From Paracoccus sp. IB05 (GTDB lineage Bacteria; Pseudomonadota; Alphaproteobacteria; Rhodobacterales; Rhodobacteraceae), in assembly GCF_016405985.1 (NCBI RefSeq), contig NZ_JAEFCF010000040.1, forward strand, positions 1 to 48,381: a stretch of DNA of 48,381 bases, given 5' to 3'. Every line of letters begins with the position of its first letter. Position 1 is the stretch's first letter. Below, piece after piece: positions 1 through 48,381 of this stretch. The notes beneath the pieces were generated by a model, which was given only the letters and a program-made list of their open reading frames with translations, was not told where the DNA came from and searched no databases. Both the position numbers and the translations under genes were made by a program.

Positions 1-237
1 CATTCGATGAGCCGCCGCGGCAACTGCCACGACAACGCAGTCGCCGAGAGCTTCTTCAACCTGCTCAAGCGCGAGCGCATCAGGCGCAGAACCTATCGGA
101 TCCGCGAAGAGGCAAGGCAGGACGTGTTCGATTACATCGAGATGTTCTACAACCCGAAGCGCAAGCATGCGAGGAACGGGATGCTGTCGCCCGCCGAGTT
201 TGAACGAGAGCAGATGATGAGACGTGAAGGCGTCTAA
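1..237 (+). pseudogene. IS3-family transposase OrfB, C-terminal part (cut by window edge)
   Basis: The reading frame is open from the first base and encodes the end of the DDE integrase domain of an IS3-family transposase. The block SRRGNCHDNAVAESFF is typical of the family. Its Glu (about residue 16 of the visible part) would be the last acidic residue of the D,D(35)E triad. It is followed by the usual tail with FYNPKRKHARNGMLSPAEFE. The protein would cut and join the element ends. Only the last 78 residues are visible, so whether the full element is intact cannot be told; it is listed here as a partial gene, not as proven broken. The element end lies just downstream. Confidence 0.85.
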
Positions 238-255
238 GAAACTCGGGGCTATTCA
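230..255 (+). repeat. Probable right terminal inverted repeat of the IS3-family element
   Basis: The bases just after the transposase tail, ending in CTCGGGGCTATTCA, look like the right end of IS3-family elements, which end in CA and commonly carry this AACTCGGGG-type sequence overlapping the stop codon of OrfB. The left end is outside the window, so the match between ends and the target duplication cannot be checked. Confidence 0.5.
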
Positions 256-535
256 GTGCTGGATGAAACCAGCCTTGCAAATCTGGCCGACGGAAACCTG
301 CCTGACGTGGTGCGCCGCCTCAGCGAAGGGCCGCATTGCTGGCAATCCTGAACACTGCCGGCTTTGCGCCCCTACGATGACGGCTCCGGCAAAGCCCAGG
401 GCTCTGCTGTCCTGGCACTTTGCCCGGAAATCAGGCGCTCCGGCCTGAACAGTCGCAGAAAAACCCCCGCCCGCCCGAATCTGTGTTGCTGATTGCTAAC
501 AATCATCTATCTTTCGAGGAATCGGGGGGTCTTTC
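256..535. other. Intergenic region between IS end and gntR-type regulator
   Basis: About 280 bases without a convincing gene. It holds the leader of the GntR regulator, including a short inverted repeat at 490-505 (listed separately). Short open frames here lack family features and a ribosome binding site. Confidence 0.6.
490..505. promoter_or_regulatory. Candidate GntR operator (inverted repeat TGATTG-CTAA-CAATCA)
   Basis: A perfect 6-base inverted repeat with a 4-base centre lies about 30 bases upstream of the regulator start. FadR/FCD-type GntR regulators typically bind short palindromes of the TTGT/ACAA kind, and the core TTG-N4-CAA fits. It may mediate autoregulation. This is inferred from position and symmetry only. 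Confidence 0.4.
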
Positions 536-1192
536 ATGCTGTTCGAGAAAGTAAGTCTTACGGACCGGGCGATTTCGCACCTGCGCAACATGATTGTCGC
601 CGGTGAGCTTGTGGCCGGACAACGCCTGACCGAACAGGAGGTCGCGAATGCCCTTCAGGTGGCGCGCGGCACGGTGCGGGCGGCTTTTGCGGCCCTAGAA
701 ACCGAAAACCTGCTGGTCCGGCGCCCCTATGCCGGCTGGTCGGTGAAAGAGATCAACCCCGAAGTTTTGCGCGAGAGCTACCAGCTTCGCGGCGCGCTGG
801 AGGAACTGGCCGTCCGGTTGCTGGCCGGTTCCATGGATCACGACAAGCGCGACAGGCTGACCGAACTCGGCCAGCGGCTCAGATCGGCAGAGATGTCCGG
901 GGTCGCCGAGGATCGGGTCAAGGCCGATCTCGGGTTTCACAGTGGCATTGTGGGGCTTTGCGGAAACGGGCTTCTCAAACGGCAATATGAGGCGATCTCG
1001 GGCCATACCGAATGGCTCTATCGCTGGTCGGAGCTGAACTGGCCATCCCGGATCAATCTGATCGAATGGCATCAGCCGATGATCGACGCGATCCTCGCCG
1101 GCGATGCCGGGGCCGCAGTCAAAGCGGCGCAGGAGCATACAGACCGCAGCCTCAGCGACGATGAACGCGATCTGAACAATCAAAACAAATGA
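536..1192 (+). CDS. GntR-family transcriptional regulator, FCD (FadR-like) type
   Basis: 218 residues. The N-terminal winged helix-turn-helix spans about residues 8-70, with the recognition segment LTEQEVANALQVARGTVRAA. The FCD ligand-binding domain follows, and its usual metal/ligand residues appear as Asp131 and His135 (DLGFH), His179 and His201. Such regulators bind small carboxylates or amino acids and usually repress the adjacent operon. GAGG and a G-run lie before the ATG. The stop overlaps the region of the next gene, a solute-binding protein, so the regulator probably heads and controls the operon running to about 4967. The ligand is unknown. Confidence 0.9.
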   Translation: MLFEKVSLTDRAISHLRNMIVAGELVAGQRLTEQEVANALQVARGTVRAAFAALETENLLVRRPYAGWSVKEINPEVLRESYQLRGALEELAVRLLAGSMDHDKRDRLTELGQRLRSAEMSGVAEDRVKADLGFHSGIVGLCGNGLLKRQYEAISGHTEWLYRWSELNWPSRINLIEWHQPMIDAILAGDAGAAVKAAQEHTDRSLSDDERDLNNQNK

Positions 1193-1209
1193 CAACAGGG
1201 ACATATCAG

Positions 1210-2781
1210 ATGACATCTTTCCCTCTCACCGGCACACGCTCTGGCACACGCTCTGGCCTCAGCCGGCGCGGCTTCCTTGCGGCAGGATCTGCGCTTGGTC
1301 TCTTGCTGCCCCTTGGCATGGCGCGCGCCGAAAGCGCGGCGCCGGTCAAAGGCGGCGTGTTCAATCTGGGGATGGCCGGGGGCAGCACCGACAACTCGCT
1401 CGACCCGCGCGCCTTTACCCAGCAGGTGCAGCGGGTGATCGGGGTTGCGGTCTGCAACCAGCTGGTCGAGGTGCTGCCCGACGGCACGCTGGCGCCCGAA
1501 CTTGCCGAAAGCTGGGACAGCACCGACGCCATCACCTGGGTCCTGAAGATCCGCAGCGGTGTCACCTTCCACAATGGCAAGACACTTGATGCCGCTGACG
1601 TGGTCTATTCGGTCAATCTGCATCGCGGTGAAGACACGACCTCTGGCGCGAAATCCCTGTTCAACACGATCAGCGACATTCAGGTGACCGCAGCGGACGA
1701 AGTGACGGTGGTGCTTGACAGCGCCAATGCTGAATTCATGCGCGTCTTCGCCGATTATCACGCGATGATTGTGCCCGATGGTTTCACAGACTGGCCGAAC
1801 CTGACCGGCAGCGGCGGCTATCGGCTGGTCAGTTTTGACCCCGGCGTGCGGGCGGTGCTGGAACGCAACCCGGATTACTGGAAATCTGATCGCGCCCATG
1901 TCGATCAGGTGGTGATCCATGTGATCAATGACGGCACCTCGCGGCTCGCGGCGTTGCAAAGCGGCATGATCGACGTGATCAATCAGGTCGACCGCAAGGT
2001 CGTGCCCTTCATCCGCGACAACCCGAAGCTGGACCTGGTGCGCTCGCCCGGTGCGGTCCACTGGACCTTTATCTGCGCCGCTGACAAGGAACCGACCAGC
2101 AACAATCATATCCGCCAGGCGCTGATGTATGGCTGCGACCGTCAGGCGATGCTGGATCTGGTGATGGGCGGGCTGGGCTCGCTGGGGAATGATCACCCGA
2201 TCTCGCCCGACAGCCCCTATTACAATGCCGACCTGCCGCAGCGCCTGTTCGACCCGGAACGCGCGCAATTCCACCTCAAGGCCGCCGGGATGGAAGATTT
2301 CAGCATCGACCTCTATACGTCCGAGGCGGCGCTACCCGAAGCGATTGACCTTTCCATGGTCTATGCCGCCAAGGCCGGGCCGGCGGGCCTGAAGATCAAT
2401 GTGCAACGCCGCCCGGCGGATGGCTACTGGACCGACGCCTGGATGAAGCAGCCCTTCGCGGTGTCCAGCTGGCTGAACCGCCCGATCGACCAGACCTTCT
2501 CGCTGATCTATGGCACCGGCTCGTCCTGGAATGAAAGCTACTGGTCCAATGAGCGCTTTGATGCGCTGCTGGCCGAGGGCAAGGCCGCGCTCGATTTCGA
2601 CCGCCGCAAAGAGATCTATGGCGAGATGCAGGCGATCCTGCACAATGAGGGGCCGAGCGCGATCCCGGTCTTTGCCGATTTCCTCGATGCGAAATCGGTG
2701 CGGGTCAAAGGGTTCGAGCCAAGCAATGTCGCAGACCTCTCGGGCGACCGCATCATCGAACGGATCTGGCTGGAAGGCTGA
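1210..2781 (+). CDS. ABC transporter substrate-binding protein, family 5 (peptide/nickel/opine type), Tat-exported
   Basis: 523 residues from the chosen start. A twin-arginine signal (SRRGFLAAGS, followed by a Leu-rich stretch and MARA) exports the protein folded to the periplasm. The mature part has the SBP_bac_5 layout, with an early LVEVLPDGTLAPELAESW block and a central RNPDYWKSD block, typical of proteins that bind oligopeptides, opines or similar amines. An in-frame ATG at 1189 overlaps the regulator stop but has no Shine-Dalgarno; the ATG at 1210 has AGGGA eight bases upstream and is preferred. No permease or ATPase gene adjoins it, which is unusual. The next genes encode a deacylase and a PLP lyase, so an acylated amino acid is a plausible ligand (inference). 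Confidence 0.88.
   Translation: MTSFPLTGTRSGTRSGLSRRGFLAAGSALGLLLPLGMARAESAAPVKGGVFNLGMAGGSTDNSLDPRAFTQQVQRVIGVAVCNQLVEVLPDGTLAPELAESWDSTDAITWVLKIRSGVTFHNGKTLDAADVVYSVNLHRGEDTTSGAKSLFNTISDIQVTAADEVTVVLDSANAEFMRVFADYHAMIVPDGFTDWPNLTGSGGYRLVSFDPGVRAVLERNPDYWKSDRAHVDQVVIHVINDGTSRLAALQSGMIDVINQVDRKVVPFIRDNPKLDLVRSPGAVHWTFICAADKEPTSNNHIRQALMYGCDRQAMLDLVMGGLGSLGNDHPISPDSPYYNADLPQRLFDPERAQFHLKAAGMEDFSIDLYTSEAALPEAIDLSMVYAAKAGPAGLKINVQRRPADGYWTDAWMKQPFAVSSWLNRPIDQTFSLIYGTGSSWNESYWSNERFDALLAEGKAALDFDRRKEIYGEMQAILHNEGPSAIPVFADFLDAKSVRVKGFEPSNVADLSGDRIIERIWLEG
1231..1254 (+). repeat. Tandem duplication of 12 bases (GGCACACGCTCT x2)
   Basis: Two perfect adjacent copies lie in the polar region of the Tat signal peptide and encode GTRS twice. 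The reading frame is kept, so this is a harmless in-frame expansion. Confidence 0.9.
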
Positions 2782-2830
2782 CCGCCGCGCCAGGGGCTCC
2801 GGGCGCATCGCGTGCCGCCCGGACCGTTCC

Positions 2831-2852
2831 GGTGACCGGAAACCCGGTCACC
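2831..2852 (+). promoter_or_regulatory. Intercistronic hairpin after the binding-protein gene
   Basis: An 8-base perfect stem (GGTGACCG / CGGTCACC) with a 6-base loop sits between the binding-protein gene and the deacylase gene, with no T-run after it. Such hairpins often protect or separate the abundant binding-protein mRNA from downstream cistrons. Confidence 0.6.
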
Positions 2853-2874
2853 GTCCTCATAACCGGAGAACTGC

Positions 2875-3909
2875 ATGTCCCTCACCTCCGTCTGGTGTGA
2901 GCCGGACCTGACCGCCCAGGGGCGCCAGGTCGGCTGGATCCGTGTCGAGCATTCTGTCCATCGTTCCGCCTATGGCACAATCGCAATCCCTTTCGCGGTT
3001 TTCGCCAATGGCGAGGGACCGACGATCCTTCTGATGGCGGGCTCGCATGGGGATGAATATGAGGGGCAGCTGGCTCTGACGCGGCTAATCCGCAGCCTTG
3101 ATGTCAGCCGCATCAGGGGCCGGATCCTCGTTCTGCCGGCGGCAAATCTGCCCGCTGTTGTCGCGGGCCAGCGCACCTCTCCGCTTGATGGTGGCAATCT
3201 CAACCGCAGCTTTGGGGATCACTATACTGACACCCCAACCGGGCAGATTGCGGCTTTCATCGCCGAAGAGCTGCTGCCGCTGTGTGACGCGATGCTGGAT
3301 CTGCATTCGGGGGGCAGTTCGCTGCGCCATCTTTCCTGTTCCTATGCCGATCTGGGCTGTGATGCCGCGATGGCGGCCAGGACCTTCGCCGCGCTTGAGG
3401 CGATGAATGCGCCGCTGTCCTGGGCGCAGGCGGGGATCCCTGCCGCGCCGGTCGCCGGACGGGCGGCTTTGCGCAAAGGGGTCATGCATCTCTCGGGCGA
3501 ATTTGGCGGCGGCGGCGCGCTGAATGCCGCTGATCTGAATGTGGCCGAGCGCTGTGTATACCGCCTCCTCGACCATCTCGGCATCCTGGACCTGGCCGGG
3601 GAATGGCGTGAGGAGATCGCGACCCGCTTCGTCTTCAACACGCAGGCCCATTTCACCTATGCCCCGGGGGAAGGCGTGTTCGAGCCCCTGGCCGAGCCCG
3701 GCGATGTGGTGGAAAAGGGTCAGCCTGCCGGCTGGATCCACCGGCCGGAGCGCCCGGAAGACGCCCCCATCCCCTTGCATTTCACCAGCGACGGGATCGT
3801 CGCGGTGGTCCGCGCAATGGGGCGCTGCCTGCCTGGTGACTGCCTGTTCCAGTTGCTCGAGGAAACGCCGCGCGCGGCGGTCCTTGCGGGGATCAATGCG
3901 CTGCAATGA
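2875..3909 (+). CDS. Succinylglutamate desuccinylase/aspartoacylase-family zinc deacylase (DoeB-like)
   Basis: 344 residues, the usual length for the AstE/AspA carboxypeptidase-like family. Zinc ligands are visible: His58 and Glu61 in GSHGDEYEG and His144 in LDLHSGG. A substrate-binding NLNRSF block is at 108-113. The enzyme should hydrolyse an N-acyl amino acid to a free amino acid plus a carboxylic acid in the cytoplasm. The closest named relative by motif is DoeB, the N-acetyl-diaminobutyrate deacetylase of ectoine breakdown. No other ectoine genes (doeA, doeC, doeD, ectoine transporter) are visible here, so the substrate is left open. GGAG stands seven bases before the ATG. The next gene overlaps its stop (ATGA), indicating co-translation with the aldolase. 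Confidence 0.85.
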   Translation: MSLTSVWCEPDLTAQGRQVGWIRVEHSVHRSAYGTIAIPFAVFANGEGPTILLMAGSHGDEYEGQLALTRLIRSLDVSRIRGRILVLPAANLPAVVAGQRTSPLDGGNLNRSFGDHYTDTPTGQIAAFIAEELLPLCDAMLDLHSGGSSLRHLSCSYADLGCDAAMAARTFAALEAMNAPLSWAQAGIPAAPVAGRAALRKGVMHLSGEFGGGGALNAADLNVAERCVYRLLDHLGILDLAGEWREEIATRFVFNTQAHFTYAPGEGVFEPLAEPGDVVEKGQPAGWIHRPERPEDAPIPLHFTSDGIVAVVRAMGRCLPGDCLFQLLEETPRAAVLAGINALQ

Positions 3910-4967
3910 CTGATTTCCGGTCTGATAACAGCTGCCCGCCATCGCCGGAGCTGCTCGATGCCCTCGCGCCCGTGCTGCGCCAGGGTCATTCGCCCTATGC
4001 TGCGGATGAGATCACAAAAAGGGTCGAAGGCCGCTTTTGCGAGGTCTTTGACCGCGATCTGCGCTTTTTCCCGTTGTTTTCCGGGACGGCGGCGAATGCG
4101 CTGGCCCTGACACAGCTCGCGCCACGTTTTGCCGAAGTGATCTGCCATCGCGACTCCCATATCAATCTCGACGAATGCGGCGCGGTTGAATTCCAGTCGG
4201 GGGCCCGGCTGCTGCCGATCGGGGCGCGCGACGGCAGGATCTCGCCCGACGATCTGCCACCCCTTCATGACAGCCAGGATCCGCACCGGATGCGACCGGC
4301 TGTGCTCTCGCTCAGCCAGTGCACGGAACTGGGCACCGCCTACCGCGCCGCCGATATCCGGGCGCTGACCGGGCCGGCACGGGCGGCCGGGCTGGGCGTC
4401 CATATGGATGGCACCCGCTTTGCCAATGCGCTGGCGACAACCGGCAGCACACCGGCGGATCTGAGCTGGCGCGCCGGCGTCGATATCCTCTGTCTCGGCG
4501 CGACCAAAAGCGGTGCGCCCGGGGCCGAAGCGGTTCTGATCTTCAACCCCGATCAGGCCGCCGGATTTGACCGGCTGATGAAACGCGCCGGGCATCTGGC
4601 ATCGCGGCTCTGGTTCCTTTCGGCCCAGATCGAAGCCTGGCTGGAAAATGACCTCTGGCTGCGGCTGGCCGCGCATAGCAACGCCATGGCGAGCCAGCTT
4701 GCCGGTCTTATGCGGACCGCAGGTCACAGCCCGCTTTACCCGGTCGAAGCGAATATGCTGTTTTTTGCCGCCAGTGCCGGGCAGAGCGAGGCGCTGAACC
4801 AGGCCGGTTTCGCGCATTATCTCATTGCCCGGTCAGACGGGCAGACCGCGATCCGGCTGGTCACCTCCCATGCCACAACCGGTGCGGATATCGAACGGCT
4901 GGCGGCGGTGCTGCCCGGCATCCTCGGGCAAAGTGACAAGGTCTCACAAACCGCCGCCGCCATCTGA
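3906..4967 (+). CDS. Threonine-aldolase-family PLP enzyme (beta-eliminating lyase superfamily)
   Basis: 353 residues. The fold-type I PLP layout matches low-specificity L-threonine aldolases: FSGTAANALAL near residue 58, Asp168 in HMDGTRFANAL, and the Schiff-base lysine Lys201 in GATKSGA. These enzymes split beta-hydroxy amino acids into glycine and an aldehyde. Translation is coupled to the upstream deacylase (ATGA overlap), suggesting the deacylase releases a beta-hydroxy amino acid that is then cleaved. This pairing is inference. The 3' end overlaps the convergent AraC gene by 24 bases. Confidence 0.88.
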   Translation: MTDFRSDNSCPPSPELLDALAPVLRQGHSPYAADEITKRVEGRFCEVFDRDLRFFPLFSGTAANALALTQLAPRFAEVICHRDSHINLDECGAVEFQSGARLLPIGARDGRISPDDLPPLHDSQDPHRMRPAVLSLSQCTELGTAYRAADIRALTGPARAAGLGVHMDGTRFANALATTGSTPADLSWRAGVDILCLGATKSGAPGAEAVLIFNPDQAAGFDRLMKRAGHLASRLWFLSAQIEAWLENDLWLRLAAHSNAMASQLAGLMRTAGHSPLYPVEANMLFFAASAGQSEALNQAGFAHYLIARSDGQTAIRLVTSHATTGADIERLAAVLPGILGQSDKVSQTAAAI

Positions 4968-5837
4968 CTGACGCCAGGCGGTCGGTGACAGACCGACCAC
5001 CCGGCGAAATTCGCGGCTGAAATGATAGATGTCGCTGAAGCCGCAGGCCTCAGCGACCGCCGAGACCGTAACCCCCTGGCGCAGCAGCAGATCCTGAGCG
5101 CGCTGGATCCGCTGCCGCCTGAGCCAGTCGCGCGGTGTCGTCTGCAGATGCGCGCTGAACAGGCGGCGCAGCTGTGCCGCGCTCATCCGGGCTGTTGAAA
5201 CCATGTCTTCCGCCGTCCAGCGCAGCTCGGGGCGGGCGCCCATCGCGGCGATCAGGCGCATCAGCGCGGGCGGCAGACGGTCGCTTTCAAGTGCCAGTCT
5301 TTCGGCATTCAGCAATGACCAGAGTTCGCCGATCTGCCGGTTGATCAGCAGATCCTGGTTCGTGCCCCGCTCGCGCATCAGATCAAAGAGGCGGGAAAAC
5401 CAGTCGGCGACCGCCGCCCCGCGCGCGATCGGGATCCGCCCCGCGGGGCCGAACAGCAGGCGCATCATCTCTGTCGCCTCGGCCCCGGTGATGCGCAGCC
5501 AGTACAGCACCCAGGGGTCCTGTCGGTCGGCGAAATGGCCATGCGGCTGATCGCCCGCAATCACCGCGCAGGTCGAGGGGCCGATCCGGCGCAGCTCCTC
5601 GCCGATGCGGATCGTCCCCTGCCCTTCCCGGCAATACAGCAGATCGAATCCCGGCGAGGACAGCCGGCTGATCGCATAATCCGGGCCACAGATCACATGG
5701 CCCGCCCGGGCCACACGGGTAACTGCGCCGTCCCAGCGGGGATCGGGCAGCGTATGCAGGTTTTCGACAAAAACCGTTCGTTTTTCGCGGAGCGCAATCA
5801 TGCGCGTTTTGTACAAATAATTGATCTGAGAGTCCAT
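4944..5837 (-). CDS. AraC-family transcriptional regulator
   Basis: 297 residues. The N-terminal half is a cupin-like sensing domain (with GEELRRIGPSTCAVIAGDQPHGHF). The last ~100 residues carry two helix-turn-helix units (MSAAQLRRLFSAHLQTTPRDW and VTVSAVAEACGFSDIYHFSR), the AraC DNA-binding hallmark. It diverges from the dioxygenase and ribose-type transport operon across about 110 bases and most likely activates it in response to the imported compound. A second in-frame ATG at 5801 is possible; the upstream start is used because it keeps a plausible N-terminal arm. Confidence 0.9.
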   Translation of the reverse strand: MDSQINYLYKTRMIALREKRTVFVENLHTLPDPRWDGAVTRVARAGHVICGPDYAISRLSSPGFDLLYCREGQGTIRIGEELRRIGPSTCAVIAGDQPHGHFADRQDPWVLYWLRITGAEATEMMRLLFGPAGRIPIARGAAVADWFSRLFDLMRERGTNQDLLINRQIGELWSLLNAERLALESDRLPPALMRLIAAMGARPELRWTAEDMVSTARMSAAQLRRLFSAHLQTTPRDWLRRQRIQRAQDLLLRQGVTVSAVAEACGFSDIYHFSREFRRVVGLSPTAWRQSDGGGGL

Positions 5838-5947
5838 TTTAGAATGGCACCCGACAGGTCATAACCGCCACAGGAGGGGCCGCTGCAGCCATGGCGCGCG
5901 GTCCGGAGGATCGGATTTCATTTCGAAGACAGAGGGAGGGCCGGGTC
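5838..5947. promoter_or_regulatory. Divergent promoter region, araC-type regulator / dioxygenase operon
   Basis: This short stretch separates two outward-facing starts and must carry both promoters. An AT-rich patch lies at the regulator side. The bases ahead of 5948 contain a GAGGGAGGG ribosome binding site. I could not define -35/-10 boxes with confidence. Confidence 0.5.
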
Positions 5948-6709
5948 ATGCTCATGCCGACCAGGGACCAGCAGAACCGCTATGCGGAAGATGGCTTCTA
6001 TATCGTCAAAGGGCTGCTTTCAGCCGAAGAAGTCACCAATTTCCGGGACCACGCCCGCAAGCAGCTTGAAGAAGAGGCCCGCGAAGGCAGTGTCATGGCC
6101 AAGGGTGACCGCGATGGCAAAAGCACGCTTCTGAAGATGTGGAACACCGCTGGCGATGACAAATACGGGCTTCTGGCCCGTGACCAGCGCATGGTGTTGC
6201 AGGCCGAAGCGCTGCTGGGTGAAGAGAGCTATCTCTACAGCCACAAAATGACGATGAAACAGCCCCGCGAGGGCGGCGCCTGGGAATGGCACCAGGATTT
6301 CGGCTATTGGTACAACAATGGCTGCCTGCGCCCCGATATGCTGTCGATCTATATCTCGCTCGACAAGGCGACCAAAGAAAACGGCTGCCTCCAGGTGCTG
6401 AGCGGCACCCATAAGCTCGGCCGTCTGGATCACGTCCGCGAAGATGGCCAGACCAATGTGGCGCGCACCCATCTCGAGGCCGCCATCGAGCGCTACGAGC
6501 ATCTCTATGTCGAGATGGAAGCCGGTGACGCGCTGGTATTCCACGGCAATCTGCTGCACCGCTCGGATGCAAACAACAGCGACACCTATCGCTGGGGTTA
6601 CATTTGCTCTTATAACGCCGTCTCGAATGCGCCCTTCGCCCGTCTGCGCGAATATGGCAATTACGAAGAGATGAAGCCGGTTCCTGCCGGCAGCTTCATG
6701 GCTGCCTGA
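5948..6709 (+). CDS. Phytanoyl-CoA dioxygenase (PhyH) family Fe(II)/2-oxoglutarate hydroxylase
   Basis: 253 residues from the ATG that follows GAGGGAGGG. The iron facial triad is visible as His115 and Asp117 (WEWHQDFGYW) and His204 (LLHRSD); Arg215 (TYRWGY) would hold 2-oxoglutarate. The family hydroxylates an unactivated C-H bond in small metabolites, coupled to oxidative decarboxylation of 2-oxoglutarate. The ectoine hydroxylase signature is not present. As the first gene of a ribose-type ABC operon it is likely to modify the imported compound, or to start its breakdown, in the cytoplasm. An upstream in-frame start at 5891 would add 19 Arg/Gly-rich residues and is considered unlikely. Confidence 0.85.
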   Translation: MLMPTRDQQNRYAEDGFYIVKGLLSAEEVTNFRDHARKQLEEEAREGSVMAKGDRDGKSTLLKMWNTAGDDKYGLLARDQRMVLQAEALLGEESYLYSHKMTMKQPREGGAWEWHQDFGYWYNNGCLRPDMLSIYISLDKATKENGCLQVLSGTHKLGRLDHVREDGQTNVARTHLEAAIERYEHLYVEMEAGDALVFHGNLLHRSDANNSDTYRWGYICSYNAVSNAPFARLREYGNYEEMKPVPAGSFMAA

Positions 6710-6730
6710 CTTCGGTTCTCCTGAGCCATT

Positions 6731-6752
6731 ATGGCCCGCGACGGCGGGCCAT
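6731..6752 (+). promoter_or_regulatory. Intercistronic hairpin between dioxygenase and permease genes
   Basis: A perfect 9-base stem (ATGGCCCGC / GCGGGCCAT) with a 4-base loop lies between the two genes. No T-run follows, so it is more likely an mRNA-stability or attenuation element than a full terminator. Confidence 0.6.
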
Positions 6753-6801
6753 TCGCCATCCCAGAAAGGCCCTGATTGCGGCCATCCCGGAAAGGAAGCT
6801 G

Positions 6802-7815
6802 ATGACAGGATCTCTGGCACAGCCTGCCGCAAAAGCGGCAAAAAAGCGGTTCCTGCGGTTCGGCGGGCGCGAAACCGGCGTCGCGCTGGCCCTTTTGGTC
6901 ATGTGTATCGCGCTGACGCTGCTGAATGATCGCTTTCTCACAACCAATAATCTGCTGAATATCGGGCGTCAGGTCTCGCTTCTGGGGATCATGGCGGTCG
7001 GCATGACCTTCGTGCTCGCCTCGGGCGAAGTCGACCTCTCGGTGGGGTCGATTTATGCGTTTTGCGGCCTGGTGACCGGCATGGTGATCGTCGCCGGCTA
7101 CGGGCTTTTCGCGCCCCTGGTGCTGGGCATCCTGGCCGGGATTGTGATCGGCATTATCAACGGGCTTTTGTCGACCTATGGGCGGCTGCCCTCCCTGATC
7201 GCGACGCTTGGCATGTTGTCGATGGTGCGCGGTGCGGCGCTGATCCTGACGGATGGCCGCCCGGTCACCGTCAACGCCAAAAATGGCGCCGCGCCGGATG
7301 TGCTGGCGCAGTTCACCTTCCTTGGTCAGGGCTCGGTTGGCGGCATCCCGATGCAGCTTGTGTTCTTTGCCCTGATCGCGCTGGCGGGCTGGTTCCTGCT
7401 GGCGCGGACCTCGTTCGGCTTTCGCGTGCTGGCGGTGGGCGGATCGACCAAGGCGGCGCGCGTCTCGGGGATCTCGGTCGAGCGCGTGAAGATCGCAGCC
7501 TTCGCGCTGATGGGCGGCCTTGCCGCCTTTGCCGGTATCCTGTCGATCGCCTTCCTGCCCTCGGGCCAGGCAGGGCGCACCGGACTGGGGCTGGAGCTGG
7601 ACGTGATCGCCGCCACCATCGTCGGCGGCACCTCGCTTGCGGGCGGTGAAGGCACCATCATCGGCACCATCCTTGGTGTGCTGATCATCGGCGTGTTGCG
7701 CAACGGGCTGGTGCTGACCGGGGTTTCGCCATTCGCCCAGGAATTCCTGATCGGCCTCGTCATCGTCGTCGCGGTTGCCATCGACAAATGGACCATCCGG
7801 GAACGCCGGATCTGA
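6802..7815 (+). CDS. ABC transporter permease, ribose/xylose type (RbsC-like)
   Basis: 337 residues, mostly hydrophobic with about 8-10 membrane spans. It carries the BPD_transp_2 signature block (LLGIMAVGMTFVLASGEVDL, then SVGSI) and the late AATIVGGTSLAGGEGTI motif. It forms the inner-membrane channel for the adjacent ATPase and binding protein. The cytoplasmic N-terminus is Lys-rich. GGAAG precedes the ATG. It is the second gene of the dioxygenase operon. Confidence 0.93.
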   Translation: MTGSLAQPAAKAAKKRFLRFGGRETGVALALLVMCIALTLLNDRFLTTNNLLNIGRQVSLLGIMAVGMTFVLASGEVDLSVGSIYAFCGLVTGMVIVAGYGLFAPLVLGILAGIVIGIINGLLSTYGRLPSLIATLGMLSMVRGAALILTDGRPVTVNAKNGAAPDVLAQFTFLGQGSVGGIPMQLVFFALIALAGWFLLARTSFGFRVLAVGGSTKAARVSGISVERVKIAAFALMGGLAAFAGILSIAFLPSGQAGRTGLGLELDVIAATIVGGTSLAGGEGTIIGTILGVLIIGVLRNGLVLTGVSPFAQEFLIGLVIVVAVAIDKWTIRERRI

Positions 7816-7831
7816 ATGACCCCGATAGGGG

Positions 7832-7855
7832 CGATCATGCGGGAGGGCATGATCG
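7832..7855 (+). promoter_or_regulatory. Intercistronic hairpin ahead of the binding-protein gene
   Basis: A perfect 9-base stem (CGATCATGC / GCATGATCG) with the 6-base loop GGGAGG lies between the permease stop and the binding-protein ribosome binding site. The loop itself is a Shine-Dalgarno-like sequence, so the structure could hide or mimic a ribosome site. Confidence 0.6.
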
Positions 7856-7881
7856 AAAACAACAAAGAGGGAGGAACTCAG

Positions 7882-8847
7882 ATGAAAAAACTGCTTGGAA
7901 CCGCGCTGGTCGCGGGGCTTGCCTGGCCGATGCTGGCCGGAGCTGACCCGATCAATGTCAAGGATTTCGCCCTGGCGCCGCGGATCGCCGAAAAGGTGGC
8001 CGCGGGCGAAGAGCTGAACATCTTCGTCTCGTATCACGATGTCTCGAATGAATTCGCGCCGCAGATCCGCGCAGGCGTCGAGCGCGGCGATGCGCTGGAC
8101 AAGGTCAAAGCGAAATTCATCGGCCCGGTTGGCGCCGATGCCGATGGCCAGATCAATGAGATCGAGGCGCTGCTGGACACGATGGACGGGCTGGCGATTT
8201 CCTCGGTCTCGACCGATGCGCTGGCACCGATCATCGACCGCGTGGTCGAGGCGGGCATCCCGGTCATCACCTATAATACCGACAATCCCGACAGCAAACG
8301 CATCGCATTCGCCGGCCAGGATCTGATCCAGTCGGGCCGCGAAGCCGGCAAGCTGATGTGCGAGGTGCATCCCGAGGGCAAGCTGCTGATCCTCACGCTG
8401 GATGCAGCCGCGCAATGGTCGCTCGACCGCGAAAGCGGCGCGCGCGAGGCGATGGCGGCCGGTTGCCCCGCGGCCGAGGTGGTGCAGACCGTCAATACCG
8501 GCACCGATCCGCAGGAAATGTATGCCGCGATTGAAAACGCCATGCTTGGCAACCCGGAAATCTCGGGGCTTCTGAGCCTTGAATGCTGCACCACTCCGGC
8601 AGCCGGTTCCTGGGTGGATCGCAATGGCCGCGCGGGCGAGGTCAAGATCGTCGGTTTTGACCTGCTCGACCAGACGGTTGAGTTCGTCGAGAACGGGGTG
8701 ATCCAGGCGACCATCGACCAGGCTCCGGAAGCCCAGGGCTTTGCCGCCGTTGACCTGCTGGCGAAGTTCCTCAACGGCGAGACCATTGACGATCTCGACA
8801 CCGGCGTCGGCATCTTCACCTCTGCAAATATCGCAGACGTGAACTGA
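7882..8847 (+). CDS. ABC transporter periplasmic sugar-binding protein (RbsB-like)
   Basis: 321 residues. A Sec signal peptide (MKKLLGTALVAG, then LAWPMLAGA) is probably cut after residue 21. The mature protein has the Peripla_BP_4 fold, with the ISSVSTDALAPIIDRVVEAG block and VITYNTDNPDS, typical of ribose/pentose or polyol binders. The start follows a strong GAGGGAGGAA site; upstream in-frame ATGs precede the hairpin and lack a signal peptide. It delivers the ligand to the flanking permease. The pocket cannot be read for the exact sugar; the presence of RbsK and RbsD points to a ribose-like compound. Confidence 0.93.
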   Translation: MKKLLGTALVAGLAWPMLAGADPINVKDFALAPRIAEKVAAGEELNIFVSYHDVSNEFAPQIRAGVERGDALDKVKAKFIGPVGADADGQINEIEALLDTMDGLAISSVSTDALAPIIDRVVEAGIPVITYNTDNPDSKRIAFAGQDLIQSGREAGKLMCEVHPEGKLLILTLDAAAQWSLDRESGAREAMAAGCPAAEVVQTVNTGTDPQEMYAAIENAMLGNPEISGLLSLECCTTPAAGSWVDRNGRAGEVKIVGFDLLDQTVEFVENGVIQATIDQAPEAQGFAAVDLLAKFLNGETIDDLDTGVGIFTSANIADVN

Positions 8848-8853
8848 TCAAAG

Positions 8854-8881
8854 CGTCCCGGGCTCGTCGGGGCCCGGGACG
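8854..8881 (+). terminator. Strong hairpin downstream of the binding-protein gene (partial terminator)
   Basis: A perfect 10-base GC-rich stem (CGTCCCGGGC / GCCCGGGACG) with an 8-base loop is followed by TTT. It probably stops or slows part of transcription and stabilises the binding-protein mRNA, giving more binding protein than ATPase, as in many importer operons. Confidence 0.75.
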
Positions 8882-8915
8882 TTTCCCGGACAGTTTCTGA
8901 ACAGATCGGCACGGA

Positions 8916-10457
8916 ATGCAGATGGACAGGTCCCCCGTCGTCAGTTTTCAGCGGATCGGCAAATCTTTCCCCGGTGTGCGCGCGCTCTCGAATGTGTCGC
9001 TGTCGCTGAACCCGGGCGAGATTCATGCCGTGATCGGTGAGAATGGCGCGGGAAAATCGACGCTTATGAATATTCTCGCGGGCGTTCTGGCGCCAAGCGA
9101 GGGCACGCTTATGCTGGATGGCCAACCGCTGCGGCTGGCCTCGCCGCTGGACGCGCGGCGGCGCGGGATTGCTGTGGTGTTCCAGGAGCTGTCTTTGTGC
9201 CGCAACCTCTCGGTGGGCGAGAATGTGATGCTGCCGGCGCTGGCAGAGATCCCATCCTGGCAGCTGATCCGCCGTGCCCGCGCGCAAGCGCAGTCGCGTG
9301 AAATCCTCGCCCGGCTCGGCATGGATATCGACCCCGCGACACCTTTGCGCGATCTGTCGGTGGCGCAGATGCAGCTAGTCGAGATCGCCCGCGCGCTGGC
9401 CCGCAAGGTGCGGGTCCTCGTGCTGGACGAGCCGAATTCGGCGCTCTCGCCACATGAATCCGAACACCTGTTCAACATCATGCGCCAGCTGCGCGCGGAG
9501 GGCGTGGCGATTGTCTATATCTCGCATCACCTGAATGAGGTGCTGGCGCTCTCCGACCGGATCAGTGTCATGCGTGATGGCGAACTGGTCGAAAGCATCA
9601 CCGATCTGACCGGCATCGAAGTGCCGCATCTGGTGGCCGCGATGGTCGGGCGCGATCTGGGGGATGCCGCGCCTTACGGAATAACCCATCCGCCGCGCGA
9701 CACGGCGCCCGTTCTGTCCCTGCGCGACTTCCGGGTGCCGGGCGAGATCAACGGCGTCTCGCTTGATCTGCGCCCCGGCGAGATCCTCGGGATCGGCGGC
9801 CTGCCCGGCAGCGGCAAGGATATTCTGGCCGAGGCGATTTTCGGCCTCTGCCCGCGTTCGGGCACCGTGACCATTGCCGGCCAGACACTGCCGGCGCAAA
9901 AGCCGATGGCTGCCATTCGGGCCGGAATCGCACTGATCCCGGCGGATCGCCGCAACGGCGGCGCGCTTTTGTCGATGTCAGTGGCGCAGAATGTGGTGTC
10001 CTCGACGCTCGACCGCCACTCGAAGATCGGCGTTTTGCGGAATGACCTGATCGGGGAAACCGCCAGCCAGCAGATCCGCGCCTTTGACGCCCGCGTATCC
10101 GGGCCGGGCCAGGTGATGAGCACGCTGTCGGGCGGCAATCAACAGAAGATCATCCTGTCGCGCGGCATCGTGTCAGAGCCGAAGGTTCTGATCCTGCATG
10201 AACCAACCCGGGGCATCGATGTCGGCGCGAAAGCCGAGATCTACGCGATCCTGAAACGCCTGGCGGGAGAAGGACTGGCGGTGCTGATGATCTCGTCCGA
10301 ACTGCCCGAACTCGTCCTGCACGCAAACCGCGTGGTGATGATGGCGCATGGCATGGTCTCGCGCGATTTCACCGGAGCGGAGATTTCCGAGCAAAATCTG
10401 ATGATGGCGGCGAGTGTGCAGCCCGCACATCTGTCCGAAGTGGAGGGGGCAGCATGA
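8916..10457 (+). CDS. Sugar ABC transporter ATP-binding protein, two-domain (RbsA-like)
   Basis: 513 residues with two nucleotide-binding domains. Domain 1 has Walker A GENGAGKSTL, signature LSVAQMQLVEIARAL and Walker B VLVLDEPNSAL. Domain 2 has the usual degenerate P-loop (GGLPGSGKD) and an LSGGNQQK signature, but its Walker B reads LILHEPTRGID, with His in place of the Asp that helps bind magnesium. That suggests domain 2 is regulatory or weakly active. It energises the permease of the same operon. The stop overlaps the ribokinase start (ATGA). The ATG at 8916 has only a weak GGAA upstream; a second Met two codons later is possible. Confidence 0.92.
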   Translation: MQMDRSPVVSFQRIGKSFPGVRALSNVSLSLNPGEIHAVIGENGAGKSTLMNILAGVLAPSEGTLMLDGQPLRLASPLDARRRGIAVVFQELSLCRNLSVGENVMLPALAEIPSWQLIRRARAQAQSREILARLGMDIDPATPLRDLSVAQMQLVEIARALARKVRVLVLDEPNSALSPHESEHLFNIMRQLRAEGVAIVYISHHLNEVLALSDRISVMRDGELVESITDLTGIEVPHLVAAMVGRDLGDAAPYGITHPPRDTAPVLSLRDFRVPGEINGVSLDLRPGEILGIGGLPGSGKDILAEAIFGLCPRSGTVTIAGQTLPAQKPMAAIRAGIALIPADRRNGGALLSMSVAQNVVSSTLDRHSKIGVLRNDLIGETASQQIRAFDARVSGPGQVMSTLSGGNQQKIILSRGIVSEPKVLILHEPTRGIDVGAKAEIYAILKRLAGEGLAVLMISSELPELVLHANRVVMMAHGMVSRDFTGAEISEQNLMMAASVQPAHLSEVEGAA

Positions 10458-11380
10458 AGAAACCGGTTATTACCGTTGTCGGCAGTTTTGCGGTTGGGAT
10501 GACGATCAGAACCCCCACCCTGCCGATTTTTGGCCAGACAATTCTGGGCTCCGATTTCGATATGGGGCCTGGGGGCAAAGGGTCGAACCAGGCGGTCGCC
10601 ACGGCGCGGCTTGGCGCGGATTCGGCGCTGGTCGCCTGTGTGGGGAATGACGCGCTGGCAAAGATCGCCACCGATATGTACCGCGCCGAAGGGGTGAACG
10701 CCCGCCATGTGACCGAGTTGCCGGACCGCGCGACCGGGGTGGGGTTCATCATTCTTAACACCGAGGGCAACAACTTTATCATCCTCGATATGGGCGCGAA
10801 TAACGCGATGGATGCGGCCGAGGTTGACAAATCCGCCGACCGGCTGGCCATGTCGGATGTGGTGATGACGGTGCTGGAAATCCCCGATGCCGCCGCCTCG
10901 CGCGCGATGGAACTGGGCAAGGCCTCGGGGGCGAGAACAGTCCTGAACCCGGCACCGGCCCGTGCGCTGCATCCCTCGATTTTCAAACATGTCGATGTGC
11001 TGATCCCGAATGAAAGCGAACTGCGGATCCTTTTGGGCCTGAAGCCTGACGACCCGACCCCGTCCCGCGATCTGGCGATCCGGCTCAGGCGGCTTGGGGT
11101 TGGCACGGTGGTGGTGACGCTTGGACGTGAAGGTGTGCTGATCCTCTCGGACGAGCATGACCTGCATATTCGCGCCCCCGAGGTCGCGGTGGTCGATACC
11201 ACCGGCGCGGGCGACGCCTTCTGTTCGGGCTTTGCCGTGGCGCTGGCCGAGGGGAAATCCATCCCCGAGGCCGCGCGCTATGGCACGCTTTGCGGCTCCT
11301 GGGCCTGCACGAAACTCGGCGTGGTGCCGTCGCTGGGGCGGCGCCATGAAATCGAAGCCTTTGCGAAGGAAATCCAATGA
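10454..11380 (+). CDS. rbsK: Ribokinase (PfkB family)
   Basis: 308 residues. The PfkB fold is shown by the N-terminal GPGGKGSNQAVATARLGAD block and the C-terminal DTTGAGDAF motif, whose last Asp (about residue 253) is the catalytic base. The family phosphorylates D-ribose or a related pentose at C5 with ATP. The gene overlaps the ATPase gene before it and the ribose pyranase gene after it, so import, ring opening and phosphorylation are co-expressed. The neighbourhood is odd for plain ribose, so related pentoses or modified ribosides remain possible. Confidence 0.9.
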   Translation: MKKPVITVVGSFAVGMTIRTPTLPIFGQTILGSDFDMGPGGKGSNQAVATARLGADSALVACVGNDALAKIATDMYRAEGVNARHVTELPDRATGVGFIILNTEGNNFIILDMGANNAMDAAEVDKSADRLAMSDVVMTVLEIPDAAASRAMELGKASGARTVLNPAPARALHPSIFKHVDVLIPNESELRILLGLKPDDPTPSRDLAIRLRRLGVGTVVVTLGREGVLILSDEHDLHIRAPEVAVVDTTGAGDAFCSGFAVALAEGKSIPEAARYGTLCGSWACTKLGVVPSLGRRHEIEAFAKEIQ

Positions 11381-11838
11381 AACGCGGTCGCATTCTGAAC
11401 GCTGAACTGAACCATGCCATTGCCTCGATGGGGCATGGCGATCTGATGATCGTCTGTGATGCAGGCTTCCCGATCCCCGACACGGCCTGGCGCGTCGATC
11501 TCGCGATCGAGAAAGACCTGCCGGATCTGGGCCAGGTGCTGTCGCTGATCGCTTCGGATTTCGTGGCTGAGAAAGTCAGCTATGCTGACAACCTGCCAAC
11601 GAACAACCCGGTCTTGCTGGATAAAGTGAAGACGCTCTTCCCCGATGCCGATCACGAGATGACCACGCATGCCAATATCCTGGGTGCGATGGCGGCACAG
11701 GCCAAGGTGATTGTGCGCACCGGCGCTTTTGACCCCTGGGGCAATATCCTGCTGTGGTCGGGCGTCGATGTGCCGAAATGGTTCGACAAGCCGGGCGTCA
11801 TCGCGCCGCCGGAATATGCGCGGAAGCTGAAAGCCTGA
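11377..11838 (+). CDS. rbsD: D-ribose pyranase (RbsD/FucU family)
   Basis: 153 residues, with slightly longer loops than E. coli RbsD (139). Family blocks are present: early GHGDLMIVCDAGFP and late RTGAFDPWGNILL. RbsD converts the pyranose to the furanose form of ribose so that ribokinase can use it. It overlaps both neighbours by four or fewer bases. Its presence with a ribokinase strongly suggests that a free aldopentose is an intermediate of the pathway encoded here. Confidence 0.9.
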   Translation: MKRGRILNAELNHAIASMGHGDLMIVCDAGFPIPDTAWRVDLAIEKDLPDLGQVLSLIASDFVAEKVSYADNLPTNNPVLLDKVKTLFPDADHEMTTHANILGAMAAQAKVIVRTGAFDPWGNILLWSGVDVPKWFDKPGVIAPPEYARKLKA

Positions 11839-12668
11839 TGCCGAAGATCTTTGACTGGGCCGCGCAACCGGCCGAGCGCATGGTGACGGTCGGCTCGCTC
11901 CGGGCGGGGAAAGGTACCCCCGCCCGCCACGCCCAGGTCACCGCCGATACCGCAGAAGAGGCCGAAGCCGCCGAAGCCGCCGGGATTGAGATGGTGGTCT
12001 GCCGTGCTGCCAATGTGACAACCGTCCGACGCGGATCGAAACGGGTCTTTGTGACGGCGGCGCTTGGTTTCGCTGAAGCCATCACCGAAGACGAGATCCT
12101 GCGCACCGCCTTTCGCGCCCTGACCGATGGCGCCGATGCGGTGATCACCGCGCGCCGCCTTTCGGTCGTCAGCCTGCTGGCGGCGGAAGATATCCCCGTC
12201 ATGGGCCATCTGGGCTTCGTGCCGCGCAAAAGCACCTGGACCGGCCGCACCCGCGGCGTCGGGCGCGAGCCGTCCGAGGCCGAAGAGCTCTGGCATCGCT
12301 TCCGCCGCCTCGAAGAGGCCGGTGCCTTCGCGGTCGAGGCCGAGCTGGTCGCAGCGCCTTTGCTTTCGGCCATCACCCGCAAATCGGGGCTGGTCACCGT
12401 CTCGCTCGGCTCAGGCCCGGGCGGTGATGTGGCGTTCCTGTTCACCTCGGACATCATCGGCGACAGCCCGCGCCTGCCACGCCATGCCCGCTCCTGGGGG
12501 GATGTGGCCAGCCTGCGCCAGCAGATCGTCATCGAACGGCAAAGGGCGCTTACAGCCTTTCGCAGCGAGGTCGCCGGCGGCAGCTATCCTTCGCCCGGCG
12601 AGTTGATCCACCCAGAGAGCGACCCTGAGCTCGACGCGCTGCTCGAGCGGCTCAGCAGTGCCGGCTGA
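11838..12668 (+). CDS. PanB-like (ketopantoate hydroxymethyltransferase-fold) protein lacking the metal ligands
   Basis: 276 residues. The start overlaps the rbsD stop (TGATG). The pattern follows the PanB TIM barrel: GHLGF at 123-127 (GHLGL in PanB), LEEAGAFAVEAEL at 158-170, with Glu169 aligning to PanB's catalytic Glu181, and an end with SYPSPGE (YPGEE in PanB). The magnesium-binding Asp pair of PanB (in VGDSLG and ADLPF) is replaced here by uncharged or basic residues (CRAANV at 55-60, TAALGF at 73-78), and the VKIEGG block reads VITARR. A true ketopantoate hydroxymethyltransferase is therefore unlikely. It may be a relative (PEP mutase/PanB superfamily) acting on the product of the ribose-type pathway. 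Function unknown. Confidence 0.7.
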   Translation: MPKIFDWAAQPAERMVTVGSLRAGKGTPARHAQVTADTAEEAEAAEAAGIEMVVCRAANVTTVRRGSKRVFVTAALGFAEAITEDEILRTAFRALTDGADAVITARRLSVVSLLAAEDIPVMGHLGFVPRKSTWTGRTRGVGREPSEAEELWHRFRRLEEAGAFAVEAELVAAPLLSAITRKSGLVTVSLGSGPGGDVAFLFTSDIIGDSPRLPRHARSWGDVASLRQQIVIERQRALTAFRSEVAGGSYPSPGELIHPESDPELDALLERLSSAG

Positions 12669-13499
12669 CCTGCCGGCCGTGCGAAAGGACAGAAGCCCGC
12701 GCAGGGCCAGGACCGGCAATCTGACCTCGGGGAGTGGTCACCCGGAGACCGAAGCCCCCCCGTCGCCTCGGGTCAGGTCAGGGCCCCCGCTCCCGTACTG
12801 CTGCCGCATCGCGCCCCTGCGAGGCGCGGGTTGCTTCTTCCGCCAAGGTTAGGACAGTGGATCGTGGCTCCGAAGGCCCCGTCTTCATATCCTCGACGGT
12901 CGACCGCTTGCGCCACTTCGCAACGGTCTTGAGATTGATGCCCAACTCACGGCTCAACTGCGCGAGCCCTCAGACCCGCCCTTGAACCAATGGCGGGCAG
13001 ATCTTCGACTTGCGATCGCTGTATTGCTGCTCTGACGGCGTGCGTGGTCGTGGCGCTGCCATGACGAATTTTTCCCAAAGGGCGTCCTTCCATTCCAGAG
13101 AAAGGATCGCACCAGCAAACCGTGGGATCAAACACCTGGTGCACAGGTCGCAAGCGCGCCCAAGAGGATCAACGGGAAGGTCGAGCCAAACCCGATGACG
13201 ACCGAAATCTGAAACCGCTCTCCGAACCTGCGGGGCACGGCCATGACCATTCATATCTGGCAACGACCCCGGCACAGCAGGTCCGGGACCGGTCGTCAGC
13301 GAAGAATTCTGCCATCCGCCTGGTGCAAGTGGGGAAAGGGTCACATAGCTCTTCAGTGTTGACGGGAAGCGGATAGGCACTGCTCACCCCGCCCGCGACC
13401 CGTTTCAGAGTGTTTGACGGCGCGGTGATGGACCGGCTGCTTTGCGGCCTTTCACCTTGTTCAGCGCTTTGACACAGTCCGGGACAAGGCCGAAGCCGG
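12669..13499. other. Gene-poor degraded stretch with transposase remnant
   Basis: No convincing intact gene. The only recognisable content is the minus-strand IS481-type remnant (listed separately). Other open frames are short, rich in Arg/Ser/Pro and lack ribosome binding sites. The stretch after 13080 shows nothing I recognise. Confidence 0.6.
12823..13077 (-). pseudogene. IS481-family-like transposase remnant, N-terminal region, frameshifted
   Basis: Reading leftward, one frame gives GKIRHGSATTTHAVRAAIQR, a common beginning of a group of IS481-type transposases. After a break near 12960 another frame continues as LSRELGINLKTVAKWRKRS, then TVEDMKTGPSEPRSTVLTLA, the helix-turn-helix and linker of the same family. 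After that the similarity ends abruptly, and the catalytic integrase core is absent. It is a dead fragment left by an insertion-deletion event. Confidence 0.75.
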
Positions 13500-14012
13500 T
13501 CACGAAAAGGACGCTCCCCCTGGCACCCGCCGAATGGCGGAAACCATTGGAAAGCCCGACACAGCTGCGCCAGAGAGAAAGCTCCCCAGATCATTGCATA
13601 GTCCGGTCTGCGACCGGCAGAAGGTGGCCCGGAGGTCATTGTCGCGGAATCCCCAGGTGAACATCAAGGCGATGACCAGGTCTGCGAGGCCAGACAGGCT
13701 GCGGCAAATGACCAGCAGCCCCGGGCGGATTGGAGAAATAGCCCGGGCGATCTCGCCCACATCGGCATCGAGGCCGGACCCGTTGACCGCGAAGATCCTC
13801 TGCGGCGCGTCATGACCGGCTTCCCGGGCGCTGATATGCTCCGATATAGCGCAAGCGCCCGACCCGATCTGCACGCAGAAATCATAAAATGATTTGCAGA
13901 GTTCCAGCCTCCTTGCGGCCCGGGGCATTTCGACAAAGCTCTGAATATCAAAGGGTCTTTCCGTGTTCTGATATTCAGGCCCGGAATTACCGAAGATGTT
14001 GGTCACCCGCAT
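13500..14012 (-). CDS. Hypothetical protein, 170 residues
   Basis: I do not recognise this protein. The ATG at 14012 is preceded by GAAGGA at a good distance, and the frame is open for 170 codons with a balanced composition in its first 140 residues (for example RRLELCKSFYDFCVQIG and PGLLVICRSLSGLADLVIAL). The last 20 residues look like read-through into unrelated sequence. The gene may therefore be truncated at its 3' end by the rearrangement that left the neighbouring transposase remnant. A loose resemblance to sensor domains of LuxR-type regulators was noticed but is too weak to name. Confidence 0.4.
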   Translation of the reverse strand: MRVTNIFGNSGPEYQNTERPFDIQSFVEMPRAARRLELCKSFYDFCVQIGSGACAISEHISAREAGHDAPQRIFAVNGSGLDADVGEIARAISPIRPGLLVICRSLSGLADLVIALMFTWGFRDNDLRATFCRSQTGLCNDLGSFLSGAAVSGFPMVSAIRRVPGGASFS

Positions 14013-14580
14013 CGGGATTCCTTCGAATCCGCGCCCGGAGCATATTGCGGCGCCACAAATGGTCTGGTCGTCATGCCGCGGCACTGCAGGAATTTGGGAA
14101 TCGCTTCTGTTCTTCAAGCTTTGCGGGCGGCGCCAGGTCGCGGCTGTATTGCTCTGGGAACACCGCCTGCAATGCGGGGCAATTGAATCAACCCTTGCGA
14201 CAGGGCCAGCCGATGACAGCACCAAAGACAGGCAACAGCGGTTAATTCGGCGTGTTTTTGTGCCATTCGGAATAGCCTGCCAGGATCGGAGAAATCGGAC
14301 GAGGGCAGGATTTCAGAACGCCATCAGGCTGGATTGCGCCTCGAAATCTCTCGCCTGTTCGATCCGCGTATTGGCGGGGATTCCAGCCAGCCCGACAGCA
14401 CGCCGGATCATCGGCCTGGCGCGCGTCCGGGTCTGCCGTTTCGCCTTATTGCTGCCGGTCGGGGCGATCAGGTCTCGCCGCGAAGGGTGGTGCCGGTTGC
14501 CTCGCAAGAGGAAATCCGCATCGGGATCCTGCGCCCGGACCAGCTGGTCACCGCCCTGCGCATGCCGCGCCGATGCCGTC
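14013..14580. other. Intergenic/degraded stretch
   Basis: About 570 bases with no firm gene. On the plus strand at roughly 14440-14570 the frame EEIRIGILRPDQLVTALRMP resembles the end of FAD-binding subunits of xanthine-dehydrogenase-type enzymes, so an old remnant is possible. It lacks a start and is cut off at the LysR gene. Confidence 0.35.
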
Positions 14581-15504
14581 TCAGCTGCTGCGGTAGCCCG
14601 GCGCCTGTTCCAGAAAATGCCGCAGCCGGGGGGTCATGAAATCGAGGAAGGCACGGACACGGCGCGGCAGGTGATCGCCGCCCAAAAAGACGGCATGCAC
14701 ATCTTCATTGTCACCGTCGACGGCCTCGGCGAGCACCTCGACCAGTGTGCCGCGCGCCAGATCCTTGCGGATATGAAACTCCCCCATCCGCGCAAGACCC
14801 ATTCCGGCCAGCGCCATCTGACGCACCGTCTCGCCATTATTGGCCAGAAGCGGGCCATTCACGCGGTTGTCGATGATCCGCCCGCCCTCCTGCAGCGGCC
14901 AGACCGGCGATGAGCGGCGGAAATTAAAGCCAAGGCAGGCATGATCCGCCAGATCGGCACCGCTTTGCGGCACACCGCGCCGGCGCAGATAATCGGGCGA
15001 GGCCACGATTTTGCGCGCCGCATGACCCAGACGGATCGCGGTCAGGCCCGAGCTTGCCAGCCGCCCCACCCGAAACGCCACATCCGTGCGGTCGAGATAG
15101 AGATCCACGACCTCATCCGAGATCGAAAGATCCAGGGTGATATTCGGATATGCCTGCCAGAACTCCGGCAGCAAGGGCTGTATCGCCACCACGCCCAGCC
15201 CGACCGAAGCCGAGATCCGCACCTTGCCGGTGATGCTGGCGGCCCCCCGTCCCAGGTCAGCCTCGATCGCATCCAGCTCAGCGAGGAGGTTGAGGCTGCG
15301 GTCATAATAGACCTGCCCCTCGCCCGTAAGCGAAAGCCGCCGGGTCGAGCGTTCCAGCAGCCGCACACCAAGCCGCGTCTCGATCCGCCCGATCAGTTTC
15401 GAGACGGTCGAAGGGGTCATGAGCAATTGCCGGGCCGCCTCGGAAAAACTGCCGGATTCAACCACCCGCAAAAACACCTGCATCTCGCCTGCGCGGTTGT
15501 CCAT
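14581..15504 (-). CDS. LysR-family transcriptional regulator
   Basis: 307 residues. The N-terminal winged helix-turn-helix (FLRVVESGSFSEAARQLLMT, then PSTVSKLIGRIE) is typical of the CrgA/YafC-like subgroup. The C-terminal effector domain has the expected GKVRISASVGLGVVAIQPLL start. It diverges from the aldo/keto reductase and MFS genes and probably controls them; LysR proteins usually regulate the divergent gene in response to a substrate or toxic compound. Confidence 0.92.
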   Translation of the reverse strand: MDNRAGEMQVFLRVVESGSFSEAARQLLMTPSTVSKLIGRIETRLGVRLLERSTRRLSLTGEGQVYYDRSLNLLAELDAIEADLGRGAASITGKVRISASVGLGVVAIQPLLPEFWQAYPNITLDLSISDEVVDLYLDRTDVAFRVGRLASSGLTAIRLGHAARKIVASPDYLRRRGVPQSGADLADHACLGFNFRRSSPVWPLQEGGRIIDNRVNGPLLANNGETVRQMALAGMGLARMGEFHIRKDLARGTLVEVLAEAVDGDNEDVHAVFLGGDHLPRRVRAFLDFMTPRLRHFLEQAPGYRSS

Positions 15505-15538
15505 CCTCGTCCCCTGCCCCTCTCAGCGCATCCAGGAA

Positions 15539-15575
15539 ATAATTTCACAGATGATGCGAAGATCGGAGGAATTAT
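15539..15575. promoter_or_regulatory. Candidate LysR binding region (AT-rich inverted repeat)
   Basis: ATAATT at 15539-15544 and AATTAT at 15570-15575 form a spaced inverted repeat, in an otherwise GC-rich divergent promoter region between the LysR and aldo/keto reductase genes. The symmetry is short and this is a weak assignment. Confidence 0.25.
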
Positions 15576-15644
15576 CAAGCCCTCGCAGCGGGTCTATCTG
15601 GGGGCAACGCCAGCCGCCCGATGGATCTGGCACAGGAGAACAGG

Positions 15645-16469
15645 ATGCAATTTGTAAAGACCCATGGGGCTATGATCCCGGCGCTTGGCTTTGGCGTGTT
15701 CCGCATGTCTGGCCCCGAGGTGCAGACCATCGTCCCGGCGGCGCTTGAGGCCGGGTTTCGCCATTTCGACACGGCGCAGATCTATGAGAACGAGGCCCCT
15801 CTGGGACAGGCGCTGAAGGCCTCGGGTCTGCCGCGAAGCGAGCTGTTCCTGACCACCAAGGTCTGGGTGGCAAATTACAGCGCAGATCGTTTTGCGGCTT
15901 CGGTCGATGAAAGTCTCGAAAAGCTCGGGGTCGATCAGGTCGATCTTTTGCTGGCGCACTGGCCCGGCGATCAGGTGCCGGTTGCACAACAGATCGACTG
16001 GCTGAACGAGGCCCGGGCGGCGGGCAAGACCCGGCATATCGGCGTCAGCAATTACAACCGCAGCCAGCTGCGCGCGGCGACCGAAGCCAGCGCAGCCCCC
16101 ATCCTGACCAATCAGATCGAAATCCATCCCTGGCTTGACCAGTCAGAGATGGCCGCTCTGGCGCGGGAGACCGGCACATCCCTGACCGCCTATTTCGGCA
16201 TGGCCGATGGTGCGGTGCCAAAGGATCCGCTGATCGCCGGGATCGGGGCGCGATATGGCAAGACCGCCGCTCAGGTCGGCCTGCGCTGGCTGATCCAGCA
16301 AGGCTTTGTCGCCCTGTCGAAAACCGCCAGCCCCGCGCGTGTGACCGAGAATTTCGACATTTTTGACTTTGCGCTGACCGGGTCCGAGATGGCCGCGATC
16401 AGCGGTCTTGCCCGCGCCGATGGCCGCATCGTCTCGCCCGCAGGTCTGGCACCTGACTGGACCGCGTGA
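15645..16469 (+). CDS. Aldo/keto reductase (2,5-diketogluconate reductase type)
   Basis: 274 residues from the ATG after AGGAGAACAGG; an upstream ATG at 15621 would overlap this ribosome site. The AKR catalytic tetrad is complete: Asp42 and Tyr47 (FDTAQIYENE), Lys72 (LTTKVW) and His105 (LLLAHWP). The enzyme reduces aldehydes or ketones with NADPH in the cytoplasm. The following MFS exporter lies 9 bases on, so the two are probably one operon under the divergent LysR. Detoxification of a reactive carbonyl is a common role for such pairs (inference). Confidence 0.93.
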   Translation: MQFVKTHGAMIPALGFGVFRMSGPEVQTIVPAALEAGFRHFDTAQIYENEAPLGQALKASGLPRSELFLTTKVWVANYSADRFAASVDESLEKLGVDQVDLLLAHWPGDQVPVAQQIDWLNEARAAGKTRHIGVSNYNRSQLRAATEASAAPILTNQIEIHPWLDQSEMAALARETGTSLTAYFGMADGAVPKDPLIAGIGARYGKTAAQVGLRWLIQQGFVALSKTASPARVTENFDIFDFALTGSEMAAISGLARADGRIVSPAGLAPDWTA

Positions 16470-16478
16470 GGACAAGAT

Positions 16479-17651
16479 ATGGAAAGCCGCAAACTGAACT
16501 GGCCGTTGCTGGCCCTCGCCGTGGGGGCTTTTGCCATCGGCGTGACCGAGTTTTCGCCGATGGGGATGCTGCCGGTGATCGCGCGCGGGGTCGGGGTCTC
16601 GATCCCTTCGGCCGGGATGCTGGTCAGCGCCTATGCCATCGGGGTGATGGTCGGGGCGCCGGTCATGACGCTCCTTTTCGCACGCTTTGGCAAACGCACG
16701 GCTCTGATGGTGCTGATGGCGATTTTCACGCTTGGCAATCTGATGTCGGCGCTTTCGCCTGATTACTGGACCCTGCTGGCCTCGCGCGTGGTGACCAGCC
16801 TGAACCACGGGGCGTTCTTTGGCCTCGGCTCGGTGGTGGCGGCGAGCCTCGTTCCGAAAGAGAAACAGGCCAGCGCGGTTGCGACCATGTTCATGGGTCT
16901 CACAATCGCCAATATCGGCGGCGTGCCGGTGGCAACATGGATCGGCCAGGCGACCGGCTGGCGCGAGGCCTTTGCCGGGACGGCGGCGCTTGGCCTTCTG
17001 ACCATCGCGGCCCTGTGGCTCGCCCTGCCGCCCGGTGCCGCCGGCGCGCGCCCCGAAGTCGCGCGGGAGCTGCGCGTGCTGACCCGGCCGCCGGTGCTGG
17101 TGGCGCTTGCCACGACGGTGCTTGGCGCCAGCGCGATGTTCGTACTTTACACCTATGTTGCGCCGGTGCTGGCGACCCTGGCGGGCGCGTCGGACGGGTT
17201 TGTGACACTGGCGCTGGTGCTGATCGGGCTGGGCTTCACCTTCGGGAACTGGCTGGGTGGCCGGATGGCCGACTGGTCGCTGGAAGGGGCAACGGCGATC
17301 TTCCTCGCGGCGCTTTCGCTGATCATGCTGGTCGCGCCCTTTACTCTTGGAACGCTTCCTGGTGCCGCGATCACGCTGTTTCTCTGGGGGGCTGCCGCTT
17401 TTGCCATCGTGCCGCCGGTACAGATGCGGGTGATGCAGGCCGCTGCCGATGCGCCGGGCCTTGCCTCTTCGGTGAATATCGGGGCCTTCAACCTTGGCAA
17501 TGCGATCGGTGCGGCGCTTGGTGGCGCAGTGATCGCGCTGGATCTGGGCTATAGCGCAGTGCCGGTCGCGGGCGGGTTGACGGCGGCGGCAGGGCTGGCT
17601 CTGGTCTGGCTGAGCCGCCGGAACCCGGCGGGGATGCCCTGCAAGGCATGA
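16479..17651 (+). CDS. MFS transporter (arabinose-efflux/DHA1 type)
   Basis: 390 residues with 12 predicted membrane spans. The AraJ/YdhP-like subfamily is suggested by the first span, with AIGVTEFSPMGMLPVIA, and the conserved loop LFARFGKRTALM between spans 2 and 3. It is likely a proton-driven exporter in the inner membrane. It follows the aldo/keto reductase closely. The substrate cannot be read from sequence. Confidence 0.92.
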   Translation: MESRKLNWPLLALAVGAFAIGVTEFSPMGMLPVIARGVGVSIPSAGMLVSAYAIGVMVGAPVMTLLFARFGKRTALMVLMAIFTLGNLMSALSPDYWTLLASRVVTSLNHGAFFGLGSVVAASLVPKEKQASAVATMFMGLTIANIGGVPVATWIGQATGWREAFAGTAALGLLTIAALWLALPPGAAGARPEVARELRVLTRPPVLVALATTVLGASAMFVLYTYVAPVLATLAGASDGFVTLALVLIGLGFTFGNWLGGRMADWSLEGATAIFLAALSLIMLVAPFTLGTLPGAAITLFLWGAAAFAIVPPVQMRVMQAAADAPGLASSVNIGAFNLGNAIGAALGGAVIALDLGYSAVPVAGGLTAAAGLALVWLSRRNPAGMPCKA

Positions 17652-17655
17652 GATA

Positions 17656-17684
17656 AAGGCGCGCAGTTGCCGGCTGCGCGCCTT
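17656..17684. terminator. Bidirectional terminator between convergent genes
   Basis: An 11-base perfect stem (AAGGCGCGCAG / CTGCGCGCCTT) with a 7-base loop lies between the MFS gene and the convergent dehydrogenase gene. T-rich and A-rich edges on each side fit termination from both directions. Confidence 0.8.
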
Positions 17685-17706
17685 CACGTTTCAGCGCAGC
17701 GCCAGA

Positions 17707-18795
17707 TCAGGTCAGGCGGGCGCGCAGCCCTTCAGTGATGGCGGCACTGCCGCTGTCGCCGCCCAGATCACGGCTGATCAGCCCATCGGCAATTGCCGCG
17801 CTGACGGCAGTACGGATCCGGGCTGCGGCCCCTGAGAGGCGGCAATCCTCATGCCGCGCTGCCAGCCATTCCAGCATCGACGCCGCCGAAAGCACGGTGC
17901 CATAGGGGTTCGCGACCCCCTTGCCCGCAATATCCGGGGCCGAGCCATGCGCCGCCTGGAACAGCCCCTGAGCCTCGCCAACCTCGGCCGAGGGGGCAAG
18001 CCCCATGCCGCCAATCGTTGCCGCCGCCAGATCCGAAAGGATGTCGCCGAACATATTCTCGGTCACGATCACATTGTAATGGCCGGGCTTTGTCACAAGA
18101 TACATCGCCATCGCGTCGATCAGACCATGTTCGGCCTGAATATCGGGATACTCCGCCGCCACCTCGTCAAAGATCGCGCGGAAAAACGCATAGCTGCGCA
18201 GCACATTGGCCTTGTCGACACAGGTGACCCGTTTCACCCCATCCGCCGGCGCGCCATTCGAGGCCCGCGCCAGATCGAACGCCTTGCGCACGATGCGTTC
18301 GACGCCTTTTCGGGTCTGAACCAGGGTATCCACCGCCATCTCACCGCGCAGCTGCGCGCCGGCGCCCCGGGCGGCGTAAAGCCCTTCGCTGTTCTCGCGC
18401 AGGATGATGTAATCGATATCCCCGGGCTTCACATCCGCCAGCGGCGACCGGATGCCGGGATAAAGCCGGATCGGGCGGATATTGGCGAAAAGATCCAGCT
18501 CGAACCGCAGCCGCAGCGTGAAATCCAGCCCTGCCTCGGTCCCGTCAGGATGGACGACACCCGGAATTCCCGCCGCGCCATGCAAAACCGCATCCGCCCC
18601 GGCACAGGCGCGGAAGGTGGTTTCCGGAAAGCTCTCGCCGGTCTGGCGGTAAAGCTCGGCGCCCGCAGGATGATCGGCAAAGCGCAGGGGGCAGTCATTC
18701 CCGAAGGCCGCGCGCAATACCTCGACGCTGGCGGCCGCCACTTCGGGGCCGATGCCGTCCCCGGGGACGACCGCGATCTCATAGATCTCTTTCAT
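17707..18795 (-). CDS. Isocitrate/isopropylmalate dehydrogenase-family enzyme (tartrate/LeuB-like)
   Basis: 362 residues. It is an NAD-dependent beta-decarboxylating dehydrogenase. The N-terminal VVPGDGIGPEV, the substrate-arginine block RLRFELDLFANIRPIRLYPG, ENSEGLYA, the metal-binding DAMAMYLV and NMFGDILSDLAA, and the HGSAPDIAGKG nucleotide site are all present. The family oxidises and decarboxylates 2-hydroxy acids such as 3-isopropylmalate, tartrate or homoisocitrate. Its neighbour is an SDR gene 9 bases upstream, and there are no leucine genes, so a catabolic hydroxy-acid role is more likely than leucine synthesis. Confidence 0.9.
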   Translation of the reverse strand: MKEIYEIAVVPGDGIGPEVAAASVEVLRAAFGNDCPLRFADHPAGAELYRQTGESFPETTFRACAGADAVLHGAAGIPGVVHPDGTEAGLDFTLRLRFELDLFANIRPIRLYPGIRSPLADVKPGDIDYIILRENSEGLYAARGAGAQLRGEMAVDTLVQTRKGVERIVRKAFDLARASNGAPADGVKRVTCVDKANVLRSYAFFRAIFDEVAAEYPDIQAEHGLIDAMAMYLVTKPGHYNVIVTENMFGDILSDLAAATIGGMGLAPSAEVGEAQGLFQAAHGSAPDIAGKGVANPYGTVLSAASMLEWLAARHEDCRLSGAAARIRTAVSAAIADGLISRDLGGDSGSAAITEGLRARLT

Positions 18796-18804
18796 CTTGC
18801 CGCC

Positions 18805-19551
18805 TCAGATACAGCGCCCGCCATCGACTTCCATCGCGACGCCGGTGATCATCGACGCTTCCTCGGAACAGAGGAACGCGGCGGCATTGCCCATATCCTC
18901 GGGCGTCGAGAACCGGCCAAGCGGGATCGAGGCGAGGAATTTTGCACGGATCTCGGGCGTGTCCGACCCCATGAAGGTGGACAGAAGCGGCGTATCCCCC
19001 GCCACCGGGTTGATCGCGTTGACGCGGATCCCGAACGGGGCCAGTTCCACCGCCATCGCGCGGGTCGCGGTGATCACCCAGCCCTTGGAGGCATTATACC
19101 AGGTCAGATTGGGGCGCGGAGAGACGCCGCCGGTGGAGGCCACATTCAGGATCGCACCGGCGTTCTGCGCCTTGAAATGCGGCACCATCGCGCGGGCGCC
19201 ATAATAAATTGAACGCATGTTCACATTGGCGATCCGGTCGAAATCCGCCTCGTCCAGCGCGTCGAGCGGTGTCGGCAAATGACCCACCCCGGCATTGTTG
19301 ACCAGCACATTCAGCCCGCCAAAGACTGATAGCGCCAGATCCCGCGCGCCCGTCATGCCTTCGGCGCTTGCCACATCACCGATGAAGGGGCGGCAATCAG
19401 CGCCAAGGCTTTCCGCCACCCGTTCTGCATTGGCCTGATCGCGGTCCATCAGCACGACTTTCGCACCCTCGGCCACGAATTTCCGCACGATCCCTTCGCC
19501 AAAGCCCGACCCGCCGCCGGTGACGACAGCAATCTTACCACTCAGTCGCAT
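18805..19551 (-). CDS. Short-chain dehydrogenase/reductase
   Basis: 248 residues from the second of two adjacent ATGs, which has GGGAG at the better distance. The Rossmann motif TGGGSGFG is at 11-18, NNAG at 85-88, and the catalytic Ser139, Tyr152 and Lys156 (YNASK) are in place. The C-terminus fits SDRs with the SMITGVAMEVDGG ending. It oxidises an alcohol or reduces a ketone with NAD(P). It is transcribed with the beta-decarboxylating dehydrogenase and divergent from the aldehyde dehydrogenase, so the three probably share a pathway for a hydroxy or sugar acid. Confidence 0.93.
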   Translation of the reverse strand: MRLSGKIAVVTGGGSGFGEGIVRKFVAEGAKVVLMDRDQANAERVAESLGADCRPFIGDVASAEGMTGARDLALSVFGGLNVLVNNAGVGHLPTPLDALDEADFDRIANVNMRSIYYGARAMVPHFKAQNAGAILNVASTGGVSPRPNLTWYNASKGWVITATRAMAVELAPFGIRVNAINPVAGDTPLLSTFMGSDTPEIRAKFLASIPLGRFSTPEDMGNAAAFLCSEEASMITGVAMEVDGGRCI

Positions 19552-19729
19552 CATATCTCCCTCGCGGGGCTTTGCCCCCCGCCAAACGCCGGCAGAATGG
19601 GGGAAAGCCGGCGCCGGTGACAGCCGCATTATCTGAACGCGCGATCAGGTTTCCTTCCTTGAGCGCGGCTCTGCGCCGGGTATTTTGTGCCGCAGAGATC
19701 CGGTGATCTGACCGACCGGAGGGGATAAC
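19552..19729. promoter_or_regulatory. Divergent promoter region, SDR operon / aldehyde dehydrogenase
   Basis: About 180 bases separate two outward-facing genes, each with a good ribosome binding site (GGGAG and GGAGGGGA). The promoters must lie here; no clear boxes or operator were identified. Confidence 0.5.
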
Positions 19730-21217
19730 ATGACCGACTGGACCAGCCGCGCAACCGCGCTTTACGATGGCGGCTTCCGCCCGATGTTCATCAATGGCCA
19801 ATGGGTCAGCGCCGTCTCGGGCGAGGTGATGGAGGCGCGCAATCCCGCCACCGGCGCCCTGCTCGCAACCGTACCGAAGGGCGGTGCAGCCGATATCGAC
19901 GCTGCCGTCCGGGCCGCGCGGCGTGCCTTTGAAGGGCCCTGGTCGAAATTCACCCCCTTTGAACGTCAGGCGCTGCTGTTGCGCATTGCCGAACGGTTCG
20001 AGGCGGAATGGGAGGATCTGTGCCTTTCCGACACGCTGGATATGGGGATGCCGATTGCCCGCACCCTGGGCAATGCGCGGCGTGTATTGGGGATGCTGCG
20101 CTTTTACGCGGGCCAGGCGGTTGCGATCCATGGCCAGACCATCCCGAATTCCTTCCCGGGCGAGATCCTGTCGCAGACAGTCAGGGAACCGATCGGCGTG
20201 GTCGGCGCGATCATCCCCTGGAACGCGCCGATTGCGGGATCGGTCTGGAAGATCGCCCCGGCGCTGGCGACCGGCTGCACGGTGGTGCTGAAACCGTCCG
20301 AGGAAGCTTCGCTGACGGTGCTGATGATCGCACGGCTGATGGCCGAGGCTGGTCTGCCCGAAGGCGTGCTGAATGTGGTGACAGGCACCGGAGCGGATGC
20401 CGGCGCGGCGCTGGCGGTGCATCCCGATGTCGACAAGATCGTCTTTACCGGATCGACCGCCACCGGTCAGGCCATTGCCCGCGCCGCCACCGGCACGCTG
20501 AAACATGTCTCGCTGGAACTGGGCGGCAAATCACCGGTCATCATCTGCCGCGACGCGGATATCGACAAGGCGGTCCCCGTGGCGGCGATGGCGGTCTTTG
20601 CCAATTCCGGCCAGATCTGCATCGCCGGATCGCGCCTGTTTGTCGCGCGCGAGATCCATGACGATTTCGTCACCCGCGTCGCGGATTATGCCGCGAAACT
20701 GAGGATCGGGGATGGGATCGCCCCGGAAACCGAGATCGGCCCGATCATCTCGGCCCGGCAAAGCCAGCGGATCGAAGGCTTCCTGACCACCGGCCTGCAA
20801 GAGGGCGCAAAGACCTATACCGGCGGCACAAGACTGGATCTGCCCGGGCTTGAGGGCGGCAATTTCATCGCACCGACCGTCTTTGGTGCCGTCACCGATG
20901 AGATGACCATCGCCCGCGAAGAGATCTTTGGCCCGGTGATTTCCGCCATGCCCTTTGACACGCTGGACGAGGTGGTGCAGCGCGCCAATGCCACGCCCTA
21001 TGGCCTCGCAGCGGGGATTTTCACCACGCATCTGGGTACGGCGCATAAACTGTCGCGCCGCATCCGTGCCGGATCAGTCTGGGTGAATATGTATCACGCG
21101 ATCGACCCCGCCGTGCCCTTTGGCGGCATGAAAATGTCGGGCTATGGCCGCGAGGGCGGGCTGGAACATCTGGGTGAATATCTTGAGACCAAGGCGATCT
21201 GGATCAATACCGACTAG
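19730..21217 (+). CDS. Aldehyde dehydrogenase (NAD(P)-dependent)
   Basis: 495 residues, the full length for the family. The catalytic Cys297 (GQICIAGSR), general-base Glu263 (LELGGKSP) and oxyanion Asn in IPWNAPIAG are all present. It oxidises an aldehyde to the acid in the cytoplasm. Its 3' end overlaps the convergent LysR gene by four bases. It is probably the partner of the divergent SDR: SDR makes the aldehyde or ketone, ALDH oxidises it (inference). Substrate range is not visible. Confidence 0.95.
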   Translation: MTDWTSRATALYDGGFRPMFINGQWVSAVSGEVMEARNPATGALLATVPKGGAADIDAAVRAARRAFEGPWSKFTPFERQALLLRIAERFEAEWEDLCLSDTLDMGMPIARTLGNARRVLGMLRFYAGQAVAIHGQTIPNSFPGEILSQTVREPIGVVGAIIPWNAPIAGSVWKIAPALATGCTVVLKPSEEASLTVLMIARLMAEAGLPEGVLNVVTGTGADAGAALAVHPDVDKIVFTGSTATGQAIARAATGTLKHVSLELGGKSPVIICRDADIDKAVPVAAMAVFANSGQICIAGSRLFVAREIHDDFVTRVADYAAKLRIGDGIAPETEIGPIISARQSQRIEGFLTTGLQEGAKTYTGGTRLDLPGLEGGNFIAPTVFGAVTDEMTIAREEIFGPVISAMPFDTLDEVVQRANATPYGLAAGIFTTHLGTAHKLSRRIRAGSVWVNMYHAIDPAVPFGGMKMSGYGREGGLEHLGEYLETKAIWINTD

Positions 21218-22113
21218 GTTCGGCCCAGTTCGGTCCGGATCAGCTCGATCAGCTGTTCAGAATAGCTGTGCTGGACATAGCCCTTCGCGGTCAGGATGCC
21301 CACCGCGCGGGTCGAGCCGGGATCCGAGATCCGCACCACGCGGAATTCGGCCGTCGGCATCATCGGCACCGCAATCTCCGGCACCAGCGCCACGCCAAGC
21401 CCGGCCGAGGCCAGCGCAATCGCGGTATAGGCGTTCTGCACCTCATATTGCAGGTTCAGCGAGATGTCCTGATCTGCCGCCAGCCGGTCGATCTGCGCCC
21501 GGATCGCGGTCTGGCGGTCGAGCAGGATCAGCGGGAAACGCGCCACCTCTGACAGCGTGAAACGCTGCGCGCCTTCGTCGAAATCGGCGGGGATACAGGC
21601 GACGAGATGGTCTTCGAGGATCGGCTCGAACTGGAAATCGCTGAGCCCGGGCACTTCCGGCCCGATATAAAGTTCAACCTCCTGCTCCTGCAAAAGTGCA
21701 AGCGCGGCATTGGGCGGCGTTTCCTTCAGATCCACCAGGCTGCGCGGATAACGCAGCTTGAAGGTCGCAAGGATGCGCCCGAGCCGGGTCGAGGCGAGGG
21801 TGGGCGCACAGGCAATCCGCACATGGCCACGCCGCTGCGCCGCGACCTCGGACAGGCGCGCCAGCCCGGCCTGCACCTCGGCCATCGCATGGCTGACCTG
21901 CTCATAGAGCACCCGCCCTTCCGAGGTCAGATTGGCGCGTTGCGGCGTGCGGATGAAGAGGCTCATCCCCACCTGCGCCTCAAGATCGCGGATCTGCATC
22001 GACACGGCCGAGGGCGAGCGGTTGCTTTCCTCTGCCGCGCGGCGAAAACTGCCATGTTCGGCAGCCAGCAGAAAGGTCTGCAGCAATTTGAGATTGATAT
22101 TGCTTGCAGCCAT
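21214..22113 (-). CDS. LysR-family transcriptional regulator
   Basis: 299 residues. The N-terminal helix-turn-helix (FLLAAEHGSFRRAAEESN, then RSPSAVSMQIRDLEAQVG) and a C-terminal effector domain starting at about residue 90 are typical. It stands between the aldehyde dehydrogenase (convergent) and the second ABC operon (same strand, downstream-facing). It is therefore a candidate regulator of either block. No ligand can be read. Confidence 0.92.
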   Translation of the reverse strand: MAASNINLKLLQTFLLAAEHGSFRRAAEESNRSPSAVSMQIRDLEAQVGMSLFIRTPQRANLTSEGRVLYEQVSHAMAEVQAGLARLSEVAAQRRGHVRIACAPTLASTRLGRILATFKLRYPRSLVDLKETPPNAALALLQEQEVELYIGPEVPGLSDFQFEPILEDHLVACIPADFDEGAQRFTLSEVARFPLILLDRQTAIRAQIDRLAADQDISLNLQYEVQNAYTAIALASAGLGVALVPEIAVPMMPTAEFRVVRISDPGSTRAVGILTAKGYVQHSYSEQLIELIRTELGRT

Positions 22114-22234
22114 GACGGGCCCCCTGTGACAAGATCGTAGCCCCGGGGCGGGCTGCTGTCAGCCTTTCCCGCAAACTCCTGTCTCTGAGCCTGGCCGCCG
22201 GTTCGATGACCCGGATGCCGTCTGCCTATATGCC

Positions 22235-22264
22235 GCTGGCGGGGGCTGATGCACCCCGCGCCAG
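22235..22264 (-). terminator. Hairpin downstream of the second ABC ATPase gene
   Basis: A GC-rich stem with one bulge (CTGGCG...GGGG / CCCC...CGCCAG) lies just after the end of the minus-strand ABC operon. There is no long T-run, so it may be a weak or factor-assisted terminator. Confidence 0.4.
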
Positions 22265-22270
22265 GGCGGC

Positions 22271-23782
22271 TCAGTGAACGGCCGCGAACATGATCTTTTC
22301 TTCATCCGCGTCAAGGGCCATCATCTCTTCGACGATCTTGCCGCGTTTCGCCACGAGGATACGGTCGGAAACCGCCATGATTTCAGGAAGATAGGACGAG
22401 ATCACCACCACCGCGAGGCCCTGATCCGCAAGATCATGGATCAGCTGGTGGATCTCGACAATCGCGCCGACATCGACGCCCCGGGTCGGTTCATCGAAAA
22501 TGATCAGCTTCGGCTCCTGGATCAGTGATTTGGCGATCACCACCTTTTGCTGATTGCCGCCCGACAGTTCGATCATCCGCGCGCGGTCCGAGATCTGCTT
22601 CAGCCGGAGCCGCTCGCCCCATTCCCTGGCCAGCTCCAGCGCACGACGCGGCGAGACAACAGAAAGCGGGTTCGATTGTTTCGACAATTCCCCCAGCAAA
22701 AGGTTCTGCCCCGCCGTCATGGTTTCGAAAAACCCGTCATGTTTGCGGTCTTCGGTGACATAGACGATGCCATCGCGCATCGCCGGGCGCGGCACGCGGT
22801 AACGCACCGGCTTGCCGTTCAGCCGCACTTCGCCGCCATGCATGAAATCGCGTTTCAGGACGCCGGCGACGACTTTGGCCATCTCAGACCGGCCCGCGCC
22901 GACCAGGCCGAAGATCCCCGTCACCTGGCCGCCAAAGACCGAGAAGGAGGAATTGCGGACCATCGCACCACAAGACAGGTTCTCGACGCTGAGTACCTTT
23001 TCGCCATAAGGCCGGGGCTTGCGTTTCACGCCGCCATGCAGGCTTTCCGACAGGGTTCGCCCGACCATCGCCTGGACGATGCTTTCGCGGGTGAAGTCAG
23101 ACGCCGCGCCGGTCGCGGCCAGCTGGCCGTCACGCAGGATGGTGATGCGGTCCGAGACCTCCAGCGCCTCTTCCAGCGCATGGGTGATGAAGACAATGGC
23201 CACGCCCTTGGCCTTCAGCCGCTCGATCAGCATGAAGAAATGGCGTTTTTCCTCGGGCGTCAGCGTCGCGGTCGGCTCGTCAAAGATGATGACGCGCGCA
23301 TTGTGATGCACGGCGCGGGCAATCTCGACCATCTGCTTTTGCGCCGCACCCAGCGTCGAGACCTGGGCGGTCGGATCGACCTGGAACCCCATGCCGACAA
23401 GGAATTGCCGCGCCTCGATGTACAGACCGCGCAGGCGGTTGAACATCTTCTCATCGCCCAGATAGATATTCTGCGCGACGGTCATGGCGGGGACAAGATT
23501 GGTTTCCTGGAACACCATGACGACGCCGTTTCTCAGCGCCTCTGCCGGCGAGGCGAAGCTGATCTCGCGCCCGTCCAGGGCCATGCGGCCCTGGCTCAGC
23601 CGGTAGACACCGGCAATCACCTTGGTCAGCGTCGATTTTCCGGCGCCGTTTTCCCCCAGAAGCGCATGGACCTCGCCCTTGCGCAAAGTGAAATCCATGT
23701 CGCGAAACGCCGCGATGCCGCCGAAGCTTTTGGTGGCATTTTGCAGCTCTACCACGGTTTCCAACTTCAAACTCTCCGCCAT
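22271..23782 (-). CDS. Sugar ABC transporter ATP-binding protein, two-domain (RbsA/MglA-like)
   Basis: 503 residues. Domain 1: GENGAGKSTL, LGAAQKQMVEIARAV and IIFDEPTATL. Domain 2: the normal degenerate P-loop (GLVGAGRSE), LSGGNQQKVVIAKSL and IIFDEPTRGVDVG, with the Walker B Asp intact, unlike the other RbsA-like protein in the window. Its start overlaps the stop of the beta-propeller gene (ATGA). It would power the two permeases at 24.8-29.0 kb, which probably form a heterodimer because two different permease genes share one ATPase. Confidence 0.93.
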   Translation of the reverse strand: MAESLKLETVVELQNATKSFGGIAAFRDMDFTLRKGEVHALLGENGAGKSTLTKVIAGVYRLSQGRMALDGREISFASPAEALRNGVVMVFQETNLVPAMTVAQNIYLGDEKMFNRLRGLYIEARQFLVGMGFQVDPTAQVSTLGAAQKQMVEIARAVHHNARVIIFDEPTATLTPEEKRHFFMLIERLKAKGVAIVFITHALEEALEVSDRITILRDGQLAATGAASDFTRESIVQAMVGRTLSESLHGGVKRKPRPYGEKVLSVENLSCGAMVRNSSFSVFGGQVTGIFGLVGAGRSEMAKVVAGVLKRDFMHGGEVRLNGKPVRYRVPRPAMRDGIVYVTEDRKHDGFFETMTAGQNLLLGELSKQSNPLSVVSPRRALELAREWGERLRLKQISDRARMIELSGGNQQKVVIAKSLIQEPKLIIFDEPTRGVDVGAIVEIHQLIHDLADQGLAVVVISSYLPEIMAVSDRILVAKRGKIVEEMMALDADEEKIMFAAVH

Positions 23783-24846
23783 CAGATCCCCCGGGCGGCG
23801 CCATCAAGGCGCAGGATTTTGCCATGGCCTTTCGAGGCTACAAAAAGATCGTCACCCTGCTCGACGGCAGAGACACAGCCATGCGCCTGGCCATCGGCCC
23901 GCGAATGGAAACTGCGCAGCGGTTTCATCTGCGGCGAGCATTGCAGCACCAGCCCATAAGACCGGGTCTCGGCAAAGGGTTTGGTCACCCCCATCCGGCG
24001 GAGCTGGCTGCCCTGCATCGGTTCGGAAAAGGACAGTCCCGAGGCAAGGGCGGGTGCCATCCAGAACGGCTCCGGCACCTCGGCCAGCATACGTTTGCAA
24101 TAGGCCGGTTCGCGCAGGATGAATTCGACCAGCTGATTGCGCACCGAGAAAAAGCTGAGCCAGAACCCCGCCTCGACCGCAGGGGCGATCCGGGCCGGAT
24201 AGGCGGGCAGATGTTCCAGCACAGGCTCGGCCTTGCCGGTGCCAAGATCGACCGACAGCACCCGGTGCCGCCAGCTTTCCGAAACCCAGACCTTTTGCGA
24301 CCCTGTCGCGGCAACGCCCCCGGCCCAGGCCAGACCGCCCAGCACCCTGACCGCCTCGCCCGTGGCAAGGTTCAGCCGCCAGAGCGCGCCGGACTGGCCC
24401 CGTTCCATCAGATCGCGGCGCCAGTCTGTGGCGCGGCGCTGGCTTGCACCTTCGGTCACCAGAAGCGTGTCGGCGTCAAGAAAGGCCAGCGCGCTCGGGT
24501 TCTTCGGCGTGGCAAAGCTCTTGCCGTCATGGGCGCCGCCGCGCAGCTTCACGCCCTTGCCGTCAAGACCCACGGCAAGCATACCCTTGCCATAAGCCAG
24601 CGCCGAAACATCGGCGTCGAAAGCGGCGATCTCTTCGCCGGTCTCGACCCGGATCACGCGCGGGCCAGAAGACGCGACCAGCCCCTTGCCGGTCACGACG
24701 AGATTATCGGCATATGTCAGCAAGGCGACCTCAGCCGCCTCATCGAGACCCGCATTCGGCAGCAAAGGGCCATCCAGCACCGGCACCGTGATCGCGGCCT
24801 CGCCCCGGCCAAGGCGGCGGTCGATAAAGCGGCGGATCGCGCTCAT
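23782..24846 (-). CDS. Strictosidine-synthase/SMP-30-like beta-propeller protein, divergent
   Basis: 354 residues from the ATG that overlaps the stop of the permease-fusion gene. The chain repeats short beta-blade patterns (for example TLLVTEGASQRRATDWRRDL and VWVSESWRHRVLSVDLGTGK), matching the second half of its larger neighbour. The hallmark GLPGYPDNI is reduced to HLPAYPARI, so the calcium site of the family seems lost. No signal peptide is visible, so it is probably cytoplasmic. It may be a non-catalytic partner of the fused propeller, or a lactonase with altered specificity. Translational coupling on both sides places it firmly in the transporter operon. Confidence 0.75.
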   Translation of the reverse strand: MSAIRRFIDRRLGRGEAAITVPVLDGPLLPNAGLDEAAEVALLTYADNLVVTGKGLVASSGPRVIRVETGEEIAAFDADVSALAYGKGMLAVGLDGKGVKLRGGAHDGKSFATPKNPSALAFLDADTLLVTEGASQRRATDWRRDLMERGQSGALWRLNLATGEAVRVLGGLAWAGGVAATGSQKVWVSESWRHRVLSVDLGTGKAEPVLEHLPAYPARIAPAVEAGFWLSFFSVRNQLVEFILREPAYCKRMLAEVPEPFWMAPALASGLSFSEPMQGSQLRRMGVTKPFAETRSYGLVLQCSPQMKPLRSFHSRADGQAHGCVSAVEQGDDLFVASKGHGKILRLDGAARGI

Positions 24847-26957
24847 GTCGGTTTCCCCCAATAGCTGTCGACGCCGCACCAGTCCTGATCCGCCCCAGGC
24901 AGTTTCAGCGCGCCCATGCGGTTGTTGAAAATGCCGCAGAGATAGAGCGTACCCCTATGCTCGCGCATCGAGGTGATCATCGGATGGCGGGTGCCGCCCA
25001 GATCCCAGAAGCTTTCCAGAATCTCGCCTTTTTCGTTGAATTTCAGCACGCAGCCGGTGTTGAGGTTCGGCATCAGCCAGGCATCCTGCGACACACGGCG
25101 CGCCATACGGCGGCGGAAAGACGGCATCTCAAGCGAAAGATCCAGCGCCGGGGTGCGCGACCCCATCAGGGCCAGCCAATAGGTGCCATCCGAGGCACGG
25201 TTGATATTGTCCGGGTAGCCCGGAAGACCCTCGATCACCCGCTCAAGCCTGCCTTTCTTCGGCCCGGCATAGTAATAGCGGTTGATCCGGCAGGCCCAGC
25301 TTTCGGCAAACAGCACGGATTCGCCGTCATAAGAGGTGCAGACCCCGTTCGGGAAGATCAGGTTCGACAGCACGGTACGGGTGGTTTTGGTTTTGGGATC
25401 ATAGACGATCAGCCGGCCATTGCCGCGGCTTTCCAGCGCATCGGCATACCAGTCATGCATCTCGAACCGGACGGTGGCCTCGGAAAAGATGATCCGGCCA
25501 TCGGGAAGGATGTCGCAGTCATCGGCGAGCTTCATCACGGAATCATCCGCGATAGAGGTCCAGCTGCGATTGGTTTCCGCTGTCAGAAGCGTAACTTCGC
25601 CCTGGGGCGAGACCTGGTAAAGCCCCATGCCACCGACACAGACCGCAAGGTTACCCTCGGCGTCGAAAGCCATGCCCTGCGGCGCGCCGCCGGTATGGGC
25701 GAAGATCTCGTAACGGGTGTAATCCGGCCCGAACCAGCGCATGATATCGCCATGACGCGAGCCGGTGTAAAGATTGCCCTCGCGGTCGAAAATCGCATCC
25801 TCGGCGCCATCCATGATGCCAAGGCCGATCGGCTCTGACGCGCGCAGCCGGTCATTCGGGACCAGCGGCCCCTCGGTCGTGGAAATCGCCGGCGGCAGCT
25901 TGTTGAACGTGGGCGAGATATAGACCGCGCGCAGCAGTTTATGGCGGTTCTTCACCCAGCGAACGTCAAGGAAGACGGCGGTGACCAGCACAAGGCCAAG
26001 GATCAGCGCATTGACCGGGCCGGGAATGGCCAGCGCCAGCAAGGACGTCGACAGGATCAGGACGAACAGCGCACCCATCAGGGCTTTCGCAACTGATCCA
26101 CGCCCGCCGCCCAGCGAAATGCCGCCCAGAACAGTCGCGGTCAGGGCCTGAAGCTCCATCCCGGCGCCGATATCGGATGCAGCCGATCCGATCCGCGCCG
26201 CAAAATGGAACCCGCCAAGCGCCACCAGAACCGAGCAGATCACATAGGCGGAAAACACCGTCCAGCGCACATTGATCCCGGCATTATGCGCCGAGCGCCG
26301 CGCACCACCCACCGCCAGCAGCCGCCAGCCATAACGGCCACGTGACAGGACGATATGCAGGATCAGCGCAATCGCGGCCAGCACCCAGAAGGGGGTCGGC
26401 AGGCCCAGAACATGCCCCATGCCAAGGAAATCCCAGGCCGCGGACTCCGGGTAATTCATCACGATATCGGTCGAGATCTGCGGGAAGACGATATCGAACA
26501 CCGAGCGGAAGATGATCAGCGTCACCAGTGTCGTCAGAAAGGCCCGCATCCTGAGGATACCGACCATAAAGCCGTTGATCGCGCCGCAAACCGCGCCGAC
26601 CCCCAGAGTGGCGGCCAGCCCTCCACCCAGGCTCAGCCCCATGACATTCATGGTGTAAAGCGCGGTGGTGACCGCAAGGGCAAAGGTGGACCCGACCGAA
26701 AGGTCGATCCCCCCCGAGATCATTACGATGGTCAGGCCCAGAACAACGAGCCCCAGCTCGGCCATCTCGCCGGAAAGAAGTGAGATCGTCCCGAACTGGA
26801 AGAAGCGCGGCACGATCGGTGCGAAAATCGCAATCACAAGCACAAGGGCTGCGAAGGGAATTGCACTGTCCACCCATTTCTTGGTGAGAAGCTCGCCCAG
26901 AACGTGATCGGGAAGAACCCGGTACCGCAACCGGACAAGGCTTTCGCTGAGGCTCAT
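24843..26957 (-). CDS. Fusion: ribose-type ABC permease + strictosidine-synthase/SMP-30-like beta-propeller
   Basis: 704 residues in one uninterrupted frame. Residues ~1-340 are a BPD_transp_2 permease with 8-10 membrane spans and its signature (VVLGLTIVMISGGIDLSVGS; later TATVLGGISLGGGRGS). After a short linker, residues ~365-700 form a six-bladed propeller of the strictosidine synthase/gluconolactonase group: GAEDAIFDREGNLYTGSRHG, IFPNGVCTSYDG and GLPGYPDNIN near residue 580. Because such permeases end in the cytoplasm, the propeller would sit at the channel's inner mouth. It could hydrolyse a lactone or ester as it enters (inference). The gene lies between the binding-protein gene and a second propeller gene and is coupled by ATGA to the latter. 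No frameshift or internal start is needed to explain it. Confidence 0.88.
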   Translation of the reverse strand: MSLSESLVRLRYRVLPDHVLGELLTKKWVDSAIPFAALVLVIAIFAPIVPRFFQFGTISLLSGEMAELGLVVLGLTIVMISGGIDLSVGSTFALAVTTALYTMNVMGLSLGGGLAATLGVGAVCGAINGFMVGILRMRAFLTTLVTLIIFRSVFDIVFPQISTDIVMNYPESAAWDFLGMGHVLGLPTPFWVLAAIALILHIVLSRGRYGWRLLAVGGARRSAHNAGINVRWTVFSAYVICSVLVALGGFHFAARIGSAASDIGAGMELQALTATVLGGISLGGGRGSVAKALMGALFVLILSTSLLALAIPGPVNALILGLVLVTAVFLDVRWVKNRHKLLRAVYISPTFNKLPPAISTTEGPLVPNDRLRASEPIGLGIMDGAEDAIFDREGNLYTGSRHGDIMRWFGPDYTRYEIFAHTGGAPQGMAFDAEGNLAVCVGGMGLYQVSPQGEVTLLTAETNRSWTSIADDSVMKLADDCDILPDGRIIFSEATVRFEMHDWYADALESRGNGRLIVYDPKTKTTRTVLSNLIFPNGVCTSYDGESVLFAESWACRINRYYYAGPKKGRLERVIEGLPGYPDNINRASDGTYWLALMGSRTPALDLSLEMPSFRRRMARRVSQDAWLMPNLNTGCVLKFNEKGEILESFWDLGGTRHPMITSMREHRGTLYLCGIFNNRMGALKLPGADQDWCGVDSYWGKPT

Positions 26958-26970
26958 TGCAGACAGGTCC

Positions 26971-27984
26971 TTACTTCAGCTCGTCAATTTTCCAGCAGTT
27001 ACGGCCGCTGGCATTATTTTTGTCGACCCGGGTGATCGGCCCGAAGAAGACGGTTTTTTCCGAACCCGCCGGGCGGTCGGGGTTTTGCAGGAATTCCGAG
27101 ATCTGCTGCGCGGCAATCTCGGCCTGGATCGGCGCGTTGAAGTTGTAAACAACGTCAAGCAGACCCTTTTCGATGCTCTCGCACGCGGTATGGGCGCCCG
27201 CGCCATTGGTCACGATGGTCACCTGATCCTGCTTGCCTGCGGCCAGAACGGCGGCACCGGCACCGACTTCGGCATTGTCCCAGATGCCCATGATCCCGCA
27301 GAGATCGGGATGCTGTTGCAGCACGGTCTCGGTGATCTGGCGGGCTTTCTCGCTGTCGTAATCAGCGGGCTGGTCCGAGACCAGCTCAAGGCCGGGATTT
27401 TCCGCGAGGATCTGATTGAGACCTTCACGCATATAGATATTTGCGGCACCGGTCTGCACGCCCGCCAGCCAGACAATCTTGCCCGAAGGCGCGCCGGGGG
27501 CGAGGCAGGTACGGGCCAGCTCGCCTGCTTCCAGGCGACCCATCTCGATCCAGTCATTGCCGACATAGCTGTCGGTCTGGGTGATCGACTGCATATTGAT
27601 CTGCAGGATCTTGATCCCGGCATCCTGCGCCTGTTTCAGCGCACGGGCATAGGTCTGCACATCGGGGTTCTGCACGATCAGCACATCGGGCTTTTCGGCA
27701 ATCGCACCCTGCAGCGCGCGGATGCCGGCGGCGGTGTCCATATTCGGGTCACGCACCTCGAAGCTGAATCCATAGCGGGCGGCATGGCGCTGCCAGACGG
27801 CGGTCCAGGCCTGATTAAGGTCCATCCCCTGCGACAGCGGAACGAAAATCACCTTCTTGCCGGTCACGGCTTCCAGATAGGCGGCGCGCCCCACCTGTTC
27901 GATATCATCGGCCTGCGCCGGAACCGCTGCCAGCAGCGCGGAAGCCGCCAGCGCCGCGAAGGCGGTATTTTTCAGAACTTTCAT
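26971..27984 (-). CDS. ABC transporter periplasmic sugar-binding protein (RbsB-like)
   Basis: 337 residues. A Sec signal (MKVLKNTAFAALAAS, then ALLAAVPAQA) is probably cut after residue 25. The Peripla_BP_4 pattern is present (AAGIRALQGAIAEKPDVLIV, then NPDVQTYARALKQAQDAGI). Two Cys pairs are possible in the mature part. The ribosome site GGGAGGAG is strong. It sits between two permease genes of the same operon and feeds them. The ligand is unknown; the adjoining deoC/aldehyde dehydrogenase genes suggest a (deoxy)ribosyl or sugar-lactone compound. Confidence 0.92.
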   Translation of the reverse strand: MKVLKNTAFAALAASALLAAVPAQADDIEQVGRAAYLEAVTGKKVIFVPLSQGMDLNQAWTAVWQRHAARYGFSFEVRDPNMDTAAGIRALQGAIAEKPDVLIVQNPDVQTYARALKQAQDAGIKILQINMQSITQTDSYVGNDWIEMGRLEAGELARTCLAPGAPSGKIVWLAGVQTGAANIYMREGLNQILAENPGLELVSDQPADYDSEKARQITETVLQQHPDLCGIMGIWDNAEVGAGAAVLAAGKQDQVTIVTNGAGAHTACESIEKGLLDVVYNFNAPIQAEIAAQQISEFLQNPDRPAGSEKTVFFGPITRVDKNNASGRNCWKIDELK

Positions 27985-28024
27985 TGTGTCTCCTCCCTGA
28001 AACTCTCTTTAGTCCGCATGACGT

Positions 28025-29026
28025 TCAGATATCGCCGCTTTGCGAGGTCTGCTCATCGCGGGGGTTGATCACCGCATCCAGCGCCAGCGCGGCCAGCAGG
28101 ATCACGCTCTTGATCAGGTTCTGGCTGGTATAGCTGAAATTCATGATCGTCATGCCATTGATCAGGATCCCCACCAGTACGGTGCCAACGAGAACATTGC
28201 GCACGCCGCCCTGGCCACCGGAAAGGCTGATCCCGCCCAGCACCACGACCAGCAGCACGTCATAGATCAGTGTGGAATTATAAAGCCTTGTGTTGATCCC
28301 GGACACGAGCCCGGTCATCAGGATCCCGGCGGCATAGGCGATCAGCGCGGCCAGCACATATTGGCTGATCTGCACCGGCCGGGTCGGCAGACCCATGGTG
28401 CGCGCCGCATGAGGATTGTCGCCGGTCGCATAGATGAAGCGGCCAAACCGCGTCAGGCTGAGAAACAGCGCGACCAGCGCCGCGATGCCCGCAAGGATCA
28501 GAATGGAATAGGGCACGCCCAGGAAGGTGCCCGAGCCGATGGCCACCAGCCAGCCAATCCCCGCCGGTGCATAAAGCACATCCGAGCTGAAGGCGACGCG
28601 GCCCCCGCCATAGACAATCGACGCCATGGCAAGGGTGGCAAAAATCGGCGGCACTTCGGCAATGGCGATCAGAATGCCGGTGATCAGCCCGCAAAACGCC
28701 ACCAGACACGCGCCGATCAGCACCGCTTCACCAAAGCCGAAACCCTGCGACGACAGCCAGATGGCGAAAGCCACGCCCACGACCATGACCGCAACCATGG
28801 TCAGGTCGATGCCGCGCCCGACCACGATCATCCCCATCCCCACCGCAAGCGTGCCGAGGATCGCCACGTTTTTCAGCAAGGTCAGCAGATTGCCCTGGGA
28901 CATGAAGTTGTTCAGAAACAGGGCGAAAGCCAGAAACAGCGTCAGCGCGATCAGGGAGACCACGCCCTCCTGGGTCAGCCGGAAACGGCGGTGACGTCCG
29001 GCCTGTGCCGGTTCTCTCAAGGACAT
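28025..29026 (-). CDS. ABC transporter permease, ribose type
   Basis: 333 residues from the ATG preceded by GGGAGGGGGAG; the open frame continues upstream but those residues are Cys/Arg-rich and out of character. It has 8-10 membrane spans with the family block LGTLAVGMGMIVVGRGIDLT and late VVLGGISLSGGQGG. It is the standalone partner of the permease fused to a propeller, with which it probably forms the channel. First gene of the transporter operon. Confidence 0.92.
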   Translation of the reverse strand: MSLREPAQAGRHRRFRLTQEGVVSLIALTLFLAFALFLNNFMSQGNLLTLLKNVAILGTLAVGMGMIVVGRGIDLTMVAVMVVGVAFAIWLSSQGFGFGEAVLIGACLVAFCGLITGILIAIAEVPPIFATLAMASIVYGGGRVAFSSDVLYAPAGIGWLVAIGSGTFLGVPYSILILAGIAALVALFLSLTRFGRFIYATGDNPHAARTMGLPTRPVQISQYVLAALIAYAAGILMTGLVSGINTRLYNSTLIYDVLLVVVLGGISLSGGQGGVRNVLVGTVLVGILINGMTIMNFSYTSQNLIKSVILLAALALDAVINPRDEQTSQSGDI

Positions 29027-29344
29027 CTCTTTTCTCCCCCTCCCCGGCATCGCAGGATTCATCGCATGCCTGCAACACAAACAGGCCCGACGGATGCGGG
29101 CCATACCTCTCCCAAGGCACGCGCAATCTCCAGCTTGTTTTCCGCACAGGCAATTTCATTTTCCTGACCGCGCGTGCTGAAAATCCCGCCAGCAGCCGAA
29201 AAGCGACCCCCCGGCTGTTAGCCAGGGTCTGGGGTCAATGTGAGTGAAGTGATGTGCAATGGGCCGGATCCGACCCGTAAACTGCGGTCCGGAGCTTTCG
29301 CCGCTTCGGTAAGGGTGCTGCCGGAGGCCCGAAAGCGCGCCGGG
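29027..29344. other. Intergenic region between HAD phosphatase and ABC operon
   Basis: 318 bases without a convincing gene. It must hold any promoter for the minus-strand transporter operon. A short GGCCCG/CGGGCC inverted repeat lies near 29083-29102, and a 7-base spaced repeat (GCTTTCG / CGAAAGC) at 29294-29336. Neither has clear terminator features. Confidence 0.45.
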
Positions 29345-29995
29345 TCAGAGCGCCCGTAACGCAGCCTCGGTCAGCTCGGATGTGCGGGTGAAGATGCGTG
29401 CCGCCCCCGCCGCCAGGAGCTGGTCGCCATGTCCCGGCCAGGAATGGCGTCCGGCGGTCAGGCCGGCCACCCGCATTCCTGCGGCGAGGGCCGCTTTCAC
29501 CCCGGCGGCGCTGTCCTCGACCACCACGCAATCCGCCGGGGAGACGCCGCACTGACTTGCGGCGAACAGAAACACATCCGGAAAGGGCTTGCCCCGCGCC
29601 ACCTGGCTTGCGGAATAGATATGCGGCGCGAAGCAATCGCTCAGCCCGCAGATCTCAAGCGCGCGGCGCAGTTTCGGCAGTGCCGAAGACGAGGCCACCG
29701 CCTTACGCCCCGGCAGGCGTTCCAGCGCGGCCCGGATGCCTTCGACCGGCTGCAATTCGGTCTCCATCCGCGCGAGGAGCAGCGCATCGGCCTGCTCAAT
29801 GAGACCCTCGGGCCAGGGCGCACCCCGCAGCGCGGCGATCTGATCCCAGATAACCGCCTTGGGCTGACCGATATGGCCGCGGATGATCTCTGCCGCCGTG
29901 ATCGGCCATCCAGCCGCCGTCATCAGTTCTGCGTCAATCGCATTCGAGAGGATCTCGCTGTCGACCAGCACGCCGTCACAATCAAAGATAATCAT
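29345..29995 (-). CDS. HAD-superfamily phosphatase (beta-phosphoglucomutase/DOG-phosphatase-like)
   Basis: 216 residues. HAD motifs are complete: the nucleophile Asp5 and acid Asp7 in FDCDGVLVDSE, the Ser of VASSSA, the Lys of RGKPFPD and the acidic VVEDSAAG. The cap is inserted after motif I, as in sugar-phosphate phosphatases. It would dephosphorylate (or isomerise) a small sugar phosphate. Its start overlaps the stop of the two-domain aldehyde dehydrogenase (ATGA), linking it to the deoC block. Confidence 0.88.
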   Translation of the reverse strand: MIIFDCDGVLVDSEILSNAIDAELMTAAGWPITAAEIIRGHIGQPKAVIWDQIAALRGAPWPEGLIEQADALLLARMETELQPVEGIRAALERLPGRKAVASSSALPKLRRALEICGLSDCFAPHIYSASQVARGKPFPDVFLFAASQCGVSPADCVVVEDSAAGVKAALAAGMRVAGLTAGRHSWPGHGDQLLAAGAARIFTRTSELTEAALRAL

Positions 29996-32352
29996 TCGCC
30001 GTAAGGAACCCAGATGTTTTTGACCTGTGTGGCGCGGGTCAGGAAGCTTCGGCCCTGGCCTTCAGCGGAAAGCCAGTTGCGGGCCGCGCCCTCCTCGCAC
30101 CAGGTCTGTTTCAGATTGCCGGCCGAGGCGGTCTCGACCGTCCTCGCCCCGTCGCCGGTGCCGAAATACCAGAGGCCATCGACATCTTCATGCTCCGCCA
30201 GCGTTTTCGCCAGCACCTCGCGCTCGCCGGAGACGATATTGATCACGCCGCCGGGCAGATCCGAGGTTTCGAACACCTGATACAGATCGGTCGCCGCCAG
30301 CGGATGGGTCTGCGACGGCACCACCACGACCCGATTGCCCATCGCCACCGCCGGCAGCGCCAGCGAGACAAGGCCGAGAAGCGGCAGGGCCGTCGGACAG
30401 ACCAGCCCGACCACGCCGAGCGGCTCGTGCATCGCCAGTGTCACATGCGCCGATTTGGTCGAATGCACCGCACCATCGAATTTATCCGCCTGGGCCGCAT
30501 ACCAGAAAATACGACGCAGCGCGGTTTCGACCTCGGTTTTTGCCGCCGATGCCGTCTGTCCGAAACTGCGCAACCGGTCCTCGAATTCCGCCGCGCGCGC
30601 CGAAAGGTTCTCGGCCAGGTAATACAGCACCTGGGCGCGGTTATGCCCGGTCTGCCCGCCCCAGGATTTCGCGGCATGGGCGGCCTCGACCGCGTTGCGA
30701 ATGTCCTTGCGGCTGCCAAGCGGCGCAAGGCCGACCGTGCCTTTGGGCCCTTCGACGCGGTAGGAATAGCCACTGTCGGGGCGCGTCTGTTTGCCACCGA
30801 TATAGAGCTTGGCCGTGCGGTCGATGGCGCTTTCCGGCAGGGATTCCGCAGGGCTGGCATCGGGGGTTGCCGGGGTCTCTTCGGGATTTTTCGCTTTGGG
30901 GACCTGCTGTTTCAGATAGGCGCTCATGCCTTCGCGCCCGCCCTCGCGGCCGAAACCGCTTTCGCGCATGCCGCCGAAACCGGCGCCGGCATCAAAGAGA
31001 TTCGCAGAATTGATCCAGACCACCCCGGCCCGCACCCGGCCCGCCACATCCAGCGCGAGGTTGATGTTTTCCGACCAGACCGAAGCCGCAAGGCCGTAGC
31101 GGGTGTTATTGGCCAGCGCCACGGCATCTTCGGGCGTGCGGAACGGGGTCAGGGTGACCACCGGGCCGAAGATCTCTTCGGTGGCAAGGATCGAGGCGGG
31201 CTCGACCCCGGTGACCAGCGTCGGCGGGTAGAAACAGCCTGCCGGCGCCTCGCCCTGGTGGATCGCGACCCCTTCCGCCCTGCCCTTTTCGACCAGATCG
31301 GTGATCCGCGCCAGCTGCACCGGATGCACGATGGCGCCGATATCAGTGGATTTGTCCAGCGGATCGCCAACCCGCAGATGGGCCATGCGGCGTTTCAGAA
31401 GATCGGTGAACCGTGCAGAGACCGCCTCGGCCACCAGGATGCGCGAGCCCGCAGAGCAGACCTCGCCCTGGTTGAACCAGATTGACTCGACCACGCCCTC
31501 GACCGCCGCATCCAGATCGGCGTCAGCAAAAACGATGAAGGGGGATTTCCCGCCCAGCTCAAGCGTCAGCGCCTTGCCGGACCCCGCGATCTGGCGGCGG
31601 ATGACCCGGCCAACCGCGGTCGAGCCGGTGAAGGCGACCTTGTCGATGCCGGGATGGCCGGTGAGCGCCGCCCCGGTCGTGCCATCGCCGGTCACGATGT
31701 TCAGCACCCCTTTCGGCAGCCCCGCCTCGCGCGCGATTTCCGCGAAGGCCAGCGCGGTCAGCGGTGTATATTCCGCTGGCTTCAGCACCACCGTATTCCC
31801 GGCCGCGAGGGCTGGTGCGACCTTCCAGGCCAGCATCAGCAGCGGGAAGTTCCACGGGATCACCTGGCCGCACACACCCTGCGGGCCTGCGCCGGGGAAT
31901 TCATCGGCGAGGATCTCGGCCCAGCCCGCGTGATGGTAGAAATGCCGTGCCACCAGCGGGATATCAATGTCACGGCTTTCGCGGATCGGCTTGCCATTGT
32001 CGATGGTTTCCAGCACCGCGAGAAAGCGGGCATGTTGCTGAACATGGCGGGCAAGCGCGTAGAGATGTTTCGCCCGTTCATGCCCCGGCAGCGCCGCCCA
32101 TTTCGCTTGCGCCATCCGCGCGGCTTTGACGGCTGCGCTGACATCGGCCTCTGCCCCTTGCGAGACCCGGGCAATGGTCTCGCCCGTGGCGGGGTTCATG
32201 ACCTCGAAAAGCTGCGAGGGCGCGGTGAACAGGCCGTCGATGAAATGGCCAAAGCCCGCCTCATGGCGTTTCAGCCAGTCGCGCAGAACGCTGATGTCCT
32301 CAGGGGCGGGGCCATAATCCATCGTCGTCAGGATCTCTTTGATCTTGTTCAT
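29992..32352 (-). CDS. Two-domain aldehyde dehydrogenase, second domain without catalytic Cys
   Basis: 786 residues, far longer than a normal ALDH (~490). Residues ~20-505 form a complete enzyme with Glu in LELGGKSP and Cys299 in GEVCSAGSR. After a Pro/Ala-rich linker, residues ~530-786 form a second, shortened ALDH-like module (with PLGVVGLVCPTALPLLGLVS and GVINIVSG) that lacks the Cys/Glu pair. It may serve in dimerisation or cofactor binding. The gene lies 10 bases after deoC with a strong GAGGAGGG site. Working with DERA, it would oxidise the acetaldehyde or glyceraldehyde-type product formed by the aldolase (inference). Confidence 0.9.
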   Translation of the reverse strand: MNKIKEILTTMDYGPAPEDISVLRDWLKRHEAGFGHFIDGLFTAPSQLFEVMNPATGETIARVSQGAEADVSAAVKAARMAQAKWAALPGHERAKHLYALARHVQQHARFLAVLETIDNGKPIRESRDIDIPLVARHFYHHAGWAEILADEFPGAGPQGVCGQVIPWNFPLLMLAWKVAPALAAGNTVVLKPAEYTPLTALAFAEIAREAGLPKGVLNIVTGDGTTGAALTGHPGIDKVAFTGSTAVGRVIRRQIAGSGKALTLELGGKSPFIVFADADLDAAVEGVVESIWFNQGEVCSAGSRILVAEAVSARFTDLLKRRMAHLRVGDPLDKSTDIGAIVHPVQLARITDLVEKGRAEGVAIHQGEAPAGCFYPPTLVTGVEPASILATEEIFGPVVTLTPFRTPEDAVALANNTRYGLAASVWSENINLALDVAGRVRAGVVWINSANLFDAGAGFGGMRESGFGREGGREGMSAYLKQQVPKAKNPEETPATPDASPAESLPESAIDRTAKLYIGGKQTRPDSGYSYRVEGPKGTVGLAPLGSRKDIRNAVEAAHAAKSWGGQTGHNRAQVLYYLAENLSARAAEFEDRLRSFGQTASAAKTEVETALRRIFWYAAQADKFDGAVHSTKSAHVTLAMHEPLGVVGLVCPTALPLLGLVSLALPAVAMGNRVVVVPSQTHPLAATDLYQVFETSDLPGGVINIVSGEREVLAKTLAEHEDVDGLWYFGTGDGARTVETASAGNLKQTWCEEGAARNWLSAEGQGRSFLTRATQVKNIWVPYGE

Positions 32353-32362
32353 TTATCCCTCC

Positions 32363-33370
32363 TCATGCCAATGCGAGGCGCGATGCGGATGAATAGCGTC
32401 CGGTGACATGATGTTCCAGCTGACGCTCGATATCCCCAAGCATTGACGAGGCGCCAAGGCGGAAGAGATGCGGCATGAGCCAGTCGCGGCCCATTTCTTC
32501 CCGCATCAGAATCTGCCAGCTCAGCGCGTCTTTCGCCGATTTCATGCCGCCTGCGGGCTTGAAACCGATGCGGTGGCCGGTGGCGTCGAGATAATCGCGC
32601 AGGGCCCGCACCATCACGAGGCTGACGGGCAAAGTGGCATTGACGCCTTCCTTACCGGTCGAGGTCTTGATGAAATCCGCACCCGCCTGCATCGCAACCA
32701 TTGACGCTGCATAGACATTCCTGAGCGTTTGCAGATCTCCCGTGGCAAGGATCGCCTTGAGATGCGCCGTCCCACAGGCCGCACGCATGGCCGCGATCTC
32801 GTCATAAAGCGCCGCCCAGTTACCGGTCAGCACATATTCGCGGGTGATGACGATGTCGATCTCATCGGCACCCTCGGCCACCGCATAGCGGATTTCTTCC
32901 AGCCGCAAATGGAGCGGCATCAGCCCGGCGGGAAAACCGGTCGCAACCGAGGCGACCGGGATCCCGCTGCCCTGCAGCGCCTTTGCCGCATGGCCCACCA
33001 TGGTCGGATAGACGCAGACTGCGCCAGTGGTAAGCCCGAGATCCGAAATGCCCAGCCCCTCGGTGATATGGGCGGCCAGCGGCTGGCGGGCTTTGGCGCA
33101 AAGACGGCGCACCCGCGCCGCAGTATCGTCGCCGGCGAGCGTCGTCAGGTCGATGCAGCGGATCGCATTGATCAGCCAGGCCGCCTGATACTCTTTCTTG
33201 ACCGTGCGGCGCGCCCCCAGCGACGCGGCCCGGCGCTCTGTGGCAGAGCGATTGACCGCGTGGCCTTCGAACATCGCAATCTCAAGCGGCATGCCCGGAT
33301 TGCGCGGGTCATTTGCCAAATCCTGCGGGCCGCGGGGCGCAGAGAGACCTGCGGCGGGGTCAAAGGTCAT
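32363..33370 (-). CDS. deoC: Deoxyribose-phosphate aldolase (DERA)
   Basis: 335 residues from the ATG with GGAG seven bases before it; this is the long form of the family. The Schiff-base Lys235 lies in DFIKTSTGK, the second essential Lys271 in GFKPAGGMKSAKDA, and the acidic residue in EIDIVITRE. The enzyme splits 2-deoxyribose 5-phosphate into acetaldehyde and glyceraldehyde 3-phosphate. It leads an apparent operon with the aldehyde dehydrogenase and the HAD phosphatase, upstream of a ribose-type importer. No nucleoside phosphorylase or phosphopentomutase is present here, so the source of deoxyribose phosphate is unclear. Confidence 0.93.
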   Translation of the reverse strand: MTFDPAAGLSAPRGPQDLANDPRNPGMPLEIAMFEGHAVNRSATERRAASLGARRTVKKEYQAAWLINAIRCIDLTTLAGDDTAARVRRLCAKARQPLAAHITEGLGISDLGLTTGAVCVYPTMVGHAAKALQGSGIPVASVATGFPAGLMPLHLRLEEIRYAVAEGADEIDIVITREYVLTGNWAALYDEIAAMRAACGTAHLKAILATGDLQTLRNVYAASMVAMQAGADFIKTSTGKEGVNATLPVSLVMVRALRDYLDATGHRIGFKPAGGMKSAKDALSWQILMREEMGRDWLMPHLFRLGASSMLGDIERQLEHHVTGRYSSASRLALA

Positions 33371-33494
33371 AGGCATGCTCCAATACCCTGGATGCGCTGG
33401 CCCCAACGCCGCCGCACCCATATTGCCATAAAGCGTGAGATTGCCCCCGGGCGCCAGCCCCGCAGATCACCGGAGGTGGTCAGCGCCCATCGGG

Positions 33495-33884
33495 TCAGGC
33501 GCTTTGCACGTCCAAAAATCCAGCCTCCTGCGCCAGTTTGACGAACCTTCGGTCAAAACTCACGAAACCATCACATTGCGCCGATTTTCCCAGATGCAGC
33601 GCATCGGCGAAATCCATGCCCTGTTCGGCCCGGTCCAGCGCATCCGCCACGATCACCGCATCTTCAATGGTCACGGTCGCGAGCCCGCCAAAGGCACGGA
33701 GCGCGCGCGCCACTTCGGCCGGTTTGTAGCCGTAAGCGCTGCGCAGCACCCATTCGGTTTCCAGGATGACCGTCACCGCGACAAAAATTGCCTGGCCATT
33801 GACCAGGGCGCGGGCGCGCGGCGACTGGTCGGGGTGATCACCGGTCAGGTAGCGCACCACCACATTCGTATCAATCGCGATCAT
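33495..33884 (-). CDS. PIN-domain ribonuclease toxin (VapC-like)
   Basis: 129 residues. The PIN acidic residues are present: Asp5 in AIDTNVVVRYL, Glu42 (LETEW), Asp91/Asp94 (MDFADALH) and Asp111 (FDRRF). Such toxins cut tRNA or other RNA when free of antitoxin. The start overlaps the end of the antitoxin gene by 14 bases, the usual type II arrangement. It stands next to the repABC module on the opposite strand and most likely kills or arrests cells that lose the plasmid. Confidence 0.9.
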   Translation of the reverse strand: MIAIDTNVVVRYLTGDHPDQSPRARALVNGQAIFVAVTVILETEWVLRSAYGYKPAEVARALRAFGGLATVTIEDAVIVADALDRAEQGMDFADALHLGKSAQCDGFVSFDRRFVKLAQEAGFLDVQSA

Positions 33885-34146
33885 GACGCCGCCGGGCTTC
33901 GGCCAGCACGGCCGCATCCATCTCTTCAACCGATTTCGGATCGCCGCGATGAGGCAGCAGGGCAAAGACATCCTCGGGCTTTGTTGCGGCAAAGCTGGGC
34001 GCGCGTTTCAGAAGCACACCCTCTGCCGTCTCTTCGACGATGAGCCGGGTGCCAACCTCCCAGTCCCGCCGCTGCCGGATGGCCTTGGGCAGGATAATCT
34101 GGCCTTTGGTCGAAAGGGTCGTGGTCACAGAGGGGGGCCGGGGCAT
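33871..34146 (-). CDS. AbrB/MazE-type antitoxin (VapB-like)
   Basis: 91 residues from the ATG with GGAG eight bases upstream. The N-terminal swapped-hairpin DNA-binding domain is recognisable (TTTLSTKGQIILPKAIRQ). The acidic C-terminal tail would wrap the PIN toxin. It should neutralise the toxin and repress the pair's own promoter, which must lie in the region upstream of 34146. Confidence 0.88.
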   Translation of the reverse strand: MPRPPSVTTTLSTKGQIILPKAIRQRRDWEVGTRLIVEETAEGVLLKRAPSFAATKPEDVFALLPHRGDPKSVEEMDAAVLAEARRRHDRD

Positions 34147-34742
34147 GAGCAAAGCTCCAATGTAAGACAAAGGTAAGATAACAGTTCCACCCCTGTCTTT
34201 CAAGCATGCCGGACAGGGCCGGTTCTATCCCCCGGGGAGAAGGTGGCGCGGTGACCCATGAAGACATGGCTGGCGCGACCAGATGCTTTTTCAACCTGCG
34301 GCACCGGCATAAACACCTGGCTGTCCCGGCCTTGTGGAACCAGATGCGCAACCCCGTGCCGACGCCCTCACAAACACATCAGCGGCGGCCCGATCACGGG
34401 CGGAGAGCGTTCTGACCTGCCTGACGAATCGCAGCTTTGATCCGGCGGCCAGCGGCGCCGGGAATGCTACAAGATATTGATACAGGTCGGGATGACCAAC
34501 CGGGCTGTTTTCGTTACATTTCGGCCACATGACAACCGGGCGCCGCATTTTATCCACAAGCGGGCCCGGGAAGGCACTACCAGGTGTAGAATTTTCTTGC
34601 GTGACGCCCATTCCTGGCGCATTTCTCTTTGTAGCGCAGAAATGCAAGAATTTCGGATTTTTGCGCTACAGACATCACGAGCATCCCTGTACAGGGGGCA
34701 GAGCACAGAAAAACTGTGCCGCACAGGATAAATGAGGGCTGC
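34147..34742. other. Intergenic region between antitoxin and repA
   Basis: About 600 bases holding the promoters of two divergent units. The left part (to ~34590) has no gene I can support; a 9-base direct repeat CAACCGGGC occurs at 34497-34505 and 34533-34541. The right part is less GC-rich and carries the nested inverted repeats listed below. Confidence 0.6.
34594..34719. promoter_or_regulatory. repA leader with nested inverted repeats (candidate RepA/RepB operator)
   Basis: Several perfect inverted repeats crowd the repA leader: TTCTTGC/GCAAGAA (34594-34600, 34644-34650), GCATTTCT/AGAAATGC (34619-34626, 34638-34645), TGTAGCGCA/TGCGCTACA (34630-34638, 34662-34670), the palindrome CCCTGTACAGGG (34685-34696) and the hairpin GCACAG-AAAAA-CTGTGC (34703-34719). 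In repABC plasmids RepA, aided by RepB, represses its own operon from this position. Which repeat is the operator cannot be told by eye. Confidence 0.6.
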
Positions 34743-35918
34743 ATGACAGCAGAGCGTGTATTTGCAGAGCTCCAGGGCGATGCAGCAACCTTGCACGATT
34801 CCATCCGCCAGCATCTGGAGCGCAATTTTGCGCCGGATGCACGGAAATATCTGCGCAGCTTTTCCTCGGGAGAAGCGGCCGATTTTCTTGGCCTCGCCCC
34901 CGGACATCTGCGCAAGCTGCATGCCGAAGACAAGATCCCCGATGTGGCGCAGGACGAACGCGGCCGCAGGCTTTACACGGCAGAAGATCTCGGGCTGATC
35001 CGCCTCGCGCTGGCGCGCACCACCCGGGACCCTTCGCTTTACCTGCGCGGCCGGGTCGGGCAGGAGCCCGTGCAGATCCTGTCCTGCGTCTCCTTCAAGG
35101 GGGGGTCGGCCAAGACGACTTCCGCGGCCTATCTCAGCCAGTGGTTCGCGCTGCATGGCTACCGGGTGCTGGTGATCGATATGGACCCCCAGGCCTCATT
35201 GTCTTCGATGACCGGCCTGCGCCCCGAGATTGATTTCTCGCATCAGGGCACGATCTATGACGCGATCCGCTACACCGACCCGCTGCCGATGGACGAGGTC
35301 ATTCGCAAGACCTATTTCCACGGTCTCGACATCGCGGCAGGCGGGCTGATCCTGTCGGAATATGAAACCGAGACCCCCTATGCGCTGCGCCAGGGCTCGG
35401 AGCCGCCGTTTTATCTGCGCCTGCGCGAGGCGATCCAGTCGGTCGAGGCAAATTACGACCTTGTCTTCATTGACTGCCCGCCACAGCTGGGCTTCCTGAC
35501 GCTGTCTTCGCTGGTGGCCTCCTCGTCGATCCTGATCCCGGTGGTGCCGAATTTCATCGACGTGGCTTCGCTGGCGCAGTTTCTGACCATGGCAGCGTCG
35601 CTTCTTGATACGATCCGGGACGCAGGCATGACGCTGGATTACGATTTCCTGCGGTACTTGGTGTCGCGGTTCGAACCCTCGGACGGGCCGCAGGCCCAGG
35701 TCGCCGGGCTTTTGCGTGCGAATTTCGGGAAACGGGTGATGACCGAGACCTTCCTGAAATCCACCGCCATCTCGGATGCCGGGCTGACGCATCAGACCCT
35801 GTTCGAGGTCGGGCGCGGCAGCATGAACCGCAATACCTATGACCGCGCGATGGAATCCGTGAATGCGGTCGCGCGTGAGCTGGAGCAAGACATCCACAGA
35901 GCCTGGGGAAGGAACTGA
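34743..35918 (+). CDS. repA: Plasmid partition protein RepA (ParA-type ATPase)
   Basis: 391 residues. An N-terminal helix-turn-helix region (~residues 35-80) precedes a deviant Walker A (KGGSAKTTSA, ~118-127), Walker A' (VIDMDPQAS) and Walker B (LVFIDCPPQLGF). RepA moves plasmid copies apart with RepB and represses the operon. The start at 34743 follows GAGGG; upstream codons to 34716 are not favoured. repB begins one base after its stop. Confidence 0.93.
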   Translation: MTAERVFAELQGDAATLHDSIRQHLERNFAPDARKYLRSFSSGEAADFLGLAPGHLRKLHAEDKIPDVAQDERGRRLYTAEDLGLIRLALARTTRDPSLYLRGRVGQEPVQILSCVSFKGGSAKTTSAAYLSQWFALHGYRVLVIDMDPQASLSSMTGLRPEIDFSHQGTIYDAIRYTDPLPMDEVIRKTYFHGLDIAAGGLILSEYETETPYALRQGSEPPFYLRLREAIQSVEANYDLVFIDCPPQLGFLTLSSLVASSSILIPVVPNFIDVASLAQFLTMAASLLDTIRDAGMTLDYDFLRYLVSRFEPSDGPQAQVAGLLRANFGKRVMTETFLKSTAISDAGLTHQTLFEVGRGSMNRNTYDRAMESVNAVARELEQDIHRAWGRN

Positions 35919-35919
35919 C

Positions 35920-36888
35920 ATGGCCCGCAAGAACATGTTCGAAGGCATCTCCCCTGCCCCGCGCCCTGCCGGGGTGGCTGAGTCCGCCAAGATGCCCGAG
36001 GTCTTTCAGGCCAGCGGCCCGATAGCGGCGATCCGCAATGACCTGCGCAGCATCGGCAGCCGTTCGGTCCAGGAGATTGATCCGGCCCAGATCGAAGATA
36101 CCGGCCTCAGGGACCGGCTTGGCGATCTGGGCGAAGACATCCTGGAACTGCGCGAGAGCATTGCGAAACACGGGCAGCAGGTGCCGATCCTGCTGCGCCC
36201 GCATCCAAAGCTCAGCGGCCGCTATCAGGTGGTCTATGGCCGGCGCCGTCTGGCGGCGATCCGGGGTCTTGACCTGCCGGTCAAGGCGCTGATCCGCACG
36301 CTGTCGGATGAAGAGGCGGTGCTGGCTCAGGGCCAGGAAAACAATCTGAGGAAGGATCCCTCGTTCATTGAAAAGGCGCTGTTTGCCGGCGACCTTGAAG
36401 AGGCAGGCTATGAGGCCCGCGTGATCCAGGACGCGCTGAATGTCAGTCGCAGCCATACCTCGCATATGCGCAAAGTGCGCGAGGCGCTGCCGCGTGAAGT
36501 GATTGAGCGGATTGGCGCGGCGCCCTCGGTGGGCTGGAAGCGCTGGTACGATCTGGCCTTGCGGATCCTCGAAGGACAGATCGCGGCGGGCTCGGTCCAC
36601 CCTGCCCCATTTGCCCCGGAGCTGACCTCGGATCAGCGCTTTGAGGCCTGGGTCAGGGCGATCCCGGCGGCTGCGCGGCCGGTAAAAGCAGCCGCTGCCG
36701 ACAGTGCCGCCCCTATCCTCGCCCGTGACGGGACAGAGCTGGGCTCGGTCCGGCTGCAAAGGGCCCGGATGAGCTTTGAGGCGACGGCCGGGAATGCAGC
36801 TTTCGCGGCCTGGCTGCATGACGAGGCCCAGGATCTGCTGCCGCGCCTGCATGAGGAATTTCTGGCGGCGCGCGCGAAACGCAGCTGA
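35920..36888 (+). CDS. repB: Plasmid partition protein RepB (ParB family)
   Basis: 322 residues. The ParB nuclease-like/CTP-binding domain (YGRRRLAAI, then AQGQENNLRKDPSFIEKALF) is followed by the helix-turn-helix (ARVIQDALNVSRSHTSHMRK) that reads the centromere parS. It loads on parS and stimulates RepA. The start, one base after the repA stop, has GGGGAAGGAA upstream. It is co-transcribed with repA and repC. Confidence 0.93.
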   Translation: MARKNMFEGISPAPRPAGVAESAKMPEVFQASGPIAAIRNDLRSIGSRSVQEIDPAQIEDTGLRDRLGDLGEDILELRESIAKHGQQVPILLRPHPKLSGRYQVVYGRRRLAAIRGLDLPVKALIRTLSDEEAVLAQGQENNLRKDPSFIEKALFAGDLEEAGYEARVIQDALNVSRSHTSHMRKVREALPREVIERIGAAPSVGWKRWYDLALRILEGQIAAGSVHPAPFAPELTSDQRFEAWVRAIPAAARPVKAAAADSAAPILARDGTELGSVRLQRARMSFEATAGNAAFAAWLHDEAQDLLPRLHEEFLAARAKRS

Positions 36889-37157
36889 CCGGACACATCA
36901 CACCCCAACGATAACAACAAAGGAGCAGCGTCGGAAAAAGAAAGACCTTCCGAATGGAAACCACCCGGAAGGCCCGTGCAAACCACAGGGCGCCAACCCT
37001 GAGAATGCTTAACGTCTAGCAAGAGCACTCTAGCGCAGGCCCGAATCACATGCAACATCGCTCAGGCGGTGATTGGAAAACTGTTGTCGTTTTCCCGGTG
37101 TGCCAGCCGGCATGCGGCCCATAATCGGACCGTCTTCTCGTTCCGCCCGATGACATC
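36889..37157. other. repB-repC intergenic incompatibility region
   Basis: The 269-base spacer matches the arrangement of repABC plasmids: it holds the antisense ctRNA gene on the other strand (listed separately) and the repC leader whose folding the ctRNA controls. The segment around 37004-37037 (CTTAACGTCTAGCAAGAGCA and onward) looks like a conserved part of this spacer in the family, from memory. Confidence 0.7.
36933..37020 (-). ncRNA. Counter-transcribed RNA (ctRNA) controlling repC
   Basis: On the minus strand a factor-independent terminator is clear: stem CCTTCCG/CGGAAGG (36946-36952, 36966-36972), 13-base loop, then a T-rich tract. A matching promoter would be TTGCAT (37055-37050) and CTAGAG (37033-37028) with 16-base spacing, giving a transcript of roughly 85 bases starting near 37020. 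By analogy with repABC plasmids this RNA pairs with the repC leader, causing premature stop and low RepC levels, and acts as an incompatibility factor. The exact 5' end is not visible. Confidence 0.75.
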
Positions 37158-38291
37158 ATGGAACAGATCACTTATTCGCCCCTGCCCCGCCGGGACGGGC
37201 GCCGGTCGTTTGCACCCTCTCGCCCTGCCCTGCCGCAGATGACAGGCAAAGGCGGCACCGACCTGCGCTGGCACCTTCTGGATCTGGTACGGATCTGCCG
37301 TGAACGGCTTCAGCTGCGCGACCGCGACATTGCGGTTCTGCGCGGGCTCCTGAGCCTTTTGCCACAGGATCCGCAGCCCGATCAGAGGATGGTCTTCGCC
37401 TCGAACCGGGTGCTCATCGCACGCTGTGACGGCATTGACGAGCGCACCTTGCGCCGCCGGCTGAACCATCTCCGGTCTGTCGGGCTGGTGAGCAAGCGGC
37501 CGAGCCCCAATGGCAAACGCTATCAGGTCCGCAATTCTGAGGCCGATGTGCAGCTGAGCTATGGTATCAGCCTCGCGCCGCTGTTCGACCTGCATCCCCA
37601 TCTGGAAGCCCTTGCTGAGACCTGCCATCAGGAAGCCGCTCAGGTGAAGGCCCTGCGGGCAGTGATCCGCGACCGGCTGTTTCACAGCGCCGCAGATCTG
37701 GCTCAGCCACTCCTGGAAACTGCCCGCCTCGCGCTGCGGCGAAAGCTCGGGCCTGATGAGCTGCGGGCTATCGCGGCGACCCTGCCCGATCCGGATGACA
37801 GCGCGCCTGACCACATGCCGCCCGACATGACACAGCCAGATACTGCATCTGAACGATCCGGCGAAATGACCGCCAGCAACGGCCAGAATGACCGGCACAT
37901 TCAGAGATCAGGAAAAGAAACCTTTGATTCTGACTCTGCTCAGAAAGCACAGGATATCAGCCTTGATGAATGCCTGGAGATGGCTGCGAGTGTGAAAGAT
38001 TACGCTCCACACCCGCCGCGAAGCTGGCCTGATCTTATCCGGCTGTCTGAAACACTGGCCCCGGCGATCGGTTTGACGCATCCCGTGCTTGGCCTCGCGA
38101 AAAAACGGTTTGGGCTGCAGGGCTGCGCGCTGGTGGTTCTGGGCCTTGTGGAGGCCTTTGGTCGTATCCGCAGCCCCGGCGCTTATCTCAACGCGGTGCT
38201 GCGAAAGGCAGAGGTCCAGGTGCCAGACCCCGTGCGGATGTTCCATTCCCTTGTGAGATCCGCGCCTGCGGCCAGATGTATACCGGGGTAA
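37158..38291 (+). CDS. repC: Replication initiator RepC
   Basis: 377 residues, slightly shorter than the usual ~400. The N-terminal domain has the winged-helix region of RepC proteins (RDIAVLRGLLSLLPQDP, then VLIARCDGIDERTLRRRLNH). A variable acidic/polar linker at ~215-270 is followed by a C-terminal domain starting near PRSWPDLIRLSETLAPAIG. RepC binds the origin, which in this family lies inside its own gene. The ribosome site is weak, in keeping with tight control by ctRNA. Two repeats straddle and follow its stop codon. Confidence 0.92.
   Translation: MEQITYSPLPRRDGRRSFAPSRPALPQMTGKGGTDLRWHLLDLVRICRERLQLRDRDIAVLRGLLSLLPQDPQPDQRMVFASNRVLIARCDGIDERTLRRRLNHLRSVGLVSKRPSPNGKRYQVRNSEADVQLSYGISLAPLFDLHPHLEALAETCHQEAAQVKALRAVIRDRLFHSAADLAQPLLETARLALRRKLGPDELRAIAATLPDPDDSAPDHMPPDMTQPDTASERSGEMTASNGQNDRHIQRSGKETFDSDSAQKAQDISLDECLEMAASVKDYAPHPPRSWPDLIRLSETLAPAIGLTHPVLGLAKKRFGLQGCALVVLGLVEAFGRIRSPGAYLNAVLRKAEVQVPDPVRMFHSLVRSAPAARCIPG
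37900..37975. other. Candidate origin of replication inside repC (AT-richer patch)
   Basis: In repABC replicons the origin sits in the middle of repC at an AT-rich segment. Here the linker-coding region is clearly less GC-rich than its surroundings (for example AGGAAAAGAAACCTTTGATT), which makes it the best candidate. This is inferred from position and composition only. Confidence 0.45.
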
Positions 38292-38328
38292 ACACCCAAG
38301 CCTCGGGGTATGTATACCAGGGTAAACA
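38276..38328. repeat. Two direct repeats downstream of repC, candidate parS centromere
   Basis: ATGTATACCGGGGTAAACA (38276-38294) and ATGTATACCAGGGTAAACA (38310-38328) match at 18 of 19 bases with a 34-base period. Each is itself an imperfect inverted repeat, GTATACC-N2-GGTAAAC. The first spans the repC stop. In some repABC plasmids the RepB-binding site lies just after repC, so these are strong candidates for parS. No classic GTT-N4-GC-N4-AAC palindrome was seen elsewhere in the module. Confidence 0.6.
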
Positions 38329-38347
38329 TGCCGGATGTTTCGAAAGA

Positions 38348-39121
38348 TCAGACCGGCCTGAAATCCGCCGCCTGCGCAGATCTCAGATTCTCTGGCACCT
38401 CATCTGACGCCGCGAGGTCCACAATCAACAATGCCTCTCCCCGGGCACCGGCGGTTGCAAGCGGCTGGCCATCCGGCCCGGCAATCACGGAAAGCCCGCC
38501 AAAGGTCAGGTCCCCTTCCGCACCGGTCAGATTGGCATAGGCCACGGCGCAATTGCCTTCATGCGCGCGGGCCGGCACCAGGATGCGCTGAACATGTTCA
38601 AAGCCGGCAGGATTGGCTGTGGGCACAAGAATCAGCTCGGCGCCATTGCGGGAAAGAGCTGCCGCATGGGCGGGAAACTCGATGTCATAGCAAACCAGCA
38701 TGGCAAGCTTTCGTCCTTCCAGATCAAACACCGGACAAAGCTGGTCGCCAGGGTGAAATGATCGGCGCTCCATCGGGCCGAAAAGCTGGATCTTGCGGTA
38801 ATGCGCCAGCACCGCGCCATCGGGGCCGATCGTCGTGGCGGCGTTGTAAACGGTAGCGCCATCCCGTTCTGCCCAGCCGAGGCAGATGCCGCAGCCCGCG
38901 CGCGCCGCCATCTCACGCAACCGGGTGATCCATGCGCCGTCCAGCGGCTGTGACAGGCTTTCATGCAGATCCGGCCGGTTATAACCCGGCAGCAACAGCT
39001 CCGGCGCCAGCAGGAGTTTGGCCCCTGCCGCTGCCGCCACCTGCAGCTGTGTGCAAATCGCCGAAAATGCCGCCTCAATGTTCCCATTGGTCGGCTTCGC
39101 CTGCCAGAGTGCCACCTTCAT
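38348..39121 (-). CDS. Carbon-nitrogen hydrolase (nitrilase superfamily), DavA-like amidase
   Basis: 257 residues. The catalytic triad is visible: Glu41 (LAPELLLPGYN), Lys110 (YRKIQLFG) and Cys144 (VCYDIEFP). The family hydrolyses linear amides to acid and ammonia. It is divergent from an L-amino-acid 2-monooxygenase that produces exactly such amides, the same pairing as DavB (lysine 2-monooxygenase) and DavA (5-aminovaleramidase). The substrate could be 5-aminovaleramide or the amide from another amino acid such as arginine. It ends only 20 bases from the putative plasmid centromere. Confidence 0.85.
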   Translation of the reverse strand: MKVALWQAKPTNGNIEAAFSAICTQLQVAAAAGAKLLLAPELLLPGYNRPDLHESLSQPLDGAWITRLREMAARAGCGICLGWAERDGATVYNAATTIGPDGAVLAHYRKIQLFGPMERRSFHPGDQLCPVFDLEGRKLAMLVCYDIEFPAHAAALSRNGAELILVPTANPAGFEHVQRILVPARAHEGNCAVAYANLTGAEGDLTFGGLSVIAGPDGQPLATAGARGEALLIVDLAASDEVPENLRSAQAADFRPV

Positions 39122-39207
39122 CTGAACCTCGCTTCCGCTACTGTCTTTACAAATCTGCCCTGGTTTCCCTCAATCTGCAAAGCACCAGCCCGAAAGCCTC
39201 TGATAGT

Positions 39208-40875
39208 ATGACCCTGAAAAAGCCTGTAACCGCCTTCGGCCCGGATTTTCCCTTTGCCTATGACGACTGGCTGACGCATCCCGCCGGGCTCGGCAGCGTG
39301 CCGAAGGCGCGCTTTGGTGAAAAACTCGCGGTGATCGGGGCGGGGGCTGCGGGCATCATCGCGGGCTATGAACTGATGAAGCTGGGCCTCCATCCCGAAA
39401 TCTACGAATCTGGTAAGTTCGGTGGCCGGCTGCGCTCTGAGCTGTTCGAGGGCACGGAGGATACTATCGCCGAACTTGGCGGCATGCGCTTTCCAGTCTC
39501 GTCGCGCGCCTTCTACCATTATGTCGATCTCCTCGGCGTCGAAAGCCGCCCTTTCCCCAATCCGCTGACCGAGGCCGCCGGATCGACGGTGATCGACCTT
39601 GAAGGCGAGACCCATTTCGCCCGCGGCCCCGAGGATCTGCCGCAGCTTTATCACGAGGTCGCCGCCGCGTACCGCGCCGCGCTTGAGGAACATGCCGATT
39701 TCGCCGCCCTGACCGAAGCCGTGCGCGACCGCGATGTAGCCCGTCTGAAAGCGATCTGGGATCCGCTGGTTGCGAAATGGGATGAGCGGACATTTTACGA
39801 TTTCGTCACCTCGTCCAGTGCGTTCCAGAGCCTTGGCTTCCGGCATCGCGAGGTCTTTGGCCAGGTTGGGTTTGGCACCGGCGGCTGGGACAGTGACTTT
39901 CCGAATTCGATGCTCGAGATCCTGCGGGTGAACCTGCTCGAACTGGACGACCATCAGCGCTATATCGTCGGCGGGGTTGAAGGGGTGCTGCATCAGCTCT
40001 GGCGTCTGCCTGCGCGCGCGGCGCATTGGCCCGAGGGCACCTCGCTGGCGGATCTGAACGGGGGTGCCACGCTGGGGCGCGCGACGCGCATCGCGCGGAG
40101 CGGGCAGGGCGGGTTCACCGTCACCGACCAATGGGGTGTGGCGCGCGATTACAGCGCGGTGCTGGTGACCTGTCAGAGCCATCTTCTGACCACTTCGGTC
40201 GCCGTGGATGAGGCGCTGTTTGATCAGAAACTCTGGATGGCGCTGGACCGCACCCGATATATGCAGGCCGCGAAAACCTTTGTCATGGTCGACCGGCCGT
40301 TCTGGAAGGAAACCGGCCCCGACGGGCGGCCGCTTCTGTCGATGACGCTGACCGATCGCAACACACGCGGCACCTATTTCTTCGACAATGGCCCCGACAG
40401 GCCGGCCGTCATTTGCCTGTCCTACAGCTGGATGACCGATGCGCTGAAAGTGCTGCCTTACGGGCCGGAAAAGCGGGTCGAACTGGCGCTTGCGGCTTTG
40501 GAGCGGATCTATCCCGGCACTGACATCCGGAGCCATATTCGCGGCAACCCGATCTGCGTCAGCTGGGAGGCGGATGACAATTTCCTTGGTGCCTTCAAAG
40601 GCGCGCTGCCCGGGCATTACCGGTATAATCTGCGGATGTACCGACACTTCATTCAGGCCGAGATGCCGGCGGATCAGCGCGGCATTTTCCTTGCCGGGGA
40701 TGGCATCAGCTGGACCCCGGCCTGGGTCGAGGGGGCGGTTCAGACCGCATTGAACGCGGTCTGGGGCATCATGACCCATTTCGGCGGCAGCTCTGACCGG
40801 GCCAATCCCGGGCCGGGAGATCTCTGGCCAACGCTCGGCCCGGTCGCGCTCGACGGGCCGGAGCAGTCAGGCTGA
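39208..40875 (+). CDS. Flavin L-amino-acid 2-monooxygenase (lysine/tryptophan 2-monooxygenase family)
   Basis: 555 residues, close to DavB (~560). The FAD Rossmann motif GAGAAG is at 45-50 and GGMRFP at 91-96; the C-terminal flavin block ends in GDGISWTPAWVEGAVQTALN, a hallmark of the IaaM/DavB group. The enzyme oxidatively decarboxylates an L-amino acid to its amide, CO2 and water using O2. The open frame extends upstream to 38932 but overlaps the divergent amidase; the ATG at 39208 fits family length. No Shine-Dalgarno is strong here. Lysine is the first guess because of the amidase partner; tryptophan, phenylalanine or arginine are possible. Confidence 0.87.
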   Translation: MTLKKPVTAFGPDFPFAYDDWLTHPAGLGSVPKARFGEKLAVIGAGAAGIIAGYELMKLGLHPEIYESGKFGGRLRSELFEGTEDTIAELGGMRFPVSSRAFYHYVDLLGVESRPFPNPLTEAAGSTVIDLEGETHFARGPEDLPQLYHEVAAAYRAALEEHADFAALTEAVRDRDVARLKAIWDPLVAKWDERTFYDFVTSSSAFQSLGFRHREVFGQVGFGTGGWDSDFPNSMLEILRVNLLELDDHQRYIVGGVEGVLHQLWRLPARAAHWPEGTSLADLNGGATLGRATRIARSGQGGFTVTDQWGVARDYSAVLVTCQSHLLTTSVAVDEALFDQKLWMALDRTRYMQAAKTFVMVDRPFWKETGPDGRPLLSMTLTDRNTRGTYFFDNGPDRPAVICLSYSWMTDALKVLPYGPEKRVELALAALERIYPGTDIRSHIRGNPICVSWEADDNFLGAFKGALPGHYRYNLRMYRHFIQAEMPADQRGIFLAGDGISWTPAWVEGAVQTALNAVWGIMTHFGGSSDRANPGPGDLWPTLGPVALDGPEQSG

Positions 40876-41236
40876 CTGCTGCGTTTTCGTGCGCCACCCG
40901 CTAGCCTGGCCATAAAACCCCGGCTTTGTCTGGTTTGCAAATGCGCCACCATCTGGCGCATGGGCAGGGCGCAAGACCGATCAACAGAAGCCTTGAGGGA
41001 AATTTCGGCAACTCAGGGTGAAACCGCGGCCAATTCATTGTAATATGTTGAATTATAATGGATTTATAGGTTTTTGCTGAGGGCAGGGGCGCAAAAGCCT
41101 GCCATCGCGTCCGATCCATGCGTAAAGCCCGCCCGAAGGGGTGGTGCAGCGCATTGACGCTCCTCGCAAAAACCTCAAATCTGGGCCTGTCAGCGGGGCG
41201 CGCCTGGGTGCTCCTGGACGTATCGGATAAAATGCT
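40876..41236. other. Intergenic region with hairpin and AT-rich promoter-like patch
   Basis: 361 bases without a supported gene. A perfect 8-base hairpin ATGCGCCA-CCATC-TGGCGCAT lies at 40941-40961, perhaps part of transcription termination for the monooxygenase gene. An AT-rich patch contains TATAAT at 41054-41059, about 180 bases before the glycosyltransferase start, and could be a -10 box; no good -35 box was found at the right distance. Confidence 0.5.
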
Positions 41237-43429
41237 ATGAGCGGGTCAGGGGTTCTCGTCTGTATCAGGATCAATGCGACGAGGACGAACCACCAGTCCT
41301 GGGGTGAAAGCCAATACGCGGAAGGCCTGGCCCGGGCCATCCGGCGGCATGCGGGCTGTGAGGCGGTTCTGGTGTTTCGGGGCGAAGAGCCGGAGCCGTC
41401 CGCGCTGCCCTCGGTTCTCTTGCAGATCGCTGGCCCGCATCTGGAAGAGCCTGTCGCGGGGATGGCCAATCTGCTCTGGATGATCAGTCCGCCGAACGTG
41501 GCGCCGATCGGGATGTTGCGACGCTATCAGGCATTGTTCATCGGCTCCGAGAAGCTCACGTCCCAGCTGCGGGATCATGGGCTTGCGGCAGATTACCTGC
41601 CTCAGGCCACCGAATGTGCCCGTTTCCATCCCTTGCGGCGTCCGGCGGGGGCGGATGAGATTCCGCTGGCCTTTGTCGGCGGCTATGCCCCCCGCGTGGA
41701 TCGCCGCATTATCCTTTGGGCGGCAGAGGCCGGGTTTGAGCCGCAGATCTGGGGGCCGGGCTGGAAGGATGTGGTGCCCGCCCGTCTCTGGCGGGGCGAG
41801 CGCCTGAATTCTGAGGCGCTGGTTGAAGTCTATGCCAGCGCCCGCATCCTGCTGAACAGCCATATGCCGCCGATGGCGACGCGGGGCTTCATGAGCAACC
41901 GCAGCTTTGACGCGCTGGCCAGCGGGGCGCTTGTTGTCTCAGACCGGGTGTCCGGCTTCCACGATCCGGATTTTCCTGAGATCCGGCAGGCTGCCGGGCA
42001 GGAAGAGCTGGTGTCGACGCTGAATCAACTGCTCGCGGCGCCGCCCGTCGGTTTGCCGGATCGGATTGCCCTGCATGATCGTGTGGTTTCCCGATACGGC
42101 TTTGACAGGGCTGCGGGCGTGATCCTTGACCGGGCGCGTGCGCTGATCAGCAGCTCTTCCGTTGCCGCCGCGGCCTATTCCCCGGGTCGATCCATTCCGA
42201 TACCTACAGCCGGCAGCGCTGCCTCTGTGGCAGATGATGTCCGGTCGACCGTTTTGGCCGCAGCGCAAGAGATCGTCGCAGCGCTGCAGTGTCTGGAGCA
42301 GGGGGGGCCTGCGCCCTTGCCCTCCGACACGGGTAGCGCGGGCATCATCCACGTGCTCTCGGCGGATCTTCACGAGATGCGGCAGCTCGCCCGGCGCGGG
42401 GCCGCACCTGACCGGACAGCCCGGATCGAGAGGATTGCAGGCCGTGCGCGCAGGGTGATCGAAGCTTTGGAGGATCGCGCCTCTCCCCTGCACCTGGATG
42501 TCGGGCCGAAATTGCTCGAACCGGTGCTGACCCGGATTGTGAGCAATGAGCCGCTCTGGGCGCATGGTCCTCAGGGTTTTGTGCGCGAACGGGGCAAGGC
42601 GGGATTGCCGTTGCGCCCGAGGGCGCAATGTGCCGCGCCGGGCCGTCCGGTGGGTGTGTTCCTGCACCTTTATTATGACGAGCTGGCGCCGGTCTTTGCC
42701 GCGAGGCTCGCGCATATTGCCGTGCCGTTCTGCCTCTATGTGTCAACTGACACCGATGAGAAGGCGAGGCACATCCGCGCGCATCTGCCGGATGCCGAGA
42801 TCCGGGTATTTGCGAACCGGGGCCGCGATATCTGGCCCAAACTATATGGCTTTGCCGATGCCCATGCCCGCCATGACATCGTACTGCATCTGCATGGCAA
42901 ACGCTCGCTGCATTCCGACAGGCTGGATGACTGGCTGGCGCATATTCTCGGCTGCCTGCTCGGTTCGGAAGGCGAGGTGAACCGGATCCTGTCCTTTTTC
43001 GGGTCGATCCTCAGGCTTGGCATGGTGGTTCCGGTCACGTATCGCGCGGTGCTTGGCGCGGCACATTGGGGGGCGAACCGCGATATCGCGCGCGAACTGG
43101 CACGGCGGATGGCACTGCCCGGGCCGCTGCCCGACAATGACAGACTGCGCTTTCCGGTGGGGTCGATGTTCTGGGCCCGCAGCGCCGCGCTCCGCCCGCT
43201 TCAGGATCTGGCGCTCGGGCAGGAGGCATTCCCGCCCGAGGCTGGCCAGGTTGACGGGACCCTTGCCCATGCGATCGAGCGGATGCTTGGTGTCAGCTGT
43301 CAGGCAGGCGGAGCCGATATCCTGCCGGTGATGGGAGGCGGCACGCAGCTTCATCGCAAGCATCAGCTCCCCTTCACGTCCAATCGGGACCTGCGCGAGG
43401 CGCTTGCGAGCGGAGCCTTCAATGACTGA
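41237..43429 (+). CDS. Glycosyltransferase fused to RgpF-like rhamnan-synthesis domain
   Basis: 730 residues. The N-terminal ~300 residues resemble CgeB-type glycosyltransferases (LNSHMPPMATRGFMSNRSFD, then ALASGALVVSD). A ~160-residue linker with helical segments follows. Residues ~470-700 match the rhamnan synthesis F family: VGVFLHLYYDELAPVFAARL, FANRGRDIWPKLYGF and HLHGKRS. Such proteins add sugars, often rhamnose or other deoxysugars, to surface polysaccharide at the inner membrane. The next gene starts inside its end (8-base overlap), so it is coupled to a sugar aminotransferase. Ribosome site weak. Confidence 0.85.
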   Translation: MSGSGVLVCIRINATRTNHQSWGESQYAEGLARAIRRHAGCEAVLVFRGEEPEPSALPSVLLQIAGPHLEEPVAGMANLLWMISPPNVAPIGMLRRYQALFIGSEKLTSQLRDHGLAADYLPQATECARFHPLRRPAGADEIPLAFVGGYAPRVDRRIILWAAEAGFEPQIWGPGWKDVVPARLWRGERLNSEALVEVYASARILLNSHMPPMATRGFMSNRSFDALASGALVVSDRVSGFHDPDFPEIRQAAGQEELVSTLNQLLAAPPVGLPDRIALHDRVVSRYGFDRAAGVILDRARALISSSSVAAAAYSPGRSIPIPTAGSAASVADDVRSTVLAAAQEIVAALQCLEQGGPAPLPSDTGSAGIIHVLSADLHEMRQLARRGAAPDRTARIERIAGRARRVIEALEDRASPLHLDVGPKLLEPVLTRIVSNEPLWAHGPQGFVRERGKAGLPLRPRAQCAAPGRPVGVFLHLYYDELAPVFAARLAHIAVPFCLYVSTDTDEKARHIRAHLPDAEIRVFANRGRDIWPKLYGFADAHARHDIVLHLHGKRSLHSDRLDDWLAHILGCLLGSEGEVNRILSFFGSILRLGMVVPVTYRAVLGAAHWGANRDIARELARRMALPGPLPDNDRLRFPVGSMFWARSAALRPLQDLALGQEAFPPEAGQVDGTLAHAIERMLGVSCQAGGADILPVMGGGTQLHRKHQLPFTSNRDLREALASGAFND

Positions 43430-44558
43430 TCTGCCGCCTGTCCTGTTCGGCGCGCCGATGCTGCCCGATCCCGCCCGTTTCGCCCGCCTGACCGCCGAGG
43501 CGCTGGATGCGGGCTGGCTGACCAATGGCGGTGTATTGCATACGCGGCTGGAACGCGCGTTGAATGAGCGGCAGCACGCGGGGGATACGGTCTCGCTGAC
43601 CTCATCGGGAACGATGGCACTGACACTTGCGCTGATGCTGGGCGAGCTGCCGTCAGGAGCCGAGGTCATCACCACCCCGCTCACATTTGCCGCGACCGCG
43701 CAGGCGATCACAGCGCTCGGGCTGGTGCCGGTCTTTGCCGATGTCGATCCAGACCGGCTGACGCTCTGCCCGCGCGCGGTGGAGGCGGCGATCACACCGC
43801 GCACGGCGGCCATTCTGCCGGTGCATTTCCTGGGGATGCCCTGCGATGTCGCGGCGCTGGAGACCCTCGCGCGCCGGCATGGCCTCTGGCTGGTCTATGA
43901 TGCCGCCCATGCCTTCGGGGCCGAGATTGACGGCATGCCGATTGGTCATTTCGGCGATGCCTCGGCCTTTTCCCTGCATGCGACCAAATTGCTGAATACG
44001 GCCGAGGGCGGGTTTGTCGTCACGCGCGGTAATCAGGCGGCGGCCCTGCGCCGGCTGCGCAATTTCGGGCTGGAACAGGGGCGGGCGACCGGGCCGGGTC
44101 TCAATGGCAAACTTTCGGAACTGCATGCGGCCATGGGGCTGGCGCTCTTGCCCGATCTGCCGGCAGAGCTGACCGCGCGCCGGGCGTTGCGCCAGGCCTA
44201 TGACAATGCATTCTCCGGCTTGCCTGGGCTGCGGCTGCATCGGGCAGGGGGCGAAAGCCCCGGCTATTACGCGCTGCGTCTTGCGCCGGATCTGCGCGCG
44301 CGGCTCGTGCTGGCCCTCGCCGAGGGGCGCATCTTCGCGCGAGATCACTTTCCGCTGCTTTGCGGCCCTGGCACATACTGGGCCGATGCCGGTATCGTGA
44401 CCGCCTCCGGTGCGCCCCCGGTGGCGCCGGAGGCGGGGCCTGAACTTCTCTGCCTGCCCTTTCATGGCCGTATTACTGCGCCACAGCTGGCCCGGATCAC
44501 CGCAATCGTTGCGGCGGTGCTTGATCACAGCGACCCCAAACCGGAGCAGGCCGAATGA
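43422..44558 (+). CDS. DegT/DnrJ/EryC1/StrS-family sugar aminotransferase
   Basis: 378 residues. The PLP lysine is Lys189 in HATKLLNTAEGG, with the family blocks SLTSSGTMALTLAL, VIT-TPLTFAATAQAI and VYDAAHAFGAEI. These enzymes transfer an amino group to a nucleotide-linked keto-sugar, making the aminosugars of surface glycans. It overlaps the glycosyltransferase before it and the acyltransferase after it (ATGA), giving a three-gene unit. With a PglD/NeuD-type acyltransferase next door, the product is probably an N-acylated aminodeoxysugar. Confidence 0.92.
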   Translation: MTDLPPVLFGAPMLPDPARFARLTAEALDAGWLTNGGVLHTRLERALNERQHAGDTVSLTSSGTMALTLALMLGELPSGAEVITTPLTFAATAQAITALGLVPVFADVDPDRLTLCPRAVEAAITPRTAAILPVHFLGMPCDVAALETLARRHGLWLVYDAAHAFGAEIDGMPIGHFGDASAFSLHATKLLNTAEGGFVVTRGNQAAALRRLRNFGLEQGRATGPGLNGKLSELHAAMGLALLPDLPAELTARRALRQAYDNAFSGLPGLRLHRAGGESPGYYALRLAPDLRARLVLALAEGRIFARDHFPLLCGPGTYWADAGIVTASGAPPVAPEAGPELLCLPFHGRITAPQLARITAIVAAVLDHSDPKPEQAE

Positions 44559-45268
44559 AATCCACCAGTGATTTCGACGAGATCACCGTCTTCGGTGCAC
44601 GCGGGCATAGTCTGATGATCCTGCGCGGGCTTGAGGAATACTGGCGGGGCCGCGTCCGTGTCCGGGCGCTGATTGATGATATTGAAAACGGGTTCGTGCA
44701 TCCCGGCCTTGGTGTGCCGGTGATCTCTTCAGCTGCGCGGCTGCGTGACCACGCAGCTTTGCCTGTGCTGCTGACGGTCTCGAACCCCGGATTGCGGCGC
44801 CGGGTGGCCGGGGGGCTGCGCGAGGAAGGAGCAACTCTTGCCACCGCCTGCTGCCCCGACCTGCCGCATGTCGATCCGGATGTGCAATTCGGCCCCGGTT
44901 CGATCACCATGCCCTGGACCCGGATCGGGCCGGCGGTGCGGATCGGCGCCTGTGCGATGATCCTGTCCTCCAGCATCGGCCATGATGTGGAGATCGGCGA
45001 TTTTTCAACGCTGGCGATCGAATCCGCCCTGGCCGGGCATGTGAAGATCGGCGAAAGCGTGAATATCGCGCCGAGGGGGGCGGTCATGAATGGCAGCCGC
45101 CGCCGGGTGATGGAGATCGGCGACGGGGCAGAGATCGGCGGCGGCGCGGTGGTGATCGGCAAGGTCGCGGCCGGGGCGCGCATGATCGGCAATCCGGCCA
45201 TGCCGATCCGCGACTGGGTCAGGCTTCGCCGTCTGCTGCGGAGTGAAACCGGCTCAGAAGCGCTGTGA
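44555..45268 (+). CDS. Sugar O/N-acyltransferase, NeuD/PglD type (left-handed beta-helix)
   Basis: 237 residues. A small N-terminal Rossmann-like domain (ITVFGARGHSLMILRGLEE) is followed by hexapeptide repeats from ~residue 95 to 215 (for example IGHDVEIGDFSTLAIESALA and VKIGESVNIAPRGAVMNGS). It would acetylate the amino group added by the preceding aminotransferase, using acetyl-CoA. The 3' end overlaps the convergent giant glycosyltransferase gene by 50 bases. Confidence 0.87.
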   Translation: MKSTSDFDEITVFGARGHSLMILRGLEEYWRGRVRVRALIDDIENGFVHPGLGVPVISSAARLRDHAALPVLLTVSNPGLRRRVAGGLREEGATLATACCPDLPHVDPDVQFGPGSITMPWTRIGPAVRIGACAMILSSSIGHDVEIGDFSTLAIESALAGHVKIGESVNIAPRGAVMNGSRRRVMEIGDGAEIGGGAVVIGKVAAGARMIGNPAMPIRDWVRLRRLLRSETGSEAL

Positions 45269-47699
45269 CATAGGGCCCGAACCCGGTCTCCCGTCGGATC
45301 AGCCGGCGCAGATCCCGGCGGGACCCGGCGGTGACGGCATTGGCGGCGGCAACCGCTGCCGCGACAAATCCCGCCTCATCCTCGGGGGGCAGGAAACGCC
45401 CGGCGCCCTCTGTCATCCCGATCAGGCCGATATCGGCGGCATAGCCGACAAAGGGTGTGCCAACCGCTGCAGCATGGATCGCGGTGGTCGGCCCCGGATC
45501 CTGGCGCGAGGTCAGCAGATAGACGTCAGCGGCGCGATACCAGCCGAGGCAATCCTCGACAAATCCGGGCAGGGTCAGGGGCAGCCCCCCGGCCAGGGCG
45601 GCATTCGCGAGATCCCTGGCCCAGGCGTCCAGCGCCCCCAGCCAGACAAAGCGCGCGCCGGGCTGCGCCGCCAGGATACGCCGGGCCGCGTCGAGAAAGA
45701 GATCAAAGCCTTTGCGCTTGTCGGCATGGCCGGCGCCGATAAAGACCGGCCCGTCTTGCCGCTGCCGCCAGAGACGCGCGCGCCGGAATGAGGCCAGCGG
45801 CGTCGGGGGCGGTATGATCCCGGGGCGCAATTGCCCGACAGGGCAGGGGGCCCCAACCGGCGCCCCTGCCTTGCCCCGTAAGGGAACCTGCGAAATATCC
45901 TGTGAAATTGCCCGTGAAATCTGCGGCATCGAGGCAATCAGCCGGGCGCCCGCCGCTTGCGCCAGACGAAGATCCGGCATCAGGCCCTGGTCCCGGATGT
46001 AATCGGGCATCTCATGCAGCAGCACCAGACAGTCGAGACCTGCCTGCGCCAGAGGTACCGAAAGCCCGGCGGCGGCACTGGTATTGATCAGCGCAGCCGT
46101 GCCCTGGGGCAGCGCAGAGGCCAGCCCGGTTGCATCCCATCCCCCTGCCAGGATGAAAACGGGGCCAAGCGCACGAAACCTGTCGAGCAAGGGCCCGGCA
46201 TTGCCCATAAGGAAAACCGGATCATAGCCCCGGGTGCCAAGGGCGCGCGCCAGATCGAGCGTCAGGATCGGCACCCCGGCCTTTTGCGCGTCATGGCAGA
46301 CCAGCACGAAGGGGCGTGGCCGTCCGGTCATCGCAGCCCCCATCGCTTCGCGTGACATTGCCGCATCGACAGGTGTTGGCCGCGGCAGAAATCCCCGCGC
46401 TGACCCTTTGGTGACATAGTGGCGAAACGGGTGGCTTTGGCCGAGCGTGAGGTAACACCGGCGATAGAAAGCGGCATCGAACCCTTTGGAAGGCGAGCGC
46501 CCCTCGGCATCGCCATGCAGGATGAAATGCCGCACGGGATCTTGCGCGGGGTCGCGCAGATCGGGATAGGCCTCGCGGTAATCCTCGGGGTCAATCAGGG
46601 GGTGGGGCTGGCGTTTCTGACCTTTTGCCACCCGCAACAGATAATCCTCTGCCGCGCTGGCGGCTTTTTTGTGCCAGTTGGGGTAGCTCGCTTTATAGAA
46701 CTTAGTGGAGAAATAGGGGGATGGATCCAGCCCCTTTGCATCGCCATGGCTTTGGAAATGGCGCCATGCCTCGCTTGTGCCCAGGCCATCCCCACACTGA
46801 CTGAGATAGTAAACAGGATCGAACAGCCCCTGATGGATGAGCTGGTTCCGGGTGATCTCCGCCGAGCGCATTTCCGGAGATTGCATTTCCCGAGAGGGCA
46901 GGGGGCGGGGACGGCCAGGCGCGAAAATGCTGCCGTCATGGTGTGACCAATGTGGCGGATCTGCAGGCCGTGCCTGATCTTCCCTAGGCCGGTAGAGCGA
47001 GGCCGCCATCGCCGCCATCGATCCTGTTGTGCTGCGCGAAACACCATGAAACCCCCCGGCATGGTCCGTCACAAACGCGCCGATCACCTCCAGAGCGCGG
47101 TCGCTGCCCGGCGGAACGGCGTTGCGCAGCGCGTCCAGGACATGCGCCGGATCCGGCTCTGAAAGGCTGATGATATAGTCAAACGCCGTCAGCACTCCGA
47201 ACCCTGTCAGCATCGGGATCTGGTCTGCGGCCCGCTGCCGGACAAGGCGCCGCACCAGCTCCGCGAACAAGACGAAGTAACGCATCGGGGCCGGGCCCGC
47301 ATGCAAAACGCTGTTGATCAGCACCCGGCCGAGAACGGTGCGCGCCTGCCGGACTGCAGGAGTAAGGTCCTCCGCCGGGGCCGAGAGCGCGAATACCGGA
47401 TGTCCGGATCGCAACAGCTGCGGGGCGAGGGGGCCGGGCAGAAAGGCCGGGTCGACATAGATCCCGCCTTCCGCCGCCAGCCGGTGATACCGGAAATAGT
47501 CCGAGGCCATTGCAGGGACCGCGCAGGCAAGAAAGCCTGCCAGCGCCTCCCCCCCGAAATGCCGGTCGAGATAGTCGGCGGCGGTCTTGCGATCAAAGAG
47601 CTGGTACTGTCCGGGGAAGGCGCGCGCCCATTCGCTCTGCCGGCGGCGGATCTCTGGCGGGCAGTCGGTTTGATGCCAGTATTGAATGACCATACTCAT
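45219..47699 (-). CDS. Large multidomain glycosyltransferase (GT32-like + repeats + GT4-like)
   Basis: 826 residues. Residues 1-~230 look like a capsular-type sugar transferase (VIQYWHQTDCPPEIRRRQ; SDYFRYHRLAAEGGIYVD at 66-83). Its DXD metal motif is degenerate, reading VDPA. A low-complexity bridge leads to about four repeats (~280-445) of a 36-40 residue unit built on FDxxYY...HFxxHGxxEGRxP. From ~450 to the end is a GT4-type domain with AGHADKRKGFDLFLDAARR and SRQDPGPTTAIHAAAVGTPF, where the EX7E glutamates are Asp and His. It probably builds a surface polysaccharide. It faces the three-gene glycan unit and ends inside it. Confidence 0.8.
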   Translation of the reverse strand: MSMVIQYWHQTDCPPEIRRRQSEWARAFPGQYQLFDRKTAADYLDRHFGGEALAGFLACAVPAMASDYFRYHRLAAEGGIYVDPAFLPGPLAPQLLRSGHPVFALSAPAEDLTPAVRQARTVLGRVLINSVLHAGPAPMRYFVLFAELVRRLVRQRAADQIPMLTGFGVLTAFDYIISLSEPDPAHVLDALRNAVPPGSDRALEVIGAFVTDHAGGFHGVSRSTTGSMAAMAASLYRPREDQARPADPPHWSHHDGSIFAPGRPRPLPSREMQSPEMRSAEITRNQLIHQGLFDPVYYLSQCGDGLGTSEAWRHFQSHGDAKGLDPSPYFSTKFYKASYPNWHKKAASAAEDYLLRVAKGQKRQPHPLIDPEDYREAYPDLRDPAQDPVRHFILHGDAEGRSPSKGFDAAFYRRCYLTLGQSHPFRHYVTKGSARGFLPRPTPVDAAMSREAMGAAMTGRPRPFVLVCHDAQKAGVPILTLDLARALGTRGYDPVFLMGNAGPLLDRFRALGPVFILAGGWDATGLASALPQGTAALINTSAAAGLSVPLAQAGLDCLVLLHEMPDYIRDQGLMPDLRLAQAAGARLIASMPQISRAISQDISQVPLRGKAGAPVGAPCPVGQLRPGIIPPPTPLASFRRARLWRQRQDGPVFIGAGHADKRKGFDLFLDAARRILAAQPGARFVWLGALDAWARDLANAALAGGLPLTLPGFVEDCLGWYRAADVYLLTSRQDPGPTTAIHAAAVGTPFVGYAADIGLIGMTEGAGRFLPPEDEAGFVAAAVAAANAVTAGSRRDLRRLIRRETGFGPYVTALLSRFHSAADGEA

Positions 47700-48110
47700 G
47701 GCCAGCGTTGCACCCTCATCTCTCCCTCGTTCCTGCGGTGCCGTACCGGCGCGGCCTGACCGCTATGTGGAAGTCGGCAAGGCCTTGTTCCATGCCCGGA
47801 ATATGGCGCAGAGCGGCAGTTCATTGCAATGATCCCTTCGCGTGATCCGTCGCAAAAGCCTTCTGGCGGAAAGGCGTGGACGACCCGGTATGCTGTGCCC
47901 GCCTCCCTATGGCGTCCACGTTGCAGGAGAGGGCAAGGCGGGCAAAGCCTGCCTTTGGCTGAGTGCAGGTGACGTCGTTCAAAGAACCGGTCTGCCTCAT
48001 CGTCACCGAGAGGAAAGCCAGTTGCGCCAGCTATGGGTGCGCCCCCACACAGAAGGCGTGAAGCAGCGATGAACCCGCGCCGATAAGCGCGGAACCGATA
48101 ACGGGGTCCA
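47700..48110. other. Intergenic region
   Basis: 411 bases without a gene I can support. A hairpin AAGGCGGGC-AAA-GCCTGCCTT (47935-47955, one G-T pair) followed by T could be a terminator, and an 8-base spaced repeat CGTGGACG/CGTCCACG occurs at 47875-47882 and 47913-47920. The promoter of the giant glycosyltransferase must lie in the first part. Confidence 0.5.
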
Positions 48111-48381
48111 TCAGGACACCTGCGCCATTTTGATCAGATCGGCGCGGACCTTGCGGGGTTCGATCCAGAACATGTCAGCGACAAGCTGAATGGCCCAGGG
48201 CATGGGCGTTTTCTGATAGCCGATACCGGCTTCACGCTGGTACTCGAAGAGCCGCCAGAGCGCGTCCCGGTAGGACGACACAGGCTCTTGAAGCTCTGAG
48301 AGGACTTCGAGGCAGGAAGGGCGATCGTGGCCCTTACAGGCACCCAATTGCAGATGGGATCGCTTGAGATACGCATCAGAG
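48111..48381 (-). CDS. Hypothetical protein, partial (runs off the right edge)
   Basis: The frame is open from the window edge to a stop at 48111 and shows about 89 residues with natural composition (for example SCLEVLSELQEPVSSYRDAL and PWAIQLVADMFWIEPRKVRA). A TTG at 48347 could be a start, but the frame continues naturally to the edge (SDAYLKRSHLQ), so the 5' part is probably outside. I do not recognise the family. Confidence 0.5.
   Translation of the reverse strand, partial: SDAYLKRSHLQLGACKGHDRPSCLEVLSELQEPVSSYRDALWRLFEYQREAGIGYQKTPMPWAIQLVADMFWIEPRKVRADLIKMAQVS

Follow-up and report, generated by a model that had tools for sequence, protein, structure and literature searches.

A PanB-like protein family that recurs beside oxygenases and may capture one-carbon units from oxidative demethylation

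A protein of the PanB family encoded in the window (the whole stretch of 48,381 nucleotides that was analysed) has lost the magnesium site of PanB, and its relatives recur beside oxygenases. We put the chance at slightly better than even (about 0.55) that this protein, PanBL, descends from PanB and works as a one-carbon enzyme for oxidative demethylases, passing their one-carbon unit to tetrahydrofolate (THF). A gene labelled as a vitamin B5 enzyme may then capture a toxic one-carbon fragment from oxygenases that would remove methyl groups from sugars. The residue pattern, the separate grouping, the association with oxygenases and the independence from pantothenate synthesis are matters of observation.

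The gene and its operon

An earlier note on this DNA had proposed a PanB-fold protein overlapping rbsD, and this is correct: it is a real PanB-family gene, and its reading frame overlaps rbsD by one base (Table 1). The note also tied the protein to its operon and the dioxygenase encoded there, and the gene context supports that link. The PhyH-type protein has a WHQD motif, with a His and an Arg further on, as read from its sequence. The rhizopine binding-protein model NF052284 gave 58 bits in the window, below its cut-off of 420, and neither PurU nor FolD was found beside the operon.

Table 1. Genes of the operon and its divergent regulator, in positions of the window
Feature	Position	Strand	Remarks
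AraC-type regulator, divergent	4944..5837	-	Named by eye; kept in relatives
PhyH-type 2-oxoglutarate/Fe(II) dioxygenase, proposed O-demethylase	5948..6709	+	Start picked by eye
ABC permease	6802..7815	+	Top match is the ribose permease model, below its cut-off
ABC substrate-binding protein, Peripla_BP_4	7882..8847	+	Start picked by eye
ABC transporter ATPase	8916..10457	+	Named by where it lies in the operon, which is conserved in relatives
RbsK-like kinase	10454..11380	+	286.3 bits, just below the cut-off of 299.65 of ribokinase model TIGR02152
RbsD, D-ribose pyranase	11377..11838	+	109.4 bits, above the cut-off of 93 of D-ribose pyranase model NF008761
PanB-like protein (PanBL) gene, 276 aa	11838..12668	+	PanB Mg site absent; H124, E167, E169, R64 and R215-H216 invariant

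Separation from PanB and from pantothenate synthesis

The window protein passed the cut-off of the PanB superfamily model PF02548 and has its fold, and it reached 76.1 bits with the PanB equivalog TIGR00222, below the cut-off of 207.55. In an unrooted maximum likelihood tree of 72 rows, 12 canonical PanBs were split from the other 60 rows with full support, and long branches join at this deep split. Within the family, a sister clade had support of 94/86 and the RbsK-operon clade 100/98; the latter also includes five actinobacterial rows without an adjacent RbsK.

Among 299 genomes sampled across the phylum, 14 carried the family at E 1e-60. A match was present in 76 of 295 genomes. In 10 of these the matches were all weak (best E > 1e-50) and might stem from canonical PanB, so that 66/295 is the more cautious figure. 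An apparent fusion protein of 733 aa (L004/L077) was discarded, as the extra part is almost entirely a run of N. In a member of the same genus (L078, G011:C4) PanBL lies in two frames, with matches at 20432-20581 and 20569-21255, and tandem pairs of PanB-like genes occur in L185 (G085:C5) and G286:C114.

The residue alignment of 104 rows combined 92 family rows (73 from close relatives and 19 from the sister clade) with 12 canonical PanBs. Before residues were counted, 12 of 115 rows were left out (three carried internal stops, of which one was incomplete as well, and nine were partial, duplicate or replaced) and E. coli PanB, whose numbering is used for D45, S46, D84, K112, E114, H136 and E181, was added. 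In PanB, Asp45 and Asp84 are magnesium ligands, Lys112 and Glu114 belong with Asp84 to the magnesium and substrate residues, and we take His136 and the catalytic Glu181 to face the one-carbon unit. D84, K112 and E114 were absent from all of the 92 family rows, among which near-copies are still present. D45 was missing in 87 and present in five, in a loosely aligned column, and S46 was kept in just 5/92. The equivalents of H136 and E181 were found in every family row. The loss of the magnesium Asp residues and the retention of a Glu at the position of Glu181, both read by eye in the earlier note, are thus confirmed by the alignment. Several glycines and prolines are common to PanBL and PanB. 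Invariants new with respect to PanB are E167, R64, F202 and R215-H216 (PRH); E167 lies on the same predicted strand as the catalytic Glu, two residues ahead of it. An alternative metal site may exist in PanBL, for example among H124, E167, E169, D205 and H216.

The genome that holds the window also encodes a full-length PanB (358 bits with PF02548) and a second non-canonical relative (L115), which adjoins MocD- and MocE-like genes. Among 28 family genomes hand-picked from those with a match, 18 encoded PanC together with a PanB above the equivalog cut-off and the remaining 10 encoded neither, so the family proteins do not replace PanB there. A panC gene was near none of 60 sampled family loci, versus 17 of 18 canonical panB controls. 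At L227 (G212:C1:2087672-2088445) a second PanB scores 248 bits, which exceeds the equivalog cut-off, and no panC lies in the stretch examined.

Public records annotate the gene as an ordinary ketopantoate hydroxymethyltransferase, and the Pfam and fold match agree with them. Nevertheless, we rejected this identity and regard it as highly improbable, because the metal site is gone, the score is far under the equivalog cut-off, the same genome also encodes a full-length PanB, 18 of the 28 family genomes have one above the cut-off while the other 10 lack PanC too, and the panC context is absent.

Oxygenases beside the family genes

The 60 family loci were hand-picked from 121 places, most of them from the head of the list, and at least three (L150, L151, L154) duplicate the records L036, L054 and L013. 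Oxygenases were detected by tblastn at 1e-5 (1e-4 in part) with few query proteins, so that distant types were missed and some weak matches were counted (e.g., L101 at 32% and the P450 of L199 at 29%). An oxygenase lay within 6.5 kb in 51 of the 60 PanBL and sister loci versus 0 of 18 canonical panB loci (Fisher 2e-11, with loci that are not independent), and within 1.6 kb in 43 of 60 versus 0 of 18. A MocE-type ferredoxin was found in 37/60 family loci and in 0/18 controls. The partner oxygenases belong to several unrelated folds: MocD-type FA_desaturase, FA_hydroxylase (sterol-desaturase-type), PhyH and occasionally P450.

Nine of the 60 loci had no oxygenase in reach. In four of them (L161, L164, L166, L170) MocE adjoins the PanB-like gene, and their genomes encode a MocD of 67-73% identity elsewhere; that of L170 has another MocD 6.9 kb off, just beyond the stretch searched. 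L150 had a MocD at 7.3 kb, and L151, L152, L160 and L208 had no oxygenase in the stretch searched. The reverse check gave a mixed picture: a PanB relative was encoded no more than 3 kb away at 20 of 33 places with a MocD of at least 59% identity, at 2/7 with one of 43-54%, and at 3/30 with one of 36% or less.

In the RbsK clade the oxygenase is exchanged. Eight loci (the window, L004, L005, L007, L008, L010, L013, L016) had PhyH only and six (L009, L011, L012, L095, L096, L107) a sterol desaturase with ferredoxin only; none had both, with L006 cut by a contig end. This exclusivity was tested statistically on loci that are not independent. L009 keeps the full ABC-RbsK-RbsD-PanBL row, and a desaturase and a Rieske protein (ferredoxin) downstream replace PhyH. 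The earlier note had asked whether homologues always sit with RbsK/RbsD and PhyH, and as a general rule they do not: this arrangement belongs to one clade only, and the family-wide recurrent partner is an oxygenase of varying type.

Another possible role is a retro-aldol reaction on a branched sugar (e.g., hydroxymethyl ribose) that would yield ribose and a one-carbon unit, in effect PanB in reverse. Such chemistry is near that of PanB, and ribose as the end product would suit RbsD and RbsK. We consider it quite unlikely, as it leaves unexplained both the recurrent oxygenases and the swap of PhyH for another one, and D84, K112 and E114 are missing in 92/92.

The linkage is not universal. In a pattern-scanned set, 29 of 69 loci had an oxygenase no further than 7 kb away, of which tblastn detected 28 and the other is the P450 of L067; many of those without one were from Actinobacteria or SAR116, and some were on short contigs. 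Ten neighbours scanned at nine mostly actinobacterial loci comprised the P450 of L067, two GNATs, an acyltransferase, a nucleoside symporter, CofC-like, Fic, DUF3644 and redox proteins, and one without a family. Other neighbours of family genes were TPP-enzyme halves and hydantoinase, FAD oxidase and peptidase genes. In SAR116 (L039, L041, L058, L072) the PanB-like gene is followed by two TPP-enzyme halves, identified by a family scan in L041 and by similarity in the others. Twelve SAR11 loci had PhyH or other 2OG oxygenases; at L020, L023, L024, L025 and L050 the surroundings include PhyH and another 2OG oxygenase together with a PanE-like reductase and an aldehyde dehydrogenase, and at L020 an HpcH aldolase too. 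The link to oxygenases is strong in Rhodobacteraceae and rhizobia and weaker elsewhere. On plasmids, 18 of 19 loci had an oxygenase (L101 weakly); at L109, on a plasmid of S. alkalisoli, a sister-clade gene lies beside an inositol dehydrogenase, with no oxygenase in the stretch examined.

Folate genes were scarce in the 60 sampled loci (PurU within 6 kb in two, FolD in none). Both purU and folD were nearby at four of the 19 plasmid loci (L101, L102, L108, L112) and at L012 of the RbsK clade. The earlier note had supposed a pentose- or dioxygenase-derived intermediate. Its tie to the dioxygenase stands; the varying oxygenases and the folate one-carbon genes at five loci point away from a pentose-derived compound and towards a one-carbon demethylation product.

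It is also conceivable that PanBL splits the O-CH2OH/N-CH2OH hemiacetal or hemiaminal of the oxygenase product, or shields it, without folate. The rarity of folate genes, the tight MocD/MocE link in the sister clade and the new invariant E167, which adjoins E169, would fit. However, purU and folD at the five loci favour folate and such intermediates collapse unaided, which makes a folate-free role unlikely.

Proposed function and known systems

While the oxygenase types vary, their partner stays the same, which suggests that it deals with the one-carbon unit whose release they would have in common. PanB carries out hydroxymethyl and folate chemistry; no structure of PanB in complex with folate is known to us. 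From the PanB ancestry, the kept H136 and E181, the lost ketoacid and magnesium side and purU/folD at five loci, we infer the substrate, the part of formaldehyde and THF, and the catalysis of PanBL: formaldehyde and THF would give 5,10-methylene-THF. The partner oxygenase (PhyH here) would hydroxylate the methyl group; the one-carbon unit, freed as formaldehyde or as its hemiacetal precursor, would be captured by PanBL and joined to THF, and FolD and PurU could oxidise the product to formate. PanBL would retain the one-carbon side of PanB (the H136/E181 equivalents), the ketoisovalerate/Mg side being lost. The ABC transporter of the window would import an O-methylated ribose or a methyl riboside, PhyH would free D-ribose from an O-methyl-ribose-like sugar, and RbsD and RbsK would feed ribose to central metabolism; O-methyl-ribose is a guess read off RbsD and RbsK.

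A wider proposal, which we make tentatively and at somewhat less than even odds, is that PanB, by losing its metal site, gave rise to a widespread and undescribed enzyme family, that this family transfers the one-carbon units which oxygenases remove from methylated sugars and cyclitols straight to folate, that it has been overlooked as a member of the rhizopine mocDEF clusters, and that the window operon salvages O-methyl-ribose, for example from 2'-O-methylated RNA. If true, many genes annotated as a vitamin B5 enzyme are misnamed, and a new cellular handling of formaldehyde from methylated sugars becomes testable. It may matter in SAR11, given the twelve members beside 2OG oxygenases, and the family is a candidate for a missing part of rhizopine catabolism.

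MocDEF demethylates rhizopine, removing its O-methyl group. MocR exceeded the rhizopine cut-off (650 bits) in L102 and L112, with 740 and 765 bits, and the gene order in both was MocR, MocD, MocE, mocF-like reductase, PanB-like, PurU. The PanB-like gene therefore sits in rhizopine-type mocDEF clusters at these two loci. The MocE of L106 passed the MocE model. PMC10107442 names the unit mocDEF and shows induction of its promoter; rhizopine catabolism serves engineered plant-microbe signalling there and in PMC6668481, and neither main text contains the words demethyl or formaldehyde.

Our literature search, conducted without most subscription journals, found no paper about this protein and none that joins PanB with a demethylase, formaldehyde or rhizopine. 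The nearest enzyme is PanB itself (PF02548, TIGR00222; PDB 1m3u, 1o68, 1oy0), which shares the TIM-barrel fold and the H136 and E181 equivalents. In contrast to it, PanBL lacks D84, K112 and E114, does not conserve D45 and S46, and is not found with panC. The isocitrate lyase/PEP mutase superfamily is a weaker match than PanB, and the PanB-type metal ligands are lost in PanBL. In marine Flavobacteriia, as summarised in PMC10033563, a P450 demethylates 6-O-methyl-D-galactose, so that, as proposed for the window operon, an oxygenase removes a sugar methyl ether and gives formaldehyde; the auxiliary gene, however, encodes an ADH that turned out to have no role in formaldehyde detoxification, and the abstract does not mention a PanB relative. 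The rhizopine mocDEF clusters are alike in that, at the two loci with MocR, a sister-clade gene comes immediately after the mocF-like gene, and in that MocD/MocE adjoin the gene in most sampled sister loci, whereas the window operon has PhyH in place of MocD/E/F and RbsK/RbsD in place of inositol genes.
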